Positions 1-64,000 of a stretch of DNA of 64,000 nt are shown here, in pieces. Made by a program: the position numbers and the translations under genes. The DNA is from Streptomyces sp. NBC_01454 (GTDB lineage: Bacteria > Actinomycetota > Actinomycetes > Streptomycetales > Streptomycetaceae), in the NCBI RefSeq assembly GCF_036227565.1, contig NZ_CP109460.1, positions 6,882,001 to 6,946,000 of the forward strand, read 5' to 3'. The number at the start of each line of letters is the position of its first letter. Within the stretch, counting starts at the first letter, position 1. Under the pieces are notes generated by a model. That model worked only from the letters and a program-made list of their open reading frames with translations. It searched no databases and was not told the origin of the DNA.

Positions 1-1
1 C

Positions 2-229
2 CCGCTGGTCGCCGACCTGAAGAGCCGCGAGCCGCAGATGAAGGCGCTGACCAAGCGGGTGAAGGCGAAGCGTGCCGCGGCCGCCGCCAAGGGGGCGGAC
101 CAGGAGGAACCGCAGGACGGGGCCCTGGCCGAGGACGACGACGCCGATGGCGCGGCGGTCGTCGGACCGCGCCAGCAGCCCGCCTCCCGCAACCGCGGAC
201 GCGGCCGCCCGTCGGGCAAGCGCCGATGA
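2..229 (+). CDS. secF: SecF C-terminal end (partial)
   Basis: This is the 3' end of a gene that begins before the window. The frame reads a short conserved stretch (PLVADLKSREPQMKALTKRV) followed by a Lys/Ala-rich and acidic tail ending in GRPSGKRR. That is the pattern of the cytoplasmic C-terminus of actinobacterial SecF, which with SecD forms the auxiliary complex that uses the proton gradient to help SecYEG export proteins. No membrane segment lies in the visible part. Its TGA overlaps the ATG of apt by four bases (ATGA), so the two are translationally coupled; secF-apt-relA is a familiar Streptomyces order. The identification rests on tail style and context, not on a domain. Confidence 0.75.
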   Translation, partial: PLVADLKSREPQMKALTKRVKAKRAAAAAKGADQEEPQDGALAEDDDADGAAVVGPRQQPASRNRGRGRPSGKRR

Positions 230-774
230 GCGCCCCCACCGCCCTGCGCGAGCTGCTGCTCAGCCGGATAACGGACGTCCCGGACCATCCGCAGCCGGGC
301 GTGGTGTTCAAGGACATCACCCCGCTGCTGGCCGACCCGGTCGCCTTCGGCGCGCTGACCGACGCCTTTGTCGATCTGTGCGCGCGCCACCGCGTGGACA
401 AGGTCGTGGGCTTGGAGGCCCGCGGCTTCATCCTCGCCGCCCCGGTCGCGGTCCGGGCCGCCGTCGGCTTCGTCCCCGTCCGCAAGGCGGGCAAGCTGCC
501 CGGCGCGACGCTCGGGCAGGCCTACGAGCTGGAGTACGGCACGGCCGAGATCGAGCTGCACGCCGATGCGCTGGCCCCGGGCGACCGGGTGCTGGTGATC
601 GACGACGTGCTCGCCACCGGCGGGACCGCCGATGCGTCGCTGCAGCTCATCCGGCGTGCGGGCGCCGAGGTCGCGGGCGTGGCGGTGCTGCTGGAGCTCG
701 GCTTCCTGGCCGGGCGGCAGCGGCTGGAGCCGGGGCTGAAGGGCGCTCCGCTGGAGGCCCTGATCACGCTCTGA
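226..774 (+). CDS. apt: Adenine phosphoribosyltransferase
   Basis: Converts adenine and PRPP to AMP and pyrophosphate (purine salvage, cytoplasm). The 182-residue product has normal family length. The PRPP-binding loop VLVIDDVLATGGTA is intact near residues 123-136, and the hood region VVGLEARGFILAAPVA (about 62-77) is typical of Apt. The ATG overlaps the secF stop, which fixes the start. A perfect terminator hairpin follows 26 bp after the stop, so apt ends this unit and relA is transcribed separately. Placement beside relA links purine salvage and (p)ppGpp metabolism by position only. Confidence 0.96.
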   Translation: MSAPTALRELLLSRITDVPDHPQPGVVFKDITPLLADPVAFGALTDAFVDLCARHRVDKVVGLEARGFILAAPVAVRAAVGFVPVRKAGKLPGATLGQAYELEYGTAEIELHADALAPGDRVLVIDDVLATGGTADASLQLIRRAGAEVAGVAVLLELGFLAGRQRLEPGLKGAPLEALITL

Positions 775-799
775 CCGGCCACATTCACGCACCTTCGGA

Positions 800-833
800 G
801 CAGGGGCACCCGGAACAATTCGGGTGCCCCTGC
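800..833 (+). terminator. Intrinsic terminator of secF-apt
   Basis: A perfect 13-bp stem (GCAGGGGCACCCG at 800-812 with its complement at 821-833) encloses the AT-rich 8-nt loop GAACAATT. There is no long U tract, which is usual in Streptomyces. Confidence 0.85.
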
Positions 834-946
834 TGCTGTGTCATGTACGGACCCATGGCCGCGGGGGAGTTGCGGGCCCGGGGTCGATACGATGGCACCC
901 CGGCCCGTTCGAGGCACGGGGGTCCGGAACCGCCTGAGGAGTGCTC

Positions 947-3589
<2,643 letters not shown>

Positions 3590-3600
3590 CGACGCAGACA

Positions 3601-3641
3601 GCGGGCGGCCCCGGTACGGAATCCGTACCGGGGCCGCCCGC
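3601..3641. terminator. Bidirectional terminator between relA and DUF349 gene
   Basis: A 20-bp perfect inverted repeat (3601-3620 with 3622-3641, one central base) lies 11 bp after relA and 12 bp from the convergent DUF349 stop. The arms contain GGCCCCGGTACGG and its complement. It can serve both strands. Confidence 0.85.
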
Positions 3642-3652
3642 CGTTCCGGCTG

Positions 3653-4882
3653 CTAGCCGCCGAACTCCTCCAGGCCCTTCAGCGCCTGGTCCAGCAGTGC
3701 CTTGCGGCCCTCCAGCTCACGGCCGAGCTTGTCGGCCTTGGCGTCGTTGCCGGCCGCCCGCGCCGTGTCGATCTGCTTCTGCAGCTTGTCGACCGCGTCC
3801 TGGAGCTGGCCGGTGAGCCCCGCCGCGCGGGCCCGCGCCTCGGGGTTCGTACGGCGCCACTCGCTCTCCTCGGCCTCCTGGAGAGCGCGCTCGACGGCGT
3901 GCATCCGGCCCTCGATCTTCGGGCGGGCGTCCCGGGGGACGTGGCCGATGGCCTCCCACCGCTCGTTGATCGCGCGGAACGCCGCACGGGCGGCCTTCAG
4001 ATCCGAGACCGGGAGCAGCTTCTCGGCCTCCACGGCCAGCTCCTCCTTGCGGGTCAGATTCTCCCGCTGCTCGGTGTCGCGCTCCGCGAAGACCTCACCG
4101 CGCGCCTGGAAGAAGATGTCCTGGGCGCCGCGGAAGCGGTTCCACAGATCGTCCTCGTGCTCGCGCTGGGCCCGGCCCGCGGCCTTCCAGTCGGCCATCA
4201 GCTCGCGGTAGCGGGCCGCGGTGGCCCCCCAGTCCGTCGAGCCCGACAGCGCCTCGGCCTCGGTGACCAGCTTCTCCTTGGCCTTACGGGACTCCTCGCG
4301 CTGGGCGTCCAGCGACGCGAAGTGCGCCTTGCGCCGCTTGGAGAACGCCGAGCGGGCGTGCGAGAAGCGGTGCCACAGCTCGTCGTCCGCCTTGCGGTCG
4401 AGCCGCGGCAGGCCCTTCCAGGTGTCCACCAGCGCGCGCAGCCGCTCACCGGCCGCCCGCCACTGCTCACTGGCCGCCAGCTCCTCGGCCTCGGTGACCA
4501 GCTTCTCCTTGGCCTGCCGGGCCTCGTCGCTCTGCTTGGCCTTTTGGACCTTGCGCTCCTCGCGGCGCGACTCGACGGCCTCGACGAGCTTGTCCAGCCG
4601 CCCCCGCAGCGCCGCCAGGTCGCCCACCGCATGGTGTTCGTCCACCTGGGTGCGCAGATGCTCGATCGCGGTCGTCGCGTCCTTCGCCGACAGGTCGGTG
4701 GTCTTGACCCGGCGCTCGAGGAGGCCGATCTCGACGACCAGGCCCTCATACTTGCGCTCGAAGTAGGCGAGGGCCTCCTCGGGAGTTCCCGCCTGCCACG
4801 ATCCGACGACCTGCTCGCCGTCGGCGGTACGCACGTACACGGTCCCCGTCTCATCGACGCGGCCCCATGGGTCGCTGCTCAC
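3653..4882 (-). CDS. DUF349 domain-containing coiled-coil protein
   Basis: A 409-residue cytoplasmic protein made of repeated DUF349 units. Recurrent W..A....R.L...WK pattern is visible (for example DWGATAARYRELMADWKAAG and EQWRAAGERLRALVDTWKGL), separated by long Lys/Glu-rich helices likely to be coiled coils. The biochemical role is unknown; this family is commonly found next to relA and the cyclophilin gene in actinobacteria. The frame stays open upstream to 5092, but a GTG at 4882 (product begins MSSDPWGR) is preceded by GGAGGAGG about 5 nt upstream, so that start is used. A strong hairpin abuts the ribosome-binding site in the leader. Confidence 0.85.
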   Translation of the reverse strand: MSSDPWGRVDETGTVYVRTADGEQVVGSWQAGTPEEALAYFERKYEGLVVEIGLLERRVKTTDLSAKDATTAIEHLRTQVDEHHAVGDLAALRGRLDKLVEAVESRREERKVQKAKQSDEARQAKEKLVTEAEELAASEQWRAAGERLRALVDTWKGLPRLDRKADDELWHRFSHARSAFSKRRKAHFASLDAQREESRKAKEKLVTEAEALSGSTDWGATAARYRELMADWKAAGRAQREHEDDLWNRFRGAQDIFFQARGEVFAERDTEQRENLTRKEELAVEAEKLLPVSDLKAARAAFRAINERWEAIGHVPRDARPKIEGRMHAVERALQEAEESEWRRTNPEARARAAGLTGQLQDAVDKLQKQIDTARAAGNDAKADKLGRELEGRKALLDQALKGLEEFGG

Positions 4883-4898
4883 AGCGCCTCCTCCACAT

Positions 4899-4931
4899 GA
4901 TGCCGACGGGGGCGTGCGGCCCCCCGGCATC
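4899..4931 (-). promoter_or_regulatory. Leader hairpin abutting the DUF349 ribosome-binding site
   Basis: Outer stem GATGCCG (4899-4905) pairs with CGGCATC (4925-4931) and inner stem GGGGGC (908-913) with GCCCCC (919-924), with a 2-nt bulge and a GTGCG loop. On the minus strand it ends about 6 nt before the GGAGGAGG sequence. It may terminate upstream transcripts or affect translation; the function is not shown. Confidence 0.5.
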
Positions 4932-5131
4932 GTCCACAGTTTCTGTCCGGCAGAGCCACGCCCTGGCCGGTCCGACGGGCTGATGTGCGGTGAGGGTGGC
5001 AGCCGTCGGAGCAGGCACCCTACACAACGCCAATCTAGGCGAACGGCGCTCGGCTGTCCGCATCCAGCGCGACCGAATTCCGCGGTGTGCACCGGGGACG
5101 GCGAGGTGCCGCCCCCGGGCTGCCGGGCCGG

Positions 5132-5953
5132 TCAGGACTTCGTGACGGTCGCCCGGTTGATCACGACGGTGGCGTTGGGCACGGTGACGCCGATCGACTG
5201 GTCCGGCTGCGCACCCGCGTCGGCGATCTTGCGCAGCACGTCCATGCCGCCGGTGATCGTGCCGAAGGGGGTGTAGTTCGGCGGCAGCTTGCTGTCCTGG
5301 TAGACGAGGAAGAACTGGCTGCCGCCGGTGTTGCGGGTCGCCTTGCTCCTGCCGTCGTAACGGTTGGCCATCGCGACCGTGCCCGCCGGATAGACACCGC
5401 CCTTGAGCCGGGAGTCCTTGAGGTTCTCGTCCGGGATGGTGTAGCCGGGGGTCCCCTGGCCGGTGCCCTTGGGGTCGCCGCACTGCAGGACGTGGATGCC
5501 CTCGTCGAGCCGGTGGCACCTGCTGTGGTCGAAGTAGCCCTGACCGGCCAGGAAGGCGAAGGAGTTGACCGTGTGCGGGGCCTTGCCGGCGTCCAGCTTC
5601 ACGGTGATCGCGCCGCAGGTCGTCGCCAGCTTCGCGGTGTAGGAGGCCGAGGTGTCGACCGCCATCGCCGGCTCCTTCTGCCAGGTCTTCGCCGACGGTG
5701 TGCCCTTCGCGGGCCGGTTGCAGGGGTCCGGGGCCTTCGACGGGGCCTCGTCCGCCGCGGCCCGGTCGGACGTCGCGCCGGCCAGTCCCACGGAGGCGTA
5801 GACGGCGCCGCCGGCGGCCAGTGCGACGGCGACGGCGGACGCGACGATCACATTGCGGCGTTTGGTCTTCCGCCGGGCGGCGGACCGCCGTTGCTCCTGG
5901 CGCTCGAACTTCTCCCGGGCGAGCTGCCGCCGCCGCTGATCCTTGCTGACCAC
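5132..5953 (-). CDS. Membrane-anchored peptidyl-prolyl cis-trans isomerase (cyclophilin type)
   Basis: A 273-residue protein: a basic, Gln/Arg-rich N-terminus (about 1-33), one transmembrane segment (about 34-56, VIVASAVAVALAAGG), a low-complexity linker, then a cyclophilin domain outside the membrane. The domain shows CGAITVKLDAGKAPHTVNSF and GSQFFLVYQD, as in bacterial cyclophilins, and so should catalyse prolyl isomerisation of exported proteins. The GTG at 5953 has AAGGAG 7 nt upstream and gives MVSKDQRRR; the frame extends to 6094 but without a ribosome-binding site. It lies about 250 bp upstream of the DUF349 gene in the same direction. Confidence 0.9.
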   Translation of the reverse strand: MVSKDQRRRQLAREKFERQEQRRSAARRKTKRRNVIVASAVAVALAAGGAVYASVGLAGATSDRAAADEAPSKAPDPCNRPAKGTPSAKTWQKEPAMAVDTSASYTAKLATTCGAITVKLDAGKAPHTVNSFAFLAGQGYFDHSRCHRLDEGIHVLQCGDPKGTGQGTPGYTIPDENLKDSRLKGGVYPAGTVAMANRYDGRSKATRNTGGSQFFLVYQDSKLPPNYTPFGTITGGMDVLRKIADAGAQPDQSIGVTVPNATVVINRATVTKS

Positions 5954-6123
5954 CGGTCGTCTCCTTGTCCGATCATCGATCGTGGTGATGCGCCGTGGCC
6001 GTACCGTATACGGGTTCGCCCTGCCGGGAGTCCCGCCGGTAGGCTCTGGAGCTGCCGAGATGTCCGGGAGCGGCCCTGCGGACCGACTCCCCACGACCTC
6101 CCTACCGACCTTTAAGGACGAAC

Positions 6124-6837
6124 GTGCTGATTGCCGGGTTCCCCGCCGGGGCCTGGGGCACCAACTGCTACTTGGTCGCCCCCGCCGCCGGTGAGGAGTG
6201 CGTCATCATCGACCCGGGCCATCAAGCGGCCCAAGGAGTCGAGGACGCGGTCGCGAAGCATCGGCTCAAGCCCGTCGCGGTCGTCCTCACCCATGGCCAC
6301 ATCGACCATGTCGCCTCCGTCGTTCCGGTGTGCGGCGCCCACGGTGTCCCGGCCTGGATCCACCCCGAGGACCGCTACATGATGAGCGACCCGGCGAAGG
6401 CCATGGGCCGCTCCATCGGGCAGCAGCTGATGGGCGACCTGACCGTGGGGGAGCCCGACGACGTCAAGGAGCTGAGCGACGGCGCCGCCCTGCAGCTCGC
6501 CGGGATGGAGTTCTCCGTCGCGCACGCACCGGGCCATACCAAGGGGTCGGTGACGTTCAGGCTGCCCGAGCAGGCCGACATCCCGCCGGTCTTCTTCTCG
6601 GGCGACCTGCTCTTCGCCGGCTCCATCGGACGCACCGATCTGCCGGGCGGCGACCACGGCGAGATCCTTGAGTCGCTGGCCCGCGTGTGCCTGCCGCTGG
6701 AGGACTCCACCGTCGTCCTGTCCGGCCACGGCCCCCAGACCACCATCGGCCGCGAGCGCGCCACCAACCCCTTCCTGCGGGAGGTGGCCGCCGGCCTCGG
6801 AGACGGCTTCAGCCCGGCTCCACGACGAGGAATGTGA
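6124..6837 (+). CDS. MBL-fold metallohydrolase (glyoxalase II-like)
   Basis: A 237-residue cytoplasmic metallo-beta-lactamase-fold hydrolase. The metal motif THGHIDH (HxHxDH) is near residue 59, a second ligand is in HAPGHTKGS, and [15 protein letters not shown] supplies the bridging Asp. This is the glyoxalase II-like subfamily (hydroxyacylglutathione hydrolase homologue), although actinobacteria use mycothiol rather than glutathione, so the true substrate is not known. The GTG start has AAGGA about 8 nt upstream. The stop is 11 bp before hisS, a common actinobacterial pairing, so the two are probably co-transcribed. Confidence 0.9.
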
Positions 6838-6848
6838 CGAGAGCTTCC

Positions 6849-8111
6849 GTGAGCACCTTCAAGGCCCCCAAGGGCACGTACGACCTGATTCCGCCGCAGT
6901 CCGCCACGTATCTCGCGGTGCGCGAGGCGATCTCCGCGCCGCTGCGGAACTCCGGGTACGGCTACATCGAGACGCCCGGCTTCGAGAACGTCGAGCTGTT
7001 CGCGCGCGGTGTCGGTGAGTCCACCGACATCGTGACCAAGGAGATGTACGCCTTCGAGACCAAGGGCGGCGACCGGCTCGCGCTGCGCCCCGAGGGCACC
7101 GCTTCCGTGCTGCGCGCCGCGCTGGAGGCCAACCTCCACAAGGCCGGCAACCTCCCCGTCAAGCTCTGGTACTCCGGCTCGTACTACCGCTACGAGCGTC
7201 CGCAGAAGGGCCGCTACCGCCACTTCTCCCAGGTCGGCGCGGAGGCCATCGGCGCCGAAGACCCGGCGCTGGACGCCGAGTTGATCATCCTGGCGGACCA
7301 GGCCTACCGCGCGCTGGGGCTGCGGAACTTCCGCATCCTGTTGAACTCCCTCGGCGACAAGGAGTGCCGCCCCGTCTACCGGACCGTGCTGCAGGACTTC
7401 CTGCGCGGGCTCGACCTCGACGACGACACCCGGCGCCGGGTCGACATCAACCCGCTGCGCGTCCTGGACGACAAGCGCGAGGCGGTGCAGAAGCAGCTGG
7501 ACGGGGCGCCCAGGCTCCGCGACTACCTCTGCGAGGCCTGCAAGGCCTACCACGAGCAGGTGCGTGAGCTGCTGACCGCGGCGGGCGTGACCTTCGAGGA
7601 CGACGAGAAGCTGGTGCGCGGCCTGGACTACTACACCCGCACCACCTTCGAGTTCGTCCACGACGGCCTGGGCTCGCAGTCCGCGGTGGGCGGCGGCGGC
7701 CGCTACGACGGCCTCTCGGAGATGATCGGCGGCCCCGCGCTGCCGTCCGTCGGCTGGGCGCTGGGCGTCGACCGTACGGTGCTGGCGCTGGAGGCGGAGG
7801 GCATCACGCTCGACATCCCCTCGGCCACCGCCGTCTACGCGGTACCGCTCGGCGAGGAGGCCCGACGGGTGCTGTTCGGCGTGGTCACCGAGCTGCGCCG
7901 GTCCGGCATCGCCACCGACTTCGCGTTCGGCGGCAAGGGACTGAAGAACGCCATGAAGTCCGCCAACCGCTCCGGCGCGCGGCTGGCGCTCGTCGCGGGG
8001 GAGCGGGACCTGGCCGAGGGCCTCGTCCAGCTCAAGGACCTGGAGAGCGGCGAGCAGACCGCGGTCGCGCTGGACGCCGTGGCTGAGCAGATCCGGCGCA
8101 CGCTGGGCTGA
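6849..8111 (+). CDS. hisS: Histidyl-tRNA synthetase
   Basis: Charges tRNA-His with histidine. The 420-residue class II enzyme has motif 2 ([20 protein letters not shown]), the histidine-binding signature [12 protein letters not shown] and GGGGRYDGL, and a C-terminal anticodon-binding domain. Start is the GTG at 6849 ([12 protein letters not shown], a canonical N-terminus); the frame is open farther upstream inside the MBL gene but that part is not HisS. It follows the MBL-fold gene by 11 bp. Confidence 0.97.
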
Positions 8112-8458
8112 GCGCGCGGGCGGACGTGCGGAAAGACGCTGAGGGGCTCGACGGCGACCTGCCGTCCGGGCCCCTTCTGCTGCCCCTCGTGCTGCCGGGC
8201 GGGCGGTGTCAATCCCTCGCGCGCGTTCATCCCCGCGGAGGGATTCCGGTGGCGCCGTGGCGGCGGTGGCGCGCCCGCGGGCGCGCGGCGGTGTGGGCCC
8301 GGGCGGCGCCCAAGCTGAGAGCACGCTGTGTGAACGGGGTTCGTCTTTATGTGCATCGCACAGTGGGTCATGGTGGAGTTGGGGCAGAATGAACGACGGC
8401 CGCGCTTGCCGGCCCGGCTGCTGAGGCACATCTCCCGAGGGATCGACGGAACGGCGAT
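8112..8458. other. Intergenic region hisS to VKOR-like gene
   Basis: This 347-bp gap has no convincing gene; a small frame at 8126-8392 has no ribosome-binding site and Arg/Ala-rich shadow-like composition. It contains an 18-bp perfect GC palindrome at 8269-8286 centred on CCGCGG, and an AT-richer patch near 8335-8365 that may contain the promoter of the next gene, but I cannot place a -10/-35 pair. Confidence 0.5.
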
Positions 8459-9100
8459 ATGACGACGACAGCGCTTGACGACGTGTCCACCGACGACGAC
8501 CACGCGAGCGGCGCGCCCGCCACCGGCTCCGGCCGCGGGCTCGCCCTGCTCCTGGTGATCACCGGTGCACTGGGTCTGCTGGCGGCCTGGGTCATCACCT
8601 TGGACAAGTTCGAGCTGCTGAAGGACCCGAACTTCAAGCCGGCCTGCAGCCTCAACCCGATCATCTCCTGCGGCAACGTCATGCAGAGCAAGCAGGCGGA
8701 TGTCTTCGGCTTCCCGAACCCGATGGCCGGACTGGTCGGCTTCGGCGTGGTGATCGCGATCGGCATGGCCCTGCTGGCGGGTGCCCGCTTCCGCCGCTGG
8801 TACTGGATCGGGCTGAACCTCGGCACCGGGCTCGCCACGGTCTTCTGTATGTGGCTGATGAGCCAGTCGCTGTACAGCATCAACTCGCTGTGCCTGTGGT
8901 GCACGCTGACCTGGTGCGTCACGATCCTGATGTTCTGGTACACCACCGTGCACAACCTCAAGCACGGCATCATCCCGGCCCCCGACGGGCTGCGCCGGGC
9001 GGTGCTGGAGTTCCACTGGGTCCTGCCGGTGCTCTGGTACGGCGTGATCGCCCTGCTGATCCTCACCAACTGGTGGTCGTACTGGAGCACCCTGATCTGA
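8459..9100 (+). CDS. Vitamin K epoxide reductase family protein
   Basis: A 213-residue integral membrane protein with about five hydrophobic segments. It has the VKOR quinone-reductase CXXC (CLWC in SLCLWCTLTW) and the upstream paired cysteines (CSLNPIISCGNVMQSKQADVFG), so it fits the bacterial VKOR family that re-oxidises DsbA-like proteins using quinone, forming disulfides outside the membrane. No thioredoxin domain is fused. The first ATG after the gap is used. A strong terminator follows. Actinobacteria generally use VKOR instead of DsbB. Confidence 0.9.
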   Translation: MTTTALDDVSTDDDHASGAPATGSGRGLALLLVITGALGLLAAWVITLDKFELLKDPNFKPACSLNPIISCGNVMQSKQADVFGFPNPMAGLVGFGVVIAIGMALLAGARFRRWYWIGLNLGTGLATVFCMWLMSQSLYSINSLCLWCTLTWCVTILMFWYTTVHNLKHGIIPAPDGLRRAVLEFHWVLPVLWYGVIALLILTNWWSYWSTLI

Positions 9101-9121
9101 GCCCCGCGCACCGCGGGCCCC

Positions 9122-9158
9122 ACGCCCCGGCCGCCGTCGATGACGGCGCCCGGGGCGT
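9122..9158 (+). terminator. Terminator after VKOR-like gene
   Basis: Nine-bp outer stem (ACGCCCCGG at 9122-9130 with 9050-region complement at 9150-9158) plus a 7-bp inner stem (9132-9138 with 9142-9148) and a GAT loop; one mismatch separates the two parts. Confidence 0.8.
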
Positions 9159-9174
9159 TGTCAGTGGGGTGGCT

Positions 9175-9180
9175 TAGGCT
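9175..9180 (+). promoter_or_regulatory. -10 box for leaderless rarA transcript
   Basis: TAGGCT is followed by 7 nt and the GTG at 9188. A transcript starting at the usual distance would begin at the start codon. No -35 hexamer with good spacing is apparent and no ribosome-binding site precedes the GTG. Confidence 0.5.
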
Positions 9181-9187
9181 CGTGATC

Positions 9188-10612
9188 GTGGAGCCCGACC
9201 TGTTCACCGCCGCTGCCGAAGACCGCCAGGAGAAGGACCCTTCGCGGTCCCCGCTCGCCGTGCGGATGCGTCCGCGCACCCTCGACGAGGTCGTGGGCCA
9301 GCAGCATCTGCTCAAGCCGGGCTCGCCGCTGCGCCGGCTGGTCGGCGACGTCGGCGGCAGCGGGGCCGGAGGGGCGTCGGACGAGGGCGCCGGCGGACGA
9401 CGGGCGGGAGGCGGACCGGCGGGTCCGTCCTCGGTGTTCCTGTGGGGGCCGCCGGGCATCGGGAAGACGACCCTCGCCCATGTCGTCAGCCAGGCGACGA
9501 ACAGGCGCTTCGTGGAGCTGTCGGCGATCACGGCGGGCGTCAAGGAGGTCCGCGCGGTCATCGACGGCGCCCGGCGGGCCTCGGGGGGCTACGGCAAGGA
9601 GACCGTGCTCTTCCTCGACGAGATCCACCGCTTCAGCAAGGCCCAGCAGGACTCCCTGCTGCCCGCCGTGGAGAACCGCTGGGTGACCCTGATCGCCGCG
9701 ACGACCGAGAACCCGTACTTCTCGGTGATCTCGCCGCTGCTCTCCCGTTCACTGCTGCTGACCCTCGAACCCCTCACGGACGAGGATCTGCGCGGGCTGC
9801 TGCGGCGCGCGCTGACCGACGCGCGCGGGCTGGCCGGCGCGGTGACCCTCCCCGAGGACACCGAGGGGCATCTGCTGCGCATCGCGGGCGGCGACGCCCG
9901 GCGCGCGCTGACGGCCCTGGAGGCCGGCGCCGGATCCGCGCTGGCCAAGGGCGAGAAGGAGATCACCCTCCGGACGCTGGAGGAGTCCGTCGACCGGGCG
10001 GCGGTGAAGTACGACCGAGACGGCGACCAGCACTACGACGTCGCCAGCGCACTGATCAAGTCCATCCGCGGCTCGGACGTCGATGCCGCTCTGCATTACC
10101 TCGCGCGCATGATCGAGGCGGGGGAGGACCCGCGGTTCATCGCCCGCCGGCTGATGATCTCGGCGAGCGAGGACATCGGCCTGGCCGATCCGACGGCGCT
10201 GCAGACGGCGGTCGCCGCCGCCCAGGCCGTGGCGCTGATCGGCTTCCCGGAGGCGCGGATCACCCTCAGCCAGGCCACCATCGCGCTCGCCCTGGCGCCG
10301 AAGTCCAATGCCGCCTATCTCGCGATCGACGCCGCGCTGGCGGACGTCCGGGCCGGTCAGGCGGGCGCGGTCCCGCCCCATCTGCGCGACAGCCACTACC
10401 AGGGCGCCCAGAAGCTCGGCCACGGCCAGGGCTATCAGTATCCGCACGACCTGCCGGGCGGCATCGCGGCCCAGCAGTACGCGCCGGACGAGGTGCACGG
10501 CAAGCGCTACTACGCCCCGACCCGGCACGGCGCCGAGGCCCGCTACGCCGAGGTCGCCGAGCGGGTCCGCGCCCGGCTGCACGGCACCGGCGGCGAGGGC
10601 GCAACCGACTGA
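9188..10612 (+). CDS. rarA: Replication-associated recombination protein A (AAA+ ATPase, RarA/MgsA)
   Basis: A 474-residue AAA+ ATPase of the clamp-loader-like RarA family that acts at stalled replication forks. Walker A is [10 protein letters not shown], Walker B FLDEIHRF, with sensor segment [15 protein letters not shown] and the C-terminal oligomerisation region ending [19 protein letters not shown]. The N-terminus [14 protein letters not shown] is typical. An insertion rich in Gly (about residues 56-78) lies just before Walker A. GTG at 9188 is chosen over the GTG two codons earlier because it fits both the family start and the leaderless promoter geometry. Confidence 0.93.
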
Positions 10613-10651
10613 CCCCCGACCGCGACTGACCCCCGACCGCGCCCCTCGCGG

Positions 10652-11533
10652 CTACTGCGCCCCCGCCGCCTCGAAGAGCCGGTGCATCGCCCGCCGCAGC
10701 TCGGCCACGTCCCGCACGGGCTCCGGGAAGTCGAAGCGCGCGTCGAAGGAGCGCTGCCCGGCGTCGGTGAAGCGGACCCGCAGGCCGAAGCGGTCCAGGC
10801 TCACCGGCACCGCCGGATCGCCCGGCCCGCAGACCGCCTCGCGGCCGCCCAGCAGGGCACACAGCCCGCGCACCTCCCCGCCGTGCGCCGCGTGCAGATG
10901 CTGCAGCAGCTCCGCCTCATGGGCGACCAGCGGATCGGGCGCCGCGTCGGCGAAATCGTCCGGCTCGACGGGCCCGGCGCCCCACAGATCGTCCACCGCG
11001 CCCTCGCCGACCTCCAGGCGCAGCATCATCCAGGCGGTCCGCCCGTACGTGCCCGGTGCCGGGTCCGGCTGCAGTGCCTCGCCGATGCCGAGCAGCTCGC
11101 CCACCGGATGCCGCTCCGCCAGCAGCATCGCGGCCTCGGCGCGCTGCTCGTTGCGTACCGGGGTGAGCCAGCCGGCGATCCAGGCCCGTCCGCGGATCCG
11201 GTGAGGGACCGAGACCGGGGCGACGTCCGTGATCTCCATCACGGCTGTCAGGTCGTCGTCCTGCGCGTGGGCGGCCGCCCGGGCCGCGGCGGAGTCGCCA
11301 GGAACCAGCAACAGCACGTCTCCACCGGGTGTCACGGTTCGGCAGACAGGAGCGGAGAGGCCGATCTCGTCGGGGTCCTCGATGCCGGGGATGCTCAGGG
11401 ACGCCATAGCATGGGATGCGACGAGGGTTCGTACGCGCTCGGCGGCAGTGGGCTGCTGGGCGTCTTCCACGGGACGCGGCTGACCCGCCTCGGTGCGATG
11501 TGCACGGGGCAGGGGGATCCCAGGTCGAAACAT
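10652..11533 (-). CDS. DUF2470 domain-containing protein, probably iron/haem related
   Basis: A 293-residue cytoplasmic protein. The C-terminal part (about 205-290, with AELLQHLHAAHGGEV and RVRFTD) matches the DUF2470 domain, which occurs with HugZ/FMN-binding-split proteins involved in haem and iron use; the N-terminal part (about 30-150) resembles that split-barrel fold. The ATG at 11533 has GAGGAG 5-6 nt upstream. An iron box lies 16 bp upstream, which supports repression by a DtxR/IdeR/DmdR1-type regulator when iron is plentiful. The exact activity is unknown. It is divergent from rpsD. Confidence 0.8.
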   Translation of the reverse strand: MFRPGIPLPRAHRTEAGQPRPVEDAQQPTAAERVRTLVASHAMASLSIPGIEDPDEIGLSAPVCRTVTPGGDVLLLVPGDSAAARAAAHAQDDDLTAVMEITDVAPVSVPHRIRGRAWIAGWLTPVRNEQRAEAAMLLAERHPVGELLGIGEALQPDPAPGTYGRTAWMMLRLEVGEGAVDDLWGAGPVEPDDFADAAPDPLVAHEAELLQHLHAAHGGEVRGLCALLGGREAVCGPGDPAVPVSLDRFGLRVRFTDAGQRSFDARFDFPEPVRDVAELRRAMHRLFEAAGAQ

Positions 11534-11548
11534 GCGTTCTCCTCGCGC

Positions 11549-11567
11549 TAAGGTAAGCCTCACCTAA
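11549..11567. promoter_or_regulatory. Iron box (DtxR/IdeR/DmdR1-type operator)
   Basis: TAAGGTAAGCCTCACCTAA matches 16 of 19 positions of the actinobacterial iron-box consensus TTAGGTTAGGCTCACCTAA as I recall it. It lies 15 bp from the DUF2470 start and 22 bp from the rpsD start, so it can cover promoter elements of the DUF2470 gene and possibly also affect rpsD. Confidence 0.85.
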
Positions 11568-11589
11568 CTTACACGGAGGTCCGTTCCAC

Positions 11590-12201
11590 GTGAACCAGTC
11601 GCGTCCCAAGGTCAAGAAGTCCCGCGCGCTCGGCATCGCGCTGACGCCCAAGGCCGTCAAGTACTTCGAGGCCCGTCCCTACCCGCCCGGCGAGCACGGC
11701 CGTGGCCGCAAGCAGAGCAGTGACTACAAGGTCCGTCTGCTCGAGAAGCAGCGCCTGCGTGCGCAGTACGACATCAGCGAGCGCCAGATGGCGCGTGCCT
11801 ACGACCGCGCTCGGAAGGTCGAAGGCAAGACCGGCGAAGCGCTGATCATCGAGCTTGAGCGCCGTCTGGACGCGCTCGTCCTGCGGTCGGGCATCGCCCG
11901 CACCATCTACCAGGCTCGTCAGATGGTCGTCCACGGCCACATCTCGGTGAACGACCGCAAGGTCGACAAGCCGTCCTTCCGCGTCCGTCCCGGCGATGTC
12001 GTGATGGTCCGCGAGCGCAGCCGCGAGAAGCACCCCTTCCAGGTCGCGCGTGAGGGTGGCTACGACACCGACGGTGAGACCCCGCGCTACCTCGAGGTCA
12101 ACCTGCCGGCTCTGGCGTTCCGTCTCGACCGGGACCCGAACCGCAAGGAGATCCCGGTGATCTGCGACGAGCAGCTCGTCGTCGAGTACTACGCCCGCTA
12201 A
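11590..12201 (+). CDS. rpsD: 30S ribosomal protein S4
   Basis: A 203-residue ribosomal protein S4 that nucleates 30S assembly. It has the N-terminal S4 domain and the RNA-binding S4 domain ([22 protein letters not shown]). There are no cysteines in the N-terminal 45 residues, so this is the zinc-free form. In Streptomyces rpsD lies here alone rather than with rpsM-rpsK-rpoA. The GTG start has GGAGG 10 nt upstream. Its upstream spacer is only 56 bp and is shared with the divergent DUF2470 gene and the iron box. Confidence 0.97.
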
Positions 12202-12227
12202 GCACCACAGCAGGCGCAGCACCACGC

Positions 12228-14501
12228 TCAGCCCGCCGTCTCCCCGCCGTTCGCGGAGGGGGAGGCGGCGGGTTCGTGCTTTCCCGGCGCCGTGTGCCGC
12301 TCCGCACGACGGCCCGCGGAGGCCGGGCCCGCGGACCGCAGGGCCCGGGCCACCGCCGCGTCCAGATCGAGCCGCCCGCCCACCCGCAGGCAGTGCTCGT
12401 AGCGCTCGGACCCCAGCCGCTCGCGCGCCTGCTCCGCACACCGCGCATGCGGCTGATGGAAGTGGCGCGAGCCGAACAGCGGCAGCCCGACCGACGACCA
12501 GAGCCGTCCCGCGGCGCCCTGCAGCACCGCCGCCTCCGCCGCATCGCCCTCGCCCAGCGTCACCTGCGCCAGCAGCTCGATCGCCAGCACCGCACCCAGC
12601 AGATCGCGGAAGGAGTGCTCGATGGCCAGGCACTTCTCCAGCAGCGCCCGCGCCCGCCCGCCGTCCCCTCGTGACCAGGCCGCGTAGGCCAGCACGAACT
12701 GGGCGTACGCCAGTGTCCAGCGCTCTCCGTGGTCCTCGCACACCTCCAGGACGCCCTCGCACAGCCGCACCGCGTCCGCCAGCTCGCCCTGGAAGGTCAG
12801 CGCCATCGCCAGCTCCACCTGCCCCATCAGCACGGTGCTGTTGAGCTCGCCGATCTCCCGGTAGCGGCGCAGCGCCCGGCGCAGCAGCCGCTCGGCGCGC
12901 GGCATGTCGTCACAGACCAGCGCCAGACAGCCGGTGCGGTGCAGCGCGTACGCGGCGGCGGTGGCGTTGCCGGTCCGCTCGGCCTCGTCCCGGCACTCCT
13001 GCAGGGTCCCCAGGGCCGCGACGGTGTCCCCCTGGAGCACCGCGACATAACCGGCCACCCACAGCGCCTTCATCCGTGCGTCGTCGTGCTCGCTCTCCAG
13101 CTCCAGCGCCCGGTCCAGCCAGTGCCGGCCCTCCGCGAGCCGCCCGCAGGCCACCCAGTAGAACCACAGCGTTCCGGCCAGATACTGGCCCAGATGCGAA
13201 TCGCCGGGGCTCTGCATGCTCTGCTCCAGCGCCACCCGCAGATTGGGCAGTTCGGCCTCGATCCGGGCCGCGATCTCGGCCTGCCGGGGGCTGAACCAGT
13301 CCAGCTCGCACCAGGTGGCCAGCCCCAGATACCAGTCGCGGTGCCGGCGCCGCAGCCGCTCGCCGTCACCGGTCGCCGTCAGCCAGCCCGCGCCGTAGAC
13401 CCGTACGGTGTCCAGCATCCGGTAGCGCACCCCGGCCGCGGTCTCCTCGCGCACCAGTACCGACTGGGCGACCAACTCCGCGAGGACGTCCAGGAGTTCA
13501 TCGGCCGGCAGCTCCGGGCCCGAGCAGACGTACTCGGCCGCCTCCAGATCGAACTGCCCGGCGAAGACCGACAGCCGCGCCCACAGCAGCCGTTCCGCGG
13601 GGGTGCACAGCTCATGGCTCCAGCCGATCGCGGTGCGCAGGGTCTGGTGGCGGGGCGGGGGTCCCCCCTGCGCAGGGGGGACCGCCCGCTGGAGCGAAGC
13701 CGAGAGTGCGGGAGGAGCCGAGAGCCCGGGGGAGTGCCGCGGGCGGGTGCCGGTCAGCAGCCGGAAGCGGTCGTCGAGCCGGTGCAGCACCTGGTGCACG
13801 GACAGGGCGCGCAGCCGTCCGGCCGCCAGCTCCAGTGCGAGCGGAATGCCGTCGAGCCGGTCGCAGAGCTCGCCGACCGCCGCCTCGTCGGACGGCCCGA
13901 CGGTGTAGCCGGCGACGACCGAGGCGGCGCGGTCGGCGAACAGAGCCGTCGCGTCGGCGGTGTTCATCGGCGCGAGCGGCACGATCCGTTCCCCGCTGAG
14001 CCCCAGCGGCCGGCGCCCGGCGGCCAGCACCCGCAGCCCGGGGGCGCGCCGCAGCAGCTCCGCGGTCAGCCCGGCACAGGCGTCGACCAGGTGCTCGTAG
14101 CCGTCGAGGACGAGCAGCAGCTCACGGTCGGCCAGCTGCTCGCACAGGGCGGCTCGCACCGGGCGGCCGCCGAGGCCGGCCGGCGCCAGGACCTCGGCGA
14201 CGGCGTGGTCCATCAGGTGCGCCTCGCGCAACGAGGCCAGTTCGACCAGCCACACCCCATCGCAGAAGCGATCCTGCAAGATCGCGGCGAGATGCCCGGC
14301 GAGACGTGTCTTCCCGCCGCCGCCGACGCCGGTGAGGGTCACGAGCCGGGCGGATTCCAGCTCCCGTGCCAGCGCGGCCAGTTCGTCGTCGCGGCCGATG
14401 AAGCGGTTGAGTTCCGCGGGGAGATTCCCGGGCCTGCCCGGCGCCCGGAGAGGCTCGGGGGAGGGGCGGGCGGCGGGGCCGGGGCGCGTGAGGCGTCGCA
14501 T
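12228..14501 (-). CDS. NB-ARC/TPR STAND ATPase (AfsR/LuxR-like regulator without DNA-binding domain)
   Basis: A 757-residue protein. A short Pro-rich leader is followed by an NB-ARC-type ATPase (Walker A GVGGGGKTRLAGHL near residue 52; Walker B LLLVLDGYEH) of the kind found in AfsR/SARP and LAL regulators, then winged-helix segment (HQTLRTAIGWS) and a long TPR-like region. There is no SARP DNA-binding domain at the N-terminus and no LuxR HTH at the C-terminus, so it is an orphan signalling ATPase; output is unknown. Residues about 256-283 are encoded by an intergenic-type repeat inserted in frame. ATG 14501 fits the promoter below. Confidence 0.82.
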   Translation of the reverse strand: MRRLTRPGPAARPSPEPLRAPGRPGNLPAELNRFIGRDDELAALARELESARLVTLTGVGGGGKTRLAGHLAAILQDRFCDGVWLVELASLREAHLMDHAVAEVLAPAGLGGRPVRAALCEQLADRELLLVLDGYEHLVDACAGLTAELLRRAPGLRVLAAGRRPLGLSGERIVPLAPMNTADATALFADRAASVVAGYTVGPSDEAAVGELCDRLDGIPLALELAAGRLRALSVHQVLHRLDDRFRLLTGTRPRHSPGLSAPPALSASLQRAVPPAQGGPPPRHQTLRTAIGWSHELCTPAERLLWARLSVFAGQFDLEAAEYVCSGPELPADELLDVLAELVAQSVLVREETAAGVRYRMLDTVRVYGAGWLTATGDGERLRRRHRDWYLGLATWCELDWFSPRQAEIAARIEAELPNLRVALEQSMQSPGDSHLGQYLAGTLWFYWVACGRLAEGRHWLDRALELESEHDDARMKALWVAGYVAVLQGDTVAALGTLQECRDEAERTGNATAAAYALHRTGCLALVCDDMPRAERLLRRALRRYREIGELNSTVLMGQVELAMALTFQGELADAVRLCEGVLEVCEDHGERWTLAYAQFVLAYAAWSRGDGGRARALLEKCLAIEHSFRDLLGAVLAIELLAQVTLGEGDAAEAAVLQGAAGRLWSSVGLPLFGSRHFHQPHARCAEQARERLGSERYEHCLRVGGRLDLDAAVARALRSAGPASAGRRAERHTAPGKHEPAASPSANGGETAG
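13655..13735. repeat. Streptomyces intergenic-type palindromic repeat inside a coding sequence
   Basis: A 24-bp perfect palindrome (13660-13683, arms GGTCCCCCCTGC) is followed by GCTGGAGCGAAGCCGAGAG (13689-13707) and a GGGGGAG end. These elements are common between Streptomyces genes. Here it lies within the ATPase gene, replaces no conserved block, and stays in frame, adding Pro/Ala/Ser-rich residues between the conserved GTR and HQTLR segments. Confidence 0.75.
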
Positions 14502-14510
14502 GGCACACGG

Positions 14511-14540
14511 AGCGTACTCGGCGAGATGCGGACCGTACAA
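14511..14540 (-). promoter_or_regulatory. Promoter of the STAND ATPase gene
   Basis: On the minus strand TTGTAC (14540-14535) and TACGCT (14516-14511) are separated by 18 bp. The predicted transcription start is 3-4 nt before the ATG at 14501, so the mRNA would be almost leaderless. Confidence 0.65.
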
Positions 14541-14680
14541 TCACGCTGCCGGAATCCCCCGGCATCCGTTGCGCGCCACCGGGAACGCGGTGCGGGCCGA
14601 GCGTCGCGGCGCGATAAGGTCAAGGTTGCCGTTCGAGCAGGACGAAACCAGACCCAGAGCAGTCGGAGAGTGGTGCCAAC

Positions 14681-15115
14681 GTGTCCGGTGGAGAGGTGGC
14701 CGGGATCCTCGTGGCCGTCTTCTGGGCGATCCTCGTGTCGTTCCTCGCCCTCGTGCTGGTGAGGCTCGCGCAGACGCTCAAGGCGACCACCAAGATGGTC
14801 GCCGAGGTGTCCGAGAAGGCCGTACCCCTCCTCGCCGACGCGTCCGCGACCGTCCGCTCCGCCCACTCCCAGCTGGCCCGCGTCGACGCCATCGCCGCCG
14901 ACGTCCAGGAGGTCACCGCCAACGCCTCCGCGCTCTCCTCGACCGTCTCCTCCGCCTTCGGGGGCCCGCTGGTCAAGATGGCGGCCTTCGGCTACGGGGT
15001 GCGCCGCGCGATCGGCAAGAAGGGCGAACCGGCGCCGCAGCGCACCGTCATCCCCGGCCGTACCCTGTCCGGCGCCCGCCGCGGCGGGCGCCGCAACCGC
15101 CGCTCCAAGGACTGA
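14681..15115 (+). CDS. DUF948 membrane protein
   Basis: A 144-residue protein with one N-terminal membrane segment (about 5-27, AGILVAVFWAILVSFLALVLV) followed by a DUF948 helical region (about 28-95) and a very basic C-terminus (RRGGRRNRRSKD). The function is unknown; the gene regularly precedes alaS in actinobacteria together with the next small gene. GTG start at 14681, with CGGAGAG about 10 nt upstream. It ends 8 bp before the next gene, so the three probably form one transcript. Confidence 0.85.
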   Translation: MSGGEVAGILVAVFWAILVSFLALVLVRLAQTLKATTKMVAEVSEKAVPLLADASATVRSAHSQLARVDAIAADVQEVTANASALSSTVSSAFGGPLVKMAAFGYGVRRAIGKKGEPAPQRTVIPGRTLSGARRGGRRNRRSKD

Positions 15116-15123
15116 TCACCGCG

Positions 15124-15468
15124 ATGTTCCGCCGCGCATTCTGGTTCACCACCGGCGCCGCCGCCGGGGTGTGGGCCACCAACAAGGTCCACCGCAAGCT
15201 GCGCAAGCTGCAGCCCGACAGCCTCGCCGCGCAGGCCGCGGACAAGGCCGTCGAGACCGGACACCGGCTGCGTCAATTTGCATTGGACGTACGGACCGGA
15301 ATGGCGGACCGTGAAGAGCAGCTGCACGAAGCCCTCGGACTCGGTGAACCGGCCGAGGTGCACGAGCTGCCCGCACCGCGTCGCGCGGTGCTCGAACCGC
15401 AGTACCGCACCACGAGAACAACCGGACCGCACGGTCTGACCGGACCGACTGGGAAAGAGGACCACTGA
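15124..15468 (+). CDS. Small conserved actinobacterial protein upstream of alaS (DUF6167-like)
   Basis: A 114-residue protein of unknown function. It has a hydrophobic N-terminal segment ([15 protein letters not shown]) and then a basic amphipathic region with [20 protein letters not shown]. The style matches a small family always found between the DUF948 gene and alaS. The ATG at 15124 lies 8 nt after the previous stop. Its TGA overlaps the alaS ATG by one base (TGATG), implying translational coupling. No catalytic motif is visible. Confidence 0.75.
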
Positions 15469-18137
15469 TGGAGTCGGCTGAAATCCGCAGGCGCTGGCTG
15501 CGCTTCTTCGAGGAGCGCGGGCACACCGTCGTGCCGTCGGCGTCGCTCATCGCGGACGACCCGACGCTGCTGCTGGTCAACGCGGGCATGGTCCCCTTCA
15601 AGCCGTACTTCCTCGGCGAGGTCAAGCCGCCCGCCCCGCGCGCCACCAGCGTGCAGAAGTGCGTGCGCACGCCGGACATCGAAGAGGTCGGCAAGACCAC
15701 CCGGCACGGCACGTTCTTCCAGATGTGCGGCAACTTCTCCTTCGGCGACTACTTCAAGGAAGGCGCCATCAAGTACGCCTGGGAGCTGCTGACCGGCTCG
15801 CAGGCCGACGGCGGCTACGGCCTCGACCCGGAGAAGCTCTGGATCACCGTCTACCTCGACGACGACGAGGCCGAGCGCATCTGGCACGAGGTCGTCGGGG
15901 TGCCCAAGGAGCGCATCCAGCGCCTGGGCAAGACGGAGAACTACTGGTCCATGGGCGTCCCGGGCCCGTGCGGTCCGTGCTCCGAGATCAACTACGACCG
16001 CGGTCCGGAGTTCGGCGTCGAGGGCGGCCCGGCCGTCAACGACGAGCGGTACGTGGAGATCTGGAACCTCGTCTTCATGCAGTACGAGCGGGGTGCGGGC
16101 ACGAGCAAGGAGGACTTCGAGATCCTCGGCGAGCTGCCCAGCAAGAACATCGACACCGGCCTCGGTCTCGAGCGCCTGGCGATGATCCTGCAGGACGTCC
16201 CGAACATGTACGAGACGGACACCCTGCGTGTCGTCATCGACAAGGCCACCGAGCTGACCGGCGTCCACTACGGCACTTCGCACGACAGTGACGTCTCGCT
16301 GCGCGTGGTCGCCGACCACATCCGCACGTCCACGATGCTCATCGGCGACGGTGTCACCCCGGGCAACGAGGGCCGCGGCTACGTCCTGCGTCGCATCATG
16401 CGCCGCGCCATCCGCAACATGCGCCTGCTCGGCGCGAGCGGGCTGGTCGTCGGCGAGCTGCTCGACGTGGTCATCAAGACCATGGGCCAGCAGTACCCCG
16501 AGCTGCTGGAGGACCGCCGCCGCATCGAGACGGTCGCCCTCGCCGAGGAGGCCGCCTTCGTCAAGACCCTGAAGGCCGGCACCAACATCCTCGACACCGC
16601 CGTCACGGACACCAAGGCCACCGGTTCCACGGTCCTGCCCGGCGACAAGGCCTTCCTGCTCCACGACACCTGGGGCTTCCCGATCGACCTCACCCTCGAA
16701 ATGGCCGCCGAACAGGGCCTGTCGGTGGACGAGGACGGCTTCCGCCGCCTGATGAAGGAGCAGCGGGAGCGCGCCAAGGCCGACGCCCAGTCCAAGAAGA
16801 GCGGCCACGCCGACCTGTCCGCCTACCGCGCGGTCGCCGACACGTCCGGCGCGACGGAGTTCACCGGCTACAGCGCCACCGAGGGCGAGTCCGCCGTCGT
16901 GGGCCTGCTGGTCAACGGCGTACCGACCCCTGCCGCCCACGAGGGCGACGAGGTCGAGGTCGTCCTGGACCGCACCCCCTTCTATGCCGAGGGCGGCGGC
17001 CAGCTCGCCGACACCGGCCGGATCAAGCTGGACTCCGGCGCCGTCGTCGAGGTCCGCGACGTCCAGCAGCCGGTGCCCGGCGTCACGGTCCACAAGGGCG
17101 TCGTCCAGGTCGGTGAGGTGGTGGTCGGCTCCGCCGCGTACGCCATCATCGACATCACCCGCCGGCGCGCCATCGCCCGCGCCCACAGCGCCACCCACCT
17201 CACCCACCAGGCGCTGCGTGACGCCCTCGGCCCGACGGCCGCCCAGGCCGGTTCGGAGAACTCCCCGGGCCGCTTCCGCTTCGACTTCGGCTCGCCGGCC
17301 GCCGTGCCCGGCACGGTCCTCACCGACGTCGAGCAGAAGATCAACGACGTGCTGGCCCGTGAGCTCGATGTGCACGCCGAGGTCATGAGCATGGAGGACG
17401 CCAAGAAGCAGGGCGCCATCGCCGAGTTCGGCGAGAAGTACGGCGACCGGGTCCGCGTGGTCACCATCGGCGACTTCTCCAAGGAGCTGTGCGGCGGCAC
17501 CCACGTCCACAACACCGCCCAGCTGGGCCTGGTGAAGCTGCTCGGCGAGTCCTCCATCGGCTCCGGCGTACGCCGCGTCGAGGCACTGGTCGGCGTGGAC
17601 GCCTACAAGTTCCTCGCCCGCGAGCACACCGTCGTCTCCCAGCTCACCGAGCTGGTCAAGGGACGTCCGGAGGAGCTCCCGGAGAAGATCTCCGGCGTCC
17701 TGGCCAAGCTGAAGGACGCCGAGAAGGAGATCGAGAAGTTCCGCGCGGAGAAGGTGCTGCAGGCCGCCGCCGGGCTGGCCGAGGGCGCCAAGGACGTCCG
17801 CGGCGTGGCGTTGGCCGCTGGCCAGGTCCCCGACGGCACCTCCGCCGACGACCTGCGCAAGCTGGTGCTCGACGTCCGCGGGCGGATCCAGGGCGGCCGG
17901 GCCGCCGTTGTGGCGCTCTTCACAGTGGCCAATGGCCGCCCGGTGACGGTCATCGCCACCAACGAGGCCGCCCGTGAGCGCGGCATCAAGGCCGGTGACC
18001 TGGTCCGTGCCGCCGCCAAGACGCTCGGCGGCGGTGGCGGCGGCAAGCCCGACGTCGCCCAGGGCGGCGGTCAGAACGCCGCCGCGGTGCCCGAGGCCCT
18101 GGAGGCCGTCGAGCGCCTCGTGGCCGAGGCGGCCTGA
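15468..18137 (+). CDS. alaS: Alanyl-tRNA synthetase
   Basis: Charges tRNA-Ala and edits mischarged Ser/Gly. The 889-residue protein has full family length. The N-terminal class II catalytic core includes [10 protein letters not shown], the motif-2 region with [19 protein letters not shown], and GLGLERLAM. The editing domain zinc ligands are intact: HSATH (about 572-576) and CGGTH (about 675-679). A C-terminal coiled coil and DHHA1-type domain with the glycine-rich [15 protein letters not shown] end the protein. It starts by one-base overlap with the preceding gene and is followed by ruvX after 5 bp. Confidence 0.98.
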
Positions 18138-18142
18138 CGCGC

Positions 18143-18616
18143 GTGAGTGAGATGCGACGCGGCCGGCGCATCGCGGTGGATGTCGGGGATGCCCGTATCG
18201 GGGTCGCCTCGTGCGACCCCGACGGGGTCCTCGCCACCCCCGTCGAGACCGTCCCGGGGCGTGATGTCCCCTCAGCGCACCGCCGGCTCAAGGCGATCGT
18301 CGAGGAGTACGAACCCCTCGAAGTCGTGGTCGGTCTGCCCCGCTCCCTCAACGGGGGAGAGGGGCCGGCCGCGGCCAAGGTCCGGGCCTTCGCCCAGGAG
18401 CTGGCCCGGAATGTCGCACCCGTAGGGGTCCGGCTGGTCGACGAGCGGATGTCGACAGTGACCGCGACCCAGGGACTGCGGGCCTCGGGGGTGCGGAGCA
18501 AGAAGGGCCGCTCGGTGGTCGACCAGGCCGCGGCGGTGGTCATCCTGCAGAGCGCACTGGAGACCGAGCGCGTCTCGGGGGCTCCTCCGGGAGAGAGCGT
18601 CGAAGTGGTCATCTGA
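18143..18616 (+). CDS. ruvX: Putative Holliday junction resolvase RuvX (YqgF family)
   Basis: A 157-residue RNase H-like nuclease. The first catalytic Asp is in the N-terminal RIAVDVGDARIGVA; VGLPRSLNG and VDERMSTVTA give the acidic residues of strands further along, and VDQAAAVVILQ holds the last Asp. The family is linked to Holliday junction or 16S rRNA processing; the actual role in Streptomyces is not settled. The GTG lies 5 bp after alaS and mltG follows after 127 bp, an order conserved across actinobacteria. Confidence 0.9.
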   Translation: MSEMRRGRRIAVDVGDARIGVASCDPDGVLATPVETVPGRDVPSAHRRLKAIVEEYEPLEVVVGLPRSLNGGEGPAAAKVRAFAQELARNVAPVGVRLVDERMSTVTATQGLRASGVRSKKGRSVVDQAAAVVILQSALETERVSGAPPGESVEVVI

Positions 18617-18743
18617 TCGCGGTACGGTAACGTTCCGCGCGATGTGCGGCGTTCGAACAGCCGCGCGTGCAAGTAGAGGCGGACCAGGTACAGCAAGCGC
18701 GCTGCCAGGCCGGAGCGCACCGCCTCTCGGCTCTAGGGGATCG

Positions 18744-20441
18744 ATGACCGAGTATGGCCGGGGCTACGGCTCCGAACCGTGGCACCCCGAGGACCCGCTC
18801 TACGGAGACCAGGGTCCTCACGGAGGCCAGGCCCAGCAGCCCCAGTGGAGCGGCCCGCAGTCCGCCCCGCACCCCCAGCAGCAGCCGGACCCCTACCCCC
18901 AGCAGCAGTACCACGGGGGCTGGGACGGCTCGCAGGGCGGACAGCTGCCGTACGACCCGTACGACCCCTACGGGCAGCAGTACCAGCCGGCCGATCCGTA
19001 CGGCGGCGCGAGCACCGACTACTACGGCGCGCCGGACGGCTATCCGCAGCAGCAGCCGGATCCGCTGCGTCAGCAGGCCCAGCAGGCCCAGCAGGCCCAG
19101 CAGGCGCACCAGGCCCAGCAGATGCAGCAGACACAGCCGCAGCCGCAGTACCAGCCACCGCCGCCGCATCCGCAGCAGCAGGAGCCGCACTACGACGAGG
19201 ACCCCGGTGACGACTGGCGGGCCGCGCCGGAGCCGCGCGAGCCGGAGCCGGAGCACGCGTTCTTCGCGGACCATGCCGACGATGACCGCGACGACCCCGA
19301 CGACCGTGATCCCCGCGAGGACGGCCGGGGCGGGCGCGAGCGCCGCGGAAAGAAGAACAAACGGCGCAGCGGCCGGGCCTGTCTGGTCGTCGCCCTGCTC
19401 TTCGCCGGGGCCACGGGCGCCGTCGGATATTTCGGTTATGACTTCATCATGAGCCACTTCGGCTCGGCCCCCGATTACCAGGGCAAGGGATCCGGCGCGA
19501 TCCAGGTCGACATTCCGGACGGTTCGCCGCTTTCGGAAATGGGCCAGATTCTCCAGGACAAGGGCGTCATCAAGAGCGCCGGTGCCTTCACCGAGGCGGC
19601 CGGGGAGAACAAGAAGGCGCAGAGCCTGCAACCGGGGACGTACAGCCTCCGCACGAAGATGTCGGGCGCCGCGGCCATCGAGATGATGCTGGATCCCAAG
19701 AGCCGTAACGGCCTCACGATCCGGGAAGGCCTGCGCTCCGCCGAGGTCTACAAACTCATCGACACCAAGCTCCGTCTCAAGGCGGGCACGACCAAGGGTG
19801 TCGCCAAGAGCGAGGCCAAGAACCTCGGACTGCCGTCCTGGGCGAATGACTCCTCGAAGATAAAGGACCCGCTGGAGGGCTTCCTCTATCCGTCCACCTA
19901 CAGCGTGGGCGGCGACGCGAAGCCGGCCGCGGTGCTCAAGCAGATGGTGGCGCGCGCGAACCAGGTCTACCAGCGGTACGACTTGGAGGGCAATGCCCGA
20001 AAGCTCCATCTCTCCTCGCCGATGCAGCTGCTGACCGTCGCCAGCCTCACGCAGGCCGAAGGCAAGTACAAGCACGACTTCGTCAAGGTCGCACGGGTCG
20101 TCTACAACCGTCTCAAGCCGAACAACACCGAGACCTACGGTCTGCTGGACTTCGACTCGACGGTGAACTACGCGAAATCCCAGAGCACCCTGGACACCGG
20201 GTCCGTCGACAATCTGCGGAATTTCAACGACCCGTACAACACCTACAAGTTCAAGGGACTGCCGCCGGGCCCGATCGGTAACCCCGGTGAGGTGGCGCTC
20301 AAGTCGGCCATCGACCCGGCCAAGGGCAATTGGTATTACTTCGTCTCGATCAGCCCGGACAAGACGCTGTTCGCCGAGACGAACGAACAGCATGAGCGCA
20401 ACCGGCGCATCTACGAAAAGGAACACGAGAAAGCCAGGTAA
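18744..20441 (+). CDS. mltG: Endolytic murein transglycosylase MltG
   Basis: Cleaves nascent glycan strands in the cell wall. The 565-residue protein has a long cytoplasmic N-terminus (about 1-208) rich in Gln, Pro and Tyr, a single membrane segment (about 209-234, CLVVALLFAGATGAVGYF), and an extracellular LysM-like and YceG/MltG catalytic region. The catalytic Glu is likely E439 in SLTQAEGK. Start is the ATG at 18744 with AGGGGA 5 nt upstream. The Gln-rich part (about 110-127) is coded by a 9-bp tandem repeat. The stop overlaps the aroE ATG by one base. Confidence 0.93.
   Translation: MTEYGRGYGSEPWHPEDPLYGDQGPHGGQAQQPQWSGPQSAPHPQQQPDPYPQQQYHGGWDGSQGGQLPYDPYDPYGQQYQPADPYGGASTDYYGAPDGYPQQQPDPLRQQAQQAQQAQQAHQAQQMQQTQPQPQYQPPPPHPQQQEPHYDEDPGDDWRAAPEPREPEPEHAFFADHADDDRDDPDDRDPREDGRGGRERRGKKNKRRSGRACLVVALLFAGATGAVGYFGYDFIMSHFGSAPDYQGKGSGAIQVDIPDGSPLSEMGQILQDKGVIKSAGAFTEAAGENKKAQSLQPGTYSLRTKMSGAAAIEMMLDPKSRNGLTIREGLRSAEVYKLIDTKLRLKAGTTKGVAKSEAKNLGLPSWANDSSKIKDPLEGFLYPSTYSVGGDAKPAAVLKQMVARANQVYQRYDLEGNARKLHLSSPMQLLTVASLTQAEGKYKHDFVKVARVVYNRLKPNNTETYGLLDFDSTVNYAKSQSTLDTGSVDNLRNFNDPYNTYKFKGLPPGPIGNPGEVALKSAIDPAKGNWYYFVSISPDKTLFAETNEQHERNRRIYEKEHEKAR
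19071..19125 (+). repeat. mltG: 9-bp tandem repeat in the mltG N-terminal region
   Basis: About six units of CAGCAGGCC (Gln-Gln-Ala), the later ones degenerate (CAGCAGGCG, CACCAGGCC, CAGCAGATG). In-frame repeats of this type can change number by slippage without breaking the gene. Confidence 0.8.
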
Positions 20442-21268
20442 TGAGCACCACCCGTCGAGCCGCGGTGCTCGGCTCCCCGATCGCCCATTCCCTCTCTCCG
20501 GTGCTGCACCGCGCCGCCTACCGGGAATTGGGCCTGGGCGACTGGACGTACGGTCGCCACGACGTGGACGAAGCGGCCCTGCCCGCCTTCATGGAGCGCC
20601 TGGACGCCACCTGGGCGGGTCTGTCGCTGACCATGCCGCTCAAGCGCGCGGTGATCCCGCTGCTCGACGAGATCACCCCGACCGCGGCCTCGGTGGAGGC
20701 GGTGAACACCGTCGTCCTCACCGGCGACGGGCGCCGCCTCGGCGACAACACGGATATTCCCGGCATGCTCGCCGCACTGCGCGAGCGCGGCGTGGAACGG
20801 GTCGAGCGGGCCTCGGTGCTGGGGGCCGGTGCCACCGCCTCCTCGGCGCTCGCCGCCCTCGCCCGGATCTGCACCGGCGAGGTCACCGCGTATGTCCGCA
20901 GCGACGCCCGCGCCGCACAGATGCGCGGCTGGGGTGAGCGGCTCGGCGTCCCGGTCCGCACCGCCCCCTGGGAGGACGCCGCCGCGGCCTTCGAGGCGCC
21001 GCTGACCGTCGCCACCACCCCGGCGGGTACCACCGACGCGCTCGCCGCCGCCGTCCCCGCGCGGCCCGGCACCCTCTTCGACGTCCTGTACGAGCCTTGG
21101 CCGACGGCGCTGGCCGCGGCCTGGGCCGACCGCGGCGGCGCCGTGGTCGGCGGCCTCGACCTGCTGGTCCACCAGGCCGTCCTGCAGGTGGAGCAGATGA
21201 CGGGGCACTCGCCGGCGCCGCTCGCCGCGATGCGCCGGGCCGGTGAGGCGGCACTCGCCGCCCGCTGA
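20441..21268 (+). CDS. aroE: Shikimate 5-dehydrogenase
   Basis: Reduces 3-dehydroshikimate to shikimate with NADPH (aromatic amino-acid pathway). The 275-residue enzyme shows the substrate loop GSPIAHSLSPVLH near the start, the catalytic Lys in TMPLKRAV and Asp in GDNTDIPGM, and the NADP-binding turn LGAGATASSALA. It starts within the mltG stop codon and so is translationally coupled to it. aroC follows after 130 bp. Confidence 0.95.
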   Translation: MSTTRRAAVLGSPIAHSLSPVLHRAAYRELGLGDWTYGRHDVDEAALPAFMERLDATWAGLSLTMPLKRAVIPLLDEITPTAASVEAVNTVVLTGDGRRLGDNTDIPGMLAALRERGVERVERASVLGAGATASSALAALARICTGEVTAYVRSDARAAQMRGWGERLGVPVRTAPWEDAAAAFEAPLTVATTPAGTTDALAAAVPARPGTLFDVLYEPWPTALAAAWADRGGAVVGGLDLLVHQAVLQVEQMTGHSPAPLAAMRRAGEAALAAR

Positions 21269-21398
21269 CCGGCCCGGTCCGCCCGGCCCCGCCCCGCACG
21301 TACGGGTCCGCACCCTGGACTGGGCGCCGCCCTGTCGGTGCGACGTGGGAGGATCGGGGGGAGACCGTACGCGGATGAGCAGTACATGAGGAGCACCG

Positions 21399-22579
21399 TT
21401 GAGCAGGTTGCGCTGGCTGACGGCGGGGGAGTCGCACGGCCCCGCACTCGTGGCGACGCTGGAGGGCCTTCCGGCCGGGGTCCCGATCACCACGGAGCTG
21501 GTGGCGGACGCACTGGCGAGGCGCCGGCTCGGCTACGGCCGCGGTGCGCGGATGAAGTTCGAGCAGGACGAGGTCACGTTCCTGGGTGGGGTGCGGCACG
21601 GTCTGTCGCTGGGCTCGCCGGTGGCCGTGATGGTCGGCAACACCGAGTGGCCCAAGTGGGAGCAGGTGATGGCGGCCGACCCGGTGGACCAGGAAGTGCT
21701 GGACGCACTGGCCCGTAACGCGCCGCTGACCCGCCCCCGCCCCGGCCACGCCGACCTCGCCGGCATGCAGAAGTACGGCTTCGACGAGGCCCGTCCGGTC
21801 CTGGAGCGCGCCTCCGCCCGCGAGACCGCCGCCCGGGTCGCCCTGGGCGCGGTCGCCCGGTCCTTCCTCAAGGAGACGGCCGGCATCGAGATCGTCTCGC
21901 ATGTCGTGGAGCTGGCCGCCGCCAAGGCCCCGTACGGGGTCCTCCCCAAGCCCTCCGACGTCGAGAAGCTGGACGCCGACCCGGTGCGCTGCCTGGACGC
22001 GGACGCGAGCAAGGCGATGATCGCCGAGATCGACCAGGCCCACAAGGACGGCGACACCCTCGGCGGTGTGGTCGAGGTGCTGGCCTACGGCGTGCCCGTG
22101 GGGCTCGGCTCGCACGTCCACTGGGACCGGCGACTGGACGCCCGGCTGGCCGCGGCCCTCATGGGCATCCAGGCGATCAAGGGCGTCGAGGTCGGCGACG
22201 GCTTCGACCTGGCACGCGTGCCGGGCTCGAAGGCCCACGACGAGATCGTCTCCACCGACGACGGGATCAGGCGCAGCACGGGCCGCTCCGGCGGCACCGA
22301 GGGCGGGCTGACCACCGGCGAGCTGCTGCGGGTGCGCGCCGCGATGAAGCCGATCGCGACGGTGCCGCGAGCGCTGGCGACCATCGATGTGAGCACCGGC
22401 GAGGCGACCAAGGCACACCACCAGCGCTCGGACGTCTGCGCCGTGCCGGCCGCCGGCATCGTCGCCGAGGCCATGGTGGCGCTCGTGCTGGCGGACGCGG
22501 TACTGGAGAAGTTCGGCGGCGACAGCGTGCCCGAGACCCGCCGCAACGTGCGCAGCTTCCTCGACAACCTGGCGATCAA

Positions 22580-22583
<4 letters not shown>
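21399..22583 (+). CDS. aroC: Chorismate synthase
   Basis: Converts EPSP to chorismate using reduced FMN. The 394-residue product has the family signatures [14 protein letters not shown] (N-terminus), [30 protein letters not shown] and GGLTTGE. The TTG at 21399 is the start ([15 protein letters not shown]) because GAGGAG lies 6 nt upstream. Its TGA overlaps the GTG of aroK by 4 bases, so aroC-aroK-aroB form a tight unit. Confidence 0.97.
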
Positions 22584-24225
<1,642 letters not shown>

Positions 24226-24232
24226 GCCGTCC

Positions 24233-24266
24233 GCCCCGGCGCGCCCGTACGGCACCGCGCCGGGGC
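24233..24266 (+). terminator. Terminator after aroB
   Basis: An 11-bp perfect stem (GCCCCGGCGCG at 24233-24243 with 24256-24266) encloses a 12-nt loop that itself contains CCGTACGG. Confidence 0.8.
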
Positions 24267-24721
24267 CCGGCTCCGGCCGCTCGGGCCCGCGTCCCGCTCC
24301 CGTCGTCCCCACCCCGGTGCCTCCCGCACTCCGGGTACGGCCCACGGGAGGCACCCCCCGGCTGACGGCGGCGCCCCCGCGTCCCGTACGCGACGAACCG
24401 GGCGCCAGGCATCCCGGCGCCCTGCCTCCTCCTGCTCCGTGCGCCGTCCGGCCGCACATCTGACGCGCCACCAGGGCACTTCCGTCCTGTCCCGGCCGTT
24501 CATGTGCTGAGCGCCGGGGCAGGGATCTCTCCTGTTCCCGGGCCCGGGAGGGTACGGTTCGCAGCAGCACCACCCACACCGAGCTGTGGGGCACAACGGC
24601 CCCTCCGCGCCGGTGGGTTACCGCACAGCGCACGGGCAGCTGAGCCCGGCGCCGGGGCATCACCGGCGTGCGCCGGGGGAGCCACGCACCACATCGACCG
24701 CACGAGACGGAGAGCCACCGG
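24267..24721. other. Intergenic region aroB to proline-rich P-loop gene
   Basis: About 455 bp without a convincing gene; frames that run through it have Arg/Pro/Ala-rich shadow composition and no supported starts. The promoter of the next gene should lie here. GGGTACGGTT near 24549-24558 contains a possible -10 (TACGGT) but I see no matching -35. Confidence 0.4.
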
Positions 24722-25591
24722 ATGCACTACGCAGTGGGGGCTCCGCTGCCGCCGCCCCACGGGCAGGCATCAGGACCCGGGGCCGCCATGCACTGGACGC
24801 CCCACCCGGGGCAGCCCACCCCGCCCCCCTCGTCGCCGGCCCCCGCGGCTCCGCCTCCGCCCGTGCAGCAGCCCGCCCCGCAGCAGGGCTGGCACCCTCC
24901 CGCGCCCCAACAGTCCGCGCCCCCCGTGCCCCCCGCGCCCGGCAACGACGTCACCGGTCAGATCCGGCTGCCCCCGGGCGCCCCGGTGCCCCTGCCCAGC
25001 CCGCCCGCCGACACCGCCGCCCCGGACGCCACCCACACGGCCGTCGCGGTGCTCCTCATCGGCCCGGCCGGAGCCGGCAAGACCAGCGTCGCGCGCCACT
25101 GGGCCGACACCCGGCGGGTGCCGACCGCTCACATCAGCCTCGACGACGTCCGTGAATGGGTCCGTGCCGGCTTCGCCGACCCGCAGGCCGGCTGGAACGA
25201 CCACTCCGAGGCGCAATACCGCCTCGCCCGCCGCACCTGCGGCTTCGCGGCCCGCAACTTCCTCGCCAACGGCATCTCCTGCATCCTCGACGACGCCGTC
25301 TTCCCCGACCGGCCGGTCGTCGGCCTCGGCGGCTGGAAGCGGCATGTGGGCCCCGGCCTGCTGCCGGTCGTGCTGCTGCCCGGTCTGGAGATCGTCCTGG
25401 AGCGCAACGCCCGGCGCAGCGGCAACCGCCGGCTGTCCGACGAAGAGGTGGCCCGGATCCACGGGCGGATGGCCGGCTGGTACGGCTCGGGACTGCCGAT
25501 CATCGACAACTCCCAGCACGATGTCGCCACGACGGTACGGGTCCTGGACGACGTCGTGGCCCGCAGCATCGCCAGTCCGCCCACCTGGTAG
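24722..25591 (+). CDS. Proline-rich protein with C-terminal AAA/zeta-toxin-like P-loop kinase domain
   Basis: A 289-residue protein. Residues 1-105 are Pro/Gln/His-rich and low complexity. From about 107 a P-loop NTPase begins: Walker A GPAGAGKT (114-121), then LDDVREWVRAG with the acidic pair typical of zeta-toxin or chloramphenicol-phosphotransferase-like kinases, and a lid-like RNARRSGNRRL. The substrate is unknown. ATG 24722 has GGAGAG 7 nt upstream. It lies between aroB and the M24 homologue, a position I recall as conserved in Streptomyces. No partner antitoxin is beside it, so a toxin role is not suggested. Confidence 0.75.
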   Translation: MHYAVGAPLPPPHGQASGPGAAMHWTPHPGQPTPPPSSPAPAAPPPPVQQPAPQQGWHPPAPQQSAPPVPPAPGNDVTGQIRLPPGAPVPLPSPPADTAAPDATHTAVAVLLIGPAGAGKTSVARHWADTRRVPTAHISLDDVREWVRAGFADPQAGWNDHSEAQYRLARRTCGFAARNFLANGISCILDDAVFPDRPVVGLGGWKRHVGPGLLPVVLLPGLEIVLERNARRSGNRRLSDEEVARIHGRMAGWYGSGLPIIDNSQHDVATTVRVLDDVVARSIASPPTW

Positions 25592-25643
25592 CGGCCTTCC
25601 CCCGGGCGGCCCCGCTCGACCGGCCGCCTCGGGGAAGCCGCCG

Positions 25644-25649
25644 TACGCT
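25644..25649 (+). promoter_or_regulatory. -10 box for leaderless M24-homologue transcript
   Basis: TACGCT is followed by 6 nt and the ATG at 25656, and no ribosome-binding site is present; transcription would start at the ATG. Confidence 0.55.
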
Positions 25650-25655
25650 CGTGAT

Positions 25656-26762
25656 ATGTCCGAGTTGTACGCGGTCCGACGCATGCAGCTGCGCGACCGC
25701 GTAGCCGGGGCCGGAAGTGCCGCCGCACTGATCTCGCGCCCCGCGAACGTCCGCTATCTCACCGGCTGCGCCCCGTCCGGCGCCGCGCTGCTGCTGGGCC
25801 CGGCCGTCGATGTGCTGCTCTGCGGCAGGCAGCTGAGCGGGGATCCCGCCGAGGGGCGGCCGGCCGAGGACGTACGGGTGTCGGTCCTGCCGACGCGGGG
25901 CGGCGACCCGGTGGTGGCCGGCGCCGACCTGGCCGCGAAGGCCGGCGCGGACACCCTGGCCGTCGAGGAGCACCATCTGACCGTCACCCGCCACCGGGCG
26001 CTCTCCCAGGTCGCGCCCCGGCTGCGGCTGACCGACCTGGCATGCGCGGTCGAGGCACAGCGGCTGGTGAAGGACGACGACGAGATCTCCTGCCTGCGGA
26101 TCGCCGCCGAGATCGCCGACCAGGCTCTGGGGGAGCTGCTCGAATCCATTCTGGTCGGCCGCACCGAGCGGCATCTCGCGCTGGAACTGGAGCGCCGGCT
26201 GGTCGACCACGGCGCGGACGGCCCGGCCTTCCCCACCTCCGTGGCGACCGGGCAGAACGCCGGCCGCCCCGGACATCTGCCCACCGACCGACGGGTCGAG
26301 GAGGGTGACTTCCTCAGTGTCTGTCTGGGCGCCAACTACCGCGGCTACCGCTGCGAGATCGGCCGCACCTTCGTCATCGGCACCACGCCCGCGGACTGGC
26401 AGATCGAGCTGTACGATCTCGTTTTCGCAGCCCAGCGGGCCGGGCGGGAGGCGCTGGCACCGGGTGTGGAGTGCCGCGAGGTGGACCGGGTGACCCGCCA
26501 CGTACTCGATGCGGCGGGGTACGGCGAGCGCCTCGGACCGTGGACCGGGCACGGTGTGGGACTCGAAATCGACGAGGACCCTCAGTTGTCCCCTGCCGCC
26601 ATGGGTAAACTGGACGCTTGCGTGCCGGTCACCGTCGAACCGGGGGTTCACCTCCCGGGCCGAGGGGGTGTCCGGATCGACGACACACTCGTCGTCCGCC
26701 CCGAGGCGGACGGCGGGCCCGAGCTACTCACGATCACGACCAAGGAGCTGCTCGCACTCTGA
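25656..26762 (+). CDS. M24 family aminopeptidase P/prolidase homologue with altered metal ligands
   Basis: A 368-residue protein with an N-terminal creatinase/prolidase-N domain (about 1-135) and the M24 pita-bread fold. In active M24 enzymes five ligands (Asp, Asp, His, Glu, Glu) hold two metals. Here the first Asp is C223 (LSVCLGANYRGY), the second is E234 (RCEIGRTF), the His is kept (H299 in GHGVG), the next Glu is kept (E328 in VEPGVH), and the last is D342 (VRIDDT). The second conserved His (usually in EIHE) is D306. It may have lost or changed peptidase activity. It precedes efp, as Xaa-Pro peptidase genes often do. Confidence 0.85.
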   Translation: MSELYAVRRMQLRDRVAGAGSAAALISRPANVRYLTGCAPSGAALLLGPAVDVLLCGRQLSGDPAEGRPAEDVRVSVLPTRGGDPVVAGADLAAKAGADTLAVEEHHLTVTRHRALSQVAPRLRLTDLACAVEAQRLVKDDDEISCLRIAAEIADQALGELLESILVGRTERHLALELERRLVDHGADGPAFPTSVATGQNAGRPGHLPTDRRVEEGDFLSVCLGANYRGYRCEIGRTFVIGTTPADWQIELYDLVFAAQRAGREALAPGVECREVDRVTRHVLDAAGYGERLGPWTGHGVGLEIDEDPQLSPAAMGKLDACVPVTVEPGVHLPGRGGVRIDDTLVVRPEADGGPELLTITTKELLAL

Positions 26763-26828
26763 ACCGCAGGGTTCGGGGCTGCGCCGCTCCGGGGTCCCAC
26801 CACCTGCAGTCCAGGAGATTCCGCAACC

Positions 26829-27395
26829 GTGGCATCCACGAACGACCTCAAGAACGGCATGGTGCTCAAGCTCGACGGCGGCCAGCTCTGGTCCGTCGTC
26901 GAGTTCCAGCACGTCAAGCCCGGCAAGGGCCCGGCCTTCGTCCGCACCAAGCTCAAGAACGTGCTGTCCGGCAAGGTGGTGGACAAGACCTTCAATGCCG
27001 GTGTGAAGGTGGAGACGGCCACCGTCGACAAGCGCGGGATGCAGTTCTCGTACATGGACGGCGACTACTTCGTCTTCATGGACATGGACACCTACGACCA
27101 GCTGCACGTCGACCGCAAGGCCGTCGGCGACGCCGCCAACTACCTGATCGAGGGCTTCGAGGCCGTCGTGGCGCAGCACGAGGGCGAGGTGCTCTATGTC
27201 GAGCTGCCCGCCGCGGTCGAGCTGACCATCCAGCACACCGAGCCCGGCGTGCAGGGTGACCGCTCCACCGGCGGATCCAAGCCCGCCGAGCTGGAGACCG
27301 GCTACTCCATCCAGGTGCCGCTCTTCATCACGACCGGCGAGAAGATCAAGGTCGACACCCGCACGGGCGACTACCTCGGCCGGGTGAACAGCTAA
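26829..27395 (+). CDS. efp: Elongation factor P
   Basis: Relieves ribosome stalling at polyproline. The 188-residue, three-domain protein has the tip loop KPGKGPAF with Lys33. The KPGKGPA form with Pro after the lysine is the actinobacterial type described as active without lysine modification, and no EpmA/EpmB-like gene is visible here. The GTG start at 26829 gives [16 protein letters not shown] lies 7-8 nt upstream. It ends 2 nt before nusB, so the two are one unit. Confidence 0.97.
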
Positions 27396-27397
27396 CC

Positions 27398-27832
27398 GTG
27401 GCTGCCCGCAGCAAGGCCCGTAAGCGCGCCTTCCAGATACTCTTCGAGGCCGACCAGCGCGGTGCCGATGTGCAGTCCGTGCTCGCGGACTGGATGCGGC
27501 ACGCCCGGACCGACCCCCGGCAGCCGCCGGTGAACGAATACACCCTGCAGTTGGTCGAGGGGTACGCGGACCATGTCACCCGCATCGACGAGCTGATCTC
27601 CACCTACGCGGTCGACTGGGATCTCGACAGGATGCCGGCGGCCGACCGCAGCATCCTGCGTCTGGGCGCCTACGAGCTGCTCTGGGTGGACGACACCCCG
27701 GACGCGGTGGCACTCGACGAGGCCGTACAGCTCGCCAGGGAGTTCTCCACGGACGACTCCCCGGCCTTCGTCAACGGCCTTCTCGGCCGGCTCAAGGAGC
27801 TGAAGCCGAGCCTGCGCCGCGAGGAGCGGTAG
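27398..27832 (+). CDS. nusB: Transcription antitermination factor NusB
   Basis: Binds boxA RNA with S10 in rRNA antitermination. The 144-residue all-helical protein begins MAARSKARKRAFQILFEAD and shows DRSILRLGAYELLW and NGLLGRLKEL, typical of NusB. The GTG start lies 2 nt after the efp stop. A strong terminator follows, ending the efp-nusB unit. Confidence 0.95.
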   Translation: MAARSKARKRAFQILFEADQRGADVQSVLADWMRHARTDPRQPPVNEYTLQLVEGYADHVTRIDELISTYAVDWDLDRMPAADRSILRLGAYELLWVDDTPDAVALDEAVQLAREFSTDDSPAFVNGLLGRLKELKPSLRREER

Positions 27833-27852
27833 GAGGTCGGCAGAGCGTGTGA

Positions 27853-27888
27853 ACGGGCCCGGAGCGAAGGGATCTGCTCCGGGCCCGT
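27853..27888 (+). terminator. Terminator of efp-nusB
   Basis: A perfect 13-bp stem (ACGGGCCCGGAGC at 27853-27865 with 27876-27888) and a 10-nt loop GAAGGGATCT. Confidence 0.85.
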
Positions 27889-27975
27889 CGCATGCCCGCA
27901 GAACGCCGTCCGGGGCGCTCCGCGGGGGCACCGCGGGCGGCCGCTCCCGCCGTCCGGGCCCGCCGGAACGCGGAA

Positions 27976-28003
27976 CCGCCGCCCCGGAAGTCCGGAGCGG
28001 CGG
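27976..28003 (-). terminator. Likely terminator of bldD
   Basis: CCGCCGC (27976-27982) pairs with GCGGCGG (27997-28003), with a further CCGGA/TCCGG stem inside after one mismatch. It lies 26 bp beyond the bldD stop on the minus strand. Confidence 0.65.
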
Positions 28004-28028
28004 CACGTTTCTGCAGGTAGGAGGGGTA

Positions 28029-28529
28029 TCAGAGATCGTCGTGCTGCACGGCGCGGCGGGCGTCGGCGTCGAGCACGCCCCAGCTGATCAGCTGCTCGGT
28101 CAGGACCGAGGGCGACTGGTCGTAGATGACCGCAAGGGTGCGCAGGTCATCCTGGCGGATGGAGAGCACCTTGCCGTTGTAGTCACCGCGCTGGCTCTGG
28201 ATGGTGGCGGCGTAGCGCTGCAGCGGGCCGGCCTTCTCCTGCGGGACGTGGGCCAGGCGCTCCAGGTCGAGCACCAGCTTCGGCGGCGGCTCGGCCGCGC
28301 CGCCCGGTGTCGTACCCGGCAGCAGCTCCTGCACCGGAACGCCGTAGAAGTCCGCCAGTTCGGCGAGGCGCTGCACGGTCACGGCACGGTCGCCGCGCTC
28401 GTACGAACCCACGACCACGGCCTTCCAGCGGCCCTGGGACTTCTCCTCCACGCCGTGGAGGGAAAGGCCCTGCTGGGTGCGGATGGCGCGGAGTTTGGCC
28501 CCGAGTTGTTTGGCGTATTCGCTGGACAT
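28029..28529 (-). CDS. bldD: BldD, c-di-GMP-responsive developmental repressor
   Basis: Master repressor of sporulation genes in Streptomyces; dimerises around tetrameric c-di-GMP. The 166-residue product has an N-terminal Xre-type HTH (about 6-62, with KAVVVGSYERGDRAVTVQRLAELADFY split by the recognition helix) and a C-terminal domain carrying the c-di-GMP signature R114-G-D116 and R125-Q-D-D128 with eight residues between. The sequence and numbering correspond closely to the S. coelicolor protein as I remember it. A candidate BldD box overlaps the -10 of its own promoter, consistent with known autorepression. Confidence 0.97.
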   Translation of the reverse strand: MSSEYAKQLGAKLRAIRTQQGLSLHGVEEKSQGRWKAVVVGSYERGDRAVTVQRLAELADFYGVPVQELLPGTTPGGAAEPPPKLVLDLERLAHVPQEKAGPLQRYAATIQSQRGDYNGKVLSIRQDDLRTLAVIYDQSPSVLTEQLISWGVLDADARRAVQHDDL

Positions 28530-28575
28530 ATGGCTCCCCGGACGCTGTGTCGAAATGCGGCTCAGCCGCGGGCTG

Positions 28576-28590
28576 GTAACTCACTGTGAG
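28576..28590. promoter_or_regulatory. bldD: Candidate BldD box (autoregulation)
   Basis: GTAACTCACTGTGAG matches the BldD consensus nTnACnC(A/T)GnGTnAn at all but one fixed position. It sits in the imperfect palindrome TAACTCACTGTGAGGTTA (28577-28594), which reaches into the bldD -10. Confidence 0.7.
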
Positions 28591-28618
28591 GTTACGCAGC
28601 GTAATCTGACTTCGTCAA
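28589..28618 (-). promoter_or_regulatory. bldD: bldD promoter
   Basis: On the minus strand TTGACG (28618-28613) and TAACCT (28594-28589) are separated by 18 bp, giving a leader of about 50 nt before the ATG at 28529. Good match to a vegetative sigma-HrdB promoter. Confidence 0.75.
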
Positions 28619-28703
28619 GCGGAACGGGTCAGACCCTCACCCGTCAGGGGTGCCGGCGGGCGCCGGAAGGGGTCCTGCTAACCTGACTGCGTAATTCCGA
28701 CGT

Positions 28704-29339
<636 letters not shown>

Positions 29340-29430
29340 CGCACCGCGCGCGGACCCGGTGACCCCGGGCCCGCAGGCATGCCCGCTCGACGGATACCCG
29401 TACACCTCCTTCACCCACGGAGCACACCGG

Positions 29431-30408
29431 ATGAAGCGTCACCTCATCTCGGCCGCCGACCTCACGCGCGACGACGCCGTCCTGATCCTCGACACCGCCG
29501 AGGAGATGGCCCGGGTCGCCGACCGGCCGATCAAGAAACTTCCCACCCTGCGCGGACGCACGGTCTGCAACCTCTTCTTCGAGGACTCGACCCGGACCCG
29601 GATCTCGTTCGAGGCCGCCGAGAAGCGGCTCTCCGCCGACGTGATCAACTTCGCCGCCAAGGGGTCCAGCGTCTCCAAGGGCGAGTCGCTCAAGGACACC
29701 GCCCAGACCCTGGAGGCGATGGGCGTCGACGCCGTCGTCATCCGGCACGGTGCCTCCGGCGCGCCCTACCGGCTCGCCACCTCCGGCTGGATCGACGCCC
29801 CGGTCATCAACGCCGGCGACGGCACCCACCAGCACCCCACCCAGGCCCTGCTCGACGCCTTCACCATGCGGCGCCGGCTCATCGGCCCGGACGCCGGGCT
29901 CGGCCAGGACCTCGGCGGCAAGCGCATCACCCTGGTCGGCGACGTGCTGCACAGCCGCGTCGCCCGCTCCAACGTCGACCTGCTGCACACCCTCGGCGCC
30001 GAGGTCACCCTGGTCGCGCCGCCCACGCTGGTGCCGGTCGGCGTCGAGCACTGGCCCTGCGAGGTGTCCTACGACCTCGACAGCGTGCTGCCGAAGTCCG
30101 ACGCCGTGATGATGCTGCGGGTGCAGCGCGAGCGCATGAACGCCGCCTTCTTCCCGACCGAGCGCGAGTACTCGCGCCGCTACGGCCTGGACGGCCAGCG
30201 GATGGCCCGGATGCCCGGGCACGCCCTGGTGATGCACCCCGGCCCGATGGTCCGCGGCATGGAGATCACCGCCGAGGTCGCCGACTCCGCGCGCTGCACG
30301 GCCGTCGAGCAGGTGACCAACGGGGTATCCGTCCGGATGGCCGTCCTGTACCTGCTTCTGGGCGGCAACGAGCCCGCCGTGACCCACCCCCGTACCGAGG
30401 AGAAGTAA
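29431..30408 (+). CDS. pyrB: Aspartate carbamoyltransferase catalytic subunit
   Basis: Joins carbamoyl phosphate and aspartate. The 325-residue protein has the carbamoyl-phosphate site [13 protein letters not shown], the [11 protein letters not shown] segment, and the aspartate-loop MVRGMEI region (PGPMVRG). ATG 29431 ([11 protein letters not shown]) is used; the frame is open to 29359 but that region lacks similarity. No pyrI regulatory subunit gene is present, as usual for actinobacteria. pyrC follows after 4 bp. Confidence 0.97.
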
Positions 30409-30412
30409 GACC

Positions 30413-31699
30413 ATGAGCAAGATTCTGATCCGCGGTGCGCAGGTGCTCGGCGGCGAGCCGCAGGACGTCCTGATCGACGGGGAGCTGATCGAGGCCGTGG
30501 GCACGGACCTGCCGGCCGACGGGGCCCAGGTCATCGAGGCCGGCGGGCAGGTGCTGCTGCCCGGCCTGGTCGATCTGCACACCCATCTGCGGGAGCCCGG
30601 GCGGGAGGACTCCGAGACGGTCCTGACCGGCACCCGGGCCGCGGCGAGCGGCGGCTACACCGCCGTGTTCGCCATGGCCAACACCTTCCCGGTCGCCGAC
30701 ACTGCCGGCGTCGTCGAGCAGGTCTACCGCCTCGGCCGGGAGCACGGCTACTGCGATGTGCAGCCCATCGGCGCCGTGACGGTCGGCCTGGACGGCAAGA
30801 AGCTCGCCGAGCTGGGCGCCATGCACGAGTCCGCCGCCGGGGTCACCGTCTTCTCCGACGACGGCAAGTGCGTCCACGACGCCGTGATCATGCGGCGCGC
30901 CCTGGAGTACGTGAAGGCGTTCGGCGGCGTCGTCGCCCAGCACGCCCAGGAGCCGCGGCTCACCGAAGGCGCCCAGATGAACGAGGGCGCCGTCTCGGCG
31001 GAGCTCGGGCTCGGCGGCTGGCCCGCCGTCGCCGAGGAGTCGGTCATCGCCCGGGACGTGCTGCTCGCCGAGCACGTGGGCTCCCGGGTGCACATCTGCC
31101 ACCTGTCGACCGCCGGCTCCGTCGAGATCGTGCGCTGGGCCAAGTCCCGCGGGATCGATGTGACGGCCGAGGTCACGCCGCACCACCTGCTCCTCACCGA
31201 CGAGATGGTGCGCACCTACAACCCCGTCTACAAGGTCAATCCGCCGCTGCGTACCGAGCGCGACGTCATGGCGCTGCGCGAGGCCCTCGCCGACGGCACC
31301 ATCGACATCGTCGCCACCGACCACGCCCCGCACCCGCACGAGGACAAGGACTGCGAGTGGGCCGCGGCCGCCATGGGCATGGTGGGCCTGGAGACCGCGC
31401 TGTCGGTCGTCCAGCGGACGATGGTGGAGACCGGACTGCTGGACTGGGCGGGCGTCGCGGACCGGATGTCGGTCAAGCCCGCGCAGATCGGCGGGGCCGC
31501 CGGCCACGGCCGCCCCGTCTCGGCCGGTGAACCCGCCAACCTCACCCTCGTCGATTCCGCTTACCGTGGAGAGGTGGACCCCGCGGGCTTCGCCTCCCGC
31601 AGCCGCAACACCCCCTACGAGGGCCGTGAGCTGCCGGGACGCGTCACCCACACCTTCCTGCGGGGCCGGGCAACGCTCGTCGACGGGAAGCTGGCGTGA
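30413..31699 (+). CDS. pyrC: Dihydroorotase
   Basis: Cyclises carbamoyl aspartate to dihydroorotate. The 428-residue class I amidohydrolase has the zinc motif [10 protein letters not shown] (about 51-60), [10 protein letters not shown] and [13 protein letters not shown]. The stop overlaps the GTG of the next gene by four bases (GTGA). Confidence 0.97.
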
Positions 31700-32292
31700 C
31701 TCCATCACTGTTCCACCTGGCCGCGGCACAGCAGTCCGCACCGGTCACCGACTGGGCGGCACGGATCGGCTGGGTCGTCGGGCTGCTGGTCTTCGTGGTC
31801 TTCGTCTACTGGCTGATGCGCCAGGGCTGGAAGTGGCGCGGCACGCTCCAGGGCGATCTGCCCGAGCTGCCGGCCACCCCCGACGAGCCCGGAGAGCCGC
31901 GGCTGACGCTCAGCGGGCGCTACCACGGCTCCACCACCGCCGGGCAGTGGCTCGACCGCATCGTCGCGCACGGCCTGGGCACCCGCAGCCGCGTCGAGCT
32001 GACCCTCACCGACCAGGGCCTGGCGGTCGTGCGCCCCGGCGCCGTCGACTTCTTCGTGCCGACGGCCGCACTCCGCGGCGCCCGCCTGGACAAGGGCATC
32101 GCCGGCAAGGTCCTCACCGAGGGCGCGCTGCTCATCGTCACCTGGGAACACGGCGGCAAGCAGCTCGACTCGGGCTTCCGCTCCGACCGGGCCGCCGAGC
32201 ACGCCGCCTGGGTCGAGGCCCTCACCACGCTGAGCACCACCCCGCACACCACCCGCACCACCGAGCACACCGAAACGGAAGGCGCACGATGA
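31696..32292 (+). CDS. PH-like domain membrane protein of the pyr operon
   Basis: A 198-residue protein with one membrane segment (about 24-41, [18 protein letters not shown]) and a soluble domain with the beta-rich pattern of the bacterial PH-like fold ([37 protein letters not shown]). Its function is unknown. It is embedded between pyrC and carA by 4-bp overlaps on both sides, so it is made with the pyrimidine enzymes; the position is conserved in actinobacteria. It might scaffold pathway enzymes at the membrane, but that is a guess. Confidence 0.8.
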
Positions 32293-33435
32293 CGACCTCC
32301 ACCAGGGGTTCCGCCCACGGCACAAGGGGGCTCCCCGCCGTACTCGTCCTGGAGGACGGCCGCAGCTTCCGCGGCCGCGCCTACGGGGCCGTGGGGGAGA
32401 CCTTCGGCGAAGCGGTGTTCTCCACCGGCATGACCGGCTACCAGGAGACGCTGACCGACCCCTCGTACCACCGTCAGGTCGTCGTGATGACCGCTCCGCA
32501 CATCGGCAACACCGGGGTGAACGACGAGGACCCCGAGTCGCAGCGGATCTGGGTCGCGGGCTACGTCGTCCGCGACCCCGCCCGCATCCCGTCCAACTGG
32601 CGCTCGGTGCGCTCCCTGGACGACGAGCTGATCGCGCAGGGTGTGGTGGGGATCAGCGGCATCGACACCCGCGCCCTGACCCGCCACCTGCGCGAGCGCG
32701 GCGCGATGCGGGTCGGCATCTTCTCCGGCGAGGCACTGCCCGACGAGGGCACGATGCTGGCCAAGGTGCGCCAGGCCCCCGAGATGGCCGGCGCCGACCT
32801 GTCCACGCAGGTCGCCACCAAGGAGTCCTACGTCGTCCCGGCGATCGGCACGAAGAGGTTCACGGTCGCCGCGATCGATCTGGGGATCAAGGGCATGACG
32901 CCGCACCGGATGGCGGAGCGTGGCATCGAGGTGCACGTCCTGCCGGCCACCGCCACCGTCGAGGACGTCTACGCGGTGCATCCGGACGGGGTGTTCTTCT
33001 CCAACGGTCCCGGCGACCCGGCCACCGCCGACCACCCGGTCTCCGTGATGCGGGGTGTGCTGGAGCGGAAGACGCCGCTGTTCGGTATCTGCTTCGGCAA
33101 CCAGATCCTGGGCCGTGCGTTGGGTTTTGGGACGTTCAAGCTGAAGTACGGGCATCGGGGGATCAATCAGCCGGTGCAGGACCGTACGACGGGCAAGGTG
33201 GAGGTCACCGCGCACAATCACGGTTTCGCCGTCGACGCCCCGCTCGACAGGGTCTCCGAGACGCCCTTCGGCCGTGCCGAGGTCTCCCATGTCTGCTTGA
33301 ACGATGACGTGGTGGAGGGTCTGCACCTCCTTGACCAGCCGGCGTTCAGTGTTCAGTACCACCCCGAAGCCGCCGCGGGTCCGCATGACGCCGCGTACCT
33401 CTTCGACCGCTTCGTTTCCCTGATGGAGGGCCAGC

Positions 33436-33443
<8 letters not shown>
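32289..33443 (+). CDS. carA: Carbamoyl-phosphate synthase small subunit
   Basis: Glutaminase subunit feeding ammonia to CarB. The 384-residue protein has the N-terminal CPSase domain ([22 protein letters not shown]) and a class I glutamine amidotransferase domain with nucleophile Cys in [14 protein letters not shown] and the His/Glu pair in YHPEA. The usual GICLGHQ is GICFGNQ, the actinobacterial variant. The ATG overlaps the previous stop; its TAA overlaps the carB GTG. Confidence 0.96.
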
Positions 33444-36747
<3,304 letters not shown>

Positions 36748-36755
36748 CGGCAGGG

Positions 36756-36782
36756 AGGGGGACACCGAGGCGGTGTCCCCCT
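36756..36782 (+). terminator. Terminator-like hairpin between carB and pyrD
   Basis: A perfect 12-bp stem (AGGGGGACACCG at 36756-36767 with 36771-36782) and a 3-nt loop AGG, followed by CTTCGT. It splits the pyr cluster into two segments or attenuates pyrD-pyrF. Confidence 0.8.
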
Positions 36783-36847
36783 CTTCGTGCGCCCCGCACC
36801 CGCTCCACGAGCCCCCGACTCCTCACCGCGGAAGGTCCCGCCCGACG

Positions 36848-37957
36848 ATGTACCGCCTGTTCTTCCACCTGATCTTCAAGCGCATGGACCCCGAGGAGGC
36901 CCACCACCTGGCCTTCCGCTGGATCCAGCTGGCCGTGCGCATCCCCGTGCTGCGCACCTTCCTCGCGGCCGCCCTCGCCCCCCGCCACGAGGAGCTGCGC
37001 ACCGAGGCCCTGGGCCGCCGGATGCACGGCCCCTTCGGGCTGGCCGCCGGCTTCGACAAGAACGCCGTCGCTATCGACGGCACGACCATGCTCGGCTTCG
37101 ACCACGTCGAGATCGGCACGGTCACCGCCCAGCCGCAGCCGGGCAACCCCAAGAAGCGCCTGTTCCGCCTTGTACCGGACCGTGCGCTGATCAACCGGAT
37201 GGGGTTCAACAACGACGGCTCGGCGTCCGTGGCGGCCCGCCTGGCGGCCCGCAACCCGGTCTTCCCGGCCACCGTCGGTGTCAACATCGGCAAGACCAAG
37301 GTCGTACCGGAGGACGAGGCGACCGCCGACTACGTCGCCTCCACCGAGCGGCTCGCCCGCCACGCCGACTACCTGGTCGTCAACGTCTCCTCCCCGAACA
37401 CGCCGGGGCTGCGCAACCTCCAGGCCGTCGACCACCTGCGGCCGCTGCTGACCGCGGTCCGCGAGGCCGCGGACCGTACCGTCACCGACCGCCGGGTCCC
37501 GCTGCTGGTCAAGATCGCGCCGGACCTCGCCGACGCGGACGTGGACGCGGTCGCCGACCTCGCCGTCGAGCTCGGCCTGGACGGGATCATCGCCACCAAC
37601 ACCACGATCGCCCGCGAGGGCCTGGGGCTGACCTCCGCCCCGGAGCTGATCGCCGAGACCGGCGGACTGTCCGGCGCGCCCGTCAAGGAACGCTCCCTGG
37701 AGGTGCTGCGGCGCCTCTACGCCCGGGTCGGCGACACGATCACCCTCATCGGCGTCGGCGGCATCGAGAACGCCGAGGACGCCTGGCAGCGCATCCTCGC
37801 CGGCGCCACCCTGGTCCAGGGCTACAGCGCCTTCATCTACCAGGGCCCGTTCTGGTGCCGCGCGATCCACAAGGGACTGGCCGCCCGCCTGCGCAACAGC
37901 CCCTACGCCACCCTCGCCGAGGCCGTCGGCGCCGAGCACAAGAAGGTGACCACATGA
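36848..37957 (+). CDS. pyrD: Dihydroorotate dehydrogenase (quinone), class 2
   Basis: Oxidises dihydroorotate to orotate with FMN and quinone at the membrane. The 369-residue length, the N-terminal amphipathic membrane-docking segment ([20 protein letters not shown]) and the Ser in [11 protein letters not shown] mark class 2. FMN-binding [13 protein letters not shown] is near the C-terminus. ATG 36848 is chosen for the conserved N-terminus. The stop overlaps pyrF by 4 bases. Confidence 0.97.
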
Positions 37958-38796
37958 CCGAGTCCGCGAACCCCTTCGGGGCCCGCCTGCGCCGCGCCAT
38001 GGACGCGCGCGGACCGCTGTGCGTCGGCATCGACCCGCATGCCTCGCTGCTGGCCGACTGGGGCCTGAACGACGATGTCGCGGGCCTGGCGCGTTTCACC
38101 CGTACCGTCGTGGAGGCCCTCGGCGACTCGGTGGCCGTGTTCAAGCCACAATCCGCGTTCTTCGAGCGCTTCGGCTCGCGCGGCCTGGCCGTCCTGGAGA
38201 CCGCCGTCGTCGAGGCCCGCGAGCGCGGCGCCCTGGTCGTGATGGACGCCAAGCGCGGCGACATCGGCTCCACCATGGCCGCGTACGCCGCGACCTACCT
38301 CGACCCGGCCTCCCCGCTGTTCTCGGACGCCGTGACGGTCAGCCCCTTCCTGGGCTACGGCTCGCTGCGCCCGGCCGTCGACCTGGCCCGGGAGAACGGC
38401 TGCGGGCTGTTCACCCTCGCCCTCACCTCCAACCCGGAGGGCGAGGAGGTCCAGCGCGCGGTCCGCGCCGACGGCAGCACCGTCGCGGCGACCATGCTCG
38501 GCCACCTCGCCGCGGAGAACGCCGGCGCCGAGCCGCTGGGCTCCTTCGGCGCGGTCGTCGGCGCCACGCTCGGCGATCTCTCCTCGTTCGAGCTGTCGAT
38601 CAACGGCCCGCTGCTCGCCCCCGGCATCGGCGCCCAGGGAGCCACCCCCGCTGACCTCCCGGCCGTCTTCGGCGACGCCGTCCACAACGTCCTGCCGAGC
38701 GTCAGCCGGGGGGTGCTGCGGCACGGTCCGGACCCCTCGGCACTGCGCGCGGCGGCCGACCGATTCGCCGACGAAGTGCGCACCGCGCTCGCCTGA
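37954..38796 (+). CDS. pyrF: Orotidine 5'-phosphate decarboxylase, long (type 2) form
   Basis: Last step of UMP synthesis. The 280-residue protein is the long actinobacterial form. The catalytic Asp-Lys-Asp motif is in VVMDAKRGDIGSTM (about 95-108), with FKPQSAFFERFG before it. Coupled to pyrD by an ATGA overlap. A clear terminator follows 33 bp after the stop and ends the pyrimidine unit. Confidence 0.96.
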   Translation: MTESANPFGARLRRAMDARGPLCVGIDPHASLLADWGLNDDVAGLARFTRTVVEALGDSVAVFKPQSAFFERFGSRGLAVLETAVVEARERGALVVMDAKRGDIGSTMAAYAATYLDPASPLFSDAVTVSPFLGYGSLRPAVDLARENGCGLFTLALTSNPEGEEVQRAVRADGSTVAATMLGHLAAENAGAEPLGSFGAVVGATLGDLSSFELSINGPLLAPGIGAQGATPADLPAVFGDAVHNVLPSVSRGVLRHGPDPSALRAAADRFADEVRTALA

Positions 38797-38829
38797 ACGC
38801 CTTCCGGCGGGGACTTTGGTCCCGAATTG

Positions 38830-38861
38830 TCCTGGTCAGCAGAGTCTGACCAGGACTTTTC
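38830..38861 (+). terminator. Terminator after pyrF
   Basis: A perfect 10-bp stem (TCCTGGTCAG at 38830-38839 with 38846-38855), loop CAGAGT, then CTTTTCGT; one of the few here with a recognisable U tract. Confidence 0.92.
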
Positions 38862-38872
38862 GTCTGTTCTCG

Positions 38873-38901
38873 CTGACTCCGGAGCGCTCGCCCGCTAGTC
38901 T
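38873..38901 (+). promoter_or_regulatory. mihF: mihF promoter P1
   Basis: CTGACT (38873-38878) and TAGTCT (38896-38901) separated by 17 bp; predicted start near 38908. Confidence 0.6.
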
Positions 38902-38935
38902 CCGACGAGAGCACTGCACGTAAGCGCGTTGCTCG

Positions 38936-38964
38936 TTGCTCCGCAGGTGCGGGGCGACTAGGTT
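38936..38964 (+). promoter_or_regulatory. mihF: mihF promoter P2
   Basis: TTGCTC (38936-38941) and TAGGTT (38959-38964) separated by 17 bp; predicted start near 38971, about 40 nt before the GTG. Confidence 0.6.
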
Positions 38965-39009
38965 CCACACCGGTCCGTATCCGAGTTCTACATCCGAGGT
39001 GACGTAGGC

Positions 39010-39333
39010 GTGGCTCTTCCGCCCCTTACCCCTGAACAGCGCGCAGCCGCGCTCGAGAAGGCCGCCGCGGCTCGCCGGGAGCGCGCCGAGGTCAAGAATC
39101 GGCTCAAGCACTCCGGTGCTTCCCTCCATGAGGTCATCAAGCAGGGCCAGGAGAACGACGTCATCGGCAAGATGAAGGTCTCCGCCCTCTTGGAGTCCCT
39201 GCCGGGCGTCGGCAAGGTCCGTGCCAAGCAGATCATGGAGCGACTCGGGATCTCCGAGAGCCGCCGAGTCCGGGGTCTTGGCTCCAACCAGATCGCGTCG
39301 CTGGAGCGCGAGTTCGGCAGCACCGCTTCCTGA
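39010..39333 (+). CDS. mihF: Integration host factor, actinobacterial type (mIHF/sIHF)
   Basis: A 107-residue nucleoid-associated protein that binds and bends DNA and affects development and antibiotic production in Streptomyces. It has a basic N-terminal helix ([15 protein letters not shown]) and a helix-two-turn-helix DNA-binding segment ([23 protein letters not shown] split at GVGK). It is unrelated to the IhfA/IhfB family. The GTG at 39010 has GAGGTGA 6 nt upstream. Two promoter-like sequences and the pyrF terminator precede it. gmk follows after 38 bp. Confidence 0.95.
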
Positions 39334-39371
39334 ATTTTCCGGCACCACCGGGAAGCTGGAATAATCGCTGC

Positions 39372-39992
39372 ATGAGTTCTGCAGTCTCCCGGGGGACGAC
39401 CCCCGAGCCCCCGGCCAGACAACCGCGGCTGACCGTGCTCTCCGGCCCCTCCGGGGTCGGCAAGAGCACGGTCGTCGCGCATATGCGCAAGGTCCACCCC
39501 GAGGTCTGGCTCTCGGTTTCGGCCACGACCCGCAAGCCGCGCCCCGGGGAGCGGCACGGCGTGCAGTACTTCTTCGTCGACGACGTGGAATTCGACAAGC
39601 TGATCGCCAACGGTGAGCTGCTCGAATGGGCCGAATTCGCCGGCAACCGCTACGGCACCCCCCGCAAGGCGGTGCTGGACCGGCTGGAGGCCGGCGAGCC
39701 GGTCCTGCTGGAGATCGACCTGCAGGGCGCCCGCCAGGTACGCGAGTCCATGGCGGAGGCCCATCTGGTCTTCCTCGCCCCGCCGAGCTGGGACGAGCTG
39801 GTCCGCCGGCTCACCGGCCGGGGCACCGAGGCGCCGGAGGTCATCGAACGCCGGCTCGCCGCCGCCCGGGTCGAACTGGCGGCGGAGAAGGAGTTCGATG
39901 TGACGCTTGTCAACACCTCCGTCGAGGACGTCAGCCGCGAGCTGCTAGCCTTGATGTTGCATCGATCCGAGGAGCGGAACACCAGCGGCTGA
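39372..39992 (+). CDS. gmk: Guanylate kinase
   Basis: Phosphorylates GMP to GDP. The 206-residue protein has the P-loop [11 protein letters not shown], the GMP-binding [20 protein letters not shown] and [10 protein letters not shown]. It has an N-terminal extension of about 15 residues. AATAAT at 39360-39365, 6 nt before the ATG, and the lack of a ribosome-binding site suggest a leaderless transcript from its own promoter besides read-through from mihF. Confidence 0.96.
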
Positions 39993-40094
39993 CCCCGCCG
40001 AGCTTCACCGGCCCCGGACCGACCACGACTTTGCGCCATTTCCGTTACGACCAGGCGCATGACCCAGGCGTTATCCCCTTTCGGAAGGCAGAGA

Positions 40095-40367
40095 GTGTCC
40101 TCTTCCATCACCGCACCCGAGGGCATCATCAACCCGCCCATTGATGAGCTTCTCGAGGCCACCGATTCGAAGTACAGCCTCGTGATCTACGCCGCCAAGC
40201 GCGCGCGCCAGATCAACGCGTACTACTCGCAGCTCGGCGAGGGCCTGCTGGAGTACGTCGGCCCCCTCGTGGACACGCACGTCCACGAGAAGCCCCTGTC
40301 GATCGCGCTGCGCGAGATCAACGCGGGCCTGCTGACCTCCGAGGCCATCGAGGGCCCCGCGCAGTAA
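40095..40367 (+). CDS. rpoZ: RNA polymerase omega subunit
   Basis: Assembly factor of RNA polymerase; in Streptomyces needed for normal development and antibiotic production. The 90-residue protein begins [20 protein letters not shown] and includes the conserved [20 protein letters not shown]. The GTG at 40095 with GGAAGG 6-7 nt upstream is used instead of the in-frame ATG at 40059, because it gives the normal length. A terminator follows. Confidence 0.97.
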
Positions 40368-40388
40368 GGCAGCACAGCAGTTCATCGA

Positions 40389-40418
40389 GGCCCGGCGGAG
40401 CGACCGCCGGGCCCTTGG
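40389..40418 (+). terminator. Terminator after rpoZ
   Basis: A perfect 10-bp stem (GGCCCGGCGG at 40389-40398 with 40404-40413), loop AGCGA, then CTTGG. Confidence 0.85.
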
Positions 40419-40470
40419 TGTGTCATAGGGGCATACGACACAGGGACCGAGCCCGGGGAGCGGCGGAGCG

Positions 40471-41706
40471 ATGGACAAGCGGGAGCGGGAGCGGCCCAGG
40501 GTCGTCCTGGGGGTCAGTGGCGGGATCGCCGCGTACAAGGCGTGCGAGCTGCTGCGGCGGCTGACCGAGTCCGGGCATGACGTACGGGTCGTGCCGACCG
40601 CCTCGGCGCTGCACTTCGTCGGTGAGGCCACCTGGTCGGCGCTGTCCGGCAACCCAGCCGGCACCGAGGTCTGGGAGTCCGTCCACGAGGTCCCGCACGT
40701 CCGCATCGGCCAGGCCGCCGATCTTGTCGTGGTCGCCCCGGCCACCGCCGACATGCTGGCCAAGGCCGCCCACGGCCTCGCCGACGATCTGCTGACGAAC
40801 ACGCTGCTCACCGCGCGCTGTCCGGTGGTCTTCGCCCCGGCGATGCACACCGAGATGTGGGAGCACCCCGCGACCCAGGAGAACGTCGCCACCCTGCGCC
40901 GCCGCGGCGCGCTCGTCATCGAGCCCGCGGTCGGCCGGCTGACCGGCGTCGACACCGGCAAGGGCCGTCTCCCCGACCCGGCCGAGATCTTCGCCGTCTG
41001 CCGCCGGGTGCTGGCCCGCGGCCCGCGGGCGGCGGAGCAGGACCTCGCCGGGCGTCATGTGGTGATCAGCGCGGGCGGCACCCGCGAGCCGCTGGACCCG
41101 GTCCGCTATCTGGGCAACCGCTCCTCGGGCAAGCAGGGCTATGCGCTCGCCCGCACCGCGGTGGCCCGCGGCGCCCGGGTCACCCTCGTCGCCGGCAACA
41201 CCGAGCTGCCCGATCCGGCCGGTGTCGACGTGGTCCGCATCGGCACGGCCCGTCAGCTGCACGAGGCCGTGGTGAAAGCCGCCGCGGAGGCGGACGCGGT
41301 GGTCATGGCGGCCGCCGTGGCCGATTTCCGGCCCGCGGCCTACACCACCGGGAAGATCAAGAAGGTCGAGGGCCAGGAGCCGGAACCGGTTGCCCTGGTG
41401 AGGAATCCGGACATTCTTGCCGAGATCTCCGCCGAGCGCGCCCGCCCGGGCCAGGTCGTGGTCGGCTTCGCCGCCGAGACCGACGACGTGCTCGCCAACG
41501 GCCGGGCCAAGCTCGCCCGCAAGGGCTGCGACCTGCTGGTCGTCAACGAGGTCGGGGATGACAAGGCCTTCGGGTCGGCGGAGAACGAAGCGGTGATCCT
41601 GGCGGCCGACGGCAGCGAGACGCCGGTCCCGTACGGCCCCAAGGAAGATCTGGCCGATACGGTCTGGGATCTGGTGGCTCCGCGGCTGGCCGATACCGAA
41701 CGCTGA
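40471..41706 (+). CDS. coaBC: Bifunctional phosphopantothenoylcysteine decarboxylase/synthase
   Basis: Two steps of coenzyme A synthesis. The 411-residue protein has an N-terminal FMN-dependent decarboxylase (CoaC; GVSGGIAAYKACEL, PAMHTEMWEHPATQENV with the catalytic Cys-region ARCPVVFAPAMH) and a C-terminal CTP-dependent ligase (CoaB; SAGGTREPLDPVRYLGNRSSGKQGYALA, MAAAVADFRP, KIKK). Full fusion length. The ATG start lies after the rpoZ terminator. Confidence 0.96.
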   Translation: MDKRERERPRVVLGVSGGIAAYKACELLRRLTESGHDVRVVPTASALHFVGEATWSALSGNPAGTEVWESVHEVPHVRIGQAADLVVVAPATADMLAKAAHGLADDLLTNTLLTARCPVVFAPAMHTEMWEHPATQENVATLRRRGALVIEPAVGRLTGVDTGKGRLPDPAEIFAVCRRVLARGPRAAEQDLAGRHVVISAGGTREPLDPVRYLGNRSSGKQGYALARTAVARGARVTLVAGNTELPDPAGVDVVRIGTARQLHEAVVKAAAEADAVVMAAAVADFRPAAYTTGKIKKVEGQEPEPVALVRNPDILAEISAERARPGQVVVGFAAETDDVLANGRAKLARKGCDLLVVNEVGDDKAFGSAENEAVILAADGSETPVPYGPKEDLADTVWDLVAPRLADTER

Positions 41707-41877
41707 GACGCGTACAAGGTCCCCGGAACCACTCCTTCGGCCGTACAAAATCGGGCGTGTCCCCTTGACCCGCCCCATTCTCAAGGTGATCGTCCTACCG
41801 TGAGTCGCGGTGTCCCAGGTCACGAGGGGTCCATAAATCGAGACTGCGTGTCCGAACGCCGCATACGACCGATAAAC

Positions 41878-41921
41878 TGGCGAGTGGATCGGGCCGAGCG
41901 CAGCTCTCGGCCCTTCCGCCA
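41878..41921 (+). promoter_or_regulatory. metK: Structured metK leader hairpin
   Basis: Outer TGGCG/CGCCA (41878-41882 with 41917-41921) and inner perfect GGGCCGAG/CTCGGCCC (41891-41898 with 41906-41913). A -10-like TAAACT (41873-41878) sits at its left foot and TTGACC occurs at 41765-41770. It lies 39 nt before metK. I cannot match it to a known SAM riboswitch. Confidence 0.4.
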
Positions 41922-41959
41922 ATGATCAGCCAGCAGCCGCTGCAACCCCAGGGAGCGAT

Positions 41960-43168
41960 GTGTCCCGCCGCCTCTTCACCTCGGAGTCCGTCACCGAGGG
42001 CCACCCCGACAAGATCGCTGACCAGATCAGCGACACCATCCTCGACGCTCTCCTCAAGGAAGACCCGACCTCCCGGGTCGCCGTGGAGACGTTGATCACC
42101 ACCGGCCTGGTGCACGTGGCCGGCGAGGTGACCACGAAGGCGTACGCCGACATCCCCAACCTCGTCCGCAACAAGATCCTGGACATCGGTTACGACTCCT
42201 CCAAGAAGGGCTTCGACGGCGCTTCCTGTGGCGTCTCGGTGTCCATCGGCGCGCAGTCCCCGGACATCGCCCAGGGTGTCGACACCGCGTACGAGAACCG
42301 CGTCGAGGGCGACGACGACGAGCTGGACCGGCAGGGCGCGGGCGACCAGGGCCTGATGTTCGGCTACGCCTGCGACGAGACCCCGGAGCTGATGCCGCTC
42401 CCGATCAACCTCGCGCACCGGCTCTCCAAGCGCCTGTCCGAGGTCCGCAAGAACGGCACGATCCCCTACCTCCGCCCCGACGGCAAGACCCAGGTGACCA
42501 TCGAGTACGACGGTCACAAGGCCGTCCGCCTCGACACCGTCGTGGTCTCCTCGCAGCACGCCAGCGACATCGACCTCGACTCGCTGCTGGCGCCGGACAT
42601 CCGCGAGTTCGTCGTCGAGCACGTCCTCAACCAGCTCGTCGAGGACGGCATCAAGCTGGACACCGACGGCTACCGGCTGCTGGTCAACCCGACCGGCCGC
42701 TTCGAGATCGGCGGCCCGATGGGTGACGCCGGCCTCACCGGCCGCAAGATCATCATCGACACCTACGGCGGCATGGCCCGCCACGGCGGCGGTGCCTTCT
42801 CCGGCAAGGACCCGTCCAAGGTCGACCGCTCGGCCGCCTACGCGATGCGCTGGGTCGCCAAGAACGTCGTCGCCGCCGGCCTCGCGGCCCGCTGCGAGGT
42901 CCAGGTCGCCTACGCGATCGGCAAGGCGGAGCCGGTCGGTCTCTTCGTCGAGACCTTCGGCACCGCCACCGTCGACACCGACAAGATCGAGCAGGCCATC
43001 GGCGAGGTCTTCGACCTCCGCCCGGCCGCCATCATCCGCGACCTCGATCTGCTCCGCCCGGTCTACGCCCAGACCGCCGCCTACGGTCACTTCGGCCGTG
43101 AGCTGGAGGACTTCACCTGGGAGCGCACCGACCGGGTCGAGGCGCTGAAGAGGGCCGCGGGGCTGTAA
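41960..43168 (+). CDS. metK: S-adenosylmethionine synthetase
   Basis: Makes S-adenosylmethionine from methionine and ATP. The 402-residue protein shows the signatures [32 protein letters not shown] and [19 protein letters not shown]. The GTG at 41960 has AGGGAG 6 nt upstream and gives [10 protein letters not shown]. AdoMet supply influences antibiotic production in Streptomyces. A 13-bp terminator follows, before priA. Confidence 0.98.
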
Positions 43169-43195
43169 GACCCCTGCCTCGTATGAGGTGACCAC

Positions 43196-43230
43196 GGCCC
43201 CGGACCGCTTGGCGGTCCGGGGCCTTCGGT
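43196..43230 (+). terminator. Terminator after metK
   Basis: A perfect 13-bp stem (GGCCCCGGACCGC at 43196-43208 with 43212-43224), loop TTG, followed by TTCGGT. Confidence 0.88.
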
Positions 43231-43280
43231 TGTCCACAGGCCACCGCTCGCTGTCCGTGCCGTCTGCTAAGACTGATGCT

Positions 43281-45419
43281 GTGAGCAGGGAGAACGGGCG
43301 ACCGGAGGCGGGGGCGTCGGATGCGGGCGAGCAGTTGGCCCTCATCCGCGAGGCCGTGCGGGAGAACAAGGCCGAGCGGGCGAAGCCGCGCACCTGGCGG
43401 GGCGCCGAGCTCGCGGCGCGGCTGCCGGTGGCGCGGGTGCTGGTCGACAAGGGCCTGGTGCACCTCGACCGGTATTTCGACTATGCGGTGCCCGCCGCGA
43501 TGGACGACGAGGCGCAGCCCGGGGTGCGGGTGCGGGTGCGGTTCGGGGCGGGGGAGAAGGGCGGCCGGCGCGAGGGCGGCAAGCTGGTCGGCGGGTTCAT
43601 CGTGGAGCGTGTCGCGGAGAGCGACTACCGCGGGGTGCTGGCACCGATCGCCCAGGTGCTGTCGTCCGAGCGGGTGCTGAGCCCCGAGCTGCTGGGGCTG
43701 TGCCGGGCGGTCGCGGACCGCTATGCCGGCTCGCTCGCCGATGTGGTGCAGCTGGCCGTCCCGCCCCGGAGGGCGCGGGCCGAGGCCAAGCCGTCCCCCG
43801 ATCCGCTGCCGCCCAACGCGCCACCGGAGCCGGGCAGTTGGCAGCGCTACGGCGCGGGGCCCGGGTTTCTGACGGCGCTGGCGCGAGGGGATGCCCCGCG
43901 GGCCGTGTGGACCGCGCTGCCCGGGGCGAGCTGGCCGCAGGAGCTGGCGCGGGCGGCCGCCGCGGCGCTGGCGGGCGGGCGCGGCGCCCTGGTGGTGGTG
44001 CCGGACGGACGGGCCGCTGCGCGGGTGGACGCGGCCCTCGGTGAGCTGATCGGGGCGGGCCGGCATGTGCTGCTGACCGCCGACGCCGGGCCCGAGGAGC
44101 GCTATCGCCGCTGGCTGGCGGTGAGCCGTGGCGCGGTGCGGGCCGTGGTCGGGACGCGCGCGGCGATGTTCGCCCCCGTCGCCGATCCGGGCCTGGTCGC
44201 CCTCTGGGACGACGGGGACGCCAGCCACAGTGATCCGCATGCGCCCCAGCCGCATGCTCGCGAGGTCCTCATCCAGCGGTCGGTCAACGAGCGTGCCGGC
44301 TTTCTGCTGGGCGGGCTGAGCTGCACCGTCGAGGCGGCGCAGCTGGTCGAGACCGGCTGGGCGCGCCCGCTGGCCGCCGAGCGCGAGCAGGTGCGGACCG
44401 CGGCGCCCCTGGTGCGTACGGTCGGCGACGGCGACGAGGCGCGCGATGCCGCCGCGCGCTCCGCCCGGTTGCCGTCGATGGCCTGGCAGCTGGTGCGGGA
44501 GGGCCTGCGACGCGGTCCGGTGCTGGTCCAGGTACCGCGCCGCGGCTATGCGCCCCGGCTCTCGTGCGAACGGTGCCGTACCCCCGCGCGCTGCCGGTCC
44601 TGCGCCGGCCCGCTGGAGTCTCCGCATGCGAACGATCTGGTCTGCTCGTGGTGCGGACGCCAGGAGCCCGACTGGCATTGCGGCGAGTGCGGTGGCGCGC
44701 GGCTGCGGGCCCAGGTCGTGGGGGCGCGGCGGACGGCGGAGGAGCTGGGCCGGGTCTTCCCGGCGGTACCGGTGCGCACCTCGGGCCGGGACCATGTGCT
44801 GGCGACGGTGCCGGACGCCCCCGCGCTCGTGGTGAGCACGCCGGGCGCGGAGCCGGTGGCCGAGGGCCCCGGTTATGCGGCCGCGTTGCTGCTGGACGGC
44901 TGGGCGCTGCTCGGGCGGCCGGATCTGCGGGCCGGGGAGGAGGCGCTGCGCCGCTGGCTGGGCGCCGCCGGGCTGGTCCGGGGGCAGGCGGAGGGGGGCA
45001 CGGTCGCGGTGATCGCGGAGCCGACGCTGCGGCCGGTGCAGGCGCTGGTGCGCTGGGATCCGGTCGGCCATGCGGTCCGCGAGCTGGCCGAGCGGGCCGA
45101 ACTGGGCTTTCCGCCGGTGTCGCGGATGGCTTCCGTGACCGGCCGCCCCGAGGATGTCACCGATCTGCTGCGGGCCGCCGAACTCCCCGCCGGAGCCGAG
45201 GTGTTGGGCCCCGTCCCGCTTCCGGTGCCGGACCCCGGGCGCCCGCGCAGGCCGGGCGATCCGCCGCCCGGCGAGCAGTGGGAGCGCGCGCTGGTGCGCG
45301 TCCGCCCCGGCCAGGGCGCGGCGCTCGCCGCGGCGCTCAAGGCCGCCCGCGCGGCCCGGATGGTCAAGCGGGAGGGAGAGGCCGTGCGGGTCCGGATCGA
45401 TCCGCCCGATCTGGGGTGA
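43281..45419 (+). CDS. priA: PriA-like primosomal protein N' lacking helicase motifs
   Basis: A 712-residue PriA homologue. The N-terminal 3'-end-binding domain (VLVDKGLVHLDRYFDYAVP) and four CXXC zinc pairs (CERC, CRSC, CSWC, CGEC, about 440-482) are intact. However, the Walker A loop expected before the fork-binding region is absent (TALPGASWPQE in its place) and the DEAH box is replaced by WDDGDASH. It is thus unlikely to hydrolyse ATP; this degenerate form is typical of actinobacteria. Start is GTG 43281, with TAAGAC 7 nt before it and no ribosome-binding site. Confidence 0.9.
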   Translation: MSRENGRPEAGASDAGEQLALIREAVRENKAERAKPRTWRGAELAARLPVARVLVDKGLVHLDRYFDYAVPAAMDDEAQPGVRVRVRFGAGEKGGRREGGKLVGGFIVERVAESDYRGVLAPIAQVLSSERVLSPELLGLCRAVADRYAGSLADVVQLAVPPRRARAEAKPSPDPLPPNAPPEPGSWQRYGAGPGFLTALARGDAPRAVWTALPGASWPQELARAAAAALAGGRGALVVVPDGRAAARVDAALGELIGAGRHVLLTADAGPEERYRRWLAVSRGAVRAVVGTRAAMFAPVADPGLVALWDDGDASHSDPHAPQPHAREVLIQRSVNERAGFLLGGLSCTVEAAQLVETGWARPLAAEREQVRTAAPLVRTVGDGDEARDAAARSARLPSMAWQLVREGLRRGPVLVQVPRRGYAPRLSCERCRTPARCRSCAGPLESPHANDLVCSWCGRQEPDWHCGECGGARLRAQVVGARRTAEELGRVFPAVPVRTSGRDHVLATVPDAPALVVSTPGAEPVAEGPGYAAALLLDGWALLGRPDLRAGEEALRRWLGAAGLVRGQAEGGTVAVIAEPTLRPVQALVRWDPVGHAVRELAERAELGFPPVSRMASVTGRPEDVTDLLRAAELPAGAEVLGPVPLPVPDPGRPRRPGDPPPGEQWERALVRVRPGQGAALAAALKAARAARMVKREGEAVRVRIDPPDLG

Positions 45420-45716
45420 GACCGACTGGTGCGGGGCGGGGGAGACGGTGCGTGCGGCCGGGGGTGTCGAGCCGCCGGGCAGCGGGGCGGGCGGCGGCCC
45501 GGGCCGTCGTGGCTCCGCGATCCCGGCCCGGCCCGTATGCCCCGCCACCCCGCTGCCCGCCCCGTGGTACGGCCGCGAGGCCCCGTCCGGCACGGCACGC
45601 TACGGCCCGACACGGCACGGTCCGGACATGGCGCCGCCCCGGAACCGATGTCGGCGGGCGGTCCCGGGGCGCTGTCGGGCGGCGCGTGGGCGCGGGGCGC
45701 CCCGTGGGGGAGTGCT
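45420..45716. other. Gap between convergent priA and HTH gene
   Basis: Nearly 300 bp of very G+C-rich sequence. Frames through it are compositional shadows. I see no clear terminator or RNA gene. Confidence 0.4.
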
Positions 45717-46346
<630 letters not shown>

Positions 46347-46477
46347 TCAATGCTTTTTGACCAACGCGGCAGCAGCGGCTCTGGTCACGGTATGGGGGCG
46401 TACGAGCTTCCGTACAAGGCGCGGGAATTCATGTACGCCCCCTGGAACCGTCGCCCGTGGCCCGGGAGCCGGACCCA

Positions 46478-46483
46478 TAGACT
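46478..46483 (+). promoter_or_regulatory. fmt: -10 box upstream of fmt
   Basis: TAGACT lies 42 nt before the ATG of fmt in an otherwise G+C-rich region. No good -35 is seen. Confidence 0.4.
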
Positions 46484-46524
46484 GGTGCGTCGTTCCGCTG
46501 CGTGTGAGAGGTAGTTCGCCACCT

Positions 46525-47478
46525 ATGAGGCTTGTCTTCGCCGGCACCCCCGAGGTCGCCGTACCCGCCCTCGATGCCCTGATCGCCTCGGACCGGCACG
46601 AGGTCGTGGCCGTCGTGACCCGGCCCGACGCGCCCGCCGGGCGCGGCCGCAAGCTGGTCGCCAGCCCCGTCGCGGAGCGGGCGGAGGAGGCCGGCATCGA
46701 GGTGCTCAAGCCCGGCCGGCCGCGCGAGGAGGGCTTCCTGGCCCGGCTGCGGGAGATCGCGCCGGACTGCTGCCCGGTGGTCGCCTACGGTGCGCTGCTG
46801 CCGAAGTCCGCGCTCGACATTCCCGCCAGGGGGTGGGTCAATCTGCACTTCTCGCTGCTGCCCGCATGGCGGGGGGCGGCGCCCGTGCAGCACGCGGTGC
46901 TCGCGGGCGACGAGGTGACCGGCGCCTCGACCTTCCAGATCGAGGAGGGGCTGGACTCGGGCCCGGTCTACGGCGTGCTGACCGAGCAGGTCCGGCCGCA
47001 GGACACCAGCGGCGACCTGCTCACCCGGCTGGCGTTCGCCGGTTCCGGGCTGCTCGTGGCGACGATGGACGGCATCGAGGACGGCACGCTGCAGGCGGTG
47101 CCGCAGCCGGCCGAGGGTGTCACGCTCGCACCGAAGATCGAGGTCGAGGACGCCAAGGTGGACTGGGCGGCGCCCGCGCTACGGGTCGACCGGGTCATCC
47201 GCGGTTGCGCGCCCGCGCCCGGCGCCTGGACGGTCTTCCGCGGCGAGCGGCTCAAGCTGATGTCGGCCGCCTCCGCGGCTGCCGCCTCCGCGGCGGGCCA
47301 CGACGAGTGGGCGCTGGCGCCCGGCGAACTCGCCGTCACCAAGAAGGCGGTGTACGCCGGTACCGGCAGCCACCCGCTGGAACTCGTCTGGGTGCAGCCG
47401 CAGGGCAAGAAGCCGATGAAGGCGGCCGACTGGGCGCGCGGGGTGCGCATCGAGGGCGGGGAGCGGCTGGGGGACTGA
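46525..47478 (+). CDS. fmt: Methionyl-tRNA formyltransferase
   Basis: Formylates initiator Met-tRNA. The 317-residue protein has the N-terminal [16 protein letters not shown], the catalytic [15 protein letters not shown] (His and the loop), and [12 protein letters not shown], followed by the C-terminal OB-like domain. ATG 46525 is the family start. rsmB follows after 198 bp. Confidence 0.96.
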
Positions 47479-47676
47479 GCCCCGGCCCGCCACGCTCTCC
47501 GCCCTGCCACGCTCTTCGTTCCGTCGGCGCACGCGGGGTGCCCGGGGCATGCGCTCGTACCCCGCGTGCGCCCCGGCCTTCCGGCCTCCCCGTGTACCGG
47601 GCTCGCCGCACAAAGCGCCGGTCCGCCCGCGTAGGCTGGGACGGACCCCTCATCTCGTATCCGGAGCACCTTTTCT

Positions 47677-49110
47677 GTGAGCCAGCAGCCTCGTCGCCGC
47701 CCCAGCAAGCCCTATCGCCGCCCGCAGAAGGACCCGGTCCGCATCCTCGCGTTCGAGGCGTTGCGGGCCGTCGACGAGCGGGACGCGTACGCGAATCTGG
47801 TGCTGCCCCCGCTGCTGCGCAAGGCGCGCGAGGGCGAGGACTTCGACGCCCGGGACGCGGCGCTGGCGACGGAGCTGGTGTACGGCTCGCTGCGCCGGCA
47901 GGGCACCTATGACGCGATCATCGCGCAGTGCGTGGACCGCCCGCTGCGGGAGGTGGATCCGCCGGTCCTGGACGTGCTGACCCTCGGGGCGCACCAGCTG
48001 CTCGGTACCCGTATCCCGACGCATGCCGCGGTGAGCGCGAGCGTCGAGCTGGCCCGGGTGGTGCTGGGCGACGGGCGGGCGAAGTTCGTCAACGCGGTGC
48101 TGCGCAAGGTCGCGGCCCATGATCTGGACGGCTGGCTGGAGCGGGTCGCCCCGCCGTACGACGAGGACCCCGAGGAGCACCTCGGCATCGTCCATGCGCA
48201 TCCCCGCTGGGTGGTCTCGGCGCTGTGGGACGCGCTCGGCGGCGGCCGGGCCGGCATCGAGGACCTGCTGGAGGCGGACAACGAACGCCCCGAGGTGACG
48301 CTGGTGGCGCGCCCCGGCCGGTCCACCGCGGAGGAACTGCTGGTGGCAGCCGGCGAGGACAGCGCGCTGCCCGGCCGTTGGTCCCCGTATGCGGTGCGGC
48401 TCGCGGAGGGCGGCGAGCCGGGCGCGCTGGACCCGGTCCGCGAGGGACGCGCAGGGGTGCAGGACGAGGGCAGCCAGCTCGTCGCCCTCGCCCTGGCGAA
48501 CGCGCCCGTCGAGGGCACCGACCGCGCCTGGCTCGACGGCTGCGCGGGCCCCGGCGGCAAGGCGGCGCTGCTGGCGGCGCTCGCGGCGCAGCGGGGCGCC
48601 GCCCTGCTGGCGTCGGAGAAGCAGCCGCACCGCGCCCGGCTGGTGGCCCGGGCGCTCGACGGCAACCCGGGCCCGTACGCGGTCATCGCCGCCGACGGCA
48701 CCCGCCCCGCCTGGCGTGCCGGAGCCTTCGACCGGGTCCTGGTGGATGTGCCGTGCACCGGTCTGGGCGCGCTGCGCCGGCGGCCGGAGGCGCGCTGGCG
48801 CCGCCGCCCCGAGGACCTGGACGGCTTCGCCCCGCTCCAGCGCGAGCTGCTGCGGCAGGCGCTGGCGGCGGTCCGGGTCGGCGGCGTCGTGGGCTATGCG
48901 ACCTGCTCACCGCATCCGGCCGAGACCCGCGCGGTGGTGGACGACGTCCTCAAGGGGCGGGGCGGCGCACCGGTCGAGGTGGAGTGGATCGACGCCCGCC
49001 CCCTGATGTTGGGCGTCCCGGCGCTCGGCGACGGCCCGGACGTCCAGCTCTGGCCGCACCTCCACGGCACGGACGCGATGTACCTGGCCCTCCTGCGACG
49101 GACGGGCTGA
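47677..49110 (+). CDS. rsmB: 16S rRNA m5C967 methyltransferase RsmB-like
   Basis: A 477-residue protein with an N-terminal NusB-like RNA-binding domain (about 20-150, DARDAALATELVYGSLRRQG) and a C-terminal SAM-dependent methyltransferase of the NOL1/NOP2/sun family. SAM-binding LDGCAGPGGKAALLAAL and the two catalytic Cys motifs (VDVPCTGLG; YATCSPHPAET) are present. GTG start. It ends at the border of the accessory P450 block; the usual partner rpe is 4.6 kb downstream. Confidence 0.93.
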   Translation: MSQQPRRRPSKPYRRPQKDPVRILAFEALRAVDERDAYANLVLPPLLRKAREGEDFDARDAALATELVYGSLRRQGTYDAIIAQCVDRPLREVDPPVLDVLTLGAHQLLGTRIPTHAAVSASVELARVVLGDGRAKFVNAVLRKVAAHDLDGWLERVAPPYDEDPEEHLGIVHAHPRWVVSALWDALGGGRAGIEDLLEADNERPEVTLVARPGRSTAEELLVAAGEDSALPGRWSPYAVRLAEGGEPGALDPVREGRAGVQDEGSQLVALALANAPVEGTDRAWLDGCAGPGGKAALLAALAAQRGAALLASEKQPHRARLVARALDGNPGPYAVIAADGTRPAWRAGAFDRVLVDVPCTGLGALRRRPEARWRRRPEDLDGFAPLQRELLRQALAAVRVGGVVGYATCSPHPAETRAVVDDVLKGRGGAPVEVEWIDARPLMLGVPALGDGPDVQLWPHLHGTDAMYLALLRRTG

Positions 49111-49293
49111 GGGGACGCCGGTGCAGCGCCTCGGAGCGAGTGACCTTGAGACGAACGGGCGTCCGTTGGTTCGCCTGGGGTCGTGAAATTTCAGGTGCTC
49201 CCCTGTACCGGCCCTGTGCTCCCGTGTGACTTGGGTCAGCACCGTCCCCGTCGCCTACCTGGACGACCGGGCCGGTTCAGCGTGCGGGAACGC

Positions 49294-50493
49294 TCACCAG
49301 CGCACCGGCAGACTGCGTACGCCCCGGACTCTGATGCCCGGCAGCCAGTCGAGACCGGCCGGATCGATGTCGAGCGCCAGGTCGGGACAGCGGCGCAGCA
49401 GGGTCAGGAGCGCGACCCGGCTCTCCATCCGCGCCAGCCCGGCACCCAGGCAGAAGTGGATGCCGTGGCCGAAGGCGACGTGGCCACTGCGGGTGCCGGT
49501 CGTGCCGCGGTGGATGTCGAACGTGTCGGGTCGCTCGAACTGCGCAGGGTCACGCCCCGCCGCCGCGATGCTGACCAGAACCGTCTCCCCGGGCGGGATC
49601 TTCGTGTCGCCGTAGCTGACGGTGTCGGTGGTGAACCGCTTGGTCGACGTCTCCACCGGGCCGTCGTAGCGCAGCATCTCCTCGACCGCCTGGTCGATCA
49701 GACCCTCCGGGTCGGTACGCAGCGCCGCCAGTTGTTCGGGGTTTGCCAGGAGCGTGCGTACCCCGTTGGTGATCAGGTTGGCCGTGGTCTCGTGACCCGC
49801 AACGATCAGGATGAACACCATCGAGTGCAGCTCGGCGGCCGACAGGCGGTCGTTGTCCTCCGCGGTTGTCCGCAACAGCGAGGAGATCAGGTCGCCGGTC
49901 GGCGTAGAGCGGCGCTTGTCCTCGATCAGGTTCTTCAGGTAGTCCGTCAGGGCCATCCCGGCCTGCGCGAAACCCCGGCTCTTCCACCAGGCTATGGTGC
50001 CTGGTTCGGCCGGCACCAGAACCCGCTCCGTCCAGCCGCGGAAGTCCTCCCGGTCGGCGAACGGGACCCCGAGCAGTTCGCAGAGCACGGTTATCGGCAG
50101 CGGGGACGCCAGCGCCGAGACCAGGTCGGCTCGCCGCCGCCCGGCCACCATCTCATCGAGGAGACCGTCGGTGATCTCCTGGACGCGCGGGCGCATCGCC
50201 TCCACCCGGCGTGCGGTGAACTCCCGCGAGACGAGCCGCCTCAGCCGCGTGTGGTCCGGCGGATCGGTGATCAGGACGTGCCGCTCGTCCTCGCTCGGCG
50301 GTTCGAGGGACTTGGCCAGACGTGGATCGGCCAGGGCCGCCCGGGCCTCGTCGTAGCCGACGATCAGCCAGAACCGGTCCCCGTCGGCCAGGACAATCTC
50401 GTGCACCGGCCCGGCCTCGCGCAGCCGGGCGTAGTAGGGGTACGGGTCGGTGAAGAAACCGGGGCCGTATGCGCTCAGGTCGACGGTCACCAT
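49294..50493 (-). CDS. Cytochrome P450 (CYP107-like)
   Basis: A 399-residue soluble bacterial P450 monooxygenase. The I-helix oxygen-binding motif AGHETT is at 232-237, the K-helix ExxR is in AVEEMLRYD, and the haem ligand is Cys348 in FGHGIHFCLGAG. The style resembles CYP107-type macrolide or small-molecule hydroxylases, but the substrate is unknown. The ATG at 50493 overlaps the stop of the alpha/beta hydrolase gene by 7 bases, so the two are co-translated. No ferredoxin or reductase gene is nearby. Confidence 0.93.
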   Translation of the reverse strand: MVTVDLSAYGPGFFTDPYPYYARLREAGPVHEIVLADGDRFWLIVGYDEARAALADPRLAKSLEPPSEDERHVLITDPPDHTRLRRLVSREFTARRVEAMRPRVQEITDGLLDEMVAGRRRADLVSALASPLPITVLCELLGVPFADREDFRGWTERVLVPAEPGTIAWWKSRGFAQAGMALTDYLKNLIEDKRRSTPTGDLISSLLRTTAEDNDRLSAAELHSMVFILIVAGHETTANLITNGVRTLLANPEQLAALRTDPEGLIDQAVEEMLRYDGPVETSTKRFTTDTVSYGDTKIPPGETVLVSIAAAGRDPAQFERPDTFDIHRGTTGTRSGHVAFGHGIHFCLGAGLARMESRVALLTLLRRCPDLALDIDPAGLDWLPGIRVRGVRSLPVRW

Positions 50494-51407
50494 ACGGAGG
50501 ACGCCGTCTCTTCGTGCTCGGGGCGGCCGGCCGGATATTCCAGGCCGGTCAGGTAGTCGAGGCCGGCCAGCGGCTGGTCGGTGAAGAACCGCAGCACCAG
50601 GTCGGCCCAGTCGGCATTGCGTTCCAGGAAGGACATGTGGCAGGTCTCGCGAATGGTCGTGAACGCCGCGCCGTCGATGCCGGCGGCCATCCTCCGCTCC
50701 AGGTCAGGGGGAGCGAGCTCGTCGTGCTCCCCGGTCACGCACAGGGCGGGTATCCCGGAGATCCGGCCCGGTAGCGTCGCCGGATGGTCGACCAACCGCT
50801 GGACGACGGCGAGGTACCGCACCATTTCAGCCTCCGACGCCGTGCTCAGATGGTCGATCAGAGCGCGCCGGACGGCCTCCCGATTGCGTACGGTCCGGGT
50901 CGGGTCCCCGTTCACGCACATTTCCACCATCTTGCGCCCGAATTCGTCCGCCCGGCGCAGCCCCAGCCAGTGTTCGAGTTCGACGAGCCCGCGACGCGCG
51001 GTGTCGCCCCACTCCGCGCCGGTGAGCATCAGCCGCGCGATCCGCTCCGGGTACTCCTGGGCGAACCGGTGCGTGGGCGCGGTGCCCAAGCTGACGCCGA
51101 GCAGGTTGATGCGGGGCAGATCCAGTTCGTCGAGCAGATAGGCCAGCGCGCCGGCGTCGAAGTCGTATCCGACGGTCCGCGGCACCGGATCGGGCGAGTA
51201 CGAGCCCGGCGGCTCCATGCAGATGACGGTGGCCGAGTCGTGCCAGTACTTGTCGTAGCGGTGGTAGCTGCGGATGTTCTGGAACGCCGCGCACAAGACG
51301 ACTATCGGCTCGGTGACCGGTGCCGGGCACTCAAGGATCCGGCAGGCGAATTCGTAGCCCTGGTACGAGAATTGCCTGACCTGTTCGGCCGCAATGCTGT
51401 CGGCCAT
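50487..51407 (-). CDS. Alpha/beta hydrolase
   Basis: A 306-residue alpha/beta-fold hydrolase. The nucleophile elbow is GVSLG (S106), with a probable acid D229 in TGEHDELAP and base H257 in ETCHMSFLERN. The oxyanion region is around LCAAFQN. No secretion signal. ATG 51407 has GGAGAA 7 nt upstream; the frame is open far upstream, antisense to the next gene, and was not used. With the P450 and exporter it suggests a small tailoring or resistance set. It could be an esterase, or a thioesterase; not determined. Confidence 0.88.
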   Translation of the reverse strand: MADSIAAEQVRQFSYQGYEFACRILECPAPVTEPIVVLCAAFQNIRSYHRYDKYWHDSATVICMEPPGSYSPDPVPRTVGYDFDAGALAYLLDELDLPRINLLGVSLGTAPTHRFAQEYPERIARLMLTGAEWGDTARRGLVELEHWLGLRRADEFGRKMVEMCVNGDPTRTVRNREAVRRALIDHLSTASEAEMVRYLAVVQRLVDHPATLPGRISGIPALCVTGEHDELAPPDLERRMAAGIDGAAFTTIRETCHMSFLERNADWADLVLRFFTDQPLAGLDYLTGLEYPAGRPEHEETASSVW

Positions 51408-51574
51408 GGTTGCGTTCTCCGATCCGCCGGTGATCCGGCACAGTGAGGGAATTGCCGGCCCGCGGGCGACGTCCACGCTGACCTGCTCGACCGTCCTCCG
51501 GGCGTACGTCGGCAGGTAGACCAGCGGATGCCAATCGGCCAGTGGAATAAGGAGTGATGGGGGGCGAGGCCGGA

Positions 51575-52819
51575 TTATGCGGTGACTTCTTCGACGGTTT
51601 CGGCCGACGGTGCGCGCGGTTTGCGGCCGAATACGGTCAGCACCAGTGCGGCCACGACGAGCGCTGCGCCGGCGGCGACGGGCAGCGAGGGCCCGGAGAA
51701 GTCGAGCAGCACCCCGGTCAGCGCCGCACTCAGCGCGCCGCCGCCCGCGGTTGCCGTCGCCATCCAGCCGAACGCCTCCGCCCTGCGGTCCTCCGGGGAC
51801 GCCTCGGCGATCTGCTCGTAGGTAGCCGCCAGAGTCGGCGCGATGGCTGTCCCGCCGAGGAACAGCACCACGACGATCAGCCAGAGGGGCACCGTACCCA
51901 GAACAGGCGGGAGCAGGACGGCGAGCGCGGCCATCCCGGCGGCCATCCCGGCGACCCGCAGCGCCCGGGGCAGTCCCCGGGCAAAGGTGCTCAGCGCGAA
52001 CCCGCCGGCCAGCGAGCCGGTCGTCCAACAGGCGGTCAGCACCCCGGCCAAGGCGGGACGGCCGATATTCTGCGTCCAGGCCACCACCGACAGGTTGACG
52101 GCGAAGATCGCGGCCGTGACCAGCATCGAGATGACGACCACCCGGACGAAGGGCCCCTCGGTCAGCAGGGACCGCTGGGCGAGCCGCTCGCCGCGCTGCG
52201 GCAACGGCTCGCCGCCCAGGCCGACGCGGCCGAGCGCGGCGGCGAAGACGAGGGCCGAGACCAGGGCCAGCAGCGCCGTGACACCGACCGCCCAGTACGG
52301 CCCGGCGACGGCGACGACCAGGGAGGCGAGCAGCGGCCCGGTGGTGGTGATCACCTCCGACGCGGTCGCCTCAGCTGTGTAGAGCGCGGGGGTCAGCTCC
52401 GAGCCGACGATCTTGGGCCACACCGCCCGGCTGATCTGCGACACCGGCACGGCACTGAGCCCGGTCACCAGCGCGACGACCACGACCACCGGCCACCCGG
52501 ACGCGGGCATCCTCGCCGCGAGCGTCACGATCACGGCCAGGCCTGTCGCGTAGCCGACGCCCGTGATCACCAGCAGCCGGCCGGTCGAGCCGCGGTCCGC
52601 CGCCCGCCCGCGCAGGGGCCCGGCCGCGGCCTGTCCCAGGGTCAGTGCGCAGCCGACCAGGCCGACGACGACGTAGGAGTTGCTCCAGCGCACCAGCATC
52701 AGCGACAGCGCGATCGGTAGAGCCGACACATTGAGCCGGCCCAGCATCGACCAGAGGAACAGCTGGGGCAGACCGGGAACCCTCATCAGGTCCTTGACGC
52801 CACTCATCGGTTGAGACAC
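51575..52819 (-). CDS. MFS transporter (drug exporter-like)
   Basis: A 414-residue protein with about 12 hydrophobic segments, in the major facilitator superfamily; the loop GPLRGRAADRGSTGRLLV between segments 2 and 3 is the MFS signature region. It resembles small-molecule exporters. GTG 52819 is chosen because GGAAGGA lies 6 nt upstream; a TTG at 52843 in frame has none. It is 167 bp upstream of the hydrolase gene in the same direction and probably shares its transcript. Its cargo may be the product of the P450/hydrolase pair. Confidence 0.85.
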   Translation of the reverse strand: MSQPMSGVKDLMRVPGLPQLFLWSMLGRLNVSALPIALSLMLVRWSNSYVVVGLVGCALTLGQAAAGPLRGRAADRGSTGRLLVITGVGYATGLAVIVTLAARMPASGWPVVVVVALVTGLSAVPVSQISRAVWPKIVGSELTPALYTAEATASEVITTTGPLLASLVVAVAGPYWAVGVTALLALVSALVFAAALGRVGLGGEPLPQRGERLAQRSLLTEGPFVRVVVISMLVTAAIFAVNLSVVAWTQNIGRPALAGVLTACWTTGSLAGGFALSTFARGLPRALRVAGMAAGMAALAVLLPPVLGTVPLWLIVVVLFLGGTAIAPTLAATYEQIAEASPEDRRAEAFGWMATATAGGGALSAALTGVLLDFSGPSLPVAAGAALVVAALVLTVFGRKPRAPSAETVEEVTA

Positions 52820-52843
52820 GTGGAGTCCTTCCTGGAAGGTCAA

Positions 52844-53386
52844 CGTGAGGCCCCTGACTCAACCAGAGCCGGCGACGGGCCAGAACCCCTACGGGCCCCT
52901 AGGAGCGTGTCTCAGTAACGGGCAACCCGCCTGGGATGCGTGATCGGCGGAATGCGGTTGTGGTTGCCCGGCTGTGTCTGTCGAGGCCGGTGGTTGGGGC
53001 TGCCGGTCCGAGAACCGGCAGGCGCCACTCTCCTCGGGCGCCGTTCCCGAAGACGAGACAACTGAGGGAGTGCAGGTCACGCGGTCGGGAGTGGGCCATG
53101 GGGAAGGAGAACCCACAGCCGGGGCGGGGCATCCATGGTCCTGACGTTCCGGAACTCGGAGAGGGAACTCACGACTTCCGTGGTGAGGCCGGCTCGTTCC
53201 CGTTCCCCGGAGCGGCTGACGGAAGCGGTTGCGTCAGCCGCTCCGGCACACCGCGAGCCACCGGGAGGCGGAGCGGCAACTGAGCGCTCCACCACATCAG
53301 TTGGCCCCGTTCAGAGGTGTCGGAGGGTGAATTCCGCGTGGGCGTATGCCCCGCCCTGCAGGGCGTTCTCGTTCTCCGGTGCGTCT
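52844..53386. other. Gene-poor junction at the right side of the accessory block
   Basis: About 540 bp with no recognisable protein. Short frames on both strands give mixed, unfamiliar sequences without ribosome-binding sites. The region holds a strong hairpin at 53207-53246 and abuts the broken SDR gene. It looks like insertion debris; I could not identify a transposase or attachment site. Confidence 0.45.
53207..53246. repeat. 14-bp perfect inverted repeat
   Basis: CCGGAGCGGCTGAC (53207-53220) and its exact complement at 53233-53246, separated by 12 nt. It may be a terminator or the end of a lost element. Confidence 0.6.
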
Positions 53387-53580
53387 TCACAGGGCCGCTG
53401 TCACCGCCGCGGCGTCGCGCAGGTCGAGCTGCCGCACCTCCTCGGCCGGCGACCGCGCTTCGAGGGGGCACGGTCGACGAGCACCAAGCGCTCCGCCTCG
53501 CCCCGCAGACCGGCCCGCACCGCCGACCCGATCCGCCCGGCCGCACCCGTCACCACCACAGTTCCCAGACCTGTTCCCAT
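53387..53580 (-). pseudogene. Truncated, frameshifted NAD(P)-dependent epimerase/SDR
   Basis: From an ATG at 53580 the minus strand reads [20 protein letters not shown], the nucleotide-binding start of an extended SDR/epimerase, up to LVLVDRAP. The reading then continues only in another frame as [25 protein letters not shown], after which a TGA (53387-53389) stops it. The shift maps to a run of five C (53463-53467 on the plus strand reads GGGGG). Only about 63 of some 260-300 residues survive. It seems to be the remains of a gene broken when the accessory block arrived. Confidence 0.8.
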
Positions 53581-53741
53581 GGCGGCCACCCTGCCGCACC
53601 CCACTGACAGTCCGGGCGCGGAAGGCCCCGCGGAGGGCCTCGCCGGGACGGCACGGGAGACCGCACCGGCGCACGCCGCCCAGGAACCAGGTGGCTCCCC
53701 TCCCGCCGCTCCCCGCCTCCGCCGCTCCCCGGCTCGCACGC

Positions 53742-53747
53742 CATACT
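53742..53747 (+). promoter_or_regulatory. rpe: -10 box for leaderless rpe transcript
   Basis: CATACT followed by 6 nt and the ATG at 53754, with no ribosome-binding site. Confidence 0.55.
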
Positions 53748-53753
53748 GGGGGC

Positions 53754-54443
53754 ATGGCCTTGATCAACCCCAGCATCCTGTCCGCGGACTTCGCCCGGCT
53801 CGCCGAGGAGGCGAAGGCGGTCGAGGGCGCCGACTGGCTTCATGTCGATGTGATGGACAACCACTTCGTCCCCAACCTCACCCTCGGCGTGCCCGTCGTC
53901 GAGTCGCTGAGCAAGGCGACGCGGACGCCCCTCGACCTGCATCTGATGATCGAGGACCCGGACCGCTGGGCGCCGCAATACATCGAGGCGGGGGCCGGTT
54001 CGGTCACCTTTCACGTGGAGGCGGCGGCCGCGCCGGTGCGGCTGGCGCGGGAGATCCGGGCCAAGGGGGCGCGGGCCTCGATGGCGCTGAAGCCGGCCAC
54101 GCCGATCGAGCCGTACGAGGATCTGCTGCCCGAGCTCGACATGCTGCTGATCATGACCGTGGAGCCCGGCTTCGGCGGTCAGGCGTTCCTGGACATCATG
54201 CTGCCCAAGATCCGCCGCACCCGTGAGCTGATCTCCCGGCACGGTCTGGAGCTGGGGCTCCAGGTGGACGGCGGGGTCTCGGCGGACACCATCGAGCGCT
54301 GCGCGGAGGCGGGCGCCGATGTGTTCGTGGCGGGCTCGGCGGTGTACGGCGCGGACGATCCGGCCAAGGCGGTCCGTGATCTGCGGGAGAAGGCCGAGGC
54401 GGCGACCGCGGCGGCCGGCTGGGGACGGGGCTGCGCGCACTGA
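53754..54443 (+). CDS. rpe: Ribulose-phosphate 3-epimerase
   Basis: Interconverts ribulose 5-phosphate and xylulose 5-phosphate (pentose phosphate pathway). The 229-residue TIM barrel has [11 protein letters not shown], the metal/catalytic [36 protein letters not shown] and VDGGVS. Normal length. ATG 53754 is the family start. Confidence 0.96.
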
Positions 54444-54593
54444 ATTCCCGGAGCCGGGGGCGGGCGGCCCGGCCGCCGCGGGCCGCGGAGCGCCCGCCGT
54501 GGTGCGGCCGTGCCGTCTCTTGCCCGTGGCGCCACCGAGCGTTCACATGGGTCGGGGCGGTCATGGTCCCCGTTGCCCCCGGGTTTCTGAAAG

Positions 54594-54624
54594 GATGAGC
54601 AAAGACTCGATCAGATGCGCAAAA
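54594..54624 (+). promoter_or_regulatory. Direct repeats, candidate SorC operator
   Basis: GATGAGCAAAG (54594-54604) and GATGCGCAAAA (54614-54624) are direct repeats 20 bp apart, two helical turns, just upstream of the SorC-family gene. This is a plausible autoregulatory site. Confidence 0.45.
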
Positions 54625-54636
54625 GGGGAGAATTTC

Positions 54637-55680
54637 GTGGTAGCCAGCCGCCCACAGTCCGGAATGGGCCCTGCCGAGCTGGTGCAGGCTGCGGCCATGG
54701 CCCGCCGTTTCTATCTTGAGGGAAAGTCGAAGATCCAGATCGCGGAGGAGTTCGGCGTCAGCCGGTTCAAGGTCGCGCGGGTACTGGAGACGGCACTGGA
54801 ACGTGATCTCGTACGGATCGAGATCCGGGTGCCCTCCGAACTCGACGCCGAGCGCTCCGACGCCCTGCGAGCCCGCTACGGCCTGCGGCACGCGGTGGTC
54901 GTCGAGTCGCCCGCGGACGCTCCCCCCGCCTTCGGCGTGCAGAACCCGCCCGATGACGCCGCCGACCCGGAGAACCTCGGCGAGGTGGCCGCCGATCTGC
55001 TCGGCGAGCTGGTCAACGAGGGCGATGTGCTCGGGCTGGCCTGGGGTCGGTCCACCATCCACATGGCGGCCGCGCTGCACCGCCTCCCGCCGTGCACCGT
55101 CGTGCAGTTGACCGGTGTCTACGACGCGGGCACCGCCGACCGCGGCTCGGTCGAGGCGGTGCGCCGCGCGGCCGATGTCGCCGGCGGCGAGGCGCACCCG
55201 ATCTACGCGCCGATGCTGCTGCCCGACTCAGCGACCGCCGAGGCCCTGCGCCGGCAGACCGGCATCGCCCGCGCGTTTGACTACTTCGACAAGGTCACCG
55301 TCGCCTGCGTCTCCATCGGCTCCTGGGAGCCGGGCGTCTCGACCGTCTACGACATGCTCTCGGAGCAGGAGCGCGAGCACTACGCCTCGCTGGGTGCGGC
55401 CGCCGAGATGTCGGCGCACCTCTTCGACGCCGAGGGCCGCCGGATCGGCCGGGACCTCGGCGAGCGCTGCATCACCGTCGAGGCGGACCGGCTGCGCCGT
55501 ATCCCGGAGGTCGTCGCCATCGCCGGCGGCCGGCGCAAGGCCGACGCGATCGGCGCGGTCCTGCGTTCCGGGCTGGTGACCAGCCTGGTCACGGACACCG
55601 CCGCCGCCGACCACCTTCTGCTGGAGACCGGCCCCGGGCCGCGCCCCGCACTGGACCGCGCGGACCCTGACGGCGCGTGA
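54637..55680 (+). CDS. SorC family sugar-binding transcriptional regulator
   Basis: A 347-residue regulator. The N-terminal HTH (about 15-45, ARRFYLEGKSKIQIAEEFG then VSRFKVARVL) is followed by a sugar-phosphate-binding domain of the SorC/DeoR type (LGLAWGRSTIHMAAAL, and the C-terminal VAIAGGRRKADAIGAVLRSG). The ligand is probably a phosphorylated sugar. GTG 54637 is preferred since AAGGGGAGA lies 5 nt upstream; an ATG at 54595 in frame has a poorly spaced ribosome-binding site. It follows rpe, which hints at pentose phosphate metabolism. Confidence 0.9.
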   Translation: MVASRPQSGMGPAELVQAAAMARRFYLEGKSKIQIAEEFGVSRFKVARVLETALERDLVRIEIRVPSELDAERSDALRARYGLRHAVVVESPADAPPAFGVQNPPDDAADPENLGEVAADLLGELVNEGDVLGLAWGRSTIHMAAALHRLPPCTVVQLTGVYDAGTADRGSVEAVRRAADVAGGEAHPIYAPMLLPDSATAEALRRQTGIARAFDYFDKVTVACVSIGSWEPGVSTVYDMLSEQEREHYASLGAAAEMSAHLFDAEGRRIGRDLGERCITVEADRLRRIPEVVAIAGGRRKADAIGAVLRSGLVTSLVTDTAAADHLLLETGPGPRPALDRADPDGA

Positions 55681-55800
55681 CCCGCGCCGGGGCGTGAGGC
55701 GGCGCGGGCGGCCGCGGCAGCCGCCGCGGCGCGGCCCCGGCCCCACCCCGCTGCGGTCACCGGCGAGCGGCCCGCGCGGGCCTGTGACAGCATCGGCGCC

Positions 55801-56264
55801 ATGGTGATCCGCTCCGCGGCGCCCCGCGCCGCCGCTGTCCTCGGCGCGCTGCTCGCCGGGCTGCTCCTGGTCCTGACGGGGTGCGCCACGAGCGGTGCCG
55901 GCAACGGGAGTTCGCCGGGATCGCCGGGTTCCACCGCCACGGCCGCCGCCGGTTCGCCGGGTGCCTCCGGGGTGCCGTCATGGGCGCGGGGCATGCCGGT
56001 CGTCGGCGTCGCCCGGCTGCCCGCGCAGGCGCGGGACACCCTCCGGCTCATCGATGCCGGCGGCCCCTTCCCGTACCGGCAGGACGGCACCGTCTTCGGC
56101 AACCGCGAGCGGTTGCTGCCCCGTCAGCCGCGCGGTCACTATCACGAGTACACGGTCCCCACGCCCGGTTCGCCGGACCGCGGCGCCCGCCGGATCGTCA
56201 CCGGCGAGAGCCGCGAGACCTACTACACCGACGACCACTACCGGACCTTCAAGGCGGTGCTCCG

Positions 56265-56268
<4 letters not shown>
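55801..56268 (+). CDS. Lipoprotein-type guanyl-specific ribonuclease (RNase Sa/N1 family)
   Basis: A 155-residue exported RNase. Residues 1-27 form a signal peptide ending in a lipobox LTGC with C28 as the lipidation site. After a Gly/Ser/Ala linker the RNase Sa-like domain starts near 66. The catalytic triad is visible as E116 (HYHEYTV), R131 (ARRIVTGE) and H146 (TDDHY). The two disulfide cysteines of secreted RNase Sa are missing; C28 is the only Cys. The gene overlaps the barstar gene by four bases, giving a toxin-inhibitor pair. Confidence 0.92.
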
Positions 56269-58359
<2,091 letters not shown>

Positions 58360-58397
58360 CCGCCGAGGGGCCGTGAGCGCCCCCGCACGCCGCTGAC

Positions 58398-58426
58398 CGG
58401 CCCCGCACCGACCTGGTGCGGGGCCG
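58398..58426 (+). terminator. Terminator after guaB1
   Basis: A perfect 12-bp stem (CGGCCCCGCACC at 58398-58409 with 58415-58426) and 5-nt loop GACCT. Confidence 0.87.
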
Positions 58427-58497
58427 TCCGGTATGTGGACTCCTCGGCCCCGGAGGACGGCATAACCGGAAGCGGCCGTTACGATCTGACCCTGGCG

Positions 58498-58558
58498 CGC
58501 AACGATCCATCGTCCACCGCGCCGGTGCGCAATGATCATCCGTGGTTACGCAAGGAAC
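58498..58558 (+). promoter_or_regulatory. Three-copy CGCAA direct repeat upstream of the permease gene
   Basis: CGCAACGATC (58498), CGCAATGATC (58528) and CGCAAGGAAC (58549) start 30 and 21 bp apart. The same arrangement occurs upstream of davA. Candidate operator of the Lrp/AsnC regulator encoded just downstream. The rest of the 58427-58733 gap shows no gene. Confidence 0.7.
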
Positions 58559-58733
58559 CTGCATTACGGCAGGTCAGCGGCGGCCCGTAAGGTCAAGCGC
58601 TGTACGTGGAGTGGCGGGGACCGCCTGCTCGGCGGTCTCCTGCTGCGGCGTGTTTCGGCATGCCCTTGTACCGACCGCTGCCGGTCGTCGCCATCCGTAC
58701 GTCATTGATCGGCAGCGAAAAGGAGCCACCCCA

Positions 58734-60206
58734 GTGTTGGAGCACGGCGCAGCCCCGCCCGCAGGGGCCAGCGACCCCCGACCGCCCTCCTCCCCAGGAC
58801 TCGGCACCCGGCTGATGCGGCGCAAGCCCGTCGAGCGCCTGGTCTCCGAGGGCGGCAAGGGGCAGGGGGGAGAGCTCCGCCGCTCCATGGGCATGTGGCA
58901 GCTGACCATGATCAGCATCGGTGCCACGCTCGGCACCGGCATCTTCGTCGTCCTCGGCGAGGCCGTGCCGGACGCCGGGCCCGCGGTCATCCTCTCCTTC
59001 GTCATCGCCGGGATCACCGCGCTGTTCTCCGCGCTGTCCTACGCGGAGCTGGCCGGCTCCATCCCGGTCTCCGGGTCCTCCTACTCCTACGCGTACGCCA
59101 CCCTCGGTGAGCTGATCGCCTGGGTGTGCGGCTGGTGCCTGATCCTGGAGTACGGCGTCTCGGTCGCGGCCGTCGCCGTGGGCTGGGGCCAGTATCTGAA
59201 CGAGCTGCTCAACGGCGTCTTCGGCGTCACCATCCCGGCCGCGCTGTCCCAGCCGCCCGGCGACGGCGGGATCTTCAACCTGCCGGCGCTGGTGGTCGTG
59301 CTGCTGGCGATGGTGTTCCTGCTGGGCGGGGCCAAGGAGAGCGCCCGGGCCAACACGATCATGGTCGCCGTCAAGATCGTCGCGCTGCTGCTGTTCTGCG
59401 GCGTCGCCCTGCAGGGCGTGCGCTCCGGCAACTACGCGAACTTCATGCCGATGGGCATGGCGGGCGTCAGCGCCGCCGGCGCCACCCTGTTCTTCTCGTA
59501 CATCGGCTTCGACGCCGCCTCCACCGCCGGCGAGGAGGCCAAGAACCCGCAGCGCGACCTGCCGCGCGCGATCATGCTCTCGCTGGTGATCGTCACCGCG
59601 CTGTACTGCCTGGTCGCGGCCATCGCCGTGGGCGCCATGCCCTGGCAGAAGTTCAAGGGCTCGGAGGCCGCGCTGGCCGGGATCATGAAGTCGGTCACCG
59701 GGCAGAGCTTCTGGGCGGTGCTGCTCGCGTTCGGTGCGGTGGTCGCCATCGCCAGCGTCGTGCTGACCGTGCTCTACGGCCAGACCCGCATCCTCTTCGC
59801 GATGTCCCGGGACGGGCTGGTGCCCAAGGTGTTCTCCAAGGTGCACCCCAAGAGCGGTGCCCCGCGCGTGAACACCGTGATCGTGTCGCTGTTCTGCGGA
59901 GTGCTCGCCGCGGCGGTGCCGCTGGGCCAGCTGGCCGACGCCACCAGCATCGGCACCCTGTTCGCCTTCGCGCTGGTCAATATCGCGGTGATCGTGCTGC
60001 GCCGCACCCGGCCCGATATGCCGCGCAGCTTCCGTACGCCGCTCTCGCCGCTCTTCCCCGCGATCGGCTTTGTGCTGTGCCTTTACATGATGGGCAGCCT
60101 CGACGTCGTGACCTGGGTGGTCTTCGGTGCCTGGATGGCCGTCGGCCTTGTGGTCTACTTCGGATACGGCTTGCGCCGCTCCCGATTGGCCACCGCAGAG
60201 AAGTGA
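58734..60206 (+). CDS. APC superfamily amino-acid permease (probably lysine or related cationic amino acid)
   Basis: A 490-residue protein with about 12 membrane segments and the APC signature IGATLGTGIFVVLGEA in segment 1 and FFSYIGFDAASTAGEEAKNPQRDLPRAI in the middle, as in CAT-type cationic amino-acid transporters. A cytoplasmic N-terminus of about 55 residues precedes. The GTG at 58734 has AAGGAG 9 nt upstream; the frame is open to 58542 but without support. It ends 10 bp before the Lrp gene. Lysine as substrate is inferred from the neighbouring catabolic genes. Confidence 0.88.
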   Translation: MLEHGAAPPAGASDPRPPSSPGLGTRLMRRKPVERLVSEGGKGQGGELRRSMGMWQLTMISIGATLGTGIFVVLGEAVPDAGPAVILSFVIAGITALFSALSYAELAGSIPVSGSSYSYAYATLGELIAWVCGWCLILEYGVSVAAVAVGWGQYLNELLNGVFGVTIPAALSQPPGDGGIFNLPALVVVLLAMVFLLGGAKESARANTIMVAVKIVALLLFCGVALQGVRSGNYANFMPMGMAGVSAAGATLFFSYIGFDAASTAGEEAKNPQRDLPRAIMLSLVIVTALYCLVAAIAVGAMPWQKFKGSEAALAGIMKSVTGQSFWAVLLAFGAVVAIASVVLTVLYGQTRILFAMSRDGLVPKVFSKVHPKSGAPRVNTVIVSLFCGVLAAAVPLGQLADATSIGTLFAFALVNIAVIVLRRTRPDMPRSFRTPLSPLFPAIGFVLCLYMMGSLDVVTWVVFGAWMAVGLVVYFGYGLRRSRLATAEK

Positions 60207-60216
60207 TCCACCCGCA

Positions 60217-60672
60217 GTGCGACTGAACGATCTCGACGAACGCATCGTCCACGCCCTCGCCGAGGACGCCCGCCGCAGCTACGCCGACATCGGCCAGGAG
60301 GTCGGGCTGTCCGCGCCGGCCGTCAAGCGCCGGGTGGACCGGCTGCGGGCGGACGGCGCGATCACCGGCTTCACCGTACGGGTCGACCCGGCCGCGCTCG
60401 GCTGGGAGACCGAAGGGGTCATCGAGCTCTACTGCCGCCGCAACACCTCGCCCGAGGCGATCCACCGCGGCCTGTCGCGCTACCCGGAAGTGGCGTCCGC
60501 CTCCACCGTCACCGGTGAGGCGGACGCCATCGTCCAGGTCTTCGCCGCCGACATGCGGCACTTCGAGCGGGTGCTGGAGCGGATCGCCGGCGAACCGTTC
60601 GTGGAGCGGACCAAGTCCGTGCTGGTGCTCTCGCCGCTGCTGCGCCGGTACGGCTCGGGGGCGCCGGGCTGA
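60217..60672 (+). CDS. Lrp/AsnC family transcriptional regulator
   Basis: A 151-residue regulator: winged HTH (about 2-50, LNDLDERIVHALAEDARRSYADIGQEVG then LSAPAVKRRVDRL) and a C-terminal RAM ligand-binding domain (ASASTVTGEADAIVQVFAAD) that usually binds an amino acid. The GTG start lies 10 bp after the permease stop, so both share a transcript. Located between permease and davAB genes, it probably senses lysine. Matching repeat arrays upstream of both units are candidate binding sites. Confidence 0.92.
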   Translation: MRLNDLDERIVHALAEDARRSYADIGQEVGLSAPAVKRRVDRLRADGAITGFTVRVDPAALGWETEGVIELYCRRNTSPEAIHRGLSRYPEVASASTVTGEADAIVQVFAADMRHFERVLERIAGEPFVERTKSVLVLSPLLRRYGSGAPG

Positions 60673-60724
60673 CCCGGCCCGGCCCCGCCCGGCGGGTGCC
60701 GCCCCCAGGCCCCCGCCCTCATAG

Positions 60725-60763
60725 AACCCCGCCGTGCGGACCTCCGGTCCCTGCGGCGGGGTT
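60725..60763 (+). terminator. Terminator after the Lrp gene
   Basis: A perfect 10-bp outer stem (AACCCCGCCG at 60725-60734 with 60754-60763) topped by a GGACC/GGTCC stem (60738-60742 with 60746-60750). Confidence 0.85.
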
Positions 60764-60921
60764 TCCCGCGTCCGGGCCAGGCGCGGCGTCCAGGCCCTGA
60801 GCCGCCGGCCTGCCGCGGCCTTGACCAGCTCGTTGTCGGCGTGGCCGGCGGAGCGGAGGACCTCCCCGGAGCCGTCCGCCGGACCGTCGGTGTGGCGACC
60901 GGCCGCCACGGGCCCGGCAGA

Positions 60922-60985
60922 CGCAACGAATCACCGCATATTCCCTTGAACGCGCAATGAATCGGTCGGCGGCACGCAACGGTGG
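60922..60985 (+). promoter_or_regulatory. Three-copy CGCAA direct repeat upstream of davA
   Basis: CGCAACGAATC (60922), CGCAATGAATC (60953) and CGCAACGGTGG (60975) start 31 and 22 bp apart, one base more than each interval in the permease promoter. The rest of the 60764-61056 gap has no gene that I can support. Confidence 0.7.
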
Positions 60986-61056
60986 CGCCTTGTCCCGGAT
61001 CACCGGCGGACCGTACCGTCAATGCGTCCACCCGCACCGCCTCGCCGAGGGATCCC

Positions 61057-61872
61057 ATGACGTCGCTGCACACCGCCCTGCTCCAGAGTTCGGGACGGCC
61101 CGGCGATGTCGCGCACAACCTGCGGATCCTCGATGACGCGGCCCGCGCGGCGGCCGCGACCGGCGCCGGACTGCTGGCCTGCCCGGAACTCTTCCTGACC
61201 GGCTACGCCATCGGCGCCGATGTCCACCGCCTCGCCGAGCCCGCCGACGGCGACAGTGCCGGGGCCGTCGCGAAGATCGCCGCCGCACACGGCATCGCGG
61301 TGCTCTACGGCTACCCCGAGCGCGCCGCGCGCGACGAGCGCGACAGCGCCGCGGTGTACAACTCGGCGCAGCTCATCGGCCCGGAGGGCGAGCGCCTCGC
61401 GAACTACCGCAAGACCCATCTCTTCGGCTGCTTCGAGCGCGAGTGGTTCACGCCGGGCGAGCGGGCCGTCGTCCAGGCCGATCTGGCCGGCCTCCGTATC
61501 GGCGTCATGATCTGCTACGACGTGGAGTTCCCGGAGAACGTCCGGGCCCATGCGCTGGCCGGCACCGATCTGCTGCTGGTGCCCACCGCGCAGATGCACC
61601 CCTTCCAGTTCGTCGCCGAGTCCGTCATCCCGGTGCGCGCCTTCGAGAACCAGATGTATGTGGCGTACGTCAACCGGGTCGGCGCGGAGGGCGAGTTCGA
61701 GTTCGTCGGGCTCAGCTGCCTGGCCGGCCCCGACGGTGTCGTACGCACCCGCGCCGGCCGCACCGAACAGCTGGTGTACGCCGAGGCGGACCCCGCCTTC
61801 CTGAAGGAATCCCGGGCGGACAACCCCTATCTGCACGACCGGCGGCCGGAGTTGTACGGCCCGCTGACCTGA
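61057..61872 (+). CDS. davA: Nitrilase-superfamily amidase, probable 5-aminovaleramidase (DavA)
   Basis: A 271-residue carbon-nitrogen hydrolase with the Glu-Lys-Cys triad: E44 (CPELFLTGY), K119 (NYRKTHLFG) and C153 (MICYDVEFPE). The whole pattern, including GYPER, and the adjacent DavB-like gene fit 5-aminovaleramidase, which hydrolyses 5-aminovaleramide to 5-aminovalerate and ammonia. ATG 61057 has CGAGGGA 6 nt upstream. davB follows 153 bp later, probably on the same mRNA. Related enzymes act on other amides, so the substrate remains an inference. Confidence 0.85.
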   Translation: MTSLHTALLQSSGRPGDVAHNLRILDDAARAAAATGAGLLACPELFLTGYAIGADVHRLAEPADGDSAGAVAKIAAAHGIAVLYGYPERAARDERDSAAVYNSAQLIGPEGERLANYRKTHLFGCFEREWFTPGERAVVQADLAGLRIGVMICYDVEFPENVRAHALAGTDLLLVPTAQMHPFQFVAESVIPVRAFENQMYVAYVNRVGAEGEFEFVGLSCLAGPDGVVRTRAGRTEQLVYAEADPAFLKESRADNPYLHDRRPELYGPLT

Positions 61873-61900
61873 TCCGACCCGCCCGCACCCGACTGCTCAG

Positions 61901-61940
61901 CCTCCCCCCTCGTTCCCCCTCGCACCCCCTCGTTCCCCCA
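61901..61940 (-). repeat. C-rich 10-bp tandem repeat; G-quadruplex motif on the minus strand
   Basis: Four 10-bp units of the form CGTTCCCCCT. The minus strand has four runs of 5, 5, 5 and 6 G with 5-nt loops (AACGA, TGCGA, AACGA), an unusually regular quadruplex pattern in the davA-davB spacer. Confidence 0.75.
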
Positions 61941-62025
61941 CGCTCGCTCTGATCTGCCGCAGGCCGGTCCCGTCGGCCCCTGCTGCCCTGCCTGCTGTGC
62001 CCTGTCTGCAAGGAGTACGCCCCCG

Positions 62026-63726
62026 ATGACGTCCACGGTGCCCACCGCCGCCCACCACGCGGATGCCCAGCCCCCGATCACCATGTTCGGCCCGGACTTC
62101 CCGTACGCCTATGACGACTTCCTCGCCCACCCGGCGGGTCTCGGCCAGGTCCCCGCGACCGAGCTGGGGAAGGAAGTCGCGGTCATCGGCGGCGGCCTCT
62201 CGGGGATCATCACCGCCTACGAGCTGATGAAGATGGGGCTGCGGCCCGTCGTCTACGAGGCCGACCGAATAGGCGGCCGGCTGCGCACCGTCGGCTTCGA
62301 GGGCACCCCGTCCGAGGCGGCGGGCCTGACCGCCGAGATGGGCGCGATGCGCTTCCCGCCGTCCTCGACGGCGCTCCAGCACTACATCGACCTGGTGGGC
62401 CTCACGACCAAGCCGTTCCCCAACCCGCTGGCACCGGAGACCCCCTCGACCGTCGTCGACCTCAAGGGCGAGTCCCACTACGCGCGCACGGTCGACGATC
62501 TCCCCGAGGTCTACCACCAGGTCATGGACGCCTGGAACGCCTGCCTGGAAGAGGGCGCGGACTTCGCCGACATGAACCAGGCGATCCGCGAGCGCGACGT
62601 CCCGCGCATCCGCGAGATCTGGTCCCGCCTCGTCGAGAAGCTCGACAACCAGACCTTCTACGGCTACCTCTGCGACTCGACGGCCTTCAAGTCCTTCCGC
62701 CACCGGGAGATCTTCGGTCAGGTCGGCTTCGGCACCGGCGGCTGGGACACCGACTTCCCCAACTCCATCCTGGAGATCCTGCGGGTCGTCTACACCGAGG
62801 CCGATGACCACCACCGCGGCATCGTCGGCGGCAGCCAGCAGCTGCCGGTGCGGCTGTGGGAGCGGGAGCCGGCGAAGATCGTGCACTGGGCGCCGGGCAC
62901 CTCGCTGTCGTCGCTGCACGAGGGCGCCCCGCGGCCCGCGGTGACCCGCCTGAACCGCACCGCCGGCAACCGCATCACGGTCACCGACGCCGACGGCGAC
63001 ATCCGCACCTACGAGGCGGCCGTCTTCACCGCGCAGTCCTGGATGCTGCTGAGCAAGATCGCCTGCGACGACTCGCTGTTCCCCATCGACCACTGGACGG
63101 CGATGGAGCGCACCCACTACATGGAGTCCAGCAAGCTCTTCGTGCCCGTCGACCGGCCGTTCTGGCTCGACAAGGACGAGCACACGGGCCGGGACACCAT
63201 GTCGATGACGCTGACCGACCGGATGACCCGGGGAACGTATCTGCTCGACAACGGCCCGGACGAGCCCGCCGTCATCTGCCTCTCCTACACCTGGTGCGAC
63301 GACAGCCTCAAGTGGCTGCCGCTGGGGGCGAACGAGCGGATGGAGGTCATGCTGAAGTCGCTGTCGGAGATCTATCCGAAGGTCGACATCCGCAAGCACA
63401 TCATCGGCAACCCGGTCACCGTCTCCTGGGAGAACGAGCCCTACTTCATGGGCGCCTTCAAGGCGAACCTGCCCGGCCACTACCGCTACCAGCGGCGCCT
63501 GTTCACGCACTTCATGCAGGACCGGCTCCCCGAGGACAAGCGCGGCCTGTTCCTCGCGGGCGACGACATCTCCTGGACGGCGGGCTGGGCCGAGGGCGCG
63601 GTACAGACCGCACTCAACGCGGTGTGGGGCGTGATGCACCACTTCGGCGGCGCGACGGATGCGGCGAACCCGGGTCCGGGCGATGTCTACGACGAGATCG
63701 CGCCGGTCGAACTGCCCGAGGACTAG
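62026..63726 (+). CDS. davB: FAD-dependent L-amino-acid 2-monooxygenase, probable L-lysine 2-monooxygenase (DavB)
   Basis: A 566-residue flavin amine oxidase-fold enzyme. The FAD-binding VIGGGLSGIITAYEL is at about 53-67, GRLRTV and the substrate-side AEMGAMRFPPSSTA follow, and the C-terminal FAD motif is LAGDDISWTAGWAEGAVQT. It resembles tryptophan 2-monooxygenase, but the segments TMFGPDFPYAYDDFL, FGQVGFGTGGWDTDFPNS and DNPGPGDV-like ending (NPGPGDVYDEI) correspond to Pseudomonas DavB as I remember it. It should oxidatively decarboxylate lysine to 5-aminovaleramide. ATG 62026 has AAGGAG 10 nt upstream. A terminator follows. Confidence 0.87.
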   Translation: MTSTVPTAAHHADAQPPITMFGPDFPYAYDDFLAHPAGLGQVPATELGKEVAVIGGGLSGIITAYELMKMGLRPVVYEADRIGGRLRTVGFEGTPSEAAGLTAEMGAMRFPPSSTALQHYIDLVGLTTKPFPNPLAPETPSTVVDLKGESHYARTVDDLPEVYHQVMDAWNACLEEGADFADMNQAIRERDVPRIREIWSRLVEKLDNQTFYGYLCDSTAFKSFRHREIFGQVGFGTGGWDTDFPNSILEILRVVYTEADDHHRGIVGGSQQLPVRLWEREPAKIVHWAPGTSLSSLHEGAPRPAVTRLNRTAGNRITVTDADGDIRTYEAAVFTAQSWMLLSKIACDDSLFPIDHWTAMERTHYMESSKLFVPVDRPFWLDKDEHTGRDTMSMTLTDRMTRGTYLLDNGPDEPAVICLSYTWCDDSLKWLPLGANERMEVMLKSLSEIYPKVDIRKHIIGNPVTVSWENEPYFMGAFKANLPGHYRYQRRLFTHFMQDRLPEDKRGLFLAGDDISWTAGWAEGAVQTALNAVWGVMHHFGGATDAANPGPGDVYDEIAPVELPED

Positions 63727-63761
63727 CGTCCGCCCGTACGGCGGGTGAGCGGGTGAGATGC

Positions 63762-63793
63762 CGGGGTCACCGTCCATGGGGACGGTGACCCCG
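63762..63793 (+). terminator. Terminator after davB
   Basis: A perfect 14-bp stem (CGGGGTCACCGTCC at 63762-63775 with 63780-63793) and a 4-nt loop ATGG. Confidence 0.88.
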
Positions 63794-64000
63794 TCGTCGC
63801 TGCGCTCGAAGACGCCCTGCCGGCGGCCCGGGGCGTGACTGTGCGGACACGCCCTGGATCGCGGCGCCCGCGTACTCGTCCAGCGACCAGCCGGTGCCGA
63901 AGCCAGGGGAGACCCGGGACGCCGTACAGCCCCTGGGGGCGGGTTCGGGTGAGGACGGCCGCCGCGCCAGACGGGATCAGCCGGGCAGCGGAGTCAGCAG
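63794..64000. other. Window end without a supported gene
   Basis: The last 207 bp show no complete gene. The minus strand briefly reads FGTGWSLDEYAGAA near 63850-63900, but the frame around it does not hold a recognisable protein. It may be the end of a gene outside the window or remnant sequence. Confidence 0.35.

Follow-up and report, generated by a model that had tools for sequence, protein, structure and literature searches.

Rigidly spaced three-site arrays as candidate Lrp operators of permease-lrp and davA-davB in Streptomyces

Two arrays of three short repeats precede the permease-lrp and davA-davB genes of a putative lysine catabolic locus in Streptomyces, and the spacing is rigid, both among the repeats and with respect to promoter-like hexamers, within the genus as well as in other genera of its family. 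Similar arrays are located beside homologous Lrp genes. Judged by sequence comparison, the arrays are most likely the landing sites of the neighboring Lrp-type regulator. The best explanation, which we hold to be probable, is that each promoter is occupied by three Lrp dimers, aligned along one DNA face, which activate permease-lrp and davA-davB in response to lysine or a related amino acid.

The two arrays and their promoter-like elements

At the end of the window, i.e., of the whole 64-kb stretch of DNA that was analyzed, guaB1 (positions 56896-58359) lies ahead of an APC-family amino acid permease gene (58734-60206, + strand, GTG start), whose product scores above the cut-off of TIGR00909 and has a further match, with a score below the cut-off, to the model for cationic amino acid permeases. 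Just past the permease stop codon, a 151-aa Lrp/AsnC-family regulator is encoded (60217-60672, + strand, GTG start), followed by genes for a davA-like carbon-nitrogen hydrolase (61057-61872, + strand; PF00795) and a davB-like flavin amine oxidase (62026-63726, + strand; PF01593). The best solved match of DavB is the L-amino acid oxidase/monooxygenase 3we0 (796 bits; E value of 2e-238), an enzyme that presumably acts on lysine, and the second best is tryptophan 2-monooxygenase with 203 bits. The DavA-like protein resembles amidases in similarity searches and may function as a 5-aminovaleramidase. No NCBIfam family naming DavA or DavB scores above its curated cut-off with these proteins, and a role of the locus in lysine catabolism is proposed from the DavB similarity together with the adjacency of DavA and DavB.

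The regulator contains both the AsnC-type helix-turn-helix domain (PF13404; 59.9 bits, cut-off of 27) and the Lrp/AsnC ligand-binding domain (PF01037; 54.4 bits, cut-off of 25) and therefore belongs to the Lrp/AsnC family. Its best NCBIfam match is LysM (NF040947), but its score of 67.6 bits falls short of the cut-off (180 bits), so that it is not a LysM equivalog, and neither is it an equivalog of AsnC (NF008384; 59.3 bits, cut-off of 227) or Lrp (NF008370; 43.4 bits, cut-off of 233). The ligand would be a basic amino acid, probably lysine, a responsiveness that is deduced only from the neighboring enzymes.

The candidate operator sites upstream of permease-lrp, all on the + strand, are CGCAACGATCCATCG (58498-58512), CGCAATGATCATCCG (58528-58542; 30 bp past site 1), and CGCAAGGAACCTGCA (58549-58563; 21 bp past site 2). 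Those of the davA promoter, on the same strand, are CGCAACGAATCACCG (60922-60936), CGCAATGAATCGGTC (60953-60967; 31 bp past site 1), and CGCAACGGTGGCGCC (60975-60989; 22 bp past site 2). All six strings and both pairs of steps, which had been described in the initial annotation, were confirmed, and a single extra CGCAACGATC is present outside both arrays at position 49798 of the window. In total, the window contains 66 copies of the pentamer CGCAA on its + strand and 28 on its - strand. A chance origin of the arrays is ruled out, because about 0.0003 CGCAA triples at step pairs of 30-31/21-22 are expected on the + strand per 64 kb, whereas two were observed, and 300 first-order Markov simulations of the forward strand yielded none at those four step pairs. 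Even the looser pattern CGCAA-N22-29-CGCAA-N14-20-CGCAA was found only three times in the 9.46-Mb genome, two of the matches being these arrays (backwards control, one match). The core GCAAYGAWYC alone is unspecific (42 matches in the same genome, 3 control matches), and plasmid records searched with the permease promoter gave no match. The sites show weak dyad symmetry, a point against their occupation by Lrp dimers, which usually bind inverted repeats.

A feature absent from the initial annotation is the equal distance of 15 bp between the start of the third copy and a -35-like hexamer in both promoters. Upstream of permease-lrp, the putative promoter elements are TTACGG (58564-58569, + strand) and, after an 18-bp spacer, the -10-like hexamer TAAGGT (58588-58593, + strand); the davA counterparts are TTGTCC (60990-60995, + strand) and TACCGT (61014-61019, + strand), likewise with an 18-bp spacer. 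If the hexamers are taken as the promoter, the sites would be centered near -44, -65, and -96 in standard promoter numbering, which is an activator-type layout. Each promoter would offer the local Lrp/AsnC protein three sites of about 15 bp that lie approximately three and two helical turns apart on one DNA face, with the third abutting the -35 element. In the mechanism that we infer, three Lrp dimers would bind side by side at these positions, and the promoter-proximal dimer would aid RNA polymerase at weak promoters, so that an ample supply of lysine or a related basic amino acid would switch on davA-davB and permease-lrp, the latter with autoregulation of the lrp gene.

The main rival to activation is repression via the same sites, whereby the same Lrp protein would silence both promoters, with site 3 hindering the polymerase, until it is released by lysine. 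Contact of site 3 with the -35 region is compatible with this scenario, as is the autorepression common among Lrp/AsnC proteins. However, all three sites are located upstream of the proposed -35 element and none overlaps the spacer, the -10 hexamer, or the start region; moreover, the -35-like hexamer keeps a constant distance of 15 bp from site 3, in agreement with a contact to the polymerase, and both TTACGG and TTGTCC bear little resemblance to TTGACA. We regard repression as unlikely, even though it is the strongest of the alternatives.

Conservation in Streptomyces and related genera

Conservation of the repeats in orthologous loci had been named beforehand as a point on which the operator proposal could fail. 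It was assessed in 80 Streptomyces loci, the best by DavB match of 574 confirmed stretches; the resulting counts are not independent, since these loci are closely related and were selected for their similarity in DavB. All 68 readable permease promoters (12 of the 80 lacked readable sequence) contain an NGCAA triple at steps of exactly 30/21, with CGCAA in all three copies in 57 of them. For davA, the triple is found at exactly 31/22 in 73 of 77 readable promoters (3 of 80 lacked readable sequence), and CGCAA is present in all three copies in 70 readable promoters; the four misses (L053, L055, L074, and L079) retain the positions and differ by one altered base in one copy. Arrays with the exact triple are free of indels, while the start codon is found at varying distances from the first copy (196-335 bp for the permease and 133-204 bp for davA). 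The initial annotation had additionally proposed a conserved order of variants (CGCAAC, CGCAAT, and then a weaker copy). The spacing and the CGCAA core stood up to the comparison, but the order did not: C and T swap among species, which rules it out as a conserved signal.

The promoter-like hexamers share this regularity. At a distance of 15 bp (+15) from the start of the third copy, TTACG- is present in 60/68 permease promoters (TTACGG in 33, TTACGA in 24, plus variants) and TTGTCC in 60/73 davA promoters. A -10-like hexamer follows at an 18-bp spacer in 58/68 permease promoters (other spacers in 10/68) and in 73/73 davA promoters (TACCGT in 70/73), counts that are flattered by picking the -10 hexamer as the best of spacings from 15 to 20 bp.

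A genus-wide scan of 81 Streptomyces genomes, including that of the window, was performed with loose-gap patterns and controls. The permease pattern matched 12 times in 12 genomes, always at 30/21, and the davA pattern 61 times in 61 genomes, of which 59 matches are spaced 31/22 (three of these can also be read in another way), the other two being spaced 31/21 and 30/22; neither pattern had a control match. A two-copy pattern matched in 50/81 genomes, with four control matches. For the 17 genomes with Lrp and DavB that lacked a strict davA match, the region before davB was read with the best placement over steps of 30-32/20-23: the exact 31/22 triple was present in nine, one mismatch was found in three and two mismatches in three (G008, G010, and G069), G055 offered nothing but a 31/20 triple that carries two mismatches, and no array was detected in this region of G058. 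DavB and the Lrp orthologue were each found in 77/81 genomes (both in 76, neither in 3). A second DavB-like protein with 63-64% identity is encoded elsewhere in five of the 81 genomes (G031, G035, G055, G058, and G064). In S. piniterrae (L005:2870-5400), extra genes, by eye those of an MFS-type transporter and a LysR-type regulator, are located between lrp and davA, and the davA array is still present. A Streptomyces-like locus was also observed in L052, whose label Microtetraspora glauca may be wrong.

Beyond the genus, an Lrp homologue with an E value of 1e-50 or better was detected in 68 of 121 genomes of the Streptomyces family (27 of them Streptomyces), and 16 of the 41 non-Streptomyces loci were fetched, i.e., 10 of 35 with 81-91% and all six with 61-65% Lrp identity. 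All ten loci of the former set contain davBA, preceded by the exact 31/22 CGCAA triple and a TT at +15, and TAnnnT is located 17-18 bp farther on in 9/10. Upstream of the permease or lrp gene, arrays were found in only two of them (L222, with one mismatch, and L226), at steps of 31/21 rather than 30/21; a permease gene was detected in four loci and none in six. Scanning both strands of the 16 loci with one mismatch in all allowed revealed 17 arrays, each located before davA, permease, or lrp or at or just past the lrp end.

Homologous Lrp genes beside other enzymes

In the set with 61-65% identity, a 31/21 triple is present in 5/6 loci (two exact, three with one mismatch) at or just past the lrp end, and all five arrays are followed by TT at +15 and TAnnnT at 17-18 bp. 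The sixth locus (L232) revealed no array on either strand with one mismatch allowed. The gene past the array encodes a PLP-dependent decarboxylase in all three loci tested (L231, L233, and L234), and the corresponding gene of L229 and L230 shares the N-terminal sequence of such a decarboxylase.

Class-wide, an Lrp homologue with an E value of 1e-55 or better was found in 38 of 296 genomes, 27 of them Streptomyces. The loci of all 11 others (62-67% Lrp identity) were fetched, and without exception the Lrp gene adjoins ddaH-rocD, not dav genes. Four of these loci (L184-L187) have triples at 31/21-22; in L184 and L185, one of the three copies deviates from the consensus. The remaining seven (L183 and L188-L193) show just two copies at a step of 21-22 bp. 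TT at +15 is present in five (L186 and L190-L193; L184 and L185 were read by eye), and none of the 11 combines the triple, TT, and TAnnnT at 17-18 bp. Hence, the motif and the steps recur in the distant ddaH loci but the promoter distance does not hold: the 15 bp are kept within the Streptomyces family but mostly not in more distant families. In L188 and L189, an inverted copy, CGATTCGTTGCG, is located just upstream of the direct copies before ddaH and perhaps replaces site 1. Counting both ddaH-rocD and the PLP decarboxylase as other targets, 12/21 loci with homologous Lrp genes contain the triple at 31/21-22, among them a paralogue locus of the same genome (see below), and the array layout is not special to lysine genes.

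These comparisons bear on two further alternatives. Functional sites might be limited to one or two copies per array, with the conservation partly reflecting the promoter or shared ancestry; copy 3 is indeed the weakest outside CGCAA and merges into the conservation of the promoter, and seven distant ddaH loci show just two copies. Against this stand the retention of CGCAA and the steps within poorly conserved inter-site DNA of the Streptomyces loci and the recurrence of exact triples before davA in other genera and before other genes, which makes a smaller number of sites somewhat less credible still than repression. It is very improbable that a regulator other than the neighboring Lrp protein binds the arrays, as might be suspected from five loci (L014, L032, L059, L075, and L078) that kept the davA array without lrp in the fetched upstream DNA, since nine of the ten genomes without lrp at the fetched locus encode an orthologue with 86-98% identity elsewhere (the best Lrp match of the tenth, L008, which is a 4.9-kb contig, has 54%) and since similar arrays adjoin homologous Lrp genes beside other enzymes. 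The view of the arrays as putative operators of the local Lrp/AsnC protein, which the initial annotation had put forward, is thus well supported by the kept spacing, the davA array in all ten davBA loci of other genera, and the arrays beside homologous Lrp genes.

The search for the array elsewhere in the same genome, which had also been suggested, revealed a variant-core (CGCAG) triple beside an Lrp paralogue. This paralogue at L195 (C1:3815530-3818586; 52% identity) is followed by the CGCAG array and then by ddaH-rocD, and with steps of 31/21, 15 bp to TTGTTG, and 18 bp to TACCGT, it represents a second instance of the layout seen at the dav genes. There was no sign of an extensive regulon: scanning the genome for CGCAR triples gave five matches (control, one), three of which fit the scheme, the others being L194 and L196. 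In three other Streptomyces genomes, the Lrp paralogue at ddaH is likewise accompanied by a hexamer at +15, here TTGTCG, and by TACCGT at 17-18 bp. Two of these loci retain the first copy at 31 bp, whereas L152 does not, and the copies are mostly CGCAG and sometimes CGCAA. The dyad CGCA-N7-TGCG is visible in some variant sites of the paralogues (L151 and L152). In the alignment, the recognition-helix region reads SAPAVKRR in dav-type and distant ddaH-type Lrp proteins and SATAVKRR in the four Streptomyces ddaH paralogues. The change of the core goes broadly with the P-to-T change, a correlation seen in few lineages.

Taken together, these observations allow a tentative reading, for which the case is nearly balanced: in the Streptomyces family, one Lrp subfamily may use a rigid promoter ruler (three sites, steps of 30-31 and 21-22 bp, 15 bp to -35, and 17-18 bp to -10) as a portable module that activates the catabolism of basic amino acids (davBA, ddaH-rocD, and PLP decarboxylase) and that would be looser in more distant actinobacteria. 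The cores differ (CGCAAYGA versus mostly CGCAGCA) alongside the exchange of SAPAVKRR for SATAVKRR, so that paralogues in one cell would share the geometry but not the sequence.

Significance and comparison with known systems

To our knowledge, the target and the operator have been established for few Lrp/AsnC genes of actinobacteria. For one Lrp subfamily, sequence comparison proposes a regulator, its sites, the promoter geometry, and a possible specificity switch. Lysine breakdown in Streptomyces is usually described as proceeding via cadaverine; the present results suggest that davBA-type degradation is common in this genus, with DavB in 77/81 genomes, and under dedicated control.

The lysine monooxygenase pathway encoded by davBA is present in Pseudomonas, with which the Streptomyces locus shares a DavB-like enzyme, judged by its similarity to 3we0, and the adjacent DavA-like carbon-nitrogen hydrolase; it differs in that an APC permease gene and a local Lrp gene with three-site arrays are coupled to the dav genes. 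LysM of Sulfolobus, a lysine-responsive Lrp-type activator, is the best NCBIfam match of the regulator and has the putative link to lysine in common, but it serves biosynthesis, whereas the protein described here would serve catabolism. Lrp/AsnC (feast/famine) regulators bind DNA as dimers or higher oligomers at imperfect palindromes of about 15 bp, often several and helically phased, and dimer sites are usually inverted repeats; such phased multi-site operators are known in general, e.g., for E. coli Lrp and the archaeal Ss-LrpB. The dav locus resembles these two systems in the family domains and in several sites of about 15 bp phased at approximately two and three helical turns, and it differs from them in the constant distance of 15 bp that connects the array to the -35-like hexamer in either promoter and, with respect to E. 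coli Lrp, in the core CGCAAYGAWTC, which deviates from the consensus of that protein. Another parallel is the actinobacterial Lrp gene beside ddaH-rocD, which we take to be the Rv2324-type locus of M. tuberculosis: it has in common a 62-67% identical Lrp protein and CGCAA copies 21-22 bp apart, with the further copy at 31 bp in 4/11 loci, but its target is arginine/ornithine instead of lysine catabolism, and the promoter distance is not kept in most of these loci.
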